Shown here one piece after another: positions 1 to 64,000 of a DNA stretch of 64,000 bases. Made by a program: the position numbers and the translations under genes. This stretch comes from Lunularia cruciata. Taxonomy: Eukaryota > Streptophyta > Marchantiopsida > Lunulariales > Lunulariaceae. The stretch is from positions 79,130,218-79,194,217 of the forward strand of contig OX419755.1 of the NCBI GenBank assembly GCA_948567375.1. The letters are read 5' to 3'. Position 1 is the stretch's first letter, and each line of letters opens with the position of its first letter. The notes under the pieces are model-generated. The model saw only the letters and a program-made list of their open reading frames with translations. It did not search any database and was not told the DNA's origin.

Positions 1-690
1 CTACCAATCTGCAAGACAAGCAAAAACAGGATTCTTTTTGCTTCTAGCCAATTGGATAGAGTAGCAAAGCTATGGTGGAGATTCTGAGTAGAGCAAGCTG
101 AACTAAAAATTGTTGCACTAATCTTGATGTGTGCAAAATTCAAGAGTGCAATAATTAGTTGGTTCCAAGCTATAAATGCCATACAAGCTGCACGAGATAG
201 GTTGGCAGAGTTGAAACAGATTGGCTTTGTAAGAAGTTACATCATGCAATTCCAGAACACCATCATGCAAATTCCATATATATTGGAAGGTGAAGCTCTG
301 AATCAATTTATGAGGGGCTTGAAGCCAAGAACAAAATTAGAGATAATCATGCAAGAGCCACAACACTTGGAGGAAGTCATGCGGTTGGCCAAACATTTTG
401 ATTCCTTGGTTGTAACAACTTGGTCTTGACCTTGATCTCAAACTCAACCTCCACAGAACCTACCAATACACTACACACGGGTGGAGGAGACTGCACCAAT
501 ATAGATTGATGCCATTCAACGAAGACCATGTGGTACTATAGATAGAGAGAAATTGCGACAAAATGGTGGTTGTTTTTATTATCACCAATTGGGACAACAC
601 ATCACTAAATGTCCACTCAAGAATGGGCAACCTCATCAAGTTGCCCAGATGGAGTTTGTGGAGCAGAATGATCAGGGAAACAAGAAATCC
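1..690 (+). pseudogene. A1 gag remnant with broken zinc knuckle
   Basis: The readable part (124-429, 101 codons) has retrotransposon Gag features, including YIMQFQ and the LNQFMRGLKP segment, and matches the A2 gag. The CCHC knuckle at about 567-612 is damaged: compared with A2, the second Cys is Tyr and the His position is Gln, so it should not bind zinc. Gag forms the virus-like particle and packages the RNA. The N-terminal half lies outside the window. Stops occur at 427 and beyond. Confidence 0.88.
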
Positions 691-699
691 TAGTAGGAG

Positions 700-1155
700 A
701 TTTTGAGATGCCTATTGGGAGGTTGGTTAGTTCTAATGAGATTGAAGGCTCGACCTATGCAAGTTTGCTTCACTTGCAAGGTATGACATCTAATCAGGGT
801 TGTATGATTTTGGTTGATTATGGAAGTTTGGAGAATTACATGTCTATGCAAGTAGCAAAGAAATTGGATATTCCTATCAAACTAGTAATTGGAAGTAGAT
901 TGATGATGGCGGATGATAGAAAGGGTTTTGCATTCCGTACCTTGCATCTTGTTACTTTCAAGATTGGGAAAGAGTATTTGGAGTGGATGAGGTTTGTAGT
1001 GGCACTCTACACTACGATGTCATTTGGACTACCTTGGCTTGAACATCATGAGGTTCAATTTGATTGGACCCGACAATAAATTCAAGTACAACACCAAGGT
1101 AGGAATTTCCAATTAGGTTGTTTGGTACCTTTAAGTAATACACCTAAAAATAGTT
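700..1155 (+). pseudogene. A1 retropepsin-like protease remnant
   Basis: Open frame 708-1079 (123 aa) matches the protease region of A2. The segment ILVDYGS places D-Y-G at 816-824, where retropepsins have D-T/S-G. The second hydrophobic segment before the flap and the motif FGLPWLEHH (family GLPWLE) are visible. It would cleave the Gag-Pol precursor. The aromatic residue in the triad is shared in kind with A2 (DFG), so activity is doubtful in both. The frame ends in TAA at 1077. Confidence 0.85.
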
Positions 1156-1335
1156 AGTCCCGAGATGGGAAGTTTGTCGAGAAGGTAGCTATAGAGTAAG
1201 CCTTGAAGGGAGATAAGTCCCAAGATGGGAAGTTTACCAAGGAAGAAGCCATGGAGCAAGCTTTGAAGAAAGATGAGTCCCTAAATGGGAAGTTTGTTAG
1301 TGAAGCAACCATAGAGCAAGCTTTGGAGAAAGATA
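1156..1335 (+). repeat. Three 60-bp in-frame tandem units between protease and RT (A1)
   Basis: Three consecutive 60-bp units start at 1156, 1216 and 1276, each beginning AGTCCC and containing ATGGGAAGTTT. They encode three 20-residue repeats of the type S-x-D-G-K-F...EQAL. The same three-unit array is in A2 at 13981-14160, so it belongs to the family and is not a local duplication. Confidence 0.93.
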
Positions 1336-1339
1336 AGTA

Positions 1340-2790
1340 TGTTTTTGTGGTGTGAATCAAGCCAATTGCACAAGGACAATCTGAGGAGGGCCAAGAGCCT
1401 CAAAAAGCAATGGCTGATCAAATAGTTGAGGAGTTTGTGAGTGTGTTTCCAAATGATCTGCCAAAAGGATTACTCTTTGATAGTGGTATGCCCTTCAAGA
1501 TTGAGTTATTACCAAGGAGTACTCCAGTGAGTACACCAATCTATTGGCTCTCACCAAAGGAGTTGGAGGAGTTACGGACAACACTTACAAAGTTGTTGGA
1601 GAAAGACTTCATACAACATAGCACCTCTCCTTGGGGAGCACCGGTACTATTCACTTAGTTTCACTACATTCACTTAGTTTTTGTATTGATTACCGTGTGC
1701 TCAATAAGCAAACAATGAAGGATGCATATCCCTTGCCTCAGATTGATAACTTGCTTGATCAATTGAGTGGAGCACAATACTTTTCCAAGTTGGATCTCAA
1801 TAGCGGCTATTTGCAAATCCCCATTGATAGGGAAGATGTGCAAAAGATTGCCTTTCACACAAGGTATGGGCATTTCAAGTGGAGAGTTCTAACTTTTGGG
1901 CTCACTAATGGTCTAGTAGTCTTCATGGATCAGATGCATTAGATGTTGGATGGACTATTGGATTGGATGTACATGGTGGTGTTCTTAGATGATATCTTAA
2001 TCTATAGCAAGACAGATGCAGACCACGTGAATCATGTACGAGAAGTCCTAAGACTACTATGATAATGGAAATTTTACTATAAGAAGTTAAAGTGTGCCTT
2101 TTGGCAGAAGGGAGTTACCTTCTTGGGTCACAAGATCTCATCGGAGGGGATCAAGATGGAAGAGGAGAAAATCAAGGCCATTATTGATTGGTCTACTCCG
2201 AAGGATGCTACAAAAGTACATGCATTTAATGGATTAGCCAATTTTTACCGATGGTTCATCCATTATTATGCTCATGTGGCTGCACCATTGACTGACCTCT
2301 TGGGGGAGAACTCAAGCTTCTAGTGGACCTCCAAGCACAAAGAAGCATTTCAAAATTTGAAACATATGGTGTCTTCAAGGCCCATTCTTCAACCATAAGA
2401 TCCTTAGTTACTCTATGTGGTTGATTTTGATGCTTCTAACTTTGCAATTGGAGCAGTGTTGCAACAAGAATTCCTAGATGGACTACATCCCATTGCCTTT
2501 GTGTCACGTTGACTAAATATAGCTGAAAGAAGTTACTTTGCTTGAGATCAAGAACAACTTGCAATGGTATATCCACCAAGGTATGGAGGCATTATCTCTT
2601 GGAGAAACAAGTGATCATGCAAACTGATCCCAAACCATTGTTGCAAACCTTACACTTGGAACACATGAAGAGTCAACATCATTGATGGGAGGAACAACTC
2701 CAATTGTTTGACCTCAAACTTGAATACAAACTAGGTTGGTTCCATGTCATCCTTGATGTTCTATCATGACAACTTGATTTGAAGTCTCTC
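1340..2790 (+). pseudogene. A1 reverse transcriptase and RNase H remnant
   Basis: Ty3/gypsy RT is visible in pieces. The fingers are at 1410-1658 (ELLPRSTPVS, ending SPWGAPVLF). The palm is at 1680-1942 (FCIDYRVLNKQ, FSKLDLNSGY), then the catalytic box FLDD at 1982-1993, intact. The thumb is at 2123-2323 (KISSEGI, GLANFYRWFIHYY). RNase H follows from about 2400 (VDFDASNFAIGAVLQQ). A small insertion near 1655 shifts the frame, and stops lie at 1940, 2059, 2322, 2397 and others. Not functional. Confidence 0.92.
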
Positions 2791-2869
2791 CTCTCATCAC
2801 GGCAACAATTACAACGGTGTCAATTGACTCCAAGGTCCAACACGAGTTTTGATCAACTCTACAACAAGA

Positions 2870-3776
2870 TCCCTTCTTCCAAATGGTACATGGTCATCTT
2901 ATAGCATGCAACAAGGAGTACAACACCTTCTCCTTCAAGGAAAGCCTTCTATTCCATAAGGACAGGATCTATATTCCAACCAAAGGTGATCTTGAACTTG
3001 TGCGCCTTCAAGAAGCCCATGATTTACCAATAGCTTGTCACATGGATGTGGACAAGACCTTGGGTACACTCTAACGGCAATGGTGGTGGCCCAACATGAC
3101 ACAAGATATTTAAGAGTTTGTCCAATCATGTGAGAGCTGCAAACATAACAAGGCCAACAACCAGAAGCCGAGTGGACTCCTTCAACCACTCCACATTCCA
3201 TCTGCTTGATGGGAACACATGAGCTTAGATCTCATCACATCCTTGCCTAAGACAAAGCAAGGACACATAGCAATCATGGTGTTTGTGGATAATCTTAGTA
3301 AGCAAATCCACTTAGCACCAACCTTTGATACCGTGGATGCTCCAACCTTAGCATGAATCTACTTTGACAATGTCTTCAAGCATCATGGGATGCCATGTGT
3401 ACTCATCTCCAACCGCAATCTGGGAAGTTTTGGCAAGCACTCTTCTAGATACTTGGCACCAAGCTTGCTTTGTCCATGGCCTATCATCCTCAAACTAATA
3501 GACAAACTGCACATGCAAATCATACCTTGGGAGATATGTTGCGTGCCTTTGTCAATGTCCACCATACCAATTGGGATGAATGTCTTGCAATTGCAGAATT
3601 TGCCTACAATAATTCCAAACATACAAGCACCGGATTTTCTCCTTTCTTTCTCAATTTTGGCCAAGGTCCACTTGTTCAAGATTCTCTTCTTCCTCCTCCT
3701 CCATCTCAGGTCCCTCATATTGCAACCTTCTTGACCACCATATCACAATCTCTCTAACAAGCCAAATCTCATCTCC
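2870..3776 (+). pseudogene. A1 integrase remnant
   Basis: The sequence matches A2 integrase. The zinc-binding N-terminus (LVRLQEAHDLPIACHMDVD, then CESCKHNKA), the catalytic-core start (SLDLITSLPKTKQGH) and the conserved AYHPQTNRQT and WDECLAIAEFAYNNS segments with the catalytic Glu are readable in different frames. The second catalytic Asp region reads ISNRN where A2 has ISDRD, so that Asp is Asn here. Stops lie at 3073, 3111 and 3354. The reading continues beyond the solo LTR at 3782-4180. Confidence 0.9.
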
Positions 3777-3781
3777 TTGTT

Positions 3782-4180
3782 TGTAAAAGACCAAGACTGA
3801 GGAGAGAAATAGGAGAATGGAAGCTCCCATTGAGACACTTGAATAAGTGAAAACTCCGAATGCCTAGCATGAGCTTTGGCTTTGGTATTTATAGGTAGTA
3901 TACAAAGCCTTTGAGAAGCTTCCTTGAGCCGCTTTCTTAGAGTGCAAGCCAAGTTAACTAGGAAGCTTCTCAAGAAGCTTCCTTCTAGAAGCCGCCTCCT
4001 TGGCGTGTAAGCTAAGCTAGCTAGAAGCTTCTAGAAGCTACCTGCTTGGAGCACAACTTAACTAGTTAGGAAGCTTCCCAAGAAGCTTCCTAGATGCTTC
4101 TAGAATATTCTAGGCTAATTTGGCTTATTCTCTACTTTTTTAGCCTTACTAACTACGTTGCTAAACTCCATATTGTTACA
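3782..4180 (-). mobile_element. Solo LTR, family A, inserted in A1 pol (TSD TTGTT)
   Basis: This 399-bp LTR is in reverse orientation (plus strand TGTAAAAGACC...ATTGTTACA) and is flanked by perfect 5-bp duplications TTGTT at 3777-3781 and 4181-4185. Removing it restores alignment with the uninterrupted A2 sequence near 11510-11530. It has a TATA-like box (TATTTATA at 3886-3893, reverse) and a perfect 13-bp heat-shock-type trimer at 4024-4036. No internal domain remains, so it arose by LTR-LTR recombination. Confidence 0.96.
4024..4036 (-). promoter_or_regulatory. Perfect heat-shock-element trimer in solo LTR
   Basis: GAAgcTTCtaGAA matches the inverted nGAAn consensus for heat-shock factor binding with exact 2-nt spacing. 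It lies upstream of the LTR's TATA-like box when read on the minus strand. Binding is inferred from the consensus only. Confidence 0.6.
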
Positions 4181-4185
4181 TTGTT

Positions 4186-4700
4186 GCTCAAAATCATTAG
4201 AAAAAATATGCGGACCACCATTGTCGTGATCTCACCTTTGAAGTCGGTGATAAAGTCATGCTATCCTCTATTAACCTACCCCTCCTACTTGATACCTAAA
4301 TTAGTAAACTTGCCCCTAATTGGATAGAATCCTTTGATGTCACCCAAATCATCTCTCTTATTGTTTATCGACTTGCCTTTCCTTGTTATATGCGCATCCA
4401 TCCTATCTTTCACATTTCCAAGTTAAAACCCTTGTTCTTAACCCATCTTCCTTTTTCTCTTGTGTCCAACCTCCTCCTCCTCCCATCCCTATCAATGGTC
4501 ATGAGGAGTACAAAGTTGATCATATCCTTGCATATCACCATATTCAACAAAGATGTCAACAACATACGGAGTACAAGGTCCTTTGGAAAGGGTATCCTCT
4601 TCATGATGCCACATGGGAACCTTTTTCTCATCTCCAAAATGCATAGATGGCCATCCAGGAGTTTGAAGCTTCAATAGTGACAAGGACGTCATCAACTAGC
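4186..4700 (+). pseudogene. A1 integrase C-terminus and chromodomain remnant
   Basis: This continues A1 pol after the solo LTR. FHISKLKPL (integrase C-terminal region) is readable at about 4408-4434. The frame 4383-4646 encodes a chromodomain: HEEYKVDHILAYH, then EYKVLWKGYPLHDATWEP, with the aromatic-cage-like Tyr and Trp residues present. Such domains steer chromovirus integration to heterochromatin. In A2 the same region ends at a stop just before the PPT. Confidence 0.9.
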
Positions 4701-4712
4701 GATGGGAGAATA
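4699..4712 (+). other. A1 polypurine tract
   Basis: The purine-rich stretch GCGATGGGAGAATA directly abuts the 3' LTR at 4713. A2 has the matching GCGGTGGGGAAATA at 10998-11011 (minus). This is the expected plus-strand priming site. Confidence 0.8.
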
Positions 4713-4856
4713 TGTAACAATATAGAGTTTAGCGATGTAGTTAGCAAGGCTAACAAAGTAGAGAATAAGCCAAATTAGCAAAAATATTCTAGAAGCATCT
4801 AAAAAGCTTCTTGGGAAGCTTCCCAACTAGCTTAACTTGCACCACAAGCAGGTAGC

Positions 4857-4869
4857 TTCTAGAAGCTTC
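4857..4869 (+). promoter_or_regulatory. Perfect heat-shock-element trimer in A1 3' LTR
   Basis: TTCtaGAAgcTTC, three alternating pentamers with exact spacing, about 145 bp upstream of the TATAAATA at 5012-5019. The arrangement resembles heat-responsive plant LTRs. Function is inferred. Confidence 0.62.
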
Positions 4870-5011
4870 CAACTAGCTTAGCTTGCACGCCACATAGGTG
4901 GGTTTTAGAAGAAAATTTCTTGAGAAGCTTCCTGGTTAACTTGGCTTGCACTCTAAGAAAGAAGCTCAAGGAAGCTTCTTGAGAAGCTTATCAAGGATCT
5001 TGTATACTACC

Positions 5012-5019
5012 TATAAATA
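5012..5019 (+). promoter_or_regulatory. TATA box of family-A LTR
   Basis: TATAAATA within CCTATAAATACC, conserved in all five family-A LTRs in the window (also 3886-3893, 10688-10695, 15898-15905 and 24493-24500 in their own orientations). Confidence 0.75.
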
Positions 5020-5122
5020 CCAAAGCCAAAGCTCATGCTAGGCATTCAGAGTTTTCCCACATTCAAGTGTCCTTATATGAGTTCCATTCTCCTATTTCTC
5101 TCCTCGGTCTCGGTCTTTTACA

Positions 5123-6340
5123 GAAGACCGATACCACATAGGTAATATCAAAAATGTATTATTACCCATACTGCTACCAAGCACTCTCCTTCATATAAAA
5201 TATACTTGATCTCTACTGAATTCTTGGAGCAACTAGCATAGGCCACCACAAACTCCTTCCCCTCATCATCATGTTGGGTTATCATTACTCCAAGCTCCAA
5301 TGTACTCTAATCATCATGAAGCTAGAATGGTCTTCCTCTTATTGGTCTCCTAAGAATAGGGGCAGATATCAACCTCTCCTTGAGCTCTATAAAAGCTCTC
5401 TCCTACTCATCTCCCCAACACCACTCTTCTATAAGCTTGGTCACCTTCATCAAGACCTTAGCAATGGCACTGGATCCTCTAACATAGCGATGATAGAAGT
5501 TTGCCAAGGAATGCCCACACTCTACTCACATCCATAGACCAAGAAATATGTGCAATAGTTTCTACCTTGGTTTGCTAAACAACAAATCATCAAGGGTAGA
5601 TAGTGTGATCCAAGTACTCAACCTGCTCATAGAAGAATCTACACTTCTCATGCTCCTCCCTATTAGTGCTATAGACCAAAATGTTATCAATATAGCATTG
5701 AGTAAAATCCAATCCTATTAGGATCCTATCTGTGATCCTCTGGAACTTGGTAGGAGCATTCTTTAACCCAAATGGTAAGAACTTCCATTGATATAATACA
5801 TCATTATTGTGAGGATCAATATCCATGAATGCTATCTTGGACTTATCCTCCTTCTTGATTGGCAACTAATGATATCCTACTTGAAGATCCAAATTACTAA
5901 AGACCTTTGCATGCCCATTTTCATCAAAGATCTCCTTTGGTGGAGGCATGGCAGACTAATCAACCCTAGTCTAATGGTTGATAGGACAATAATCTCTACT
6001 CATCTACCTATCTATGTTGTTGTCATGCATACTGCTCTTGGTTGGCATCACTATAGTTGAATCATACTCTCCATGTAAAATCTCCAAAAAACCAGCCTCA
6101 AAAAGGTCTCTATTCTAGCTCTAAATCAATGCTCTTTCCATGTCACTATATTTGTAAGGACATCAAAAAACGGGTGTATTGCTAGTAAGCTCAATCTGAT
6201 TACTAAGTTCTTTTAGAGCACCCAAATCCTTCATACTAAAGGAAAAGAATTGTGTAACTCCTCAAGAACCTCCAAACTCTCCATCTTTCTCCTCTTGTAA
6301 GCCCGGGTCCAAGATCTCATCAAGTATCCTTTGTAATTGA
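5123..6340 (-). pseudogene. B0 reverse transcriptase and RNase H remnant
   Basis: Minus-strand frame 5865-5590 reads as Ty3/gypsy RT palm: PIKKEDKSKIAFMDID, then WKFLPFGLKNAPTKFQRI, then CYIDNILVYS. The catalytic YIDD is YIDN (5683-5694), so the second Asp is lost. The thumb and RNase H follow down to 5123, where A1 cuts the element. The RT N-terminus (about 6060-6340) is readable only in fragments. In-frame stops are numerous. Confidence 0.88.
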
Positions 6341-8059
6341 TGTAGGAGTGGAAGACATATTGATTGGCTACTACACTAGGCCATTAGGACTAGTAGTGTC
6401 ATGCTCCTAACCATTAGAGTTCCCAACCTTAGTGTGGAAAAATCCCTTTGCTCTGGTTGCGAGCTCTATACGTCCTCTAGCTGCATCCCAAGTAGACCAA
6501 GGGTGTAACCCAAGTAGACCAAGCTCACCTAGATGGACCCCAAGTAGACCACTCTCACTAGTAGCAATTGGTTGTGTCCTAAGTATACCCTCCTCACTTG
6601 ATCCATCGCTCCTAGCATGTGCTTAAATTGTCTTGATAGGCATAGAGCTTACAAGTATCCGAGTGGTGATGCCTATCAAGTGCATTGTATGTTACTTTTC
6701 CAAGCCAAGGCTCACAATCCAGATCCATAGCCTGACCTAATACCTAATGCTTGGATGCTTCTCACACATTTGTAATAACAGTAATATTGGTATGAAAACC
6801 CATTTCTTATTCCCTTTGATCAACGCTGGGCTCCAATAACAGCTATAATTGTGAGTCCCAAACAAGTCCAAGACCTCCCTCTCAAAAAGCATGGGAGCTT
6901 TGAAAACTCATAAGTGTGGGTAAAGTGGCTTTGGGCTATCCAACAAGGTTCACCACTACCATATATGACCTATCAACCAATACTACCATTTGAGACTGGC
7001 GCCCAACATCCAAAATATCATCAATAGTAAGGTGGTCTAATTGTTGAATCCCATCACAAGCATGTTATAGAACCTCTCTGGGTGAGAATTTTGTCCACCA
7101 AAGATAAAGATAATGAGCTCATGATCCCACTCTAGTTGCATACAACAACACATCTCATCCAAGAATGGACCTAATGTGTACTTGCCACCACCCGAGTATG
7201 AGAATCACTAATCAAAGGGATGTTCTCCAAAATGTAGATTAGAGAAATAGACTGATAAATCTAGAGAAATTTGGGTATACATAATATCTCCCAAAACACA
7301 CCAAAATAGAGATCATATAGACCTTGACCTCAACTAGCACGGGTATGTCCCTAACATGGCCATCCAAAAATCACCAAATGAATGGGACCATGTCCCCAAA
7401 TCATGTACTCTCAACAAGGAAAGGTTTGCTAGTAGGGTCTTCTGGTAACGTTTAATTGCTAACATTGGTAATAACTCAAGATATTGATAGGTCAAGTGTG
7501 CCACATGATGTAGAGAGACTTGCCTAGCAGTCTCATCTCTCTCCACATACAAGTACCTTTGTACTTGTATATCTACTTGTAATACCATAGCTAGTCTAGT
7601 GCTAATCTCACAAAATAACTCCAATAGACATACTTCCTCAATTGGATATTGCCAAGCAATGAGTGTGGTATCCAAAGGTGACAACATGATAGACTCTAGA
7701 AGCTCATCCTCACACTAGTCTCCTAGTGGTACAAAGGTTCCACTCTAAGCCGATAGCACCAAATAATTTACATGTTGCTGCAATGCCTCTCCAAAACTCC
7801 ACAATGGAACATCTAAGGTGGATGGAACAATCCCACTTGTACTCCAAATCCAAGTGATCTCCTTTGGTATTGGACTATCCTTTGCATGGACATTCTTCTC
7901 CAATAAGTCACTAGGCCAAGTAATAGAACCATTGAAAGCTAAACTTGATGCCATGGTCCTTGACTATAGTGACCCAAGATTGCCACTACTAAAGCATAAT
8001 GGTAGGCAATATACCAGTCTCTTACCTAATTGCCAACCTAGTCTATAGAGGTTATCTCC
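6340..8059 (-). pseudogene. B0 spacer between protease and RT, function unknown
   Basis: About 1.7 kb with no domain I recognise. It is colinear with 21320-23040 in B1 and 59060-60800 in B3, so it is a genuine family-B segment and not an insertion. The longest antisense frames (7687-7334, 117 aa; 7954-7745) do not resemble RT, protease or integrase. It may encode a long linker or an unrecognised domain, or be non-coding. Confidence 0.6.
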
Positions 8060-8331
8060 TATAATACCAATAGTTAGACATATTATCTAGAGGTGAAAAT
8101 TGGCTTGGTAACATCTAGAAGGATATTATGTATGATGGGTTAAGTAGATTAAATAGAGATGTCACCAAAATAGTATTTCTACTAATAAGGTAGGAGTGTA
8201 AATAATAAGAAACTTCAAAGCCAATTTTGGAGGCCTAAATTGATGAATTAGGCCTAAAAAATGTGCACATTTTTCTTCCTTCCATGGGAAGAAAGATTGG
8301 CCTTTCTCTCTCTCTCTCTATCTCTCTCTCT
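8060..8331 (+). mobile_element. C1 5' LTR, left piece, ending in a CT microsatellite
   Basis: Begins TATAATACCAATAG (family consensus TGTAATACCAATAG) and follows the family-C LTR down to a (CT)n run at about 8303-8331. There B1 begins. The LTR resumes at about 27660 with CA and CT repeats and the expected downstream sequence. Together the two pieces make about 609 bp. Confidence 0.87.
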
Positions 8332-8430
8332 TGTCATGTGTATATTACTACACAACATACATCGTTGTCAATATCATGCACTACAGAAGCACAATTCACA
8401 CGTAAGTCATACATAAACTCTAGAGTGCCA
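8332..8430 (-). repeat. Terminal repeat X' outside B1 3' LTR
   Basis: About 100 bp beyond the 3' LTR. It is a direct repeat of 8887-8992 on the inner side of the LTR. Both start TGTC(A/G)TG and share AAGTCATACATAAACTCT. The same pair flanks the 3' LTR of B3 (53834-53936 and 54386-54489). No such sequence follows the 5' LTRs of B0 or B1. Confidence 0.85.
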
Positions 8431-8884
8431 CAATAATCAGTTCATTTACATAACTCGACTCACACAAAATCAAATCAATACTTGATTTGTCACTCTTTAA
8501 TATGTCAACAACTGGGCATTGATCACAGTCAAGCGACGCTCACTCTAGCTAAGAGAATCCAAGTGACGCTTGCCGGCCTCTGCTAACCATAGCCAGGAAC
8601 TCAAAGGCTCAACATCAGAGAAGTGAGCTCTCTAGAGCTGCACTTCAAAATTATACCCCTTGGACTTGAGCTAGGTCTCAAACCCTAACGGTCCTATTGA
8701 CAACACACCCAATAGTGCAAATGGTGCAAAGTGATGGTGGGCCCCACCATGAAGTAATTACTCCAAACACAAAATCTGACCGTTGGAAAGTAATCTACAA
8801 GTAATTGCTAAAATACCTCTAACCACTATCATTGCAGCTCCAGTATCCAAGCAATCTAGATGCGATACTACAAATGGCATGACA
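8431..8884 (-). mobile_element. B1 3' LTR
   Basis: 454 bp, colinear with the B1 5' LTR (27209-27659), the B0 5' LTR (39421-39856) and the B3 3' LTR (53937-54383). On the minus strand it begins TGTCATGCCATTTGTAG. Shared internal blocks include GAATCCAAGTGACGCT (plus strand). It lies between repeats X' and X. Confidence 0.85.
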
Positions 8885-8886
8885 AT

Positions 8887-8992
8887 TGTCGTGCATATAT
8901 ACATTGCTACACAACATATATTGCTATCAACATCATACACTTTAGAAGCACAACTCACACATAAGTCATACATAAACTCTAAAGTGGCACAA
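8887..8992 (-). repeat. Repeat X inside B1 3' LTR boundary
   Basis: Inner partner of X' (8332-8430). It occupies the place where a polypurine tract would be expected next to the 3' LTR, but it is not purine-rich. Confidence 0.8.
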
Positions 8993-9119
8993 TTGCCCTC
9001 CTAGTTGGCAATTAGGTCCCCCTAACTCCAAATAGCCATCTACTCCAAGTATATGGTATACCCTATGATGGGCAAAGATCAAGAGGTTGAGTGCTATCAA
9101 GCTCCGTCGTTAGTTGCCT

Positions 9120-9560
9120 ATCTGCAATCTATACCATATAAAGGATGAACTAGTTATAAGTCAAGTACATCTAGGACATAACCATTGTCCCTACGGAACC
9201 ACCGTGAGGAGAGGTATCATACATGCCATATGCCATCCTCCCAAACAAGTATCACACACTAACATAGTAGCAGCTCCACCAGAAGAGCCACATAACATAT
9301 CCCTCAAGCTTGCCCGTGCAAGTGCCAAGCTTAGGTCCATAGTACCATCAATGTTTGGGAGGTGGCATGGCACACAATTGCTCACATGATCCTTCCAAAC
9401 AACACCATCACGTCCTTCCAATGCAAGGACTCTAGATGACAAAACCTCGTGCACTCTCAAGATAATGCGGCCTATCAAAACATCAAGTGTCATTGATGCT
9501 CTCTACTATAGATATACATAGTCACCTTGATGAAATTGACGGATCAAGGGTCTATACCCT
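9120..9560 (-). pseudogene. B1 integrase C-terminal region with PHD-like zinc finger
   Basis: Minus-strand frame 9493-9191 and its continuation read as an integrase tail (LEGRDGVVWKDHV, NCVPCHLPNIDG) followed by a PHD-type finger. Ligands in order are MLCG, CDTC, GWHMAC, then W-x-CPRC just after an in-frame TAG, and the pol stop TGA at about 9143. The first Cys of the finger is Asp here but Cys in B3, so together the copies support a Cys4-His-Cys3 pattern. PHD fingers bind histone H3 tails. A role in target choice is my inference. Confidence 0.78.
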
Positions 9561-10583
9561 TCTCCTCAAATAGTAGCATAATGTAAGGTATCCTTATGCT
9601 AAGCAATTGCCAAGTTCTCAAAGGTCATTGGAACCACTCTCCAAAAGATCTCTGCCCGTTGAGAACATGTGCTCATCCAAACATATGGATCATCCAAGTC
9701 CAAGTCTACAATAGCATCTCGATGAATGGCTATAGGTAAATCTACATCTTGTCTGTAGCGTAGGAAGTAAGGAGAGAAGGATGCCAAGGAGGCTTGCTGG
9801 CTGAACCAATAGCCCATGGCATAATACTTTAAGGACAAGAGAACTCTTCAAGAGAGATACAAGAGAGAAAACATAGATTTCACACTCAATCCTTCGATGC
9901 CCCAAAGGAGCACCTTCTCTTTATTATATAGCCAAAGAAGATCTCCTCCAATGAAGCTCCACCATAGGATTAGGTACATGGATAGGTGACATGTTAGCAA
10001 GCTTCACCCTTAGATTATTTGCTTGGATGGGTGACATGTCAGTCTTGGTCCCATCTGGTTGTGCAAATAGGCTTTGACCAAAGGGAATCTTTTAGGGAAT
10101 CTTCATGTAGGAATCTCAGAATCACATGGGTGAAGTACCATTGGAAAGGTCTTGGTGAGAATACCTATGGGAGGATTGACATAATTTTGAGGCCTAATTC
10201 ATCTGTTTAGGCCTCCAAAATTGCCTTTGAAGTTTTCAAGCCTAATTTGGCTTCTGCCCTATTAATAGAAGTGCTCTTTTGGTGATATCTCTATCTAATC
10301 TACATTCTCCATCATGTGTAACATCCTTCCAAATATCACCACCCCAAGTTTCACCTCTAGATCATATGCCTAGCTATTGATTCTAAATTTTCCAAGCATG
10401 TTTTGGTTTTTGGCCTATTAGTAGAAGTACTCTTTTGGTGATACCTCTAGCTTATCTACTTAGGCATCGCCACAAGATACAACATAGTCCACTTGATTAC
10501 GATGGTGTAGGACATTGGGTCAGGTGGGAGAGTTTCTTAGAGCAGCACAAGCCCTACACCCTTTGTCTATGGCAAGTCCTATT

Positions 10584-10997
10584 TGTAAAAGACCAAAACC
10601 GAGGAGAGAAATAGGAGAATGGAAACTCACATTGGGACACTTGAATGAGGGAAAACTCCAAATGCCTAGCATGAGCTTTGGCTTTGGTATTTATAGGTAG
10701 CAAACAAGGTCCTTGAGAAGCTTCCTCAAGCCGCTTTCTTAGAGTGCAAGCCAAGTTAACTAGGAAGCTTCTCAAGAAGCTTCCTTCTAGAAGCCGCCTA
10801 CTTGGCGTGCAAGCTAAGCTAGTTGGAAGCTTCTAGAAGCTTCCTTCTAGAAGCTACTTACTTAAGGTGCAAGCTAAGCTAACCAGGAAGCTTCCCAAGA
10901 AGCTTCCTAGATACTTCCGGAATATTCTAGGCTACTTTGTCTTATGTGCTACTTCGTAAGCCCGACTAACTTTGTTGCTAAACTCCATATTGTTACA
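10584..10997 (-). mobile_element. A2 3' LTR
   Basis: 414 bp, low-coordinate copy (3' in element sense). TG/CA ends. TATA-like box at 10688-10695 on the minus strand and a GAA/TTC array at 10826-10852. Confidence 0.96.
10826..10852 (-). promoter_or_regulatory. Heat-shock-element tetramer plus extra pair in A2 3' LTR
   Basis: GAAgcTTCtaGAAgcTTC (10826-10843) is four perfectly spaced alternating pentamer cores. TTCtaGAA follows at 10845-10852. It lies about 130 bp upstream of the TATA-like box in element orientation. An identical array is in the 5' LTR (16036-16062). Heat-shock-factor binding is inferred from the consensus. Confidence 0.65.
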
Positions 10998-11011
10998 TAT
11001 TTCCCCACCGC
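10998..11011 (-). other. A2 polypurine tract
   Basis: On the minus strand GCGGTGGGGAAATA lies directly before the 3' LTR and just after the pol stop codon (11011-11013). Confidence 0.85.
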
Positions 11012-12330
11012 TAGTTGGTGACGTCCTTGTCGCCAGTGAAGCTTTGAATTCCTGGATGGCCGTATGTGCATTCTGGAGGTGAGAAAGAGGCTCCCAGGTG
11101 GCATCATGAAGGGAAAACCCCTTCCAAAGGACCTTGTACTTCGTATGTTGGCGACGGCCTTGTTGGATATGGCGACGCGCAAGGATACGATCAACTTTGT
11201 ACTCCTCATGATCATTGATAGGGACAGGAAGAGGGGGAGGTTGGACTCAAGAGGAAAAGGAAGAGGGGTTACGAACAAAGGGTTTCAACTTGGAAACATG
11301 AAAGATAGGTTAGATACGCATGTGACAAGGTAAGGCAAGTCGATAAGCAATAGGAGAGACAATTTGGGTGATATCAAAGGGTCTTATCCAATTAGGGGCA
11401 AGTTTACAAACTTGGGTATCAAGTGGTAGAGGGAGGTTACTGGAGGATAGCATGACTTTATCACCAACTTCAAAGGTGAGATCACGACGATGATGGTCCG
11501 CATATTGTTTTTGGCGATTCTAAGCAATAAGGAGGTGAGACTTGGCTTGTTGGAGCGATTGGGATATAGTGGTCAAGAATGTGGAAGTATGAGGAACCTG
11601 AGATGGAGGGGGAGCAAGAAGAGAATCTAGAACAAGCGGATCTTGGCCAAAATTGAGAAAGAAGGGAGAAAATCCGGTGCTTGCCTATTTGGAATTGTTG
11701 TAGGTAAATTCTACAACTGCAAGACATTCATCCCAATTGGTATGGTGGACATTGATAAAGGCCCGCAACATATCCTCCAATGTATGATTTGCACGTTTGG
11801 TTTGTCCATCAGTTTGAGGATGATAGGCCATGGATAAAGCAAGCTTGGTGCCATGTATCTGGAAGAGTGCTTGCCAAAACTTCCCAATAAATCAAGGATC
11901 ACGGTCAGAGATGAGTACACGTGGCATCCCATGATGCTTGAAGACATTGTCAAAGTAGATTTGCACTAAGGTTGGAGCATCCACATTATCATAGGTTGGT
12001 GCCAAGTGGATTTGCTTACTGAGCTTATCCACAAACACCACGATTGCGGTGTGTCCTTGTTTTGTCTTTGGCAAGGATGTGATTAGATCCAAGCTCACAT
12101 GCTCCCAGCAAGCGGATGGAATGGCGAGTGGTTGAAGGAGTCCACTCGGCTTCTGGTTACTGGCCTTGTTACGTTGGCAGCTCTCACACAATCTGACAAA
12201 TTCTCGAACATCTTGTGTCATGTTGGGCCACCACCATTGACGTTGGAGGGTACCCAAGGTCTTGTCCACACCCATGTGACCAGCGATGGGTAAATCATGG
12301 GCTTCTTGAAGGCGCACAAGTCAAAGATCA
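11011..12330 (-). pseudogene. A2 integrase with C-terminal chromodomain
   Basis: Minus frame 12317-11892 (141 aa) holds the zinc-binding N-terminus (AHDLPIAGHMGVD, LCESCQRNKA), the core Asp (SLDLITSLP) and the second Asp (LISDRDP). After a stop the core continues with AYHPQTDGQT and the catalytic Glu in WDECLAVVEFTYNNS. The C-terminus has PIFHVSKLKPF and a chromodomain (about 11206-11080: EEYKVDRILA, YKVLWKGFSLHDATWEP). Pol ends at TAG 11011-11013. Only a few stops break an otherwise full-length integrase. Confidence 0.93.
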
Positions 12331-13970
12331 CCTTTGGTTGGAACATAGATCCGATCTGTATGGAATAGAAGGCCTTCCTTGAAGGAGAAGGTGTTGTACT
12401 CCTTGTCACCTGTTGTTAGACGACCATGTACCATTCGGAAGAAGGGATCTTGTTGTAGAGCTAACCAAAACTTGTTATGGATCTTGGGGTCAATTAACAC
12501 CGTTGTAATTGCTGCCGCGATGAGAGGAAGGGACTTCAAATCAGGTTGTCATGATAGAGCATCAGGGATGACATGGAACCGACCTGGTTTGTACTCAAGT
12601 TTGATGTCAAACAATTGAAGTTGCTCTTCCCATTGATGATGTTGACTCTTCATGTGCTCCAGGTGTAAGGTCTGCAACAATGGCTTGTGATCAGTTCGCA
12701 TGATCACTTGTTTCCCCAAGAGATAATGCCTCTATACCTTGGTGGCATATACCATTGCAAGTTGTTCCCAATCTCAAGTAGAGTAATTTCTTTCAGCTGT
12801 ATTTAGTCGGCGAGACACAAAGGCAATGGGATGTAGTCCATCTAGAAATTCTTGTTGCAACACAGCTCCAATTGCAAAGTTAGAAGCATCAAAATCAACC
12901 ACACAAGGTAGTTGAGGATCATATGGTTGAAGAATAGGTCTTGAAGACACCATATGTTTCAACTTCTGGAATGCTTCTTCATGTTTGGTGTTCCATTGGA
13001 AGCTTGAGTTCTTTCCCAAGAGGTCAGTCAATGGTACAGCCACATGAGCATAATAGTGGATGAACTGCCGGTAAAAACTGGCCAATCCATTGAATGCCCG
13101 TACTTTTGTAGCATCCTTTGGGGTAGGCCAATCAGTAATGGCCTTGATCTTCTCTTCTTCCATCCTGATCCCCTCTGATGAGATCTTATGAGCCAAGAAG
13201 GTAACCTCCTTCTGCCAAAAAGCACATTTTGACTTCTTGAAGTAAAATTTCCATTGTCGTATTTGTCTTAGGACTTCTCGCACATGATTCACGTGTTCTG
13301 CCTCTGTCTTGCTATAGATTAAGATATCATCCAAGAACACCACCACTGACCAATCCAATAGTCCATCCAACACCCGATGCATCTAATCCATGAAGACTAC
13401 TGGAGCAGTAGTGAGTCCGAAAGGTAGAACTCTCCACTCAAAATGTCCATACCTTGTGCAAAAGGCAGTCTTTTGCACGTCCTCTCCTTCAATAAGAATT
13501 TGTCAATAGCCACTATGAAGATCAAGCTTGGAAAAGTAGCATGCTCCACTTAATTGATCAAGCAGTTCATCGATCCGAGGCAAGGGATATGCATTCTTCA
13601 CGGTTTGCTTATTGAGCTCACGGTAATCAATACAGAAATGAAGTCCTCCATCCTTCTTTGGAACAAATAGTACCGGTGCTCCCCACGGAGAGGTACTATG
13701 TTGTATGAAATCCTTCTCCAACAACTCTGTAAGTGTTGTTTGCAACTCCTCCAACTCCTTTGGTGAGAGCCGATAGATTGGTCTACTCACTGGAGTACTC
13801 CCTGGCAATAACTCGATCTTGAAGGGCATACCTCGATCAGAGGGTAATCCCTTTGGCAGATCATCCGGAAACACATCTGTAAACTCCTGAACTATCTGAT
13901 CAACCATTGCTTGATGCGGCACCTGGCCCTCCTTAGATTGTTCTTGTGCAATCGGCTTGATCCACACCGC
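12330..13970 (-). pseudogene. A2 reverse transcriptase and RNase H
   Basis: Frames 13967-13503 and 13382-12774 give nearly the whole domain. Fingers and palm show [27 protein letters not shown] and [10 protein letters not shown]. The catalytic box is FLDD in VVFLDDILIYSKT. The thumb has KISSEGIRMEEEK. The connection and RNase H have VDFDASNFAIGAVLQQ, RTDHKPLL and a further part to about 12400. Roughly six stops interrupt it. The catalytic residues I can see are intact, so decay is recent. Confidence 0.94.
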
Positions 13971-13980
13971 AATACAGACT

Positions 13981-14160
13981 TATCTTCCTCCAAAGCTTGC
14001 TCTATGGCTGCTTCATTAACAAAATTCCCTTCTAGGGACTCATCTCTCTTCCAAGCTTGCTCCATGGTTGCCTTCTTGGCAAACTTCCCATCTTGGGACT
14101 CATCTCCCTTCCAGATTTGCTCTATGGCTACCTTCTCAACAAACTTCCCATCTTGGGACT
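13981..14160 (-). repeat. Three 60-bp in-frame tandem units between protease and RT (A2)
   Basis: Three exact-length 60-bp units (13981, 14041, 14101), each containing GGGACT at the end and TTGCTC in the middle on the plus strand. On the minus strand they encode three roughly 20-residue charged repeats. Colinear with 1156-1335 in A1. Confidence 0.93.
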
Positions 14161-14176
14161 GACTATTCTTAGGTGT

Positions 14177-14640
14177 CTAACTCAAAGGTGCCAGACAACC
14201 TAATCGGAAATTCCTACCTTGTTGTAGTACTTGAATTTGACGTCGGGTCCAATCAAATTGAACCTTATGACTTTCAAGCCAAGGTAGACCCAAAATGATA
14301 TCATAGTGTAGAGGTGCCACTACAAACCTCATACACTCCAAATACTCCTTCCCAATCTTGAAAGGAATAGGATACGAGGTGCGGAATGCAGAACCTTTTC
14401 TACCATCCGCCATCATCAAACTACTTCCAATCACTGGCTTGATAGGAATCCCCAATTCCTTTGCTACTTGCATAGATATGCAATTCTCTGAACTTCCAAA
14501 ATCAACCAAAATCCTACAACCCCGATTAGATATCATACCTTGCAAGTGAAGCAAACTTGCATAGGTTGAGCCTTCAATCCCATTGGAACTAATCAAGCTC
14601 CCAGTAGGCGGCTCAAAATCTCCTATTGGGATTCTTTGTT
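14177..14640 (-). pseudogene. A2 retropepsin-like protease
   Basis: Minus frame 14596-14177 (139 aa) begins SSNGIEGSTYASLLHLQG and carries RILVDFGSSEN with D-F-G at 14503-14495 where D-T/S-G is usual. MMADGRKG and ILGLPWLESHKVQFDW follow, typical of plant Ty3 proteases before RT. The Phe in the triad is unusual. A1 has Tyr at the same place. Confidence 0.88.
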
Positions 14641-14679
14641 TCCCTTATCATTCTGTTCCACAAACTCCATCTGGGCAAC

Positions 14680-15522
14680 TTGTCGAGGTCACCCATTCCT
14701 AAATGGACATTCAGCAATACGATGTCCAACTTGGCAACAATAAAAGCAACCTCCATTTTGTCGTAATCTTTCTCTATCTGCTATGCCAAGTGGTCTTTGT
14801 TGGATAGCATCAATCTCCATTGGTACCGGTTCTTCCACTTGTGGTACTGGTAGGTTTTGTGTAGGTCGAAGTCGAGACCAAGTTGTCGCAACTAAGGAAT
14901 CAAAATGCTCAGCCAATTGCATGGCTTCTTCTACGTTCTATGGCTCTCGCATAGTCACCTCCAATCTGGTTTGTGACTTCAATCCTTGCACAAATCGATC
15001 CAGAACTTCACCTTCTTGGATATCTAGAATTTGCATGATGATATTTTGAAATTGTGTGATGTAGCTTCTCACCGAGCCAATCTACCTTAACTCCGCCAAT
15101 TTATCTTGTGTAGCTTGGATGGCATTTATAGTCTGAAATCGACCAAGTATTTCATCCTTGAATTCTGCCCATGTCAAAATCGGTGTAACAATTTGTCGTT
15201 CAGCTCTTTCTACTCGGAATCACCACCAAAGTTTTGCCATGCTATCCAATTGGCTAGAAGCCAAGAGAATTTGTTTCTACTCGTCTTGAAGATTGGTGGC
15301 TTCAAAGTAACGTTCACAGTCAAACACAAAATTCTCCATTGTGCTTGGAAGATTCTTGCCTTCAAACACCTTGGGTTTCGGAGATCAAATGTGATCTTCT
15401 GTATCTTGAACTGGCGCTCTCTCTATCTGTTCTCGTCGTTGCTGGTCTCGTTCATCCAACAATCGAGTAAGATGCTCAATTTGTTGTTGCATTGCAAGGA
15501 TAACATCCGGTATTGCCGCCAT
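14680..15522 (-). pseudogene. A2 gag with CCHC zinc knuckle
   Basis: The likely start is ATG at 15522 (minus), giving MAAIPDVILAMQQQIEHL, a coiled-coil-like start. Retrotransposon Gag features follow (FDCERYFEATN, FQTINAIQATQDKLAELR, RSYITQFQNIIMQI). The knuckle CFYCCQVGHRIAEC at about 14755-14714 is an intact CX2CX4HX4C. In-frame stops include those before SPKPKVFEG, after LAELR and after MREP. The start is about 270 bp downstream of the PBS. Confidence 0.9.
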
Positions 15523-15780
15523 TGCTACTTATCTATTCCCCTACCCTCAATTTATCTAGTTGATTAACACATAGATACAACAAGTCCACCGTTCTCCATA
15601 AGTTACAACTGGAAGTATCAAGGGTTCCTCCGACACGATGATCATATGTAGAAAATCTTGCCCAAAGCATGAGGTGATGAATTGTGTGAAACAATGCTTT
15701 GGTAATATCTGGACATAAAAGTCCCAATGGTTTGGCGAAAGTGGATTTGGTGGTCCATAAATTCCATCCATCCCATTCCT

Positions 15781-15792
15781 GCTCTGATACCA
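15781..15792 (-). other. A2 primer binding site (initiator tRNA-Met)
   Basis: On the minus strand TGGTATCAGAGC begins 1 nt inside the 5' LTR end. It is the standard plant PBS complementary to the 3' end of initiator tRNA-Met. Confidence 0.93.
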
Positions 15793-15793
15793 A

Positions 15794-16207
15794 TGTAAAA
15801 GACCAAAACCAAGGAGAGAAATAGGAGAATGGAAACTCACATTGGGACACTTGAATGAGTGAAAACTCCGAATGCCTAGCATGAGCTTTGGCTTTGGTAT
15901 TTATAGGTAGCATACAAGGTCCTTGAGAAGCTTCCTCAAGCCGCTTTCTTAGAGTGCAAGCCAAGTTAACTAGGAAGCTTCTCAAGAAGCTTCCTTCTAG
16001 AAGCTGCCTACTTTGCATGCAAGCTAAGCTAGTTGGAAGCTTCTAGAAGCTTCCTTCTAGAAGCTACTTACTTAAGGTGCAAGCTAAGCTAACCGGGAAG
16101 CTTCCCAAGAAGCTTCCTAGATACTTCTGGAATATTCTAGGCTACTTTGTCTTATGTGCTACTTCGTAAGCCCAACTAACTTTGTCGCTAAACTCCATAT
16201 TGTTACA
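15794..16207 (-). mobile_element. A2 5' LTR
   Basis: 414 bp and about 97% identical by hand count to 10584-10997. Most of the differences I see fall at CpG versus TpG/CpA sites. Carries the same heat-shock-type array at 16036-16062 and TATA-like box at 15898-15905. Right TSD CTATT at 16208-16212. Confidence 0.96.
16036..16062 (-). promoter_or_regulatory. Heat-shock-element array in A2 5' LTR
   Basis: GAAgcTTCtaGAAgcTTC plus TTCtaGAA, identical to the array in the 3' LTR. In this copy it would sit upstream of the element's transcription start. Confidence 0.65.
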
Positions 16208-16212
16208 CTATT

Positions 16213-18690
16213 GATGAGACTATATCTTCCTTACGCTCATTACATCCTATAGTAATAGTGGGACTACCACTAGAGGTATTAGATTATCAGCCTGAGCAGC
16301 CTTTATGTCTTGATAGATCGCTATTTTCACAAGCATTGTGCACTGCCCCTCGCCTTTCCTCAAGAGGCTTGTTAGGGATGGTTTATGAGCACCTTAAAGA
16401 TTGCTTCCAGGGAGATGATCCTTTTAGTGGTTTTACCAGGTGTTTCAAGTGGCTGCAGCAGTAGCAAGAGGAGACATTCTTATGTCTGTTAGTTAGATGT
16501 TAGGTGCTAGATGACTTCTCACAATGGAGGACACAAGGGGCATTAGACCAATTGCTATTGGAGAGATCTTTTTGCATTTGGTCAGTCATACCATTGTCCT
16601 TTAGCATCATTCTCACTTTTGATAGCACCTTAGTCTATATCAATTTGGAGTAGCTACATCTGGAGGATGTGAGGCTATATCTCTAAGCATTAGAGCACTC
16701 CTAGATATCCATCCAGAGTGATCGTCCTACAAGTGGATGTTGAGAATGCATTTAATAGCATCTCATGGGCATCTATCGTTAGAGAGCTTAGAGAGGTTGG
16801 TGGATCCTTGGCGAGTCTCATTCCTTTTTTGCGGTCTTTTTATGGCTCTCTTGCTTCCTTTTACTACCAGCATGGTGGTTCACATGAGGGGGTCACTATC
16901 TTGGAGTCAGCTGTTGGTACACATTAGGGAGATCCTTTGGAGTGGAGGGGGGTGCCTTATTTGCCATGGCTCACTTTAGAGCTCTCCTATCTACTACTTT
17001 GGCTATGCCAAGTTGTGTATTTCTCTCCTTGGCATATAATACACACATCGTAGGCCCTGTAGATCAAATTAGGCAAGCCTTTGACTACTTGACTACCTGG
17101 CTACATCTAGTAGGCTTGAGAGTCAAGTGTCAAAGTGTAGAGCATGTTCCCCTTTAGGTATCCCTCTCCACCTTGAGCTTCCAGAGGGGTGCATCACATC
17201 TACAGATGGACTCCATGTTCTTGGAGTGCCAATAGGATTGGAGGATTTTGTCACATGCTTCCTAGACGTTGCCCTTGCAGAGGATGTTCTCCATGTGGAT
17301 GACCTTCCATTACTAAGAGATCCACAAGTGGCATTTGGTATACTCTCCTCTAGTATTGCTCGTTGACCATCCTACCTCATCCGTACAGTTCTCCCCTTAC
17401 CATCCTTCTCATCACGTTTGAGAGCATCTGATAGGAGGATTATGGAAGTCTTTGGTGATATTATTGGACCATGGACTTTTGAGTGTGTGATAGGGGATTT
17501 GGCACATAGACAAATGGCTCTGCCAATCTCATGTGGTGGGATTGGCTTGTTATCTATAGAAGAGACGACACCTATAGCATTTTTGGGTAGTTGGGCTCTC
17601 TCGGCACTCCTACTTTCCTCTTGTTTTGTGGTTGTTGATAGGCTGGTGTTGGGGACTTATGTGATAAAGGTGGAGGGAGGATCATTTTCTCTCTAGTTGT
17701 TATTGCAATAGATGGGAGAAAGTCTATCACTGCAAGCACAAGAGGATTTTCCACCTTTTGCTTCACTATCATCAGATTGGCTAGAGGTTTATAATCTTCC
17801 TTGATGGAGCGACAGTGTAAGCATACACTACATTCTCTCTTAGTCAACTCATCCATTCTTGAGGCTACTAGAGCATGTCTTTGCTCTTGCTCTGGCAAGG
17901 GTGCAGGCTCTTGGATCCTAGCTTGAACATACATTAGGGCATTTTGACTTGCACAAACTACTTTCTCTACAACAATGAGGTTTTGCCTAGGTTTGGTCCA
18001 CCTATCTGCATCTTCATTACTCACTTGTGAGTGTGGTTCTACACTAGATGCAGCAGCGGTCCACATGACATGGTGTTCTTTTAGAGGACAGAGGATAGCT
18101 ACCCATGATGCCATTAGGGACATATTGTATGCTATGGCACAAGAGAGTGGATACTTGGCTTGGAGGGAGCATTTGTATGCTTTGTAGACCACACGTGTTA
18201 GGGCAGACTTATACTTGGTTTGAGATGATTAGGTGACAGTAGTGGATGTTGTGGTTATGGACCCTACGTGAGATATAGTTTCAGAGGGAGTGATTACCCA
18301 TCCCCTTAGATGGGCAGCGAGTGCAGCAGCAAGTTGCAAGGTCACCAAGTATAGGAGCATGCAATGAGGTCACCTCTTTGTTCCTCTAGCCTTGGAGTTA
18401 TATGGAGCAATGGACACGGCATTTGAAACATTTTTCAAGGAGTGCACGAGAGCTTATCATGTTAGGCGTCAAGGAGTACCACTCTCACTCTCATACTTTG
18501 TAGCATATTTTAGAAAGCATGTGTCCCATGCTCTACAGAGAGCAGTGGCTGGTGCAATCCATAGGAGAGCAATCACATTAGGTGATGTTTCTTTGGATGC
18601 TCTAGTTGTGTGTAGACCGTACAACTTGCATAGCTTTGATATCTTAGGTGCGGTAGGGCAGATTTCTCATATAGACTCTATTGGGGGTTA
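16213..18690 (+). pseudogene. Non-LTR reverse transcriptase with C-terminal Cys/His finger
   Basis: Continues the frame that enters A2 at about 10515-10583. Visible are RT segments (VLQVDVENAFNSIS at 16718, GDPLE near 16930, LHVLGVPIG at 17208) and the catalytic site region at 17030-17050. There the expected A-D-D reads A-Y-N, so it is inactive. Downstream come a finger (CECGS...HMTWC, 18018-18075) and a conserved tail (VVMDPT, PLALELYGAMD) resembling the endonuclease-like C-terminus of site-preferring non-LTR elements. That last assignment is tentative. Several frameshifts and stops are present. Confidence 0.8.
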
Positions 18691-18866
18691 GCTCCATATT
18701 ACCTTTCATGTCTCTCCGTTGTACGGCTTGATAGGGTCTTCTCATCCTTCATTTTTCCTGTGCAATTGCCTTCTTCATCTACTTAGTCCATCATGTATAA
18801 CATCCTTCTAGATGTTACCAAACCAAATTTCATTTCTAGATCATGTGTCTAGCTATTGGTATTATA

Positions 18867-19480
18867 CATGGCCAACCAAGGTAACTAAAGATCCCAATCT
18901 CCCAAGTGGCCTCTCTGCAAACCATACTTTCACAACCCTCTCTTCACCGTCTGAACCACCTTCTTTGCTAAGCCATCTGCCTCAAGGTGATCTTGGGAGG
19001 TAATACAATGATCAATCCAAGCCTTGTCGCACAAGACCTAAAACTCCCTAAGAACTTTGTACCTTGATTAGTCAAAACCTCAATTGGTGCACCAAAATGA
19101 CTAAGAACCCAATCTAGGAACAAATAAGCCATCCCTTCACTGGACTTGTCAAGAAGTGCCACCAACTCAATCCACTTGAAGAAGTGCTTCACCATCACCA
19201 AAACATATCGATGATGTCTCACTGTCAATGGAAAAGTTCCAACAAAGTCCAAACTCCAACGGTAATCCAATCCCATGATAGGTAATGGGTGTATGGCTTA
19301 GGAGCATTGAATGATGCTCTAACTTGGTCACAAACCACACATCCGGTAACAAATTATTGTACCTCAATCTGCATACCGTCCCACCAATTATGACTTTGAA
19401 ATAAAGTATATGTACGCTTTTCTCCAAAATTTCCTAGCTCCTCATGAGCATGATGGACCAACTGTGGTTTCTGAGATGGA
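18867..19480 (-). pseudogene. B1 integrase core remnant
   Basis: Minus frame 19276-18968 reads as a gypsy integrase core: SLDFVGTFPLTVRHHRYVL, then VKHFFKWIELVAL, then FGAPIEVLTNQGTKFLG. The second catalytic Asp (normally TDQGTEF) is Asn. The upstream zinc-binding part lies at about 19280-19480 in fragments. The protein continued into the PHD-bearing tail now at 9120-9819 before the CATGG insertion separated them. Confidence 0.87.
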
Positions 19481-19949
19481 AGTGGTACTATGTACACTCT
19501 ACCATCCTCCTATACCCGAAGAAGGTCTTTGCCCTCCAATATGAACCACCTAGCTTGCTAAAGGACACGATCTATCTCCTTGGCCCCAATTGTGCCACCC
19601 ACACTACCAATGCAAAGATAGTCCATCACTAAGATATCATCATGAATGTCTTGCTAAATTGTACCAACATCTTCACTCTCTAGATCTGTGACCGCAATAA
19701 CTCCTCCTGTATGCATTGAGAGAGATACCACCAAAGCCTCAAAAACTATATAGAGAAAGATAGATGCATGCCAACTTGGCACCATCTCCTCATTTGTCTC
19801 ACCATGCCAACATGCTCTAGTTTGATCGTGCTAGTTGGGACATGGGTTTCTACTCAACCCATCTGCATCATAGTTCACCACTCTAGGTCTATGAATAATT
19901 ATGAAATCATACTCCTGTAAAATTAAACCCATTATGCAAGCTTCCCTTT

Positions 19950-21320
19950 AATCTTGTCATCAACTCCACTCCATCAACCACTTCAATGACTGATGATCAC
20001 TAATGAGAGTAAAGGGGTTACCAAATAGGGAACATCAGAAATGTGCTACTGCCCAAACTGCTGCCAAGCACTCTCCCTCATATGAACTATACTTTTCCTC
20101 TGTTGGAATTGGAGCGACTAGCATAGGCCACCATAAACTCCTTCCCCTTATCATCATGTTGGGTGAGCACTACTCCAAGCCCCAACATACTCCAATCAGT
20201 GTGAACTTGAAATGGTCATCCTCTAGTCAATCTCCTCAAAATAGGAGTAGATGTCAACCTCTCGTTGAGCTCTAAAAAGCTCTCTTGTACTCATCTCCCC
20301 AACACCACTCCAATGTAAGCTTGGTCAGCTTTGTCAAGGCCTTGGCAATGGCACTAAATCTTCTAACATAATGGCAATAGAAGTTTGCCAACCCCAAGAA
20401 TGCTCACACTCTGCTCACATCCATAGCCTCGGAATATGCACAATAGCCTCCACCTTGGTCTGTTGAACACCAAGTCCTCCGGGGTACATAGTGTGACTCA
20501 AATACTCAACCTGCTCATGGAAGAACCTACACTTCCCATGATGTAATTTTAGTCCATGAGATCTCAAACTCTCAAACACCTCCAACAATTGTCTCTCATG
20601 TTCCTCCACAATAGTGCTCTAGACCAAAATTTCATCAATATAGCACCAAGCAAAATTCAATCCAACTAAGATCTTATCCATGACCCTCTAGAACTCAGCA
20701 AAGGATTCTTTAACCCAAATGGTAAGAATCTCCACTAATATAACACATCCTTACCATGAGGATCAATAGCCCAAAATGTTATCTTGGACTTATCCTACGC
20801 CTTAATCAACAACTGATGATATCCTACTTAAAGATCCAAAGTACTAAAGACCTTTGCATGCCCCAATCGCATCAAAGATCTCCTTTGGTGTATTGCATGG
20901 CATACCAATTAACCCTAGTTTGTTGGTTGATAGGATGGTAATTTCCACATATCCGCCTATTTGTGTAGTTGCTAGGCATATCCTTCTTGGCTGGCATCAC
21001 TATAGTTGATGCATACTCTCTATGTGAAATCTCCACCAAACCAGCCTCAAAAAGGTCTCTACTCCAACCCTGAATCAATGTCTCTCAATATCATTATATC
21101 AATAAGGATGCCAGCCAATTGGTGTATCGCTTGTCAACTCAATCCAAATACTAGGTCCTTTTAGAGCACCCAAATCCTTCATATTGAAGGCAAAACAACT
21201 CATGTAGCTCCTCAAGAACCTCCAAACTCTTTGTATTTCCTCTCTTGTAGGCTTAGGTCCAAGATCTGACTTCCAAGCATCCTTTGTAATTGTCGTAGGA
21301 GTAGAAGACATATTGATTGG
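19950..21320 (-). pseudogene. B1 reverse transcriptase and RNase H remnant
   Basis: Readable blocks are FLRSYMSCFAFNMKDLGALKG and LTSDTPIG at 21311-21100 (N-terminal RT), PAKKDM...NYTNRRICGNYHPIN (21078-20880) and EEHERQLLEVFESLRSHGLKL with FFHEQVEYLSHT (20609-20480). The catalytic box is YIDE at 20631-20642 instead of YIDD. RNase H lies at about 19950-20400, including the segment matching HYSYEGECLAAVW-like family residues in fragments. Multiple stops. Confidence 0.87.
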
Positions 21321-23140
21321 CTACTATACTTGGCCCTTGGGAGCAGTAGTGTCATGCCCTTGACCACTAGAGGTCCCAACCTCTGTGTGAAAAACTCACT
21401 CCACTCTGGCTGCAAGCTTCACACATCATCTAGCAGCATCCCAAGTAGACCAAGGGTGTAATCCAAGTAGCCCATGCTCACCCGGATGGACTCCAAGTAG
21501 ACCACTCTCCCTAGTAGCCATTGGCTATGTCTCAAGAATACACTATCCACTTGGTCCATCACCCCAGCATGTGCTTGAATCATCTCAATAGGCACACGGC
21601 TCACAAGTGTCCAAGTGGTGATGCCTATCAAGTGCATCTTACTTTGCTCTGCCAAGCCAAGGCTCACAATCCAGGTCAAATAATTCAAGTGCATAGCCTA
21701 ACCTAAAACCTGATTCTTGGATGCCTCTAACATTACTAGAATAGTGGTAATACCAATGCAAAAACCCATCACCCGCTCTCTCTCACTGGTGTTAAGCTCC
21801 ACCAACTATTGTAACTATGAGTCCCAAACCAGTCAAAGACCTCCCTCTCAAAAATCATGAGAGCTTGGGAAACTCGTGAGTGTGGGAAAAGCGGCTCTAG
21901 GCTATCCACCTAGGCTATCCACCTAGGTTCACCACTGCCATAAGTGACCTATTAGCCACTACCACCATTTGAGACTGACACCCAATGTCCAAGATGTCAT
22001 TACAATGATGTAGTGTAGTCTTTGAATCCCATCAATAGCGCAATATAGAACCTCTCTAAGTAAGATGTGCGTCCATCAAAGACAAAGATAATGAGCTTGT
22101 GATCCCACTCTTGCTGCATCTAACAATATAGCAGATCCCATCCAAGAATGGACCTCATGTGTACTCGCCACCACTCTAGTGCAAGAATCACCCATCAAAG
22201 GAACATTCTCCAAAAGGTAAGTTGGAGAAACAGATTGATGGACTTAGGGATGTCAAAGTATGCATAACATCTCCCAAAACACACTAGAACAAGCATCCTG
22301 AAGACCCAAACCTTGGCCAATAGGTGTATGTTCCTAACATGGCTATCCAACAATCACCAAGTGAATGGGACCATGTCTCTCCAAGTCCTGTGCCCCCAAC
22401 AAGAAAATGTCTTTTGGTAGGGTCTTCTGGTAATCCCTAACTGGTGACAACAATAATAACTCAGGATACCAATAAAGCTAAGTGTGTCACATGATGGAGA
22501 GAGACTTGCCTAGTAGCCTCATCTCTCTCCATATACAAGTACCTATATAGTTGTGTACTTGCCTGTAGGACCGCAACTAGTCTGATGTTAATCCCACCAA
22601 ATAACTCCAATAGACATACTGCTTCTATTGGATACTACCAAGTAATGAGTGTGGTATCCAAAGGTGTCAAGGTAATTGACTCTAGAGGCTCATCCTCATA
22701 CTCATCTCTTGGTGGTACAAAGGCTCCACTCCAAGCCTGTTACACCAACCAAACTATATATTGTTGCAATGCCTCCTTTGAACTCCACAATGGAACATCC
22801 AAGGTGGATGGAACAATCCCACTTGTACTCCAAATTTGAGTGATCTCCTCTGGTATTGGAGTATCTTTTGCATGGGTATTCCTCTCCAATAAATCACTAG
22901 GCTAAGTAACTACACCACTAAAAGTTGAAATTGATGTTGCCACGGTCTTGGACTGTAGTGAGCCTACCATTGAAGCATATAGGTAGGCGACATACTCATC
23001 CCTCACTTGATTTCCAACCTGGTCTATAGGAGGTTTTCTCCTCCCAATAGTTGATATTGAAACCCATGGGGTATAACACTGTTCTCCCAACTAGCACATC
23101 ATATGACTCAACTATTGTTGTAATAGCCTAAGCTCTCACA
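21320..23140 (-). pseudogene. B1 spacer between protease and RT, function unknown
   Basis: About 1.8 kb colinear with 6340-8059 (B0) and 59060-60800 (B3). I recognise no domain. Its conservation in three copies shows it was part of the active element. Stops and frameshifts prevent a continuous translation by eye. Confidence 0.6.
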
Positions 23141-24218
23141 CCAAGCTATCAATCAGGGTGACCAAGCTGAACTTGGACAACAAGCTCCCCACACGTGATG
23201 TATTGTGTTGAACCACCACCTAGAGATGCATGGATCTGAAATGGACACCCCTTCACATCGGTCTTCCATAACTCCATACCAACAACTACAGCCTTCTCCA
23301 ACATAAGGGGCTACGCACCAACATCAAGTAAGACCCTTTATGGCATATAGACCTTCCCTAAAGGTCCCACCAAACAAAAAATCCCCCTTTGGTTATCCAA
23401 CAAGACAACCCCATGTGTAAACCATGCTCGTTCAAAGGCCGGTCTAGTTGGTAACTCCTCCAGTCTAGCCATTGTTGCTTGCCATAAACCATTGGTCGTT
23501 GAGCGAATCCTATGCTCCTCAACCAAGTCAACGCCATTATCAACCATCTCTACTCTAGAAGTAGGTACCATATCATCCCTACCCCCACAAAGCATGGCAG
23601 CCAATCGGAACATTGGGGTTGGGTCAACTCCCAATGTACACATGTCATTGGATGAAAATAAAGGATAGCGCATAATCAGCTAAGCCGCCCCCTACATTGT
23701 GCTAGACTCAATCTATGTAGTAGCAGGTAGCTGACTAGTAGGTATTCCATCATGCACCCCATCACCACCTACCACACCTACACTAGGACGTCTAGGAGCC
23801 GTGGATGGGCCTCAGAGAGCATGAAAGACTGAGGAAGTCAGACTTGTCTTCCAACCTCTCTTCTTTGTGGGTCCAACTCCATTGATGCTCCTCTAGGCTT
23901 TGGAGCATGTACGGCACTCCTAGTCACTACAAAAGAGGCATCTACATGTACTGCTTCACACATGAAATCCAAGGCATCTTTATCACTAGCATATGATGTG
24001 GAAGCCTCAACACCAAATCTGATCTCCTCTAAGTTATGGCCATGCTAACCAATTTATGCTCGACCTGCTCCATGCGTGTAGTCATGGTTGTATGAGAAGT
24101 AAGAGCAGGTACTACACCTCTACTAGGTGTGGATCCTCTACCATCACCTCTAGCACCCCGTCCTCCATGACTTGGAGCTCCTCTACCACTTGCCATAGCA
24201 GACCTCCCACTCCGTAAT
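23140..24218 (-). pseudogene. B1 protease and gag-protease linker remnant
   Basis: The minus strand at 23325-23314 encodes D-V-G-A in RVLLDVGA, the retropepsin active-site position (B0 has DFGA, B3 DSSV). Upstream, frame 23673-23338 (111 aa) is colinear with B0 36500-36830 and B3 61680-62600. The rest to 24218 is a linker toward the zinc knuckles. Confidence 0.78.
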
Positions 24219-24604
24219 TGTAACAATATGGAGTTTAGCGACGAAGTTAGTAGGGCAACAAAATAGCAAATAAGACAAATTAGCCTAGAATATTCCGGAA
24301 GTATCTAAGAAGCTTCTTGGGAAGCTTCCTGGCTAGCTTAGCTTGCACCTCAAGTAAGTAGCTTCTAGAAGGAAGCTTCTAACTAGCTTAGCTTGCATGC
24401 CAAGTAGGCGGCTTGGTTAACTTGGCTTGCACTCTAAGAAAGCGGCTCAAGGAAGCTTCTTGAGAAGCTTCCCAAGGGCCTTGTATGCTACCTATAAATA
24501 CCAAAGCCAAAGCTCATGCTAGGCATTCGGATTTTTCTCTCATTCTAGCGTCCCAATGTGAGCTTCCATTCTTCTATTTCTCTCCTCGGTCTTGGTCTTT
24601 TACA
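24219..24604 (+). mobile_element. Solo LTR, family A, in B1 gag (TSD GTAAY/RTAAC)
   Basis: 386 bp, TGTAACAATATGG...GGTCTTTTACA, plus orientation. Flanks GTAAT (24214-24218) and ATAAC (24605-24609) fit a GTAAC duplication with one transition each. The empty site is seen in B0 near 36961-36975. It is about 28 bp shorter than the A2 LTRs, and part of the GAA/TTC array is lost. TATAAATA at 24493-24500. Confidence 0.93.
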
Positions 24605-25960
24605 ATAACTTTGGGTGAAGGTCAAAGCACTAGTCACTACTATGACCAAATCTATGGCAATGCTCACACTGCCTCTGTGCTGGCTGTGATGCACCAGAGG
24701 TATCAGGTCCGCTGCCTTGAGTGTACTCTCTCCTATGATGAGGTCCATCACAAGTCCAACAAGCAACACCACTACTCATTGGTTGCTGCAGACCCAAAAA
24801 TGAAGGTAAGGGTCTAACTACAATAGGCCCTCCACTCGCTCCATAGGACTTAGGCTGTCCACTCTATCCTCAAAAACCAATTGGACATGGTGCACTTTAT
24901 TGCACTCGAGAAGAAATCACAATTGTGGATGAGGTCTCTTCCACCAAATCCAAATGTCACCACTCTCTCCTCCACCATGTTGAGCTTAGTATGCTCAGCC
25001 AAACCAAAGACCATTACCAAAGTGAGTGAAGTAGCCTATAACAACCTAGCACCACAAACTCTATATCCCAACTCCTTGTCCAGTATCCCATACCAAACTG
25101 GACTGCTTGGGCCTCAGTAACTCCTTGAGTGAAAATGAGCAGCCAGCTCATGCAAGTGTATGCCTCACTTAGGCTCTCTCCAACCTTTTATTGGAACTCC
25201 TACAAGCTCCTTAGCTTGTCAGTCTGCACTCCCTAGTAGTTTTGCCTCAAACACTAGAAGAACTCTACAATGGGGTTAAACCCCGGTACTACACCACCTC
25301 TTGTAGCGATACCTCCACTCATAGTAGCACCATCTCCAAGAGATCCACCAATGCTACTAGAGCTAGAACTTGTGGGTATAGCCGATCTACCTCTAGAAAC
25401 TGAGCCTCAAGTAATAGAGATATAGTTCAAAGACCAATACTATCTCCATAGCTCAATCTCCTCCAAGTGACCTCTCCTAAACTCATGGTAGTTGTCCATT
25501 GGTGGACCCTCCAAATGCTGAAACAAGCCTTTCTATGCCATGAAGGGTGTGAACAAAATTGGGTTCTGCATCTATTGTAGATCACACCAATTATCAAACT
25601 CTTGGATGAAGTCATCCAACTCAATGGTACCCACTATACCAGAGTAACGCTTGGAATCTTTGGAGGCCCCATAAATCTTGTCCATGTCCCACAACAACAG
25701 CGCAAACACACCAAGTGCACTTTCAACTAGAATTAGCTCATATGTCAAACTCCAACTCAGAGTCAATCTCCTTCCTCATTAGGACCTGAGATATAAGCTG
25801 ATAGGACTTGAGATATAGACCTAAGCACCACTTCGAGTAATCCCATTATATACTATAGGGCTATCTCCTTTGGAATCCCCAAAGAACTCCATCGTGACAA
25901 AATAACCACAAACCGCCAACCACAAACCGCAACCACAAGTACCTCACTAAGGGGCCAACA
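24605..25960 (-). pseudogene. B1 gag remnant with two zinc knuckles
   Basis: Near 24790-24640 lie two Cys/His knuckles read on the minus strand: first CX2CX3HX4C-like (damaged here), then CEHCHRFGHSSD followed by a TAG and C. B3 shows both intact. Upstream, the frames around 25766-25430 contain DDFIQEFDNWCDLQ and capsid-like segments. The start codon is not identifiable. Stops are common. Confidence 0.8.
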
Positions 25961-27208
25961 CCACCAACCAAACACCACCAAGTACCGACACCAACTGAGC
26001 ATCACCCACTAATGTAGCCCTAACTATGACAACTACATTAAGGGAAAGGACGACATGTAACCTACCATCACAACACGCACTCTCAAGATCTACAAGTCAT
26101 CACTTCCTGCCTCACCAAAGAGAAACAAAGGTAGTCTAATTGGTCATCACTCCAGCCTCACTACCAAGAGCACATAGAGCACCAATGCTCAAAATTTAGG
26201 GCACTTCACACAAACGTGGTGCAAAAACAAGAAGTAAAGAATGGAAGGGGTCCAATCACAAGAAATCTAAACAAAAACTCTTCATCTCATAAAATAACAC
26301 TAGACTAACTCTGCCACCATTTGGCATTTGACATAATAGGAGTTCCTATCTATGTCCTAAGCTACCAGGACCACCAAGAATAGGATTAGATTTCCTCTCC
26401 TAGCCAAAGCTATACGTGTACAAATAATATAGAATATTCAATAGGATAACAAGTGAGGGTGGACCAGTTGGCTAGTGCACTAGTCTAGGAGCCAAAGATC
26501 TAGGGGTCAAATCCTATTGCACACAGTCTAGCAAGATAGATAGATTTTGCCAAACAATGACCAAGATCTACTCTAAACTAGCTAGCCAGCAAGTTGGCTT
26601 GCTGGCTCTTTTAGGCCTTCATAGCCCATAGTCCTATGCCTTGAAGCTTCTAAATGCCAAACTTCAGTCAAATGAGACCTTTCTTCTTGCCACTTCAAAC
26701 CTTCTCCAAATCTAGTGAAACTCTTCCAAATTGGCCAACAAGCAAAACTTCTCCAAATCCGCCAACAAGCAAAACTCCTCCAAATCTGGCCAAAATCTGA
26801 AGTAAACTCCAGCAAAAATCTGATGTAAATCCCTAAAGTTGGTTGATTGCCAAATCCTCCATTAGCTCTTCACTCAAGCCAAATTGAAAAATTAGATCTC
26901 TCCAATGAAATTCTCAACTCCACCTTCAATTTCACTTTTTGAGCCCAACTCATACCAAATTGGTCATGCTTTCACCTCTTGAGCTCAAAATCACAACTAC
27001 CGCTTGAAAATTGCTTCTCTTTGCTCAAAATTTGGCCAAAATCTACACACCGTTTGCTTCATTGCCAAATTTGCATCAATCAAATGAGCTTTTGCACACT
27101 AGGGAAAAATTGAACTCCGATTGAGCTATCAACAATCAGTGAGTCTTGGAGATATCACCAACACTCTTAGTTCTTGCACCCAATTTCTCCTTGACCTCAC
27201 TACTTTGA
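25960..27208 (-). other. B1 leader (between 5' LTR and gag)
   Basis: About 1.2 kb with no coding potential I can defend, colinear with B0 38200-39420. It contains ACCACC-rich stretches (25920-25990) and a tRNA-like pol III promoter motif pair on the opposite strand (26460-26524). I see no standard TGGTATCAGAGC primer site next to the 5' LTR. Confidence 0.65.
26455..26526 (+). repeat. tRNA-like segment in B1 leader (antisense to element)
   Basis: TGGACCAGTTGG (26460-26471) resembles a tRNA A box with one mismatch, and GGTCAAATCC near 26514 resembles a B box with one base missing. The corresponding B0 site (38765-38820) has the better B box GGTTCAAACC. No full cloverleaf can be folded with confidence, so this is not called as a tRNA gene. 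Confidence 0.5.
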
Positions 27209-27659
27209 TGTAATCAATTCATTTACACAACTTGACTCACACTCAATTAGATCAATACTTGATCTATCACTATAATTTGCCAATAATTGGGCACTGATCA
27301 CAATCAAACCACACCCACTCTAGCTAAGAGAATCCAAGTGACGCTCACCGGCCTCTGTCCACCATAGCCAGGACCTCGAAGGCTCAACATCAAAGAAGAA
27401 ATCTCTCTAAAGTTGCACTTCAATAGTATATCTCTTGGGCTTGAGCTAGGTTCCAAACCCTAACGGTCCCACTAACGGCACACCTAATGGTGCAAATGGG
27501 GCAATGTGACAGTGGGCCCCACCATGAAGTCAGTACCCCAAACACAAAATTTGACCGTCAAAAAGTAGTCTACAAGTAATTGCTAAAATACCTCTAACCA
27601 TTACCATTGCAACTCCAATGTTTGAGCAATCTAGATATGAAACTACAAATGGTGTGACA
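27209..27659 (-). mobile_element. B1 5' LTR
   Basis: 451 bp, minus orientation. Starts TGTCACACCATTTG at 27659 and ends ATTGATTACA at 27209. Colinear with the 3' LTR (8431-8884), but without the extra X' repeat. Confidence 0.87.
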
Positions 27660-27996
27660 CACACACACAAAATCTCTCTCTTTCTTTCTCTCTCTCTCTC
27701 TGTCTTATCAAGAGCATTCCAATAGAATCTCACCCAAGTGATTTCTGAGATTCTTGCAAGAAGATTCCCCAAAGATTCCTTCCAATCAAAGATTGTTTGA
27801 CCAACCAGATAGGACTAAAACTTACATGTCACCAATGTATATATTTGATCCAAGGGTGGAGCTTCCTTGGAGAGAATCCTCTTTGCTATAGAATAAAGAC
27901 AAGGTGCTCCTTTGGGGCATTAGAGTATTGAGTGTGAAGCTTTGTATTTCTTCCTTGTGTTTTTCTTGTAAGTTCTCCTATCCTTGGAAGATTACA
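27660..27996 (+). mobile_element. C1 5' LTR, right piece
   Basis: Resumes after B1 with CA and CT simple repeats, then the typical family-C R/U5 part, including CTATAGAATAAAGA (27878-27892) and the end GGAAGATTACA at 27996. Confidence 0.9.
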
Positions 27997-27997
27997 A

Positions 27998-28010
27998 TGG
28001 TATCTTAGTA
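27998..28010 (+). other. C1 primer binding site, degenerate
   Basis: TGGTATCTTAG lies one base after the 5' LTR. The first seven bases match the tRNA-Met-type PBS TGGTATCAGAGC, and the rest has diverged. Confidence 0.7.
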
Positions 28011-28384
28011 GGTATTTCAATCCAAGAGGGTGGATCACCCTTCTTGGAGGAACATGGGCTATTGAGATTGAGTAATTTTGAAGAGAGAAACCATAGTGCA
28101 ATCAACACATTAGGAGTGTGTTAGAGAGAGAATGGGATGGAAGCTCTTGGAATACCCTACACCTTGCTTTTTGTTCTTGAATTTGTTCCACATCAAGATT
28201 ATATTCATCCAATGTGAGCAAGTGAGAGTATATATCATTTTCCATTTTGGAGTAAAGTTCATGGATATAATGATGAATTCACCAAACTCAATGATTTTGC
28301 CTCTAGTGATCTATGATAAAGAGTGGGATTTGATGATCCACATTTTTTTATGATGGATTTGAATATATCAAATCATCTCCCTTT

Positions 28385-28820
28385 CAACACTCAAGTAGAA
28401 ATCTGTTATGTGGTTAGACCAAAAGTAATGTTTAAAGATTTCATAATATGCAATTTTGGTGATAAATATTATCAACAAGTGATAGTTTTTGAAGTCCCAA
28501 TTGTCCATACCCTCTCTCAAGTGATCATATTAACCCTCCATTGAAGTAGGAAGTAGCAATTGGGCAGGAAGTAGTGATTGGGCAGTTGTTGTGTGTAAGA
28601 ATCAACACTCAAGTAGAAATCTGTAATGTGGTTAGACCAAAAGTAATGTTTAGAGTTTTCATAATCTGCAATTTTGGTGATAAATATTATCAACAAGTGA
28701 TAGTCTCTGAAGTTCCAATAGTCCATACACTCTCTCAAGTGATCATATTAACCCTCCATTGAAGTAGGAAGTAGCAATTGGGCAAGAAGTAGCGATTGGG
28801 CAGTTGTTGTGTGTAAGAAT
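28385..28820 (+). repeat. 218-bp tandem duplication in C1 leader
   Basis: Units 28385-28602 and 28603-28820 are the same length and differ at few positions. Each starts CAACACTCAAGTAG and ends GTGTGTAAGAAT. The second copy abuts the gag ATG at 28822. Non-coding. Confidence 0.95.
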
Positions 28821-28821
28821 C

Positions 28822-30600
28822 ATGGATCCAAAGTTGCAAGATTTGATGCAAAGAATGCAAGGGATGTTGAACAAGTTTTAGGAGATCAAGATGACCATGG
28901 AGCCATTGCAAAGTCAAGTATGCACCTTCAGGAAACATCAGGCAATGCAAGAAGGGGAACCATCCCAAAACCGAATACCAACAGCCAAAATACTTGGAAA
29001 GTCACTCATGCCAATGACACCAACCTTGGTCAATAATGAAGCCACATTGTTATTATGGATGAAGAAGACATGTAATATTGAGCCTTATAATGGAGAATGT
29101 TCCATAAGAATAGTGGCAAATTGGATTCAAGAATGAATCAATACTTTCAATTATTCACAATTGAAATCACCAATCATTCTACATGTGTGTTTGCAAGTGG
29201 GTATTGTGAGCCGGCATGTCTCTCACTCAGGATGAACCTCTGATGGCTATTATGGTAGCGCACCATGGACTAAGAAGGCAAGGAATCCCAACTCCATCAT
29301 ACTCCTCCAAGGCTAACACTCCAAGACTCAAGACATTGCTCGCTAAAGAACTCAATGAGAGAGAGATAGTTGTAAATGAAAGGATGATGAGTACCTCCTC
29401 ACCCCTTGTTTATATACTTGTGAAATAGTTACGTACCAAAGTTACTAATTACCGTAGTAACTCAAGTTACTAGACTAAAAGTCAAGTAAAGTCAAAAAGT
29501 AGAAAGGAATATCCATTCACATGGGCATATTCCCTTAAGCATGTGGTCTTATCTTGACCCAACCACTAAGTCAAGGATTCCTTGACATGGGCTATCCTTG
29601 GACTAAAGAAGAATCCAAAACAAAAAGGCTTGTGGGCCCAAGAGTTCTCAACTCTTTCCTCAAAGCCAAACACCTAGGAATAATACCAAGTCAACACACT
29701 AAAATCCAAAATAGTGGTGCTCATCTTTTCTACTTCCTCTAAAGTAAGGTCCCATCTATCTTAGCTATGACTAACTTTAGCTAACCATGACTAATATAGA
29801 ACCATCCTTTATCTCTATATAAATAATATCTCTTAAGTACTTGTAATACCAAGCTAAATATCACAATACCACACACATGCACAAATGGGTGTTACAGTAC
29901 TTGATTGATAAGGCCCTCACATGGTACAATGCTTGGGAATGATCGACGTTGGTAGAAAGAAGAGAGGTCACTTGGATGGCCATGCAAGAAAGGTTGCTAC
30001 AGATTTCCAATCCATGGATTTTGTGCAAATATCCCAAACCCAACTATGAAAGTTGAAGCAAAAGAACAACGTATAGAGTAAGCGGAGGTATTTCTCAATC
30101 TACATGTTGTATAAGCAATATGAGTCCATCAGAAGCTCTAGAAAATTTCAAATGAGGTTTAAATGAGTGAATTTGCCAAGAAGTAATGGTGCAAAACCCT
30201 TGCATGCATTTTGAAGCCATTGCTTGCGCTTAGAGAATAGCATGGGCACTTGGAAGACATGAATGGGTAGTCCTAACTCAACATTATTGTTTGAAATACA
30301 ACACTTTGGTGGACCAATTCCTATGGAATTGTGCAACCTATGGTTCCAAGAACAAGGAGCACAATCGCTCTAAGGAGAACAGGGATGGGTCAAAGAAAGG
30401 AGAGATGGAGTCCCACAAGAAGAATAAACTCAAGTAGAATAATGTCTTTGTTATAATTGTAGCCAAGTTAGGCACCTAGCCATCAATTGTTGTACTTGTT
30501 TTCTTAGAGGCCCTTGGCCTCCATACATGACATGTTTGAACAACATGGAGAAATGGATTGAAGAGGAGGATGCAAAAATCACATCAAAAAACAAAGATTG
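28822..30600 (+). pseudogene. C1 gag, interrupted by an LTR, with intact CCHC knuckle
   Basis: The start ATG at 28822 gives MDPKLQDLMQRMQGMLNKF. Later NIEPYNGECSIRIV and NWIQE are typical plant Ty3 Gag. An LTR of another family is inserted at 29205-29896. Beyond it LIDKALTWYNAWE continues the Gag domain. The knuckle CYNCSQVRHLAINC (30449-30490) keeps all CX2CX4HX4C ligands. Frameshifts and stops interrupt the rest. Confidence 0.88.
29205..29896 (+). mobile_element. Solo LTR of a fourth family (D) inserted in C1 gag
   Basis: About 692 bp between TGTGAGCCGG and GGGTGTTACA, with TG/CA ends, that separates two contiguous parts of Gag. GTAT (29201-29204) and GTAC (29897-29900) are an imperfect duplication. 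CTATATAAATA near 29813 is a TATA candidate if the element reads plus. Orientation is uncertain. No other copy is in the window. Confidence 0.7.
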
Positions 30601-31160
30601 CCAATAAATGTACCTCATAACTTTACTAGCTCAATAGAGAAGCAAAAAAGCAAGAGAAGGAAGAGGACAAGAGCATAAAGATTGAGGAAGACAAACTCAC
30701 AATTGATTGTTGTAAATGGAGTCCTAGAAGGCAATCAAGTGAGAGTATTGATAGACCTTGGAGCAATAGAGAATTTCTTGTCTTGATCTATTGCAATAAG
30801 GTTGGAGAAGGATGAGAATGAAGAAGTAGAATTACCTAATGGGCAAACAAAGAGGATTGAGTTGCTACCTAGAAAGGTAGAAATCTTTGTAGGAGAGTAT
30901 CAAGAAGCAATTGAGTGGCAAGTGATATAGGTAGCTTGTTATGATGCAATCTTAGGTATGTTATGGATGGAACACTACAACCCCATGGTTAATTGGAGAA
31001 AGAAAGTAGTGAGAACTTGCCAATGGAAGATCATCAGGGTTAAAGAAAGATCACAAATGCAAGAATTATCTCTTTATGTCATAGGACCAATAGCTATTAG
31101 TAAGATAGATAGATCTTTCATGAGTTTAATAAGAGAAGTCTAGAGTGCACAACTTGATGG
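30600..31160 (+). pseudogene. C1 protease remnant
   Basis: VVNGVLEGNQVRVLIDLGA contains D-L-G-A at 30754-30765, at the retropepsin active-site position. ENFLS and, further on, YDAILGMLWMEHYNP (the family's GMDWL-like motif) follow in the frame reaching 30958-31143. Stops lie at 30783, 30928 and elsewhere. Confidence 0.85.
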
Positions 31161-32620
31161 ATAAGTTCCTAAGAAATTCAAAGATGTGGTCAATGAGTTT
31201 CAAGATGTCTTCTTGGATGATATAACCTTAGTATTACCACCAGAAAGGAGAATAGATCATAAAATCAAGATAATTCCTAGGAAGACATCTCCTTGTAATG
31301 CCCCATATCATCTATCACCTCATGAGTTGGAAAAGTGTAAGGCTAAAATCAAAGATATGTTAAAAAGGGGTTTATCCAACCCAACATATCCCTATATGGA
31401 GCTCTTGTCTTATTTGTGAAGAAAAAGGACAGTATAATGCACATGTGCATTGACTATCGATGCCTAAATCAACAACGGTGAAGGAAAAATACCCCTTACC
31501 TTGTATGGATGACCAATTCAATCAACTCAATGGGGCAAAAAATTTCACCAAACTTGATTTGCAAAGTGGTTACAACCAAATCCAATTTGCAAAGGAAGAC
31601 ATCCATAAAACTACCTTTTGAATGAGGTATGGTCACCTTGAGTACCTAGTGATGTTGTTTAACTTCACCAATGTACCAACCACTTTCATGAGTTTGATGA
31701 ATGACATATTTTGTCTATACTTGGATAAATTTGTTATCATTTTCATAGATGATATCCTCATCTACAATAAGACAATGATGGAACACAAGCAACATCTATG
31801 AGAAATCCTCTAAATTCTATGAAAGAATCAATTGTATGCCAAAATCTTAAAGTGCAAATTTGGCAAGTCTGAAGTAGACTACTTGAGGTATAGAGTAAGC
31901 GCACAAGTTATCCAAGTGTTAATAAATAAAATAGAGGTCATTTAGAAGTAGAGTGCTCCATAACATTAAACTCAACTCAAGAGTTTCTTGGGATTAATGG
32001 GATCTATCATCAATCATCAAAGAACTTTTCTAAGGTTGCACAGCCTCTAATAGCACTACTTGGCAAGGGGAAGAAGTAACTATGGGGAGCTACACAAGAA
32101 TTGGCCTTTCAAGGATTGAAAGATGCATGACTACATGCACCAGTCTTGAAATAGTATGAAGTTTTTGATACATTGTTACACTTGATGCATCTATAGCCAA
32201 CTTGATTGGAAATTTTGGTAGATGTATCAAGCATAACAATAAGAGCAATCCCACAACAAGAGTGGCATGATGGATGGCACCCAATTGCATATTTCTCTCA
32301 AAAGTTGTTATCAGCAAATACAACTATCACACCACCAAATGAGAAGAGTTGGCCATTGTCCTTGCAACCAAGCATTGGAAGCACTATCTTGGCAAGAAGG
32401 CATTTTTAGTGGAGACAAGCTGCAAACCTCTAGTCTATCTCAAGACACAAAAAGATCTATCTCATTGATAGATTTGGTGGATAGAGTGGAGACATCAGTT
32501 CAATATGAGGATCACATATGTGGAATGCAAGAAGCAACTTGCAAATGCATTCACCCAAATGCCTATGGCAAACCATCTGGTTGTAGAGGTCAAGATGAAC
32601 ATTGAATTTTGGCCAAGGAT
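31160..32620 (+). pseudogene. C1 reverse transcriptase and RNase H remnant
   Basis: Frame 31186-31419 carries FQDVFLDD...LPPERRIDHKI and PYHLSPHELEKCK (RT fingers). CIDYRCLN and LDLQSGY-like residues follow across frameshifts. The catalytic box FIDD is intact at 31742-31753. RNase H (32200-32420) shows EWHDGWHPIAYFSQKLL. Multiple frameshifts. Confidence 0.88.
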
Positions 32621-32729
32621 TCTTGTTGCTACAAAAATTGACCCATAGATTGTCGGAGCTTGATCATCTAAAGGCATCGCTAGTGTTTAAGGACTCTCTT
32701 TTTGTGATAGCAGGTTATGGATCTCAAAT

Positions 32730-33650
32730 GACATGGAGATAAGAACCACCATCTTAGCAAAATATCATGATTTCCCCATTGTATGTCATGTTTGAGTGGA
32801 CAAGACCTTGGATGTAGTCAAACATCATTACTATTGGCCCAAGATGAGCAATGATGTGATTGAGTGGGTTCAAAGTGCCTACTTTGTCTACAAAATAGAA
32901 CTTCTAATTGAGCTCATGTAGAACTCCTTCAACCTCTTCCTACTCCTACACAATTTTGGGAATAGGTAAGCATAGATATGGTTTGCAAATTGCCCAAGAC
33001 CACCGTAGGATTTGAATTCATTGTAATCTTTGTTGACCAACTCAACAAAATGATTCATGTGCATCCATCCATCAAGGATGTGATTGCTTCACATTTACCT
33101 CAATTGTATTTAGGTGCAATCTTTTCTCACCATGGCTTGTCTCAAGTGCTCATCATTGATAGAGGCACTCAATTCACTAGTTTCTTTTAGAGAACACTCT
33201 TTGGTCTCTTCAAACCAAATTTTCCATATACATGACTTACCATCTACAAACTGATGGACAAATAAAGCGTGCTAATTGTACTATTCAAGACATGCCCCAT
33301 GGTTTTACCTTAGAGGAGCAAGAGAGGTGAGACACCTTACTTCCACTAGTGGAATTTTCTTACAACAATTTAGTGAATGCATCCACATAGGTCACACTAT
33401 TCACAGAAGTTATACCATTCTTCCTCCTGTATGGAGAGCATCCTTTCACACCTTCAAGCTTGATAAAGATTTTCCAAGTGGATATAAAGGTGGATGTTAT
33501 CAAAACTTTTGTTTCTAAAATCCAACAAGGAGTGGAGAATGCCAAACACAAGTTGTAGATCTCCAGAATCAGCAAAAACAATATGCAAATGGACATTGCC
33601 GGCACATGGAGTTCAACAATGGGGATCAAGTTTAGAGGTTAACAACCAAC
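32730..33650 (+). pseudogene. C1 integrase remnant
   Basis: Contains KHHYYWPKMSNDVIEWVQ (zinc-domain end), the core start DMVCKLPKTTVGFEFIVIFVDQ (32975-33040), and HHGLSQVLIIDRGTQFTS with the second catalytic Asp (33130-33190). Later segments match TDGQTKRAN-like and EFSYNN-like family motifs across frameshifts. Confidence 0.87.
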
Positions 33651-33854
33651 CTCACGTTAGTAGGCCCTCATAAGCTAAGACCTCATTTTATTGGGCTTTT
33701 CCCATCTTTTGTCAAATTGGCACAATGGCCTATCACCTTGAGCTATTGCCACACATGAAGATCCATCCAATATTCCATGTTTTCTCACTATATAGATATG
33801 CATCTTGACCGCACCACTTTCCTTCCATATAAGAAACTTGACCTTGTACAACAC

Positions 33855-34041
33855 TCATTGATGACATAGAGAAATATGAAGTCAAATGTATTGTCCAAAA
33901 ATGCATCTGTGGTACTTGTTATCCCCGTGTGAAATATCTTGTTCATTGGAAAGGGTACCCACTATATGAGGTAACATGGGAGCAAGGAGCCAATTTGACC
34001 AATGCACCGATGGTAGTGAAATCTTTTGAGAAACAACTTTG
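33855..34041 (+). pseudogene. C1 chromodomain (pol C-terminus)
   Basis: IEKYEVKCIVQKC, then VKYLVHWKGYPLYEVTWEQ, then the tail MVVKSFEKQL form a chromodomain in one open frame. After removing the LTR at 34042-34788 the frame continues to TAA at 34813-34815, immediately before the PPT. This places family C among the chromoviruses. Confidence 0.9.
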
Positions 34042-34788
34042 CATAATACCAAAAGCTAGATACATTATCTAGAGGTGAAAATTGTCTTGGTAACATTTAG
34101 AAAGATGTTAGCTATGATGTGCTAGGTAGATCAGATAGAGGTGTAACAAAAAGTGCACTTCTACTTATAGAGTAAGAGCCAAAAATAGCTTGAAAATGTA
34201 ATACCAATAGCTAGACATGTTATCTAAAGGTGAATTGGCTTGGTAACACCTTGGAGGATGTTATAGATAATGGACTAAGTAGATCAGATAGAGATATCAC
34301 CAAGAAAGTACTTCTATTAATAAAGCAATAGCAAAACAAAGCTCGAAAACTTTGAAGTTAATATCATGGACCTAAACAAATGAATTAGGCCTTGGAAATG
34401 TGTGGTGTCCCCCTCCCAAACAAAGGAAAGGGTGGCCTTCCTTCCCCCAAGTATGTCTCATTGAGAGCTTTCCAATGGAACCTCATCCATGTGATTTTGA
34501 GATTCATACAATAAGATTCTTTAAAGATTCCTTTTGGTCAAACCTATTTGACCAAATAGTGAAGACAAGGACCAACATGTCACACATCCAGGCAACTAAT
34601 CTAAGTGTGGAGCTCATTGACATGTCACCAATCCATGTATCTGATCCAAGGTGGAGCTTCCTTTGAGTGGATCTCTTTGCTATATAATAACAAGAAGGTG
34701 CTCCTTTGGGGCATTGGAGGATTGAATATGAAGCTTGTGTTTCATCACTTGTGTTTCTCTTAAGGTCTCTTATCCGCGGAAGATTACA
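34042..34788 (+). mobile_element. Solo LTR, family C (long form), at C1 pol end (TSD YTTTG)
   Basis: 747 bp, CATAATACC...GGAAGATTACA. Flanks CTTTG (34037-34041) and TTTTG (34789-34793) differ by one transition. It has the duplicated U3 block: a second TGTAATACC begins at about 34199. C1's own 3' LTR starts further on, at 34829. Confidence 0.9.
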
Positions 34789-34814
34789 TTTTGCAATGTG
34801 GATGTTGTGCCTTA

Positions 34815-34828
34815 AAAGTGTGGAGGTT
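34815..34828 (+). other. C1 polypurine tract
   Basis: AAAAGTGTGGAGGT directly before the 3' LTR and overlapping the pol stop. Confidence 0.75.
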
Positions 34829-36179
34829 TATAATACCAATAACTAACCATATTATCTAGAGGTGAAAATTGGCTTGGTAACATCTAGAAGGATGTTATTT
34901 ATGATGGGCTAAGTAGATCAAATAAAGGTGCTACCAAAATAATACTTCTACTAATAGAGAAAGATGGAAAAATTTAGAACTAATTTTAGAGGCTGTAATA
35001 CCAATAGCTAGATAGATGATCTAGAGATGAAATTTGGTTTGGTAGCATCTGGAAGGATATTATACATGTGGACTAAGTAGATAAGCTAGAGGTATCACCA
35101 AAAGATTACTTCTACTAATAGACCAAAATCCAAAATATGCTTTGAAACTTTAGAATCAATAGCTAGGCATATGATCTAGAGGTGAAACTTAGGGTAGTGA
35201 CATCTAGAAGGATATTACACATGATGGAGAACATAGATCAGATAGAGGTATCACCAAAAGAGCACTTCTACTAATAGGGTAGGAGCCAAAATAGGCCTGA
35301 AAACTTCAAGAGGCAATTTTGGAGATCTAAACGGATGAATTAGGCCTCAAAAATGTGTAAATTCTCCCCTCCCCCCCCCCCATAGAGAGGGAAGGCTTGC
35401 CTTCCTTACCCCTTGGTTTGTCTCACCAAGAGCTTTCCAACAGTACCTCAAACGTGATTCCGAGATTCCTACAAGAAGATTCTCTAAAAGATTCCCTTTG
35501 GTCAAAGCCTATTTGACCAACCAGATGGGACCAGGACCGACATGTCACCCATCCAAGCAAGTAATCTAAGGGTGGAGCCTTATGACAGGTCACATATCCA
35601 TGTACTTAATCCTATGGTGGAGCTTCCTTGGAGGAGATCCTCCTTGGCTATATAATAAAGAGAAAGTGCTCCTTTGGGGCATCAACGGATTGAGTGTGAA
35701 ATCTATGTTTTCTCTCTTGTATCTCTCTTGAAGAGTTCTCTTATCCTTGGAGTATTACAAAGGCCTAAATTGATGAATTAGGTCTCAAAAATGTGTAGAT
35801 CTTCCCTCCTCCAAGGGAAGAAAAGACTTTCTTTCCTTCTCCTCCTATTTGTCTTATCAAGAGCTTTCCAACGGTACCTCATCCATGCGATTTTGAGATT
35901 CCTATAGGAAGATTTATTTTGGTCAAAGATTGTTTGAGCAACCAAATAGGACCAAAACCGATATTTCACCAATGCATGCAACTAATCTAAGGGTAGAGTT
36001 TGCTAACATGTCACCAATCCATATGTTTGATCCAAGGGTGGAGCTTCCTTCGAGGAAATCCTCTTTGCTATAGAATAAAGAAAAGGTGCTCCTTTAGGGC
36101 ATTAGAGTATTGAGTGTGAAGCTTTGTGTTTCTTCTCTTGTGTTTCTCTTGTAAGGTCTCCTATCCTCAGAATCTTACA
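34829..36179 (+). mobile_element. C1 3' LTR, split by a solo LTR
   Basis: Pieces 34829-34993 and 35760-36179 make a 580-bp short-form family-C LTR, ending ATCTTACA, after which B0 resumes. The U5 part has CTATAGAATAAAG at about 36068. Confidence 0.88.
34994..35759 (+). mobile_element. Solo LTR, family C (long form), in C1 3' LTR (TSD RAGGC)
   Basis: 766 bp, TGTAATACCAATAG...GAGTATTACA. Flanks GAGGC (34989-34993) and AAGGC (35760-35764). U3 block duplicated (second start near 35155, CTTTAGAATCAATAGC). Contains an 11-C run at 35371-35381. Confidence 0.92.
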
Positions 36180-36900
36180 ACTCTTCCAAATAGTCAATAC
36201 TAAAACCCATGGGGTATAACACTTCTCCACCAACTAGCATAGTATATGACTATACTATTGTTGCAATGGCCTGAGCCCTCACCATAGAGCTATCAATAGG
36301 AGATGACTAGGCTGAATTTGGACAATGAGCTCTCCACATATGATGTACTATATAGAACCACCCCTTAGAGATATTTGGATCTAAAATGGACACCTCTCCA
36401 CATCAGTCTTTTGTAGCTCTAGACCAAGAACTATAGCCTTCCCTGACATAAGAGGTTGCGCACCAAAGTCTAATAAGACCCTCTATGGTGTATAGACCTT
36501 CCCTAAAGGTCCTACCAAACTGAAAATCCCCCTTTGGTTTTCTAATAGGACAACTCCAAGTGTGAACCACGCTTGTTCAAAGGTAGGTCTAGTTGGTAAC
36601 TCATCCAATCTAGTTGTTATTGCTTGCCATAGATCACAAGTTGTTAGTGGATCTCATGCTCCTCAACCAAGCCAGCTCCACTATCAACCACCTCTACTCC
36701 AAAAGTAGGAACCACATCATCCTTACTCTCACAAAGTATGGAAACCAATCAAAACACTAGAGTTGGGTCAACTTCCAATGTAAACATGTCATTGGTTGAG
36801 AACAAAGAGAAGCTCATACTCAATGGAGCTGCCGCCAACATTGTACTAGACTCAATCTTTGTAGTAACAAGTGGTTGACTAGATCCCCTACCACCACCTC
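36180..36900 (-). pseudogene. B0 protease and linker remnant
   Basis: Resumes B0 after C1 with the sequence matching B1 from 23040. The active-site position reads D-F-G-A at 36470-36459 in VLLDFGAQP. Colinear with B1 23140-23700. Stops present. Confidence 0.8.
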
Positions 36901-38200
36901 TACCACCTCATCCTTCATGACCTAGAGCTCCTCTACCACCTACCATAGCAGCCTTACCACTCCGTAACTTTGAGTGAAGATCAAAGCATCAATCACTAGT
37001 GTGACCAAATCTATGGCAATGGTCACATGTCTATAGGTTAGTTGTGATGCACCAGAGGTATCATATCCATTGCCTTGAGAGCAATTTTTCTTGTTGTGAG
37101 GTCCACCACAAGTCCAACAAGCAATACCACCACTCACTGGTTGTTGCTAACCTAAAAATGAAGGTAAGAGTCTAGTTGCACTAGGCCCTCCACTTGCTCC
37201 ATAGGATCTGGTTTGTCTACTCTGTCCTTGGAAGCCAACATGGCATTGTGCACTCCACTACACTCTAGAAGAAGTAATAGTTGTGGATGAGGTCTCCTTA
37301 AAATATCTAGGTGTCATCACTCTCTCCTCTACCATGTTAAGCTCAATGTGCTCAGCTAAACTAAAGTCCATTGCTAAAGTAGGTGAAGTGGCATGTATCA
37401 ATGTAGCATCATGTACTTTATGTCATAACTCCTTATCGAAGATCCCATACAAAAACTAGATTGCTTGGGCCTCAATAACTCCCTAAGTGAAACTAATTAG
37501 CCGCCTTATGTGAGTGTATGCCTTGCTTAGGCTCTTTCTAGCCTTCCATTGGAACTCTTGCAAGCTCCTTAGCTTGTCAATCTGCACTCCTTGGTAATTC
37601 TACCTCAAGCATTGGAAGAACTACACTACCTCCTGTAGTGGTACTCCCACTTGTAGTAGTACCATCTCCAACTAGTGCACCTCCACTAGATCCACCAATA
37701 CTACTAGAGCTAGAACTTGTGGGTATTGCCAATCCACCTCTAGCAATTGAGCCTAAAGTGATAGAGATATAGTTTGGATACCAATGCTCTCTCCATAGCT
37801 CAATCTCCTCCAAGTGAGCTCTCTTGAACTCATGATAGTCATCCATTGGTGGACCCACTAAGTGTTGAAACAACCCCTTCCATGCCATGAAAGGTGTGAA
37901 CAAAGTCAGGTTACGCATCTATTGCAGATCACACCAACTATCAAACTCCTAGATGAAGTCATCCAACTCAATAGTACCCACTATACCATAATAGTGCTTG
38001 GGCCTTTGGAGACCCCATAAATGTTGTCCATGTCCCACAACAATGGTGCAAACACACAAATGCATTCTCAAATGAATCAACTCCAATATCAAACTCCAAA
38101 TTAGAGTCAATCTCCTCTCTCACTAGGACTTGAGATACAAGTTGATATTGAGCACAAATTTGAGTAAACCCACTACGTATTGTAATGCTATCTCCTTAGG
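36900..38200 (-). pseudogene. B0 gag remnant with two zinc knuckles
   Basis: Frame 37137-36940 starts MSGGIACWTCGGPHNKKNC, an intact CX2CX3HX4C knuckle. A second one, CDHCHRFGHTSD-stop-C, lies in another frame near 37030-36980 because of a small frameshift. Frame 37918-37577 (113 aa) has FTPFMAWKGLFQHLVGPPMDDYHEFKRAHLEEIELW and a Ser/Gly/Thr-rich linker. Capsid-type Gag, inactive. Confidence 0.85.
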
Positions 38201-39420
38201 AATCCCCAAAGAACTCTATGTGACAATGTAACCGCAAACTCAACCACAATAAGTACCCCACCAAGGACCACCACCAAGTGCCACCACCAAGCGCCAAAAC
38301 CAATTGAACACCACTCACTAATGTAGCTCTAACTATGACAACTACACCAAGATAAAAGGCGACTTGTAACATGCCATCCCAACATGCACTCTCACAATCT
38401 ATAGATCATCACTTCTTGCCTCACCAAAGAAAAACACAAGTAGTCTAATTGGTCATCACTCCAGCCTCACTACCGAGAGCACACCAAAATACCAACGCTC
38501 TAAAGTCAAGGTACCTCATACAAACATGGTGCACAAACAAGAAGTAGAGAAGTAAGGGTATCCAATCACAAGAATTTTAAAAAAACCCTTGATCTCATAA
38601 ATCAACCCTTGACTTTGTCGCCATTTGGTATTTGACACTTAAGGAGTGTCTACCTACTTTCTAAGCTACCAAGATCACCAAGAATGTGATCAAACTGCCT
38701 CTCCTAGCCAAAGATACATGTGTATAAGTATCAATGGAAGAACCATTAGGACAACAAGTGAAGGTGTATCAATTGGCTAGAGCACCAGTTTAGGAACTAG
38801 AGATTTGGGGGTTCAAACCTTGTTGCGCACAATCTAAAAGGGTGTGCAAATTTTGCCAAATAATGACCAAAAACTCATCTAAAATAGCTAGCCTCACACC
38901 AACAAGCCAACTTATTGACTCTTCTATGAGTGGCCTTTGTAGCCTCTCATAGCCCACTCTTATGCCACGAAGCCTCTAAATCCCAAAATTCAACTTCACC
39001 CAACTCTGGCCAACTTGAGCTAAATTTGGGGCAGTTCGGGTGGCCTCCTTCTCTAGGCAACTTCCACCAATCTGACCTAACTCCTATAAAGTTGGTTGAT
39101 CATCAAATCCTCTGCTAACTTTCTACCCGAGCCAAATTGGAAGGATGGGGATTTCCAAATGCCTAATTCAAGAGGATGTGCTCCAAACTCCAACTTCAAT
39201 TTTGAATTTCAAGCTCGATTCTTATGCCTTAAATTGACTTCATTCTCAAAAACTTGGCATGAGCTTCTGCACACCATATGTCTCATTGCCAAATTTGCAT
39301 CAAATCACACAGTTTCTACACACAATCACTCTTAGGGAAATCTGAATCACAATTTAAGTACCAACAATCCACCAAAACCCTCAATTCTTGCACCCGATTT
39401 CCCTTTGAGTCACTTTCTTA
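38200..39420 (-). other. B0 leader
   Basis: About 1.2 kb colinear with the B1 leader, no defensible coding frame. Contains the tRNA-like segment at 38760-38830. Confidence 0.65.
38760..38830 (+). repeat. tRNA-like segment in B0 leader (antisense to element)
   Basis: TGTATCAATTGG (38765-38776) and GGTTCAAACCT (38810-38820) occupy A-box and B-box positions. The sequence around them (GCTAGAGCACCAG) is tRNA-like. Colinear with 26455-26526 in B1. Confidence 0.55.
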
Positions 39421-39856
39421 TGTAATAAATTTGTTCTTCCACTCGAATCTCACTCAAATCAGATAGGGACTCAATCTTTCACTAAACAATCTGCAAACAA
39501 TTGTGCACTTATTACAATCAAGCCACATCCACTCTAGCTAAGAGACTCCAAGTGACACTTGCGGGCCTCTGTCCACCATAGTCAAGAACTCGAATGCTCA
39601 ACATCATAGGAGTGAGCTCTCTAGAGTTGCATTTTGAAGGTATAGCCTTTGCTTCACCTAGGTCCCCAACTCTAATGATGCCACCGATGGTGCAAACAAT
39701 GCAAGTAATTGTGGGTCACACCATTTGATAAGTATCCATAATATAAAATTGAACTGTAAACAAATAGTCCATGAGTAACTACCAGATACCTATGACTACC
39801 AACACTACTACTCTAACGTCCCAATAATCTAGCTTTGACACCACAAATGTTTGACA
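39421..39856 (-). mobile_element. B0 5' LTR
   Basis: 436 bp, minus orientation, TGTCAAACATTTG (at 39856) to TTATTACA (at 39421). More diverged from the B1 LTRs than these are from each other, which fits B0 being the oldest layer. Marks the boundary to low-copy DNA. Confidence 0.87.
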
Positions 39857-42800
39857 TATCATGTCTGAAAAATAAACACACAAATTAAGTTTTACATTTT
39901 CTCTCATGCGTACAATAATAAATCTTGTAGAAAACCTGCACATACTCTACCAAAAGAAAATTAAAATATTAGAGAGAGTCACTTATAGGAAACAGAGCTT
40001 GACGAGGAAGAGGGATGATAAAGTATAGATAAAGTATAGGTGACTGATTTAGGGGTAAATCGATTGTCCCTAGACATTGTAGTGTCACAATTATTTGGTA
40101 TCAAAATAACCCAATAAGGCTCTTAAAAGCCATGATATGTCCAAAGATCCCCTAGTGCGTGGATTTTTTAAGCATACTTAAAACACCCACCAACAAATAA
40201 AATAGTTGTAGGTCAAAAAACATTATAAAAAAATAAAAAAAAGAAGGGCATTCTGCATTACAATAAATCAAAATTACTATCACAATATGAAGAGAGTTGT
40301 AAATCTTCTGATGCGCAAGAAAAATGTCTATATCACATTTGATTTCAAAGAAACTGACACATTTAACGATCTCCACAGACCAACTCTCTCCAAGATTTAG
40401 TCCGGTCATTAATCTCCATGAATTAGTCGGGTCATTAATACATGCATGGCATGGGTAACTCAACTACTACATTAGATAGAATTAGTGCGAGCATTAAAGT
40501 TTGTAAGCAAGCCCAGGCTTCGGGTTTGCAACAAAAACCGTAGAAGGCCTCCCTTCTTCTAAGTAGAGGTGGATTGTATGATTGTGGATTTTACTGCTAG
40601 CTTTGAAATCAGATTCTCGTTTCGGATGAGCATGTGATAGAGTTTCACCAGCTTGAAAGAAGCATAGCAGCAAAGGAATTTACAAACGTAATTCTTAAAC
40701 GAGAAGTTAAAAGGTGCTAATAATATGCGATGCTGTCTGTATTCTGTAACGAACCTGTGACTGTATCTGTCAATGCAAGAACACAAGAAAATTATAATTT
40801 TGACAGATTTTGAGCCTGTGACGAGGTTTCGAACGAGTTAAGAAGCGATCTTCTCTAGGACCTCGGGTACTGCACTTCAATTCAATATAAGTGAAAGTGT
40901 ATTCACCTAATGGCGCTTTCTCTCTTTTAATGAAGCTCTCATAAGAGAGCTGTTGATGGAACACTGAATAGAAGTCCCTGAAATAGTTTCCTATCCATTC
41001 GAGTTGCCAGCATTGTGGAAGTATGACAGGCGATCACTCTGAAGATAAGTAAATAAATCGGTCTTGTCCAAGCTCAGAGATTGCGTAAGCCAGAGAAAGC
41101 GCTCTCGCACCTAACCACTGCTGTGATTACATGAAACTGAATATAAAGTTGCGTGAACGTTCTGTAGCTCGTCACATCTTGAAACACTCAAGCCAGATAC
41201 AAGTAACGTCAATCGTTCTGTGAACCAACATTGGATAGAGTTATATGAGTAACGGGAGTAGAGGCCTTCCGCAGAACGCGGATCCCACTTAGGACCGAAC
41301 GGATGCAAACCGAAAACATGCAGATCTAAGCAAGTACTTGCCGCAAGTCTAAGCAAGGAGGAATTGACATTAAATATTAAAAGTTCATCTTATGGAAGAA
41401 TTTTCAAGGAGTATAATCCTGGATTAGCACTGAAGACCAAGTTCAAACGATGACCCAAGATTAGAGGAGGAACATTTTAGAGCCATTTGAGTTGACGCTC
41501 CATTCCAATGCCGAACAGAGTTCCAAGGCAGCTATTTCCTTACCGGGCCCTCACAGTCTGCTTCTTCCTGCTAAATTCCTGCAAATTGAGCGGAATCTAG
41601 GACACAACGTACTTGGTTTGTAAGAACTTTCCAAGTTTATCATACGGGAATTCCCTCTGGATATCCTCCATCGTTTAAGCGAATCCACTGACATTCCAAT
41701 GTACAATGTAAGTAGTTAGGCAAGTCACCGTGTTATGTGTTTATAACCCCGTGAGAAATTGGAGTCATACAAAACAGATGCTGGGCAAATATTCAAATAA
41801 AGAGAGCTCATCCGATTCAGGGAGAAGCTTGAACCGTATCCCATCATCATAGATAGGCGGGGGCCCCGCGAACGAGCTACCCCATTCACTAGAGCCCGGG
41901 GGACTGCATCACGTGGATGGTCCCCACGCATTCAAAACTATGGCAGATTGCAGTTACTCATCATATATCGAGGTCGTTGGGTCCAGGTAAACATTGCACA
42001 CCGTTGCATGTGCTTTCCTAATTCTACAAAAGATATGATCATGGCAATCACATGTCAAAATCATTTCTCTTCCAAAACGCTTGCCCGTTCTTCAGACACA
42101 CCACTCTGGGCTCACAGAAAGAAATTCACTCATGCGGCGTGGGCCACTACTGTACAACTTGAGTGCTGTGCATGCATACTAACAAACCAAAAGTAATCTA
42201 TGACAGAGGGTCCAGGAGAAAGCCGATGTGCATGACATACTTAACGATATCGGTATCTTATCAGGTGTGAGGTAGGGCATTTGTCACACCCCGAAATGAC
42301 AGGGATACTATATTCTCAGTCTTAGAAGTGCCTGATATTACGTAGGTGACAATGTGGTTGTAGTGCGATGCATTCGATCTTTAAGGCAGGACATTGAATT
42401 ACAATCATGTGAACTTTGAACAAGTGCCTTCATAAATAGGACTTAACTTCGAGATCCAGTGTAATCTGCTACTTGACATATGTAGGTCCACCGCTACTCG
42501 ATGACCACAAAATTTCATTATGAATGCACTGGTCAAAGTCGCTGTAGTCTTTGGAGTATCATAAATCCTTTCCATTTGATGTCTCCGAATAATCATTTGA
42601 CCCATTCATTCGGGATGATCTTACTCCGCTAGTTCTCTCCTTCCTCGTCTACAAACATAAACACACCTATCAGGTTCAATTCCGAAAACGAAATCCACAG
42701 GGAAAACTGGCCACCTTCCAAAATAAAGAGTTGACGATAAGTATATTGAAGACCCTTTCAGGTCCTTGTAGACAGTGCTAAGAAAGAACTTGCCTAGCTT

Positions 42801-43776
42801 CAAGGAATCAGCTTTCCAGCTTATCTGGTCTGAGAGTCAACTACAAAGTTCGAACAAACGGAAGCATGACCTATGGGAACAACGGTAGAACTTTATGGAG
42901 AGAGTGGAGATGAACTAGAGGTCAACACAAACTCAACAATTCCGTTCTCTCTTTATGGTACAAGATTTCAGAAGCTTGAAAATTTTAGAATCTCCAAGCC
43001 CTGTGAGATCAAGACATGACTCCGGTACAACCGAAGCAGGTGCGTGAAAGATATAATGTCCAAAAGCACTCCAACAGACTTGCCTAATGAGTAATACTGC
43101 AAGGAAGGTATAAAAGTAAGAGAACTACGATATGGTTCAACAGCATCAATTGGTCCTGGCCATCATAAAAACAAAATCTGTTAGTTAGCATCAATTGGTC
43201 GTGGCCATCATGAAAACAAAGTCTGTTATTTACTAACTAACAGACTTGGTTTTTATGATGGCAATAACCAGTTGACCAGTTGATGCTGTTGACCCATATC
43301 GTAGTTCTCTTACTTTTCACCAAGCAGGAGAGCATGAAAGACAATGAAGGGACAGAGCACAAACCCTTCGCAGCATGTCCCTCTGGTACCTGAAGCCCTG
43401 CGAAGCCAGATAACAAACGACCATTCACGTTAGTGAGGACCGAACTGTTGGATAAAGACAACTCAGACCCGACCCCTTGAAACAACCTCCAAAACCATAT
43501 AAGAACCATAGTTAATTTCAGCTAGTACTTTGATCTAGGTCTCCTCTTGAGCAGTAAGACGAACGATGCTTTGCTAAACTTGCAGGGAGCACCTCCGAAA
43601 GCCAAAAAGAAAGCTGATCTCCTGATTTGAGGATATTTCCATGTAAGGGTCCTTGGCGCATTGGGAAGCTTGAAGGAGAACAGGTTGTCGGACTTCGGTC
43701 ATCTCATTTCCAGCCGCGTCTCTACAGAATTTCAACAGGCACAATACCAAATACTCTCAAAGTTTCTGTGACAAAC
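39857..43776. other. Low-copy region 3' of the sterol oxidase gene
   Basis: About 3.9 kb unlike the surrounding repeats: more CpG and no match to families A-D. It may contain the gene's last exon and 3' UTR. I find no convincing protein. The longest frames (41931-41725 and 43509-43237, minus) show no recognisable domain. A CpG-rich patch lies at about 41860-41940, and a long hairpin at 43111-43317. Confidence 0.55.
43111..43317. repeat. Long imperfect inverted repeat (hairpin) with internal direct repeat
   Basis: The left arm 43111-43187 (TAAAAGTAAGAGAACTACGA...) is complementary to 43234-43317 (...CGTAGTTCTCTTACTTTT), about 80 nt per arm with small mismatches and a short insertion. A second copy of the distal left arm (43188-43233, direct repeat of 43143-43187) forms the loop. 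It could be a MITE-like or small-RNA-producing hairpin. Confidence 0.85.
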
Positions 43777-45144
43777 CTTATCTGTTCCATATAGCCAATC
43801 GCAGTAGGTAAACACGGAGGCGAAATTGCTTTGGCTTTTACCACCGATAAAGTGATGGTAATCATGATATTCAGCACCTCCGTAGAAAGGAATCAGCTTC
43901 GTAGGACTGAAGGGGAAGTCATATCTGCATATACGATGACTTAGGAATTCTAGTACGTGTAGAGCACTGAGGTCGAGTACTGTGCAGCTGTTACTCTATT
44001 TTCCCATTTAAATCGTAAGTCAATATACCGTATCTCATTTTTAAACTTCTCATACAGTGGCAAAGGAAGAGAAAGGTCTAATCCTAATTTTTGCGACCTT
44101 CCTGCTATGAATATCCCGTCCAAGCGACCACAACCAGCAGGACCATTTTCGAAGTACGAAGGATCGGCCACATACCCGCTGTGTGTTTCGATGGCCTCAA
44201 GCTGCCGCAGAGCAATCCACAGCCACAAAGTGAGTATATGGCCAGGGACAAGGGCTGGACCCAAAAACGTGGGAATGCCGAGTATAAGCATTTCCGCGAA
44301 ATGAGAATATGCAGCGGATAAACTCAATGGCGCAGTAAACTCGTGATGAACACGATGGATGTTATTATAACCCCAGTCCGAATGAAGCCACCTGTGAAGC
44401 CAGTAATTGGAGTAATCCTCGATGACGAAGTAGGTTGCCAGCTGAAGAACTATTGTTCCAACAGAAGGAAGTGGTAAATCTGAAGTTATGCCGATCAGCT
44501 GCTCTGCATCAGCGGGATTCACATTTAGGAAATTCTACTGATTTGCTCTATATAGATGACGACTTCAGATTCTCTCCATGGCATAGATCGTTCTTTCATA
44601 AATCCTCAGAAGCGGGTGCCTTTCAAGTAGCGCTTTCCTCGTCCATAACGTAATGCAGAGCAGTTTAACTGATCCTGTGATGCTTGTTAAGCTACGCACC
44701 TTTCTTCTTGGCATGTTGACCGGAATCAATTCTAATGTTCCCAAAATGTGTCATCGAATTGGATCTAAAGACTGGGAAAATAAAATGGAAGAAGGGAAAG
44801 GACAGAATACCGACCTTAGTGGTGGGATACGACATGATTTGCAACGGGCCAACGACGGTGAAAAATAGGAACATCGTGTCCTTGTAGCATTTGATTGCTG
44901 CTGACTTAGTAGTGTGCACCCCGGGTTGTAGCTTGTACTTCTCAAAACTTCTTACGTTGTATACGTCCAGAAGAAACGATGGTAGAGGAGCCACATGATA
45001 GATTATCAGAAGAAAGACGAGATTCAAGCAGTAGAGATAAAAATCGCTCACATCTCGAGTCCATTCGAACCAGTTCAACTCCATTCTCCCCAGGCTGCGT
45101 CCTAATGCGGCCTCCGCCAGAGCCACAGTCTCATACTCTATCAT
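43777..45144 (-). CDS. SMO1-like: Sterol C4-methyl oxidase (SMO1-type), 3' end unresolved
   Basis: Three exons on the minus strand: 45144-44815 (110 codons), 44498-44176 and 43924-43777, joined by GT-AG introns of 316 and 251 bp and giving 267 residues. The start [20 protein letters not shown] aligns with plant SMO1 starts. The fatty-acid-hydroxylase histidine boxes are all present: HRWLH (145-149), HRVHH (158-162) and HDYHH (238-242). [15 protein letters not shown] and the ending [10 protein letters not shown] are family hallmarks. Hydrophobic segments (about 35-60, 88-105, 170-207) fit an ER membrane enzyme. With NAD(P)H, cytochrome b5 and O2, SMO oxidises C4-methyl groups of sterol precursors. 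The usual last 20-30 residues after GTDK must lie in a further exon I could not place. Confidence 0.93.
43925..44175 (-). other. SMO intron 2
   Basis: 251 bp, donor GTATGT, acceptor ATGCAG, phase 2. It splits the Gly codon before Tyr219. An intron there is supported because the plain reading after HSGY loses homology and recovers it exactly at 43924. Confidence 0.92.
44499..44814 (-). other. SMO intron 1
   Basis: 316 bp, donor GTCGGT, acceptor GAGCAG, phase 0. The joined protein keeps the exact residue spacing of SMO1 between SYP and LPLP. Confidence 0.9.
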
Positions 45145-45600
45145 TTTTGCGCTCTCTCTAAAACCAGCGAATGACTGACCTCAAATGGTCGGCTGGCAAA
45201 ATGCCCGTGGATCCCGAACCTTACCCGCCACCAATGACCAGACCGAGAGAAACTCACCTTTCTAAGGTAAGGCAACACCACCACAGTATGCCATACCAAT
45301 CACAACACCAACAGCTGCTGCATTGCTTGTTTCTCCGGCACAAGCGAACCTGTGAACCAGCAAATGTGGTTCACAAGTTCGACAGAACCAATCGATCCAC
45401 CGTCAACGAAACAAATCTACTCGATTTTCTTCTCTGCTTTGCTTTGTCCCCTTATGTACTTCCTCAACAACCACATTCCCATTCTCCCCTCAGCAACGAA
45501 TGAACCAGACAGAGCTTTTGCACATGAACCTTCTTCCTCCTCAACTCATATTCCCCATTAACTCCCTCTATTTAAGGCTGTCATTCCCTGCATCTACCTG
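45145..45600 (-). promoter_or_regulatory. Putative SMO 5' UTR and core promoter
   Basis: On the minus strand a TATA-like TTAAATAG lies at about 45565-45575, some 420 bp upstream of the ATG. That would leave a 5' UTR of about 390 nt. AAAGGTGAGT near 45262-45252 is a good donor for a 5'-UTR intron. No transcript evidence. Confidence 0.4.
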
Positions 45601-46500
45601 GGACTTCGGCACATTACCTTGGTGCAGCAGCATCCTCACTACGGACAGAGCTTTCGGGGGCACGGACGGCGAATATACGAACGGAGCCAACGAACGGAGT
45701 GCGTGCCAAGCTTCCATCCAGGAGACCGTCAAGAACGGCGACCACAGTCAACTGATCGTGCCAAACAGATCCCGCCATGGTTGGTAGCGTATTTGGCCAA
45801 CATCGTCTAGAGCACGGTGATTCACCGTCTACGCCGCCTCCACATACGATAATGAAAATACTGGTATTATTTCCTCATAATAAGCATCAAACGATTCTCA
45901 TAGTATTTTACCAGATTAAACTGCAAGAGAGTATGGATTTTAATCCAGAACAAGCTATTGATCGAGAACGAGTGAAATAGCCTTTGTAGCATGATGGTCG
46001 TTTCCTTGTATGGCTTGATGGGGTCTTCCCATCAACCCGTACAAGGTCTACCCATCCTTCTTGCTTTCACACGCGGTCGCGTTTTTCACTTTGTAGCATG
46101 ATAGTTTTTAGAAAGGGATCTATCTCCATAATTTTATTCTCCATACAAGCTTGTAGACACATGAGACAAAAATGTAACATCTTAACTAAGTAGTATTGAG
46201 ATGTAACGTGGATGTTCAGAATATTTGCGAACTACTAGTTGATTGCCGGATTAGAGCCGGCTCTTAAACCTCTCTCAACGTAAAGATAATGTTTGTTTGC
46301 CTATTTTCGAAGAGAATTAATCGGATGCCCTATTTAAGAGAATCTACTTCAAAGAACGGTCTAATTAGTACCAATATTATTATAGATATAGTTAGTTTAA
46401 GGTTAGAATAAGAAAAACTCATAGCGCAATCAGGTGATCAGATAGATACCTGAGCAGCCCTACATACCATATCTTTCCCACACACAACGGAAGATATATT
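45600..46500. other. Region upstream of SMO, no gene seen
   Basis: 45600-45790 is GC- and CpG-rich compared with the surroundings, probably promoter-proximal. A short inserted fragment with TSD lies at 45996-46088. The remainder to 46500 is AT-rich with no recognisable feature. Confidence 0.5.
45982..46102 (+). mobile_element. 93-bp insertion with 14-bp TSD and hairpin, probable non-LTR 3' end
   Basis: CTTTGTAGCATGAT occurs at 45982-45995 and 46089-46102, enclosing 93 bp. Inside is a near-perfect 19-bp stem (46004-46022 with 46028-46046). The stretch TGGCTTGATGGGGTCTTC resembles the 3' end of the LINE at 18725-18745 (CGGCTTGATAGGGTCTTC). Best read as a severely 5'-truncated copy from the same machinery. 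Confidence 0.65.
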
Positions 46501-46504
46501 ATCT

Positions 46505-47460
46505 TTAACATGGAAGCAAATCATGGATCCATTCAGAAAAAACTTGGCCACCCTTTGAACAAGGCCAATATAGAAAGAGCAAAAAGGTGACCACATAGAA
46601 TACATGAAAGATTTGAAGACCCATCAAGCCGCACAAGGGAGAGAAAAAAAGGTGTAAAATGGGGCTAGGCCCCAATAGTATCGATATGAGAATCTGCCCT
46701 ACCGCACCTAAGATATCCGAGCTATGCAAGTTGCACGGTCTACAAACTACAAGAGCATCCGAAGAAGTATCACCTAGTGTGATTGCTCTCCTATGAATTG
46801 CACCAGCCAATGGTCTCGATAGAGCATTGGACACACATTGTCTAATTTATGGTACAAAGTATGAGAGTGAGAGTGATACTCCCAATATCTAATATGGTAA
46901 GCTCTCGCGCATTCTCTAACAAATGTGTAAAATGCATGTCCATTATTTCATATAACTCCAAGGCTAGAAGAACAAAGAGATGACTTTGTTGCATACCCCT
47001 ATACTTGGAGACTTGGAGTGATGCTGCTCAGCTTGCCGCCCATCCAAGTGGATGAGTAATCACTCCTTCCAAAATTGCATCACAAGTAGGATTTGTAACC
47101 ACAACATCTGCCACTATCACTTAATCATCTTGGACCAAGTATAAGCCTACTCTGACACTTGTTGTTTGCAAAGCATATGAACACTCCCTCCAAGCAAGGT
47201 ATCCATTCTCTTATGCCATAGTAAACATTATATCCCCGATGACATCATGGGTAGCTATCCTCTATTCTCCAAAAGGACACCGTATTGCAAGGTATCCATT
47301 CCCTTATGCCATAGTAAACATTATATCCCCAATGACATCATGGGTAGCTATCCTCTATTCTCCAAAAGGACACCGTATTGCAAGGTATCCATTCCCTTAT
47401 GCCATAGTAAACATTATATCCCTGATGACATCATGGATGCATATTCATGTAAAAAAGTAG
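46505..47460 (-). pseudogene. Second non-LTR fragment (finger and C-terminal region)
   Basis: On the minus strand this matches the LINE at 17990-18770: AGAIHRRAITLGDTSSDALVVCRP in frame 46834-46505 aligns with 18550-18620. The finger-side part continues to about 47440, where a 93-bp segment is amplified. 5' truncated. Ends not resolved. Confidence 0.8.
47195..47436 (-). repeat. 93-bp tandem repeat, 2.6 copies, in non-LTR fragment
   Basis: Units begin at 47195, 47288 and 47381 (CAAGGTATCCATTC...). The first two are full length, the third stops at 47436. The period is a multiple of three, so frames repeat. It derives from the finger-proximal coding part of the non-LTR element (compare 18090-18165). 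Confidence 0.95.
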
Positions 47461-50400
47461 CTTCTAAGTACTTCTAAATATAAAGGCCTTGTAGATCAAG
47501 AAGATTTGGTTTTGTTTCCAGAACTCATATTACACCATATAATATTGAATAATAAGACTTATTAAATTATGCTGATTGAATTTATCTTGAAAGAGAAAAT
47601 GATAACTTCACAACAAAATTCTTAGTACATGTAAGTGGAACCATGATCTTTGTTGATCTTTGCATGAATTGTACATGCTGCAAAGATGTTGTATACAAAC
47701 AATAGTAATAGATTATTATATGCATTTTGTTGTGTTGTCCTCCTCCAAATAACTACATAACATTATTTTTTCTTATAAAGCACTTAATTTTTCATATGGT
47801 GAGGATATTTTATATGTAAAAATTTCCAATGTTTGCCAAGATACATGCCTAACAACTTTAGAGTATTTTCTATCATGTGCTAAAGATTCTTGCTCAAATC
47901 ACTTCTCTTACCCTTATGCAAAAAAATTGCACATGCACTTGTTCTTCTTGCTTCACTTGCTTATAGAAAATACAATTTTGGATAGCCATGGTATATTATA
48001 TGTAGTATATAAGGAACATTCCACTTAGTTTTTATTCAGTTAATTAATTCTACAAAGTATCAAGCCTTACAATTTTATCTTTTATATTCTTGATGGATTC
48101 AAATATTTGGATATATCAAAGCAAAAGCTTTGAATACTACCAAGGATATTAGAATTTAGTTCGGTATTGCATTTGGTATTGTATATGATTTCCTAATTGT
48201 TACTTGTAGATGATATTAGAATTTAGTTAAGTATTTCATAAACAAGATTTTCTAATTTTTAACTGTAGTTCTCTACTCAAATTGGTAAGCCATCCTTGAA
48301 CAAGATAAGTGTTACATGTTGGCAAGTACATAGGTTATTTTCCTTGGCAATGATAAAATTTTAGAAGCTCAAAATCAAATGATATGTAGTTTGATGTCAA
48401 ACATGTTATAAGGGAGAAATACCTTTGATACATTTTGATCTTACATCTTAAATGTCATTAGGTGGATAGTAAATAGGTTATAAAGAGAGAAGGATCTTTG
48501 ATGTTGTGGATAGAATGTGATTAGGTGGAAGGAGATCATGGAGTATTGGAGGAAATATTTAATAGAAACCTTTTGAATGATTTTGGGGTTTTAGAAGATG
48601 GAGCAAAAATAATAGAACAAGTGAAAGTGCTCACTAACCAACTAATTACATCAGTACTAGTTCAAGCACATCATCCATTTGTATCAATTAGTATCATCTT
48701 TACATCCAAAAACATAAGGATAAGGTGATTAAGCACATAATCTATATGCAATATTGTTGTTAACCTAACAAACCAATATGAGGTGACTATTTCAGTAACT
48801 AATACTCAAAGCTACTCAGTTTTCTCCCTTATAAGTCAATTACACAATGTTTCCATTGATAAATTATCATAACAAAGAAATATGAATAATTTTTCTTGAT
48901 AGCCCAAATTGGATCTATATATTCTCTAACATATTCAAGATACACAAGGATGTTGATGACTACCTCAAAAAAAAGTTGTCAAATATTAAAGCTAAAAAGT
49001 ATTGCAAGAAAATTGATTGAAAAAATGCTTATCTAGATTGTTTTATAAACTTTCTTGAAGGTTGGTATTCTTTAAGTCCATTTACAATATACATTACTCA
49101 AATAGATTATAACTTTTGCAAAAGTAGAAGATTATAATAAGTAGACAAAATACATAATAATATCTTTTTTCATAAGCAAAAGACAAGTAAATGCCAAAAT
49201 AACAATAGTATAGGAGGAAACTATTATTGGAGGTTGTGGGCACAAAGGAGTACTTTGTCATAGAGTAAGCCAAGGAAATAGTTATAATACTAAGAAACCA
49301 TGACCATTTTTAGTTTGATTATCACATTCGCATATGCAATGAACTCAAGGAAATATCTTCATACCAATCCTACAATATGAAGTGAAGACATAATAGTTCA
49401 TGAGTTCAAGCTAGAAAATCTACCATTGAAAGGACAAGACATCAAAAGCATTTGTAATGATATCAAAGAAATATCTTCATCTTTACATTATGCAAAAGAA
49501 GATAAGAGAGTTAAAAAGTGAAATCTAGAAACCCTACCTTTGGAAGGAGGAACATTGGTACATGGACTTTGATAAAGGAGATGGAATTGAGTCAAACCCA
49601 GCCTTGTAATTAATGCAATGCTACTTTAGATTGAGTTTATGGATAAACCTCAATTAAGAGAAAATATATTTCTTAGAACTCAAAATTTGTTCTCAATATA
49701 TTGATCTTAAATAAGTTGCAAAAACATCTTCTTATCATGGATCAGATGTAGTTTATTTGTTGAAAAAAATATATGTATTTTATGTATGACAAAGAATTGA
49801 CTAAATCCATATGAAAATATGTACTTGCATAACTTCTTGAAGAAATTTCCAAATAAACCAATTAGATATTATTCATTTTTATCCAAATATTATAATATTT
49901 GAATCAAATAAATCTATGTATTATATTCTTAATGAACCATCTTAGACTTTAATAATAAACTTTATTTTTTATACTGCACCAAAATGTAAAATTGACTTTT
50001 CTTGTGTGATGTGGTGTGATGTATCAATATTTCTTGGTCAATATTGGTATCCCAATATTGACCAAATTGTGATATAATAATAATAAATAGGTCATTCCTT
50101 AGAGATATGGTTCAAAAATGGCTAGATTTGGAGAGAAGTGTCACCATTGCACTACTTTATAATCTCTTTGGCAAAAACCACCCATAAGAGTGTAATGATA
50201 CAAATTGCATCATACTACCAAAAGTAAAGAGTAACCAAAATTGACTTTCACTTATAATAAGTTCAAACTAGTACTTAAATGAAATGATTCAATTAACCCC
50301 AAAGAGGCTACTTCTACTCAAGACTCCTACTTCAAAGACCTCATTCCACCCTTCCTAGAAGGCACAACTCCATGCAAATGATTTTTGCATCCAAAGGATT

Positions 50401-51619
50401 TTTGCATTGGTGACTATTCTTCATCTTCACTCTTGTGGTATTATCAACATAGAACTCACTTAAGACCTGTCAAGGCATTGCTTTTCTTCTTTAGAACTGT
50501 TAGGGATTGCACACCTAGTCACAAGCATTAGTGATCACACACACTCAATCAATTAGATTCCTATTGCAATTTTTCTCATAGTCACTCAACAAAGATTTGA
50601 CACCAATGCTTGGAAAGAAAAGCAACAAAGAGCTTTTTGCTCTTTTACTTTATACATCTTCTATTGACTGAATAAATATTTATAGGGAGTTGATAGTACT
50701 TTGTACTTTGAATGAATGAAGAAGATCTAACGGTGGGAAAGTACAAAGATTTCTCAAGATTACACTTCCTTGCATCTACATTCTATACTAGATATCTTAT
50801 TAGCCTTGTCTTATCATATCTTGTTTAGGTATACATTGATAATTGACTAACAGATGTCTTGGGAAGTTATCTACTCTTCCCAAAAGAATCTTACATTTTT
50901 CCTCTTTGAACATTCTTTGTACTCCAAAAATTACAACTACATAGAACCTTCAACTAAGAAGAGCTTTTTCAATAAAGGGTCTTTGGTGCTAAACAACTAC
51001 AAAGAGCTTCCTTTGCCTCTAGCCTCTAGCCTCTAGCCTTTCTAAGAAGATCTACTCTTTCCTAATAATTTTTTATCCTTAATATTAAGGTATCATAAGA
51101 TTCTATGAACTTCCCATATACATGTTCTTTGAATTTAATGGCTATTCTATCCATTTTTGGATCTTCATGGTCTTCCCTTCCAGCATATGCACATGCAATT
51201 TTAGCTCATGTAGCTTTGTTTTGGTCATTTTTCCTTTTGCTACTTCTTGAGATATGGACATCAATTGGTTCCAAAGATCTTTCAAGTCATGGAGTATCTT
51301 TGCCTTGGCTTCCTTTGGAATAGCATATATATCTCAAAGTTCTATAGTGACCTCTTCTATTATATTTGATTTGTTTGTATCTTGCTTTGGATTCAGCTTC
51401 TCTAATTTAGCTTGCAAGGATCTATCTTGAGATTTGTTTCCTTCCCATACTCCTCTAAGATAACCTCATGAGTGGCACTTCTTTCTTTCTCCTCTTGTAA
51501 GTTGCATTGTAATTTGTAGATGTGGTTGATCTTAGTTTGTATCTCAACTTCATACCACTTTCAATTTTATTGTTGCTCACTTGGAGTGCACTTAGTTTGT
51601 CTTGTAGTTTTTGGACTTT
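47461..51619. other. AT-rich region, no gene recognised
   Basis: About 4.2 kb of very AT-rich sequence with stops in all frames. The longest plus frame is 48525-48728, with no recognisable domain. One perfect short hairpin at 50034-50065. Probably old repeats or intergenic DNA. Confidence 0.55.
50034..50065. repeat. 14-bp perfect hairpin
   Basis: TTGGTCAATATTGG (50034-50047), loop TATC, then its exact complement (50052-50065). Meaning unknown. Confidence 0.9.
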
Positions 51620-52331
51620 TGTAATACCAACAGCTAGACATATTAGCTAGAGGTGAAAATTGGTTTGGTAATATCTGGAAGGATGTTATGTATGATGGGC
51701 TAGGTAGATCAGATAGAGGTGTCACCAAAAAAGTACTTCTACTAATAGAGTAGGAGTAAAAAAAGGCCTGAATTGTAACATTAAAAGCTAGACATATCAT
51801 CTAGAGGTGAAAATTGGCTTGGTGACATCTGAGAGAATGTTATCTATGATAGTTTAGGTAGATCAGATAGAGGTGTCACCAAAAGAGGACTTTTACTAAT
51901 AAGACAGGAGTCAAAAATAGCCTAAACTTTAGAGCCAATTTTAGAGGCCTAAAAAATGAATTAGGCCTTGAAAGGCTAGCCTTCTCTCCTCAAGTTTGAC
52001 TCATTGAGAGATTTTTAATAGTACCTCACTCATGCAATTTGGAGATTCCTACAAGAAGATTCTCTAAAGATTCCTTATGGTCAAAGATGGTTTGACCAAC
52101 CAAATAGGATCAAACCGACATGTCACCCATATATGCAATTAATCTAAGGTTAGAGATTGCTACCATGTCACTAATTCATGTATCTGATCCAAGGGTGGAG
52201 CTTCCTTTGGGGAAGTCTCTTTGCTATATTATACAATCAAGGTGCTCCTTTGGAGCATCAGCGGTTGAGTGTGAAACTCTGTGTTTCTTCTTTTGTGTTT
52301 CTTTCAAGTCTCCAATCCTTGGAAGATTACA
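51620..52331 (+). mobile_element. Solo LTR, family C (long form), TSD ACTTY
   Basis: 712 bp, TGTAATACCAACAG...GGAAGATTACA, with flanks ACTTT (51615-51619) and ACTTC (52332-52336). U3 block duplicated (second start near 51776). Inserted in pyrimidine-rich unclassified sequence. Confidence 0.92.
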
Positions 52332-53833
52332 ACTTCTTGGTATTGATTCTTCTTTGCATTTTTTAGTGAATTCTTCTCTTGCTTCAAATCTTCTTCCTCA
52401 TATAGTAATTATCTCCTCTCATACACTCTTCCTTGTACATGACCTTTTACTTCTCTGCCTCTCCTTGCCATTAACCCTTCTTTGCCTTCATCAAATTATT
52501 TTTTGCATGTAGTCTCTTCACCAATGAGGTTTAATCTTTAAACCTGTGCAAATCCTATTGATATTAAAGGAGAATTTCATACATGTATATCAACAAAGAA
52601 GCAATAGACTTGATCAAGAAAGATGCTCCATCAAATGTTGGTATGGATTGCACTTCAATTACCATAACTTCCTCTTCATATTGAACACCTTTAAGGACAT
52701 CCTCTTTGTTGAAGTCAATTTCTTCCTCCTCTTCAATCTCCTCCTCTTCTAACTCAAAAGGTGATCTTGGTTGCCACTAGAGTAGTTGATTCTTTGCTCT
52801 AAAGATCTTCTTGATCTTTGGCTTGGTGATTCACTTCACCTTGTGGAGCATATTCCATACTTTTTTAGTTATTCTCTCTTGCAATTTTGGTCTCAATCTT
52901 GTGCATGGTAAGTTTTTAGTCTTCCTCTTCTTCTTTGTCTTTGGATTCACCCTCATCCAAAGAGCTATCCACCACATGTGGCTTCTTCCTTACACTCTTT
53001 GTAAGACATTTTTATTTTAAGGAAGGAGTAACTCTCTCCTTGTGAAGGATTGTATACTCCTTTACCTCCATAAGTTAACCTATAGTACTAGAATCCTTAT
53101 CGACTTCTTGAATCTTCTTTCTCACTCCTCTCTCTTTAGGTTGTGATTCAAAATAACTATTTGAGTGGAAGTGGCTGGTGAATTTCTTTCTCTCTTCCTT
53201 TTAAAAAATAATTGACCCCATATAAAAGTGAATGACAAATGGAGCCAAATAGGTAGCTCATCTTAGTCTAGGTCTTGAATCATCAATTGGGTATACCAAT
53301 AAAACATAAATGTCTAGTTTGCTATTACTCTTCCATCCACTTGGTCAAAGAAGATTGCCTTATCAATTGTCAAGTAAGTTGTCATTTTGGGTGAACAACT
53401 TCATAAGTGAAGACAAGATCACTCTTTGGGATAGGTGCTTTTAATTAGCAACTTGCAAATGCTTGTTAAGGTTTCTTGATTTAGCAAATAAGCCAGTTAT
53501 TTGGGTATTAACTTCATTTTCCATATCACCAGAATTTGTATCTAAAGTGAGTCCCTCCAAAGTTCTTGCTTTTGGCCCAAGGACTATCCTCCAATTTTCT
53601 TCATTCCACTCTTTTGGATTGCATCTTAAATTTTCACTCTCATGGTTCTTAGTTCTCATCTCATGTTCCATTGAGTGTGAACAAAGATTCCAATTAAAGG
53701 GCAAGATGGTCAAGCGCTTGCTCTAAAATAATTCACTCCAAACATGCATTGTACATTTATCCACCATTGAGTAGAAAAGGATTACTATTGGAGCTCTCCT
53801 CATTACACTCTACACTTTCACCATGTTGGTTAA
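52332..53833. other. Pyrimidine-rich region continuing from before the solo LTR, unclassified
   Basis: Together with about 50850-51614 this is strongly T/C-rich on the plus strand (A/G-rich, Lys/Glu codons on the minus strand), as an antisense decayed coiled-coil or Gag-like gene would look. No frame is long enough to assign (53713-53441 minus, 90 aa, unrecognised). Confidence 0.45.
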
Positions 53834-53936
53834 TGTCATGCGTATATACATTGCTACACAACATACATTGTTGTCAACATCATGCACTATAGAAGCACAA
53901 CTCATGCAAAAGTCATACATAAACTCTAAAGTGCCA
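53834..53936 (-). repeat. Terminal repeat X' of B3
   Basis: Starts TGTCATGCGTATATAC. Direct repeat of 54386-54489 across the 3' LTR, the same layout and the same outer end as in B1 (8332-8430). Confidence 0.85.
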
Positions 53937-54383
53937 CAATAATCAATTTAGTCTTAACTCAAATCACACTCAACTTGGATCAGCAATCAAACCTCAACTC
54001 AATAATCTGCAAACAATATGCATTGATTACAATCAAGCCATACCCACTCAAGCTAAGAGACTCTAGGCGATGCTTGTTGGGCCCTGTCTACCATAGCCAT
54101 GAACTTGAAGGCTAAAAATCAAAGAAGTGAGGTCTTTGGAGCTTCACTTTGAAGATATACCTCTCTACTTGATTTAGATCTCTAGCTCTAATAACATTGA
54201 TAGCCCATTTGACGATATGAATGGTGCAAGTAATTGTAGATCCCACGGTGTGATCAATGTCCCTAACACAAAATCTGGCTACCACTAAGTAATCTTTGAG
54301 CAACTATTATTATAACTCTAACTGCCAAGATTATCACTCCAATGTCCAAGCAAACTAGCCTTGATATTGCAAATGTCATGTCA
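53937..54383 (-). mobile_element. B3 3' LTR
   Basis: 447 bp, colinear with the other family-B LTRs. Inner neighbour is repeat X (54386-54489). Confidence 0.85.
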
Positions 54384-54639
54384 ATTATTATACATATATA
54401 CATCACTACATAACATACATTGTTATCAACATCATATACTATATAAGCAAAACTCATATAGAAATCATACATAAACTCTAAAGTATCACAATTACCCCTC
54501 TAATTGGCGGTTAGGTCCCTCTAACTCTAGAGAGCCATCTATTTCAAGTATGTGATTTGCCTATAGTGTGCAAAGATTAGGATGCAAGGTGCTACCGAGC
54601 CCCATCATTGGTCATCTATCTGCAATTTATATCACATAA

Positions 54640-55020
54640 AGAGTGAAATAGCTATAGGTCAAGTACATCAAGGACATAACCACTATCTTTGATAAACCAT
54701 CATAAAGACAAGATTCAAACATGCCATATGCCATCCTCTTGAATAGCTATCACACACCAATATAGTAGTAGCTCCACCAAAAGAGCCACATAGCATGCAC
54801 CGCAAGCCTACATGTACAATTGCCAAGCTTGGGTACATAAAGCCATCAATATTTAGGAGGTGGCATGGTGCACAATTGGGTACATGATCCTTCCAAACAA
54901 CACCATCATGTCCTTCCAACACGAGAATTCCAGAAGCCAAAACCTCATGTACTCTCAAGTTAGTGTGACTTGTAGTCACATCAAGTCTCATTAATGCAAT
55001 TTGCTAGATATTCATAATCA
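54640..55020 (-). pseudogene. B3 integrase tail with PHD-like finger
   Basis: Frame 54991-54683 has LVLEGHDGVVWKDHV, NCAPCHLLNIDG, RCMLCGS, LVCDSY and GWHMACL. After one stop, WLCP-stop-C and the terminal TGA follow. The first Cys pair is intact (lost in B1), but the second pair reads CDSY, so this copy is broken too. The stop position matches B1, showing that pol ends with the finger. Confidence 0.78.
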
Positions 55021-55319
55021 TCCAAATGAAATTGATAAATCAAGGTTCTATAACCTCTTCTTCAAAAATTAGCATAGCATAAGGTATCCCTAAGTTGAGC
55101 AATTGCTAACATCTCAAAGGTCATTGGCATTACTCTTTGAAAGGTCTTTACAAGTTGAGAACATGCACTCACCCATACATCTAGATCATCCAAGTCCAAA
55201 ATTACAATAGCATCACAACAAATGGCTCTAGGTAAATTTGGATCTTGTCCATAGAGTAGGAAGTAAGGAGAGGAGGATTCTAAGGAGGATTTCTAGGTAA
55301 ACCAATAGCCTATGGCCAA

Positions 55320-55900
55320 CCAAAGTAATTGGAGATCTCAATCTCCCAAGCAGCCTCTGTTCAAACTATCCTTATGTAATTCTCTCTTCACTATCTAAAC
55401 CACTCTCTATACTAAGCCATCTGCCATAAGGTGATCTTGAGAGGTATTAAGGTGATTGATCAAGGCTTTGTCACACAAGACCTTAAACTCTCCCAAGAAT
55501 TTTATACCTTGACTAGTGAAAAACTTAGTTGGTGTACCAAATAACTAAGAACACCCGATCCAAGAGCAAGTAAGTTGTCCCTTCACTTGACTTGTTAGGA
55601 AGTGCCACCAACTCAATCCACTTGAAGAAGTATTTTACCATAACCAAAACATACCGATGATCTCTCATAGTCAATAGTATGGGTCCATCAAAGTCCAATC
55701 TCCAATAGTAACCTAACACCATGATAGATAATGGGTGTAACTATGGCATGGGAGCATTAAATGATGCTCTAACTTGGTCACAAACTATACATCTAGCAAC
55801 AAACTATTGTACATCAATTTGTATACCACACCACCAATAATGACTTTGGAGTAAGCTATGATATGTTTTACTCCAAAATGTCCTAATTCCTTATGAGCAT
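55320..55900 (-). pseudogene. B3 integrase remnant
   Basis: Frame 55722-55525 reads YYWRLDFDGPILLTMRDHRYVLVMVKYFFKWIELVALPNKSSEG in pieces, matching the B1 core (18968-19276). Upstream zinc-domain fragments to about 55900. No second catalytic region in frame. Confidence 0.85.
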
Positions 55901-56399
55901 GATCTACCAATTGTCATCTTTGAGATAGAAGTGGTACTACTTGCACTCTACCATCCTCCCATGCACAAAGAAGGCATCTACCCCCCAATATAAATTTCTT
56001 GGCTTGCTAAAGGACATGGTCTCTCTACTTGGTACCAATTATGACACCTACAACATTAGTGCAAAGATAATCTATCAACATGACATCATCATGAATGTCT
56101 TGTTGACCTATACCAATATCTCACTCCTTTTGATTTGTGACTTCAACACCTCTTCTTGTCTATACTAAGAGACATACCATCAAAGCCTTAGAAAATATAC
56201 ATAGAAAGGTAGATGCATGCCAACCTAAAACCATCTCCTCATTTGTCTCGCCATGCCAATGTGGTCCAGTCTGATCTGTTGGCTGGGACATGGCTTTCTA
56301 CTCAACCTATCTGTATCATAGTTCACCATTCTAGGTCTATGAATAATTGTGAAATCATACTCCCATAAAATCAGAACCCATTATGCAAACTTCCTTGAA

Positions 56400-57362
56400 A
56401 GCTTATCAAACTCCATCAACCACTTTAGTGGTTGATGATCAATGATGAGAGTGAAGTGGTTACCAAATAAATAACATCAAAAATGTGTTATTGCCCACAT
56501 TAATACCAAGCACTCTCCCAAGCACTCCCTCTCATATGAATGATACTTTGCTTCCATTGAATTGTTGAAATGATCAACATAGGCCACTTCCATCTTGTTG
56601 GATGAGCATCGCTCCATGCTCAAACATACTTTAATTAGTGTGAACCTAGAGTGGTCATCTTTTGATCGTCTCTTAAGAATAGGGGCAAATATCAACCTCT
56701 CCTTGAGCTCTACAAAATTTCTCTCTTGCTCATATCTCCAACACCACTCTTGTGTGAGCTTGGTCACCTTTATCAAGGCCTTGGCAATGGCACAAAATTC
56801 TCTCAAATATTGGTGATAAAAGTTTACCAACCCAAGGAATGTTTGTATTCTGCTCATATATGTGGGCCAAGGTATTCATGCATTAGTCTTCACCTTGGTT
56901 TGCTGAAAACCAAGTCCACTAAGGTAGATAGTGTGACCCAAATACTAAACCTGCTTATGGAATAATATACATTTCCCAAGATGTAATTTGAATATATGAG
57001 ATCTCAATCTATCAAACACCTCCAATAAATGTCTCTCATGCTTCTCCATAGTATTGTTTAAGACAAAAATGTGATCAATGTAGTATTGAGAAATATCCAA
57101 TCCTCCTAAGATCTTTTCCATGACCTTTGGAACTTGGCATGAGCCCAAATGGTAAAAACCTCCACCAATATATTACATCCTTACCGTGAGGACCAATAGC
57201 CTAAAATGTTACCTTGGGCTTGTCATCCTCCCTGATTGGCAACCAATGATATCCAACTATAAGATACAAAATACTAAATACCTTTGCATGCTCAATTGTA
57301 TCAAATATCTCCTCCTATGTATGCATAATATACCAATCAGTCCTAATTTGTTGGTTGATAAG
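56400..57362 (-). pseudogene. B3 RT thumb and RNase H remnant
   Basis: Frame 56857-56477 has TFLGLVNFYHQYLREFCAIAKAL (RT thumb) and a HYSYERECLGECLVL RNase H segment. Frame 57148-56945 has the palm with YIDH at 57071-57082 in place of YIDD, then KHERHLLEVFDRLRSH. The RT N-terminus continues beyond the solo LTR inserted at 57363. Confidence 0.88.
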
Positions 57363-58113
57363 TGTAATATCAATAGTTAGACACATGATCTAGAGTTGAA
57401 ATTTGGTTTGGTAAAATCTGGGAGGATGTTATACATGATGGACTAAGTAGATCAAATAGAGATATCACCGAAAGAGTACTTATAATAATAGGTCCAAAAC
57501 TGAAACATGCTTAAAGACTTTAGAACCAATAGCTAGATACATGATCTAGAGATGAAATTTGGTTTGGTAACATCTGGGAGGATGTTACACATGATGGACT
57601 AAGTAGGTCAGATAGAGGTTTCACCAAAAGTACTTCTATTGATAGGGCAGAAATTGAAATTGGCATGAAAACTTCAACGGTAATTTTGGAGGCCTAAACG
57701 GATGAATTAGGCCTCAAAAATGTGCAGTCCCCCCCCCCCCCCCTCCCAAATAGACCAAAGGTTGGAATTTCCTCCTCCTTGGTTTGTCTCACCAAGAGCT
57801 TTCTAATGGTACCTCACCCACGTGATTCTAAGATTCCTACAAGAAGATTCCCTAAAATATTCCCTCTAATCAAAGTCTGTTTGACCAACCAGATAGGACC
57901 AAGACTGACATGTCACCCATCCAAGCAAGTAATCTAAGGGTGGAGCTTGCTGACAGGTCACCTATCCATGTACCTAATCCTATGGTGGAGTTTCCTTGGA
58001 GATCTTCCTTGGCTATATAATAAAGAGAAGGTGCTCCTTTGAAGCATCAAAGGACTGAGTGTAAAATTTTCATTTTCTCTCTTGAAGAGTTCTCTTGTCC
58101 TCATAGTATTACA
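57363..58113 (+). mobile_element. Solo LTR, family C (long form), in B3 RT (TSD ATAAG)
   Basis: 751 bp, TGTAATATCAATAG...AGTATTACA, with perfect ATAAG duplications (57358-57362 and 58114-58118). The empty site is seen in B1 near 20926-20940. U3 block duplicated. A 15-C run at 57729-57743. Confidence 0.95.
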
Positions 58114-58339
58114 ATAAGACAATGATCTCCACACATCTACCTATTTGTGTTATTGTCATGCATAACTTTCTTGGTTGGCATCACTATAGTTGAAGCATAC
58201 CCTCCATGTGAAATCTCCACCAAAATAGCCTCAAAAAGGTTTCTACTATGGCTTTGAATCAATGCTCTCTCTATATGACTATATCTATAAGGACATCAAA
58301 AACTAGTGTATCAATAGTAAGCTCAATTAGAATACCATG
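58114..58339 (-). pseudogene. B3 RT N-terminal fragment between two solo LTRs
   Basis: Colinear with B0 5990-6210 and B1 20935-21150, readable only by alignment. Confidence 0.75.
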
Positions 58340-58936
58340 TGTAATACCAATAGCTAAATATAGTATCTAAAGGTGGAAATTGGCATTTGGAAGGATTTTA
58401 TATATGATAGACTAAGTAGATCATATAGAGATGTCCCAAAAAGTGTACTTCCACTAATAAGGAAAGAGCCAAAAAACACCTTAAAAACCTCAAAGCCCAT
58501 TTTGGAGGCTTAAACAAATGAATTAGGCCTCAAAATTGGAGAATTTCATCTCCTTTGATGAAATGGCTTTCCCTCCCCCCCCCCTCCAACCCTACTATTT
58601 GCCTTGTTGAGAGCTTTCCAATAATACTGCACCATGTGATTTTGAGCTTCCTACAAGAAGATTCCTTAAAGATGCTCTCTAGTCAAACTTGTTTGACCAA
58701 CCAGATAGGACTAGGACCTACATGTTACCCATCCATACAACTAATATAAGGGTGGAGCTTGCTGATATATCACCAATCCATGTATTTGACCCAAGTATGG
58801 AGCTTCTTTGAGGAGATCTCTTTGCTATATAATAAAGACAATGTGCTTCTTTGGAGCTTTGGAGTATTGAGAGTTGAAGCTTTGTATTTCTTCTCTTTTT
58901 TTCTCTTGGATGTTCTCCTCTCCTCATAATATTACA
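58340..58936 (+). mobile_element. Solo LTR, family C (short form), in B3
   Basis: 597 bp, TGTAATACCAATAG...ATAATATTACA. Both flanks align with uninterrupted B0 near 6190-6215. The TSD is no longer clear (CCATG versus ACGTC). A 10-C run at 58575-58584. Confidence 0.9.
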
Positions 58937-60890
58937 ACGTCTTTTTAGAGCACCCAAGTCATTCATATTGAAGGCAAAACAACTTGTGTAGCTCCTCAAG
59001 AACCTCCAAACTCTTTGTCTTTCCCCACTTGTAAGCATGGGTCCAATGTCTAGTCCCAAGTATCCTTTGTAATTAATATAAGAGTGGAATACATACGGAC
59101 TGGCTGCTACACCAAGTCCTTGAAAGCAATAATGTCATACCCCCAACTACTAGAGTCACTAACCTCATAGTGAAAAACTCCTTCTACTCTGGTTGCAAGC
59201 TCCACACATCCTTTGGCTACATCCCAAGTAGACCAAGGGTGTAACCCAAGTAGACCACTCTCACTAGTAGCCAGTGCTTGTGTCCCAATAATATCATGCC
59301 CACTTGGTCCATCACCTCCAACATGTGCTTGAATTGTCTCAATAGGCACAAGCACACAAGTGTCAAAGTGGTGATGCCAATCAAGCACATCTTACGTTGC
59401 TCTACCAATCCAAGGCTCACAATTTAGGTCAAATAGTTCAAGTCCATAGCCTGACCTAAAACCTAGTACTTGGATGCCTCTAACACTATTGAAATAGCAA
59501 TAAATTGGTATAGAAACCCATTGCTTGCTCTCCTTTATTGGTATTGGGCTCCACCAATTGCTATAATTGTAAGTCCCTAACAAGTCCAAGACCTCTTTCT
59601 CAAAAAGCATGTTAGCTTGGAAAACTCATGTGTGGGTAAAGTGGGTTTGAGCTACCTAACAAGGTTCACCACTACCATAGGTGATCCATCAACCACTACC
59701 GTTGTCTAAGATTGGCACCCAACATCCATAATATCATTGACAATAAGGTAGGTTAGCCGTTGAGTCCCATCATAAGCATGTTGTAAAACCTTTCTAGGTG
59801 AGAGGTTTATCTATCAAAGACAAAGATGATGAGCTTGTGATCCAACTTTGGTTGCATCAAATAATATAGCTATCTAAGAATGGACTTGATGTGTACTCTC
59901 CACCACCCATGTATGAGAATCACCCATCAAAAAGACATTCTCCAAAATATAGGTTGGAGAAATAGCTTAATGAATCTAGAGTTATTGTGGTATATATAAC
60001 ATCTCCCAAAACACACCAGAATAGAGATCTTGTACACCTTGACCTCAGCTAATACAAGTATGTCCCTTATATGACCATCCAAAAATCACCAAATGAACAG
60101 AACCATATCTCGTTAGATCTTACGCCCCCAACAAGGAAATGACTATTGGTAGGGTCTTTTAGTAACCCTTGATTGTTGACATTGATAATAACTTAGGTTA
60201 CCAATAGGCCAAGTGTGTCACATGATGTATAGAGACTTGCATATCAATCTAATCTCTCTCCATGTACAAGTACATCTGAATCTATGACTTGCCTATATTA
60301 CCATAGCTAGTAAAGTACTAATCCTACTAAAAAACTCCAATAAGCATGATTCCTCTGTTGGATACTGCCAATCAATAAGTGTGGTATCAAAAGATGACCT
60401 AGACTCTAGAGGCCCATCCTCACACTAGTCTTCTGGTGGTACAAAGGCTCAACTCCAAGCTTGTTGCACCAACTAATCTGCATGTTGCTACAATGCTTCC
60501 TCAGAACTCCACAATAGAACATCCAAGATGGATGGAACAATCCCACTTGTACTCCAAATTTGAGTATCTCCTCTGGTACTAGGGCATCTTTTGCATGGAT
60601 TTTTCCTTCCAATAAGTCACCTACCCAAGTAATGGAACCACTAAAAGCTAAAATTGATGCCATGATCCTTGATTGTAATGAGCCAAGACTACTATTACTA
60701 AAGCACACAAATATGTGATATACCTATTCCTCACCTTATTTCCAACTTGGCCTTTAGGAATTTATCTCCTTCCAATAATCAATATTGAAACCCATGGGGT
60801 ATAACACTACTCTACCAACTAGCACATATTATGACTCTACTACTATCACAATGGCTTGAGCTCTCACCATCTATCAATTAGATGATTATG
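58937..60890 (-). pseudogene. B3 RT N-terminus and protease-RT spacer
   Basis: Frame 59059-58718 starts MGLDIGPM and includes RVWRFLRSYTSCFAFNMNDLGALK, matching B1 21311-21170. The remainder to 60890 is the unrecognised spacer shared with B0 and B1. Confidence 0.78.
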
Positions 60891-61486
60891 TGTAATCTTC
60901 TAAGGATAGGAGAACACTCAAGGAAAATCCAAAAGAAGAAACACACAACTTCCACTCTCAAATCTCTAATGCCCCAAAGGAGCACCTTGTCTTATTATTT
61001 AGCAAAGCAAATTCTCTCAAAGGAAGATCCACCCTTGGATAAGATACATGGATTGGTGACATGTCAACAAGCTCTACTTTAGATTAGTTTCATGCATGGG
61101 TGACATGTTGGTTTTGGTCCTATTTGGTTGGTCAAATAAGCTTTGACCAAAGGGAATCTTCAAAGAATCTTCCTATAGGAATCTAAAAATTGCATGGGTG
61201 AGATACTATTGGAAAGCTCTCAATGAGACATATAGGAGAGAGGGAAGGCCTGCCTTTAAATCCTCATGTATGTAATGTAATCATTTTTGGGCCTAATTCA
61301 TCCGTTTAAGCCTCCAAAATTGACTCTAAAGTTTTCAAGCTATTTTCAACTTTTGCTCTAATAGTAGAAGTACTCTTTTGGTGACACATTATCTAATCTA
61401 TTTATTCCATCATATATAACATCACTCCATAATGTTACCAAGCCAATTTTCACCTTTAGATAATATGTTTAACTATTAGTATTACA
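60891..61486 (-). mobile_element. Solo LTR, family C (short form), in B3
   Basis: 596 bp, reverse orientation (plus strand TGTAATCTTC...TAGTATTACA). Interrupts sequence colinear with B1 23140-23170. No clear TSD remains. Confidence 0.88.
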
Positions 61487-61805
61487 CCGGGTTAAATCTA
61501 AACAATGAACTCCCCATGTGTGATATATTGTGTAGAACCACACTTAGAGATGTTTGGATTTGAAATGGACATCTCTCCACATTGGTCTTTTGTAGCCAAA
61601 ACCAAAAATTACAATCTTCTCCAACATAAGATGTTATACACTAGAGTCTAATAAGACACTTTCTAGTGTATAGACCTTCCTTGAAGGTCCCACCAATTAG
61701 AGCATCTCACTCTGGTTGTCCAATAGGACAACTCCAAGTGTGAACTGAGCTTGCTCAATTGCAAGTCTAGTTGGTAATTTGTCCAACCTAGCTATTGTTG
61801 CCTAT
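61487..61805 (-). pseudogene. B3 protease remnant
   Basis: Active-site position reads D-S-S-V at 61648-61637 (B1 DVGA, B0 DFGA), with a stop right after. Colinear with B1 23170-23470. Confidence 0.78.
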
Positions 61806-62403
61806 TGAAATGTCTTGAGGATAGGATGACTCCCAAGATAAACACAAGAGAAGAAACAAAAGGCTTCAATCCTCAATACTCGGATGGCTCAAAGGAGCAC
61901 CTTGTCTTTGTTATATAGCAAAGAGGATCTCCCTCAAAGGGAGTTCCACCCTTGGATCAGATACATGGATTGGTGATATGTCAATGAGCTTTACCTTAGA
62001 TTAGTTGGATGGATGGGTGACATGTTGATCCTTGTTTTATCGGGTTGGTCAAATAAGTTTGACTTGAGTGAATCTTTGGGAAATCTTCTTGTAGGAAGCT
62101 TGGAAAATTATGGGTGAAGTACCATTGGAAAGTTCTTAATGAGATGAACATGGGAGGGAGAAAGAAAAGCCTTTTTCCCTTGGAATGGAGGAATTTTTTA
62201 ATTTTTTTAGGCTTAATTTATCTGTTTAGGCCTCCAAAATTGACTCTAAATTTTGAGGTGCTTTTACCTTTGCCCTATTAGTGGAAGTACTCTTTAGGTG
62301 AAACCTCTATCCTATCTACTTAGTCCATCATATATAACATCCTTCTAGATATACCCAAGCCAATTTCCATCTCTAGATAATATGTCTAGCTAATTGTATT
62401 ACA
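61806..62403 (-). mobile_element. Solo LTR, family C (short form), in B3 (TSD CCTAY)
   Basis: 598 bp, reverse orientation. Flanks CCTAT (61801-61805) and CCTAC (62404-62408) differ by one transition. The empty site is seen in B1 near 23475-23485. Confidence 0.9.
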
Positions 62404-64000
62404 CCTACCATAAACCTTTGGTAATTGAACAAATCCCATGCTCCTCAAGTAAGTAAGCTCCACCATCAACCACCTCTACTCTAGAAGTAAGAATCACATC
62501 ATTTTTACTCTTGTAAAGTGTGATAGCCAAACAAAACACTAGAGTTGGGTCAACTTCTAATGTAAACATGTCATTGATTGAGAACAAAAAGGAATACATA
62601 ATTAATTAAGCCGCTCCCAACATCATACTAGACTCAATTTGTGTAATAGTAGGTTTCTAACTAATATCTAGTCAATCATACACCCCATCACTACCTACCA
62701 TACTTACACTTGGATGTTTATTAGCCATAGATGTCATCTATAGTGCCTTAGAGATTGTGAAAGATTATGAAAGTCTGACTTGCCTACCAACCTTTCCTCT
62801 TTGTAGGTCTAACTTCACTTATGCTCCTATAGGCTTTGGAGCATGTATTGCACTCCTAGTCACTATGAAAAATGCATCAACCTGTGCTACTCTATACATA
62901 AAGTCCAAAACATTTCAATCACCAACATAAGAGGTGGAAGCCTTAGTGCTTGAATCTGATCTCCTCTGAGCTATAGCCATGCTAGCCAATCTCTACTCCA
63001 ATTGCTCAATTTGAGTAACCATGGTTTTATTGGAAGCAAGGGCAAGTATTGGACCTCTACTATGTGTGGGTCCTCTACCACCTCATCCTCCATGACCTAG
63101 GGCTCCTCTACTCCCTACCATAGTAGCCCTACCACTTTGTAACTCCAAGTGAAGGTCAAAACATTGATCACTAGTGTGACCAAATCTATGGCAATGGTCA
63201 CATTGTTTTTGAGTTGTCTATGGTGCTCTAGAGGTTTCATGTTCATTGCACTAAGTGCACTCTCTCTTATAGTGAGGTCCACCACAAGTCCAACAAGCAA
63301 CACCACCGCTCATTGGCTATTACTGACCTAAAAATGAAGGTAAAGGTCTAGCTACACTAGGCTTTCCACTCACTCCATAAGATATGTGCTATCCACTTTT
63401 TCCTCAAAAGCCAACACAATATGATGCACTCTATTGCACTCTAGAAGAAGTAACAATTTTGAATGAGGTCTCCCTACCAAATCCAGATGTCACCACTCTC
63501 TCCCTTACCATGTTAAGCTCAATGTGCCTAGCCAAACTAAAGACCACTGCCAAAGTAGGTGAGGCAGTCTACAACAATGTAGCATCACATACTCTATGTT
63601 GTAACTTTTTGTCCAAACTCCCACACCAAAACTAGATGGTTTGAGCCTTAATAACTCCTTGAGTGAAATTAATCAACCATCTCATGCAAGTGTATGCCTT
63701 GCATAGGATCTCTCTATCCTTTTGTTGAACTCTTGCCAGCTCTTCAACTTGTGAGTCTGCACTCCTTGGTAGTTTCTCCTCAAGCACTAGAAGAAATCCA
63801 CTGTGGGCTTAAACCCTAATACTACACCATCTCTTGCAATGGTACCTCCACTCATTATAGCACCATCTCCAACTAGTGCACCTCCATTGGATACACCAAC
63901 ATTACTAGAGCTAGAACTTATGAGTACTACCAATCTACCCCTTTAAACCAAATCTAAAGTGATGAAGATGTAGTTTAAAGACCAATACTATCTCCATAGC
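62404..64000 (-). pseudogene. B3 gag and gag-protease linker, with two intact zinc knuckles
   Basis: On the minus strand near 63300-63140 one frame carries CWTCGGPHYKREC (CX2CX3HX4C) and, about 30 residues on, CDHCHRFGHTSDQC (CX2CX4HX4C), both complete. Stops fall between them. The linker is at 62404-63110 and capsid-like gag at 63320-64000, cut by the window edge. This is the clearest view of the family-B nucleocapsid. Confidence 0.85.

Follow-up and report, generated by a model that had tools for sequence, protein, structure and literature searches.

Arrays of heat-shock elements in the LTR promoter region of a Lunularia cruciata chromovirus family, a candidate heat-responsive transposon

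Introduction

Has a plant Ty3/gypsy chromovirus placed its promoter under the control of host HSFs, as some copia elements have done? The question is raised by a 64-kb stretch of Lunularia cruciata DNA, hereafter the window, in which the initial annotation had noticed arrays of perfect heat-shock elements (HSEs) within LTRs of one family, family A, and had read them as the possible mark of a separately evolved heat-responsive element.

Results

Element A2 (Table 1) is flanked by the target-site duplication CTATT (10579-10583 and 16208-16212) and its coding frames are broken up by stops. On the minus strand its pieces, which were searched separately, follow the pol order protease, RT/RNase H, integrase and C-terminal chromodomain, and the other chromovirus hallmarks are present as well: TG..CA LTRs, a 5-bp target-site duplication and a tRNA primer site, which we take to be of the initiator tRNA-Met type. 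The Ty3/gypsy chromovirus identity proposed in the initial annotation is borne out by these features. The two LTRs are 97.3% identical (11 differences, K2P 0.027). Classification of A2 as an ONSEN-type Ty1/copia element was ruled out by the position of the integrase after RNase H and by the chromodomain, copia elements having the integrase before the RT. The RT piece shares at most 58% identity with metagenome, alga and seed-plant proteins. In a search limited to proteins of up to 1.75 times the exon length, the best match of a PPR exon (55%) was a protein labelled Gb_, presumably from Ginkgo.

Table 1. Features of element A2 and of its family-A relatives, numbered from the first letter of the window
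Feature	Position	Strand	Remarks
Element A2, Ty3/gypsy chromovirus	10584..16207	minus	two LTRs
A2 5' LTR	15794..16207	minus	414 bp
A2 3' LTR	10584..10997	minus	414 bp
Primer-binding site	15781..15792	minus	TGGTATCAGAGC
Aspartic protease piece	14177..14644	minus	PF13975, PF13650, PF08284
N-terminal reverse transcriptase piece	13503..13979	minus	PF00078; sub-threshold (24.4 bits, cut-off 29.6)
Reverse transcriptase and RNase H piece	12774..13382	minus	PF00078, PF17919, PF17917
Integrase piece	11892..12320	minus	PF17921 zinc-binding domain
Chromodomain	11040..11201	minus	PF00385
4P HSE, 3' LTR U3	10826..10843	minus	GAAGCTTCTAGAAGCTTC, palindromic
4P HSE, 5' LTR U3	16036..16053	minus	GAAGCTTCTAGAAGCTTC, palindromic
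Two-unit HSE adjoining 4P	10845..10852	minus	TTCTAGAA
Two-unit HSE adjoining 4P	16055..16062	minus	TTCTAGAA
Second phased array, three units	10915..10927	minus	TTCCGGAATATTC on plus strand
Second phased array, three units	16125..16137	minus	TTCTGGAATATTC on plus strand
TATA box region, 3' LTR	10686..10696	minus	CTATAAATACC
TATA box region, 5' LTR	15896..15906	minus	CTATAAATACC
U3 tandem repeat, 60-bp unit	10728..10908	minus	2.9 copies; HSE dimers and GCTTGCA block
U3 tandem repeat, 60-bp unit	15926..16118	minus	3.2 copies
Family-A solo LTR within element A1	3782..4180	minus	TSD TTGTT; phased trimers 4024-4036 (GAAGCTTCTAGAA) and 4098-4110
A1 3' LTR	4713..5122	plus	phased trimer 4857-4869 (TTCTAGAAGCTTC)
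Isolated family-A LTR	24219..24604	plus	no clean duplication in flanks; phased trimer 24288-24300

In both A2 LTRs, GAAGCTTCTAGAAGCTTC alternates nGAAn and nTTCn over four units with a spacing of exactly 2 nt, a perfect 4P HSE by sequence, and it lies exactly where the initial annotation had placed it, together with the extra two-unit word and the perfect trimers of A1 and the solo LTR. The gap between the 4P array and TATAAATA, put at about 130 bp beforehand, measures 130 nt in both LTRs (array at LTR position 155, TATA at 303). A further phased trimer, absent from that annotation, starts at 4098, 10915, 16125 and 24288, the last in the fifth LTR. Nine arrays of at least three units were counted in the 64-kb window and eight of them fall inside the five family-A LTRs, which amount to 2,023 bp or 3% of the sequence, while an order-1 Markov model of the window gave 0.78 arrays of at least three units and 0.0 of at least four per 64 kb (100 runs). 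The HSE, of 3P or 4P type, sits in the family-A U3, upstream of the promoter. The 18-mer is printed in ten papers of the literature searched, and in two of these it is matched letter for letter by the core of an HSF1/HSF2 pulldown oligo (PMC8492855) and by that of the yeast HSE2-lacZ site (PMC4214751). By direct reading, CG and CHG sites are absent from the 18-mer, which leaves CHH methylation as the sole mark it could carry; the family-A LTRs retain a few CG and CHG sites.

A genome-wide count yielded 5,213 exact copies of the 18-mer in the 566-Mb genome and none of the reversed control. Family TATA anchors (up to 3 mismatches) numbered 16,034, and 3,667 of the 18-mers were followed 120-150 nt onward by an exact TATAAATACCAA, with a control of 0 in both cases. 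All 29 18-mers met in 20 fetched stretches were inside family-A LTRs. Among 100 LTRs selected blind to the HSE, 24 carried the exact 4P at the expected distance, and the share of family-A LTRs with the 4P form lies between roughly a quarter and a third. The claim that these LTRs carry HSE arrays can be kept as regards canonical elements in U3 upstream of TATA, but has to be narrowed to this minority as regards the 4P form. An unbiased 200-kb sample of C1 contained three family-LTR pieces and one 4P, and is too small for ages. Same-strand pairs 5.0-5.4 kb apart were found 17 times among 86 listed 4P-plus-TATA places versus 11 among 100 exact TATA anchors (p = 0.011), a post hoc comparison of two unmatched lists that carries no weight.

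The 4P array probably arose within the 60-bp tandem unit of U3. In its sister units the two GAAGCTTC blocks are separated by 4 nt, which puts them out of HSE register, and in one unit by 2 nt, which puts them in register; GAAGCTTC and TTCTAGAA words are two-unit HSEs in themselves. The caution of the initial annotation about the palindrome-rich context proved well placed: when the A2 U3 is modelled at order 4, so that both words are built in, 26% of 3,000 runs generate a 4P array, and a U3 rich in these words readily yields one. Neighbouring GAAnnTTC blocks are separated by the out-of-register gap of 4 nt in 69 cases and by a gap of 2 nt in 32, most of the sample having been chosen for the latter. 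The tandem structure of U3, the model runs and these gaps all speak for the arrays being a by-product of a palindromic 60-bp repeat spreading by duplication, with an accidental register and no HSF reader.

Against such an origin stands a branch test on 36 aligned LTRs, in which the 18-mer columns were excluded since most LTRs had been chosen by the 18-mer (31 of the 36 carry it, 29 of those having been chosen by it). The GAA/TTC unit cores (57 columns) had 6 changes on internal branches and 54 on terminal ones, versus 117 and 289 for other U3 (218 columns; Fisher p = 0.0015), the expectation for the cores from matched U3 columns being 28 and 66; the terminal changes are thus near normal. Composition-matched draws had a mean of 28.1 internal changes and 0 of 20,000 were as low as 6, and every one of ten shifted masks (-6 to +6) had more internal changes per column than the unit mask. 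The depletion persists when the tree is built by IQ-TREE, when each element contributes a single LTR and when the window LTRs are removed, and two distinct random subsets show it as well (p 0.0003 to 0.005 throughout); a collapsed run, its counts being identical to those of the uncollapsed one, is no independent check. HSE units look selected during element replication.

What the branch test supports is the HSE units and not the 2-nt register of the 3P/4P arrays, because the depletion stems from the two-unit GAAGCTTC and TTCTAGAA blocks (48 columns; 2 internal and 45 terminal changes), whereas in the second three-unit array, which is in register, no depletion was found (9 columns; 4 internal and 9 terminal changes). 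Of the 36 LTRs, 24 have this array intact, and its plain conservation is unremarkable, 30% of other 13-nt windows being equally conserved. Out-of-register blocks are conserved as well as the in-register trimer or better, which together with the ordinary behaviour of that trimer again favours a by-product; GCTTGCA blocks of the same U3 are kept at least equally well. Weighing both sides, we hold an origin of the arrays as a mere by-product to be unlikely. The reading of the arrays as heat elements gains partial support, from unit cores that outlast matched U3 columns on replication branches but not from the second trimer; since the branch signal belongs to the two-unit blocks and is missing from the in-register trimer, our confidence in a heat switch is slightly reduced.

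Two HSF DNA-binding domains were found by a search of the host genome, one of which we take to be class-A-like and the other class-B-like. HSFA2 may therefore be the wrong target, as only these two turned up. An HSF could bind the LTR and yet cause no heat induction, either as a class-B repressor or by acting in development or another stress, and the domain that we assume to be class-B-like would suit such a role. In the available part of the report on Marchantia, MpHSFB1 binds HSE in vitro (PMC12445474), which points the same way. A repressive site would however be unfavoured in a replicating element, and the constraint is seen on internal branches; hence we consider binding apart from heat to be decidedly improbable. 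Least convincing of all, and very improbable to us, is a maintenance of the dyads for an RNA or DNA fold (3'-end transcript hairpins, packaging or a small-RNA source) instead of HSF, for although the U3 RNA fold has a z of -4.91 and 0 of 100 shuffles were equally stable, 1 of 725 cells of the candidate RNA stems showed compensation on both sides and 41 were broken, and in-block spacers, on which a stem depends no less than on the cores, changed more than cores on internal branches, significantly in the full sets only (p = 0.0012 for all LTRs, 0.23 for one LTR per element and 0.085 minus the window LTRs).

Discussion

We favour the view, which we consider reasonably probable, that the family-A LTR is a chromovirus promoter with a 4P HSE and further units in its U3, predicted from its sequence to be heat-activated by a host class-A HSF. 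HSF trimers would bind the 4P array and the neighbouring units, and the bound HSF would bring the transcription machinery to the TATA box, giving full-length RNA in heat. Copies with good HSE units would leave more descendants, and the units would decay almost freely once inserted. Perhaps, in a host with possibly one class-A and one class-B HSF, this one chromovirus family has spread about 5,000 perfect docking sites for HSF, with a TATA box following 120-150 nt downstream in at least 3,667 cases. In heat these sites would become thousands of joint promoters as well as an HSF sink. Most of the strong HSF sites would then belong to the transposon instead of to the heat-shock genes, and it would be the transposon that determines how large and how far-reaching the heat response becomes. 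We put this wider proposal forward as a doubtful one.

If true, HSF capture for heat control would have evolved in plant gypsy chromoviruses as well as in copia, on a scale of thousands of copies, and the HSE units bear a sign of having been selected. The transposon would be the source of thousands of strong HSF sites in a host where the search revealed only two HSF domains, and such a genome would offer a direct test of transposons loading or rewiring the heat response.

Gypsy elements with a heat response or with putative HSEs or HSF motifs have already been published, as the accessible parts of the following sources indicate, and the literature matches listed, which do not extend to subscription papers, include no Ty3/gypsy family of plants whose LTR holds a 4P HSE. 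TCN3, a Ty3/gypsy element of the fungus Cryptococcus, has two putative LTR HSEs and yielded no insertions at 30 C, and TCN12, an LTR element, is grouped with it; the HSE role is proposed there, and the part of the paper at hand notes no family-wide array count or branch test (PMC12810828). The moso bamboo Ty3/gypsy elements PHRE1 and PHRE2 have heat-activated plant LTR promoters, bound by TCP20, DOF2 and GATA factors, the term HSE being absent from the main text as available (PMC8656106). Ty3/gypsy elements of Cryptomeria japonica are reported to be strongly induced by heat (Ujino-Ihara 2020, via PMC9780303). In Arabidopsis, Gypsy copies near proteotoxic-stress genes contain HSF-type motifs in Gypsy sequence, described in the part of the source at hand as motif enrichment near host genes, with no phased LTR-promoter 4P noted (PMC8725346). 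Caenorhabditis Helitrons likewise form a transposon family that scatters HSEs; they are reported to contain the majority of C. elegans HSEs and to gain HSF-1 upon heating, but they are animal DNA transposons whose HSE rewires host genes, a driving of the element itself not being demonstrated in the part available (PMC6927752).

The closest likeness is to ONSEN (ATCOPIA78) and TERESTRA, Brassicaceae Ty1/copia elements that, according to the accessible parts of the reports, carry a 4P HSE in the LTR as family A does and also exist as copies both with and without the array (PMC5059998, PMC3907296). The ONSEN 4P grew by duplication of a two-unit precursor, and ONSEN LTRs 1 and 2 are without CG and CHG sites (same sources), whereas the family-A LTRs keep a few. 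The strongest heat response in the copia families goes with 4P elements (PMC5059998). ONSEN and TERESTRA are copia and family A is gypsy; for the former, dependence on HSFA1/HSFA2 and heat induction are proven in what we could consult, whereas for family A they are predictions. In number, the thousands of arrays in family A stand against 55 COPIA78 copies in A. lyrata, as given in the same accessible material.

Family-A LTRs and their heat-shock element arrays

We have identified in the window five LTRs of one family, together occupying 2,023 of its 64,000 bp. Element A2 is a Ty3/gypsy chromovirus, as the initial annotation had proposed; its pol pieces run in the order protease, reverse transcriptase, RNase H, integrase and chromodomain, its target-site duplication is CTATT and a primer site is present. 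Its coding frames are disrupted, and open pieces that carry a pol domain reach 202 codons at most. An internal tandem repeat of about three 60-bp units (20-codon length) adjoins the reverse transcriptase region and is kept in both the A1 and A2 copies.

Coordinates of family-A features, other window repeats and host heat-shock factor (HSF) domains (G000, genome that includes the window; C10, C14, its contigs; L045, L046, HSF-domain loci)
Feature	Position	Strand	Detail
A2 LTR	10584-10997	minus	
A2 LTR	15794-16207	minus	
A2 primer site	15781		TGGTATCAGAGC
A1 3' LTR	4713-5122	plus	
Solo LTR inside A1	3782-4180	minus	TSD TTGTT
Isolated family-A LTR	24219-24604	plus	
Internal 60-bp repeat	1156-1338	plus	
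Internal 60-bp repeat	13977-14160	minus	
Other tandem repeat	28384-28822		218 bp, 2.0 copies, 95%
Other tandem repeat	47194-47436		93 bp, 2.6 copies, 97%
Class-B-like HSF domain	G000 C10/C14 (L045, L046)		64.5-Mb contig
Class-A-like HSF domain	G000 C10/C14 (L045, L046)		1.25-Mb contig, intron-like gap

The heat-shock element (HSE) arrays previously described for A2, A1 and the solo LTR were all recovered by a sequence scan. Both A2 LTRs contain GAAGCTTCTAGAAGCTTC, a four-unit array (4P), and phased trimers are found in the A1, solo and isolated LTRs; at the array, window LTRs lacking 4P show 10- and 14-nt gaps relative to A2. Eight of the nine window arrays of at least three units fall inside the five LTRs, and under an order-1 Markov model 0.78 trimers and zero tetramers are expected per window. 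When an order-4 model was fitted to the A2 U3, a tetramer emerged in 26% of runs, as it is easily formed from the words GAAGCTTC and TTCTAGAA of this U3, which are themselves HSE unit pairs. The exact 18-mer is present in at least ten publications, and according to the available portions of two of them it forms the core of an HSF1/HSF2 pulldown oligo (PMC8492855) and of a yeast Hsf1 reporter site (PMC4214751).

Abundance, age and composition of array-bearing copies

The genome (565.8 Mb, 74 contigs) contains 5,213 exact copies of the 18-mer (reversed control, 0). The 28-nt family TATA anchor with up to 3 mismatches was counted 16,034 times (control, 0), and the 18-mer followed by exact TATAAATACCAA at 120-150 nt 3,667 times (control, 0). 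Within 20 fetched stretches, 29/29 18-mers lie inside family-A LTRs. Among the first 100 exact TATA anchors on contig C1, picked without regard to HSEs, 24 have an exact 4P at 120-150 nt, and for 7 of the 28 C1 anchors below 6.1 Mb at least one exact 18-mer lies 60-260 nt upstream; thus, 4P characterises between a quarter and a third of copies. At 5.80-5.87 Mb of C1, three same-strand 4P LTR places, spaced 29,156 and 29,154 bp, print identical letters, a pattern resembling tandem repetition of a 29-kb stretch.

LTR-pair K2P distances of seven elements were 0.0095, 0.012, 0.027 (A2), 0.052, 0.059, 0.102 and 0.108. In each of the seven, both LTRs bear 4P; since six were fetched for 4P and A2 was the given case, this shows only that young and old array-bearing copies exist. 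The 18-mer reads with zero CG and CHG sites, and the A2 U3 has 4 and 6 CG against 14-15 expected by composition, a scarcity that deamination can also explain. As RNA, the U3 (10696-10997, minus strand) folds with a z of -4.91 against dinucleotide shuffles, owing to nested palindromes.

Constraint on HSE units

The alignment comprised 36 LTRs, of which 5 belong to the window, 30 were taken from the 20 fetched stretches and 1 came from a random sample. The 18-mer, carried by 31 of them, was omitted from the branch test because most LTRs had been chosen by it. Changes were placed by parsimony on a tree built from non-HSE columns, where terminal branches reflect mostly post-insertion decay and internal branches pass through replication. 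On terminal branches the unit cores (57 columns) show 54 changes against 66.3 expected from composition-matched draws (p = 0.094), which is near normal, and on internal branches 6 against 28.1, a value that low occurring in 0 of 20,000 draws. The other U3 (218 columns) has 117 internal and 289 terminal changes (core versus other, p = 0.0015), and each of ten masks shifted by 1-6 nt had a higher rate of internal change (0.21 to 0.69 per column versus 0.11). The core-versus-other result holds when IQ-TREE is used, when each element contributes a single LTR (29 LTRs, p = 0.0023), when window LTRs are dropped (31 LTRs, p = 0.0048) and for two different random subsets.

The signal comes from the two-unit blocks, namely three pairs of GAAGCTTC 4 nt apart and two TTCTAGAA, with 2 internal and 45 terminal changes in 48 columns. 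The second in-register trimer, in whose 9 columns 4 changes are internal and 9 terminal, shows no depletion among the 36 LTRs and is unremarkable by plain pairwise identity. With the 4P columns excluded, the test therefore speaks for conservation of the HSE units relative to other U3, and not for that of the 2-nt register of three- and four-unit arrays (3P/4P). Cores also differ from same-block spacers in the full set (p = 0.0012), but p is 0.23 when each element is represented by a single LTR and 0.085 when window LTRs are removed. HSE units are among several constrained U3 parts, not the sole one, as two GCTTGCA blocks are conserved at least as well. These blocks (CTAGCTTAGCTTGCA, TTAACTTGGCTTGCA) alternate with HSE blocks in 60-bp U3 units, e.g. 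at 10728-10908.

Host factors and a possible heat response

An exon-by-exon search, in which 5 candidates were scored, gave at least two HSF DNA-binding domain matches in the genome, whose translations we take to be one class-A-like and one class-B-like. Such a small set would be in keeping with a bryophyte-like plant. Upon heat, the host's own class-A HSF, as opposed to HSFA2, may trimerise, bind the 4P array and adjacent units and drive transcription from the TATA box, and copies with good units would then leave more descendants. Of the earlier reading of a heat-responsive chromovirus, the arrays and their U3 place stand, and their number and the constraint on units are shown here as well.

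Comparison with known heat-responsive elements

ONSEN and TERESTRA are described with 4P arrays and induction of up to thousand-fold, the ONSEN array having been enlarged by duplication from a two-unit precursor (PMC5059998, in part). In the portion available of another report, ONSEN LTRs 1 and 2 have zero CG or CHG sites (PMC3907296), whereas the family-A LTR retains a few. The available parts of further reports describe TCN3, a fungal Ty3/gypsy element with two putative LTR HSEs and zero insertions at 30 C (PMC12810828), the heat-activated plant Ty3/gypsy elements PHRE1/2, for which other factors are named and HSE is absent from the main text (PMC8656106), and HSF motifs within Gypsy copies that lie close to stress genes of Arabidopsis (PMC8725346). 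Thus, a heat-responsive gypsy element or a gypsy HSF motif is already known. Among the literature matches listed, none describes a chromovirus family of plants whose copies carry perfect 4P HSEs by the thousand. The reading of family A as a heat-responsive chromovirus is partly supported by the sequence, with heat response as its prediction.
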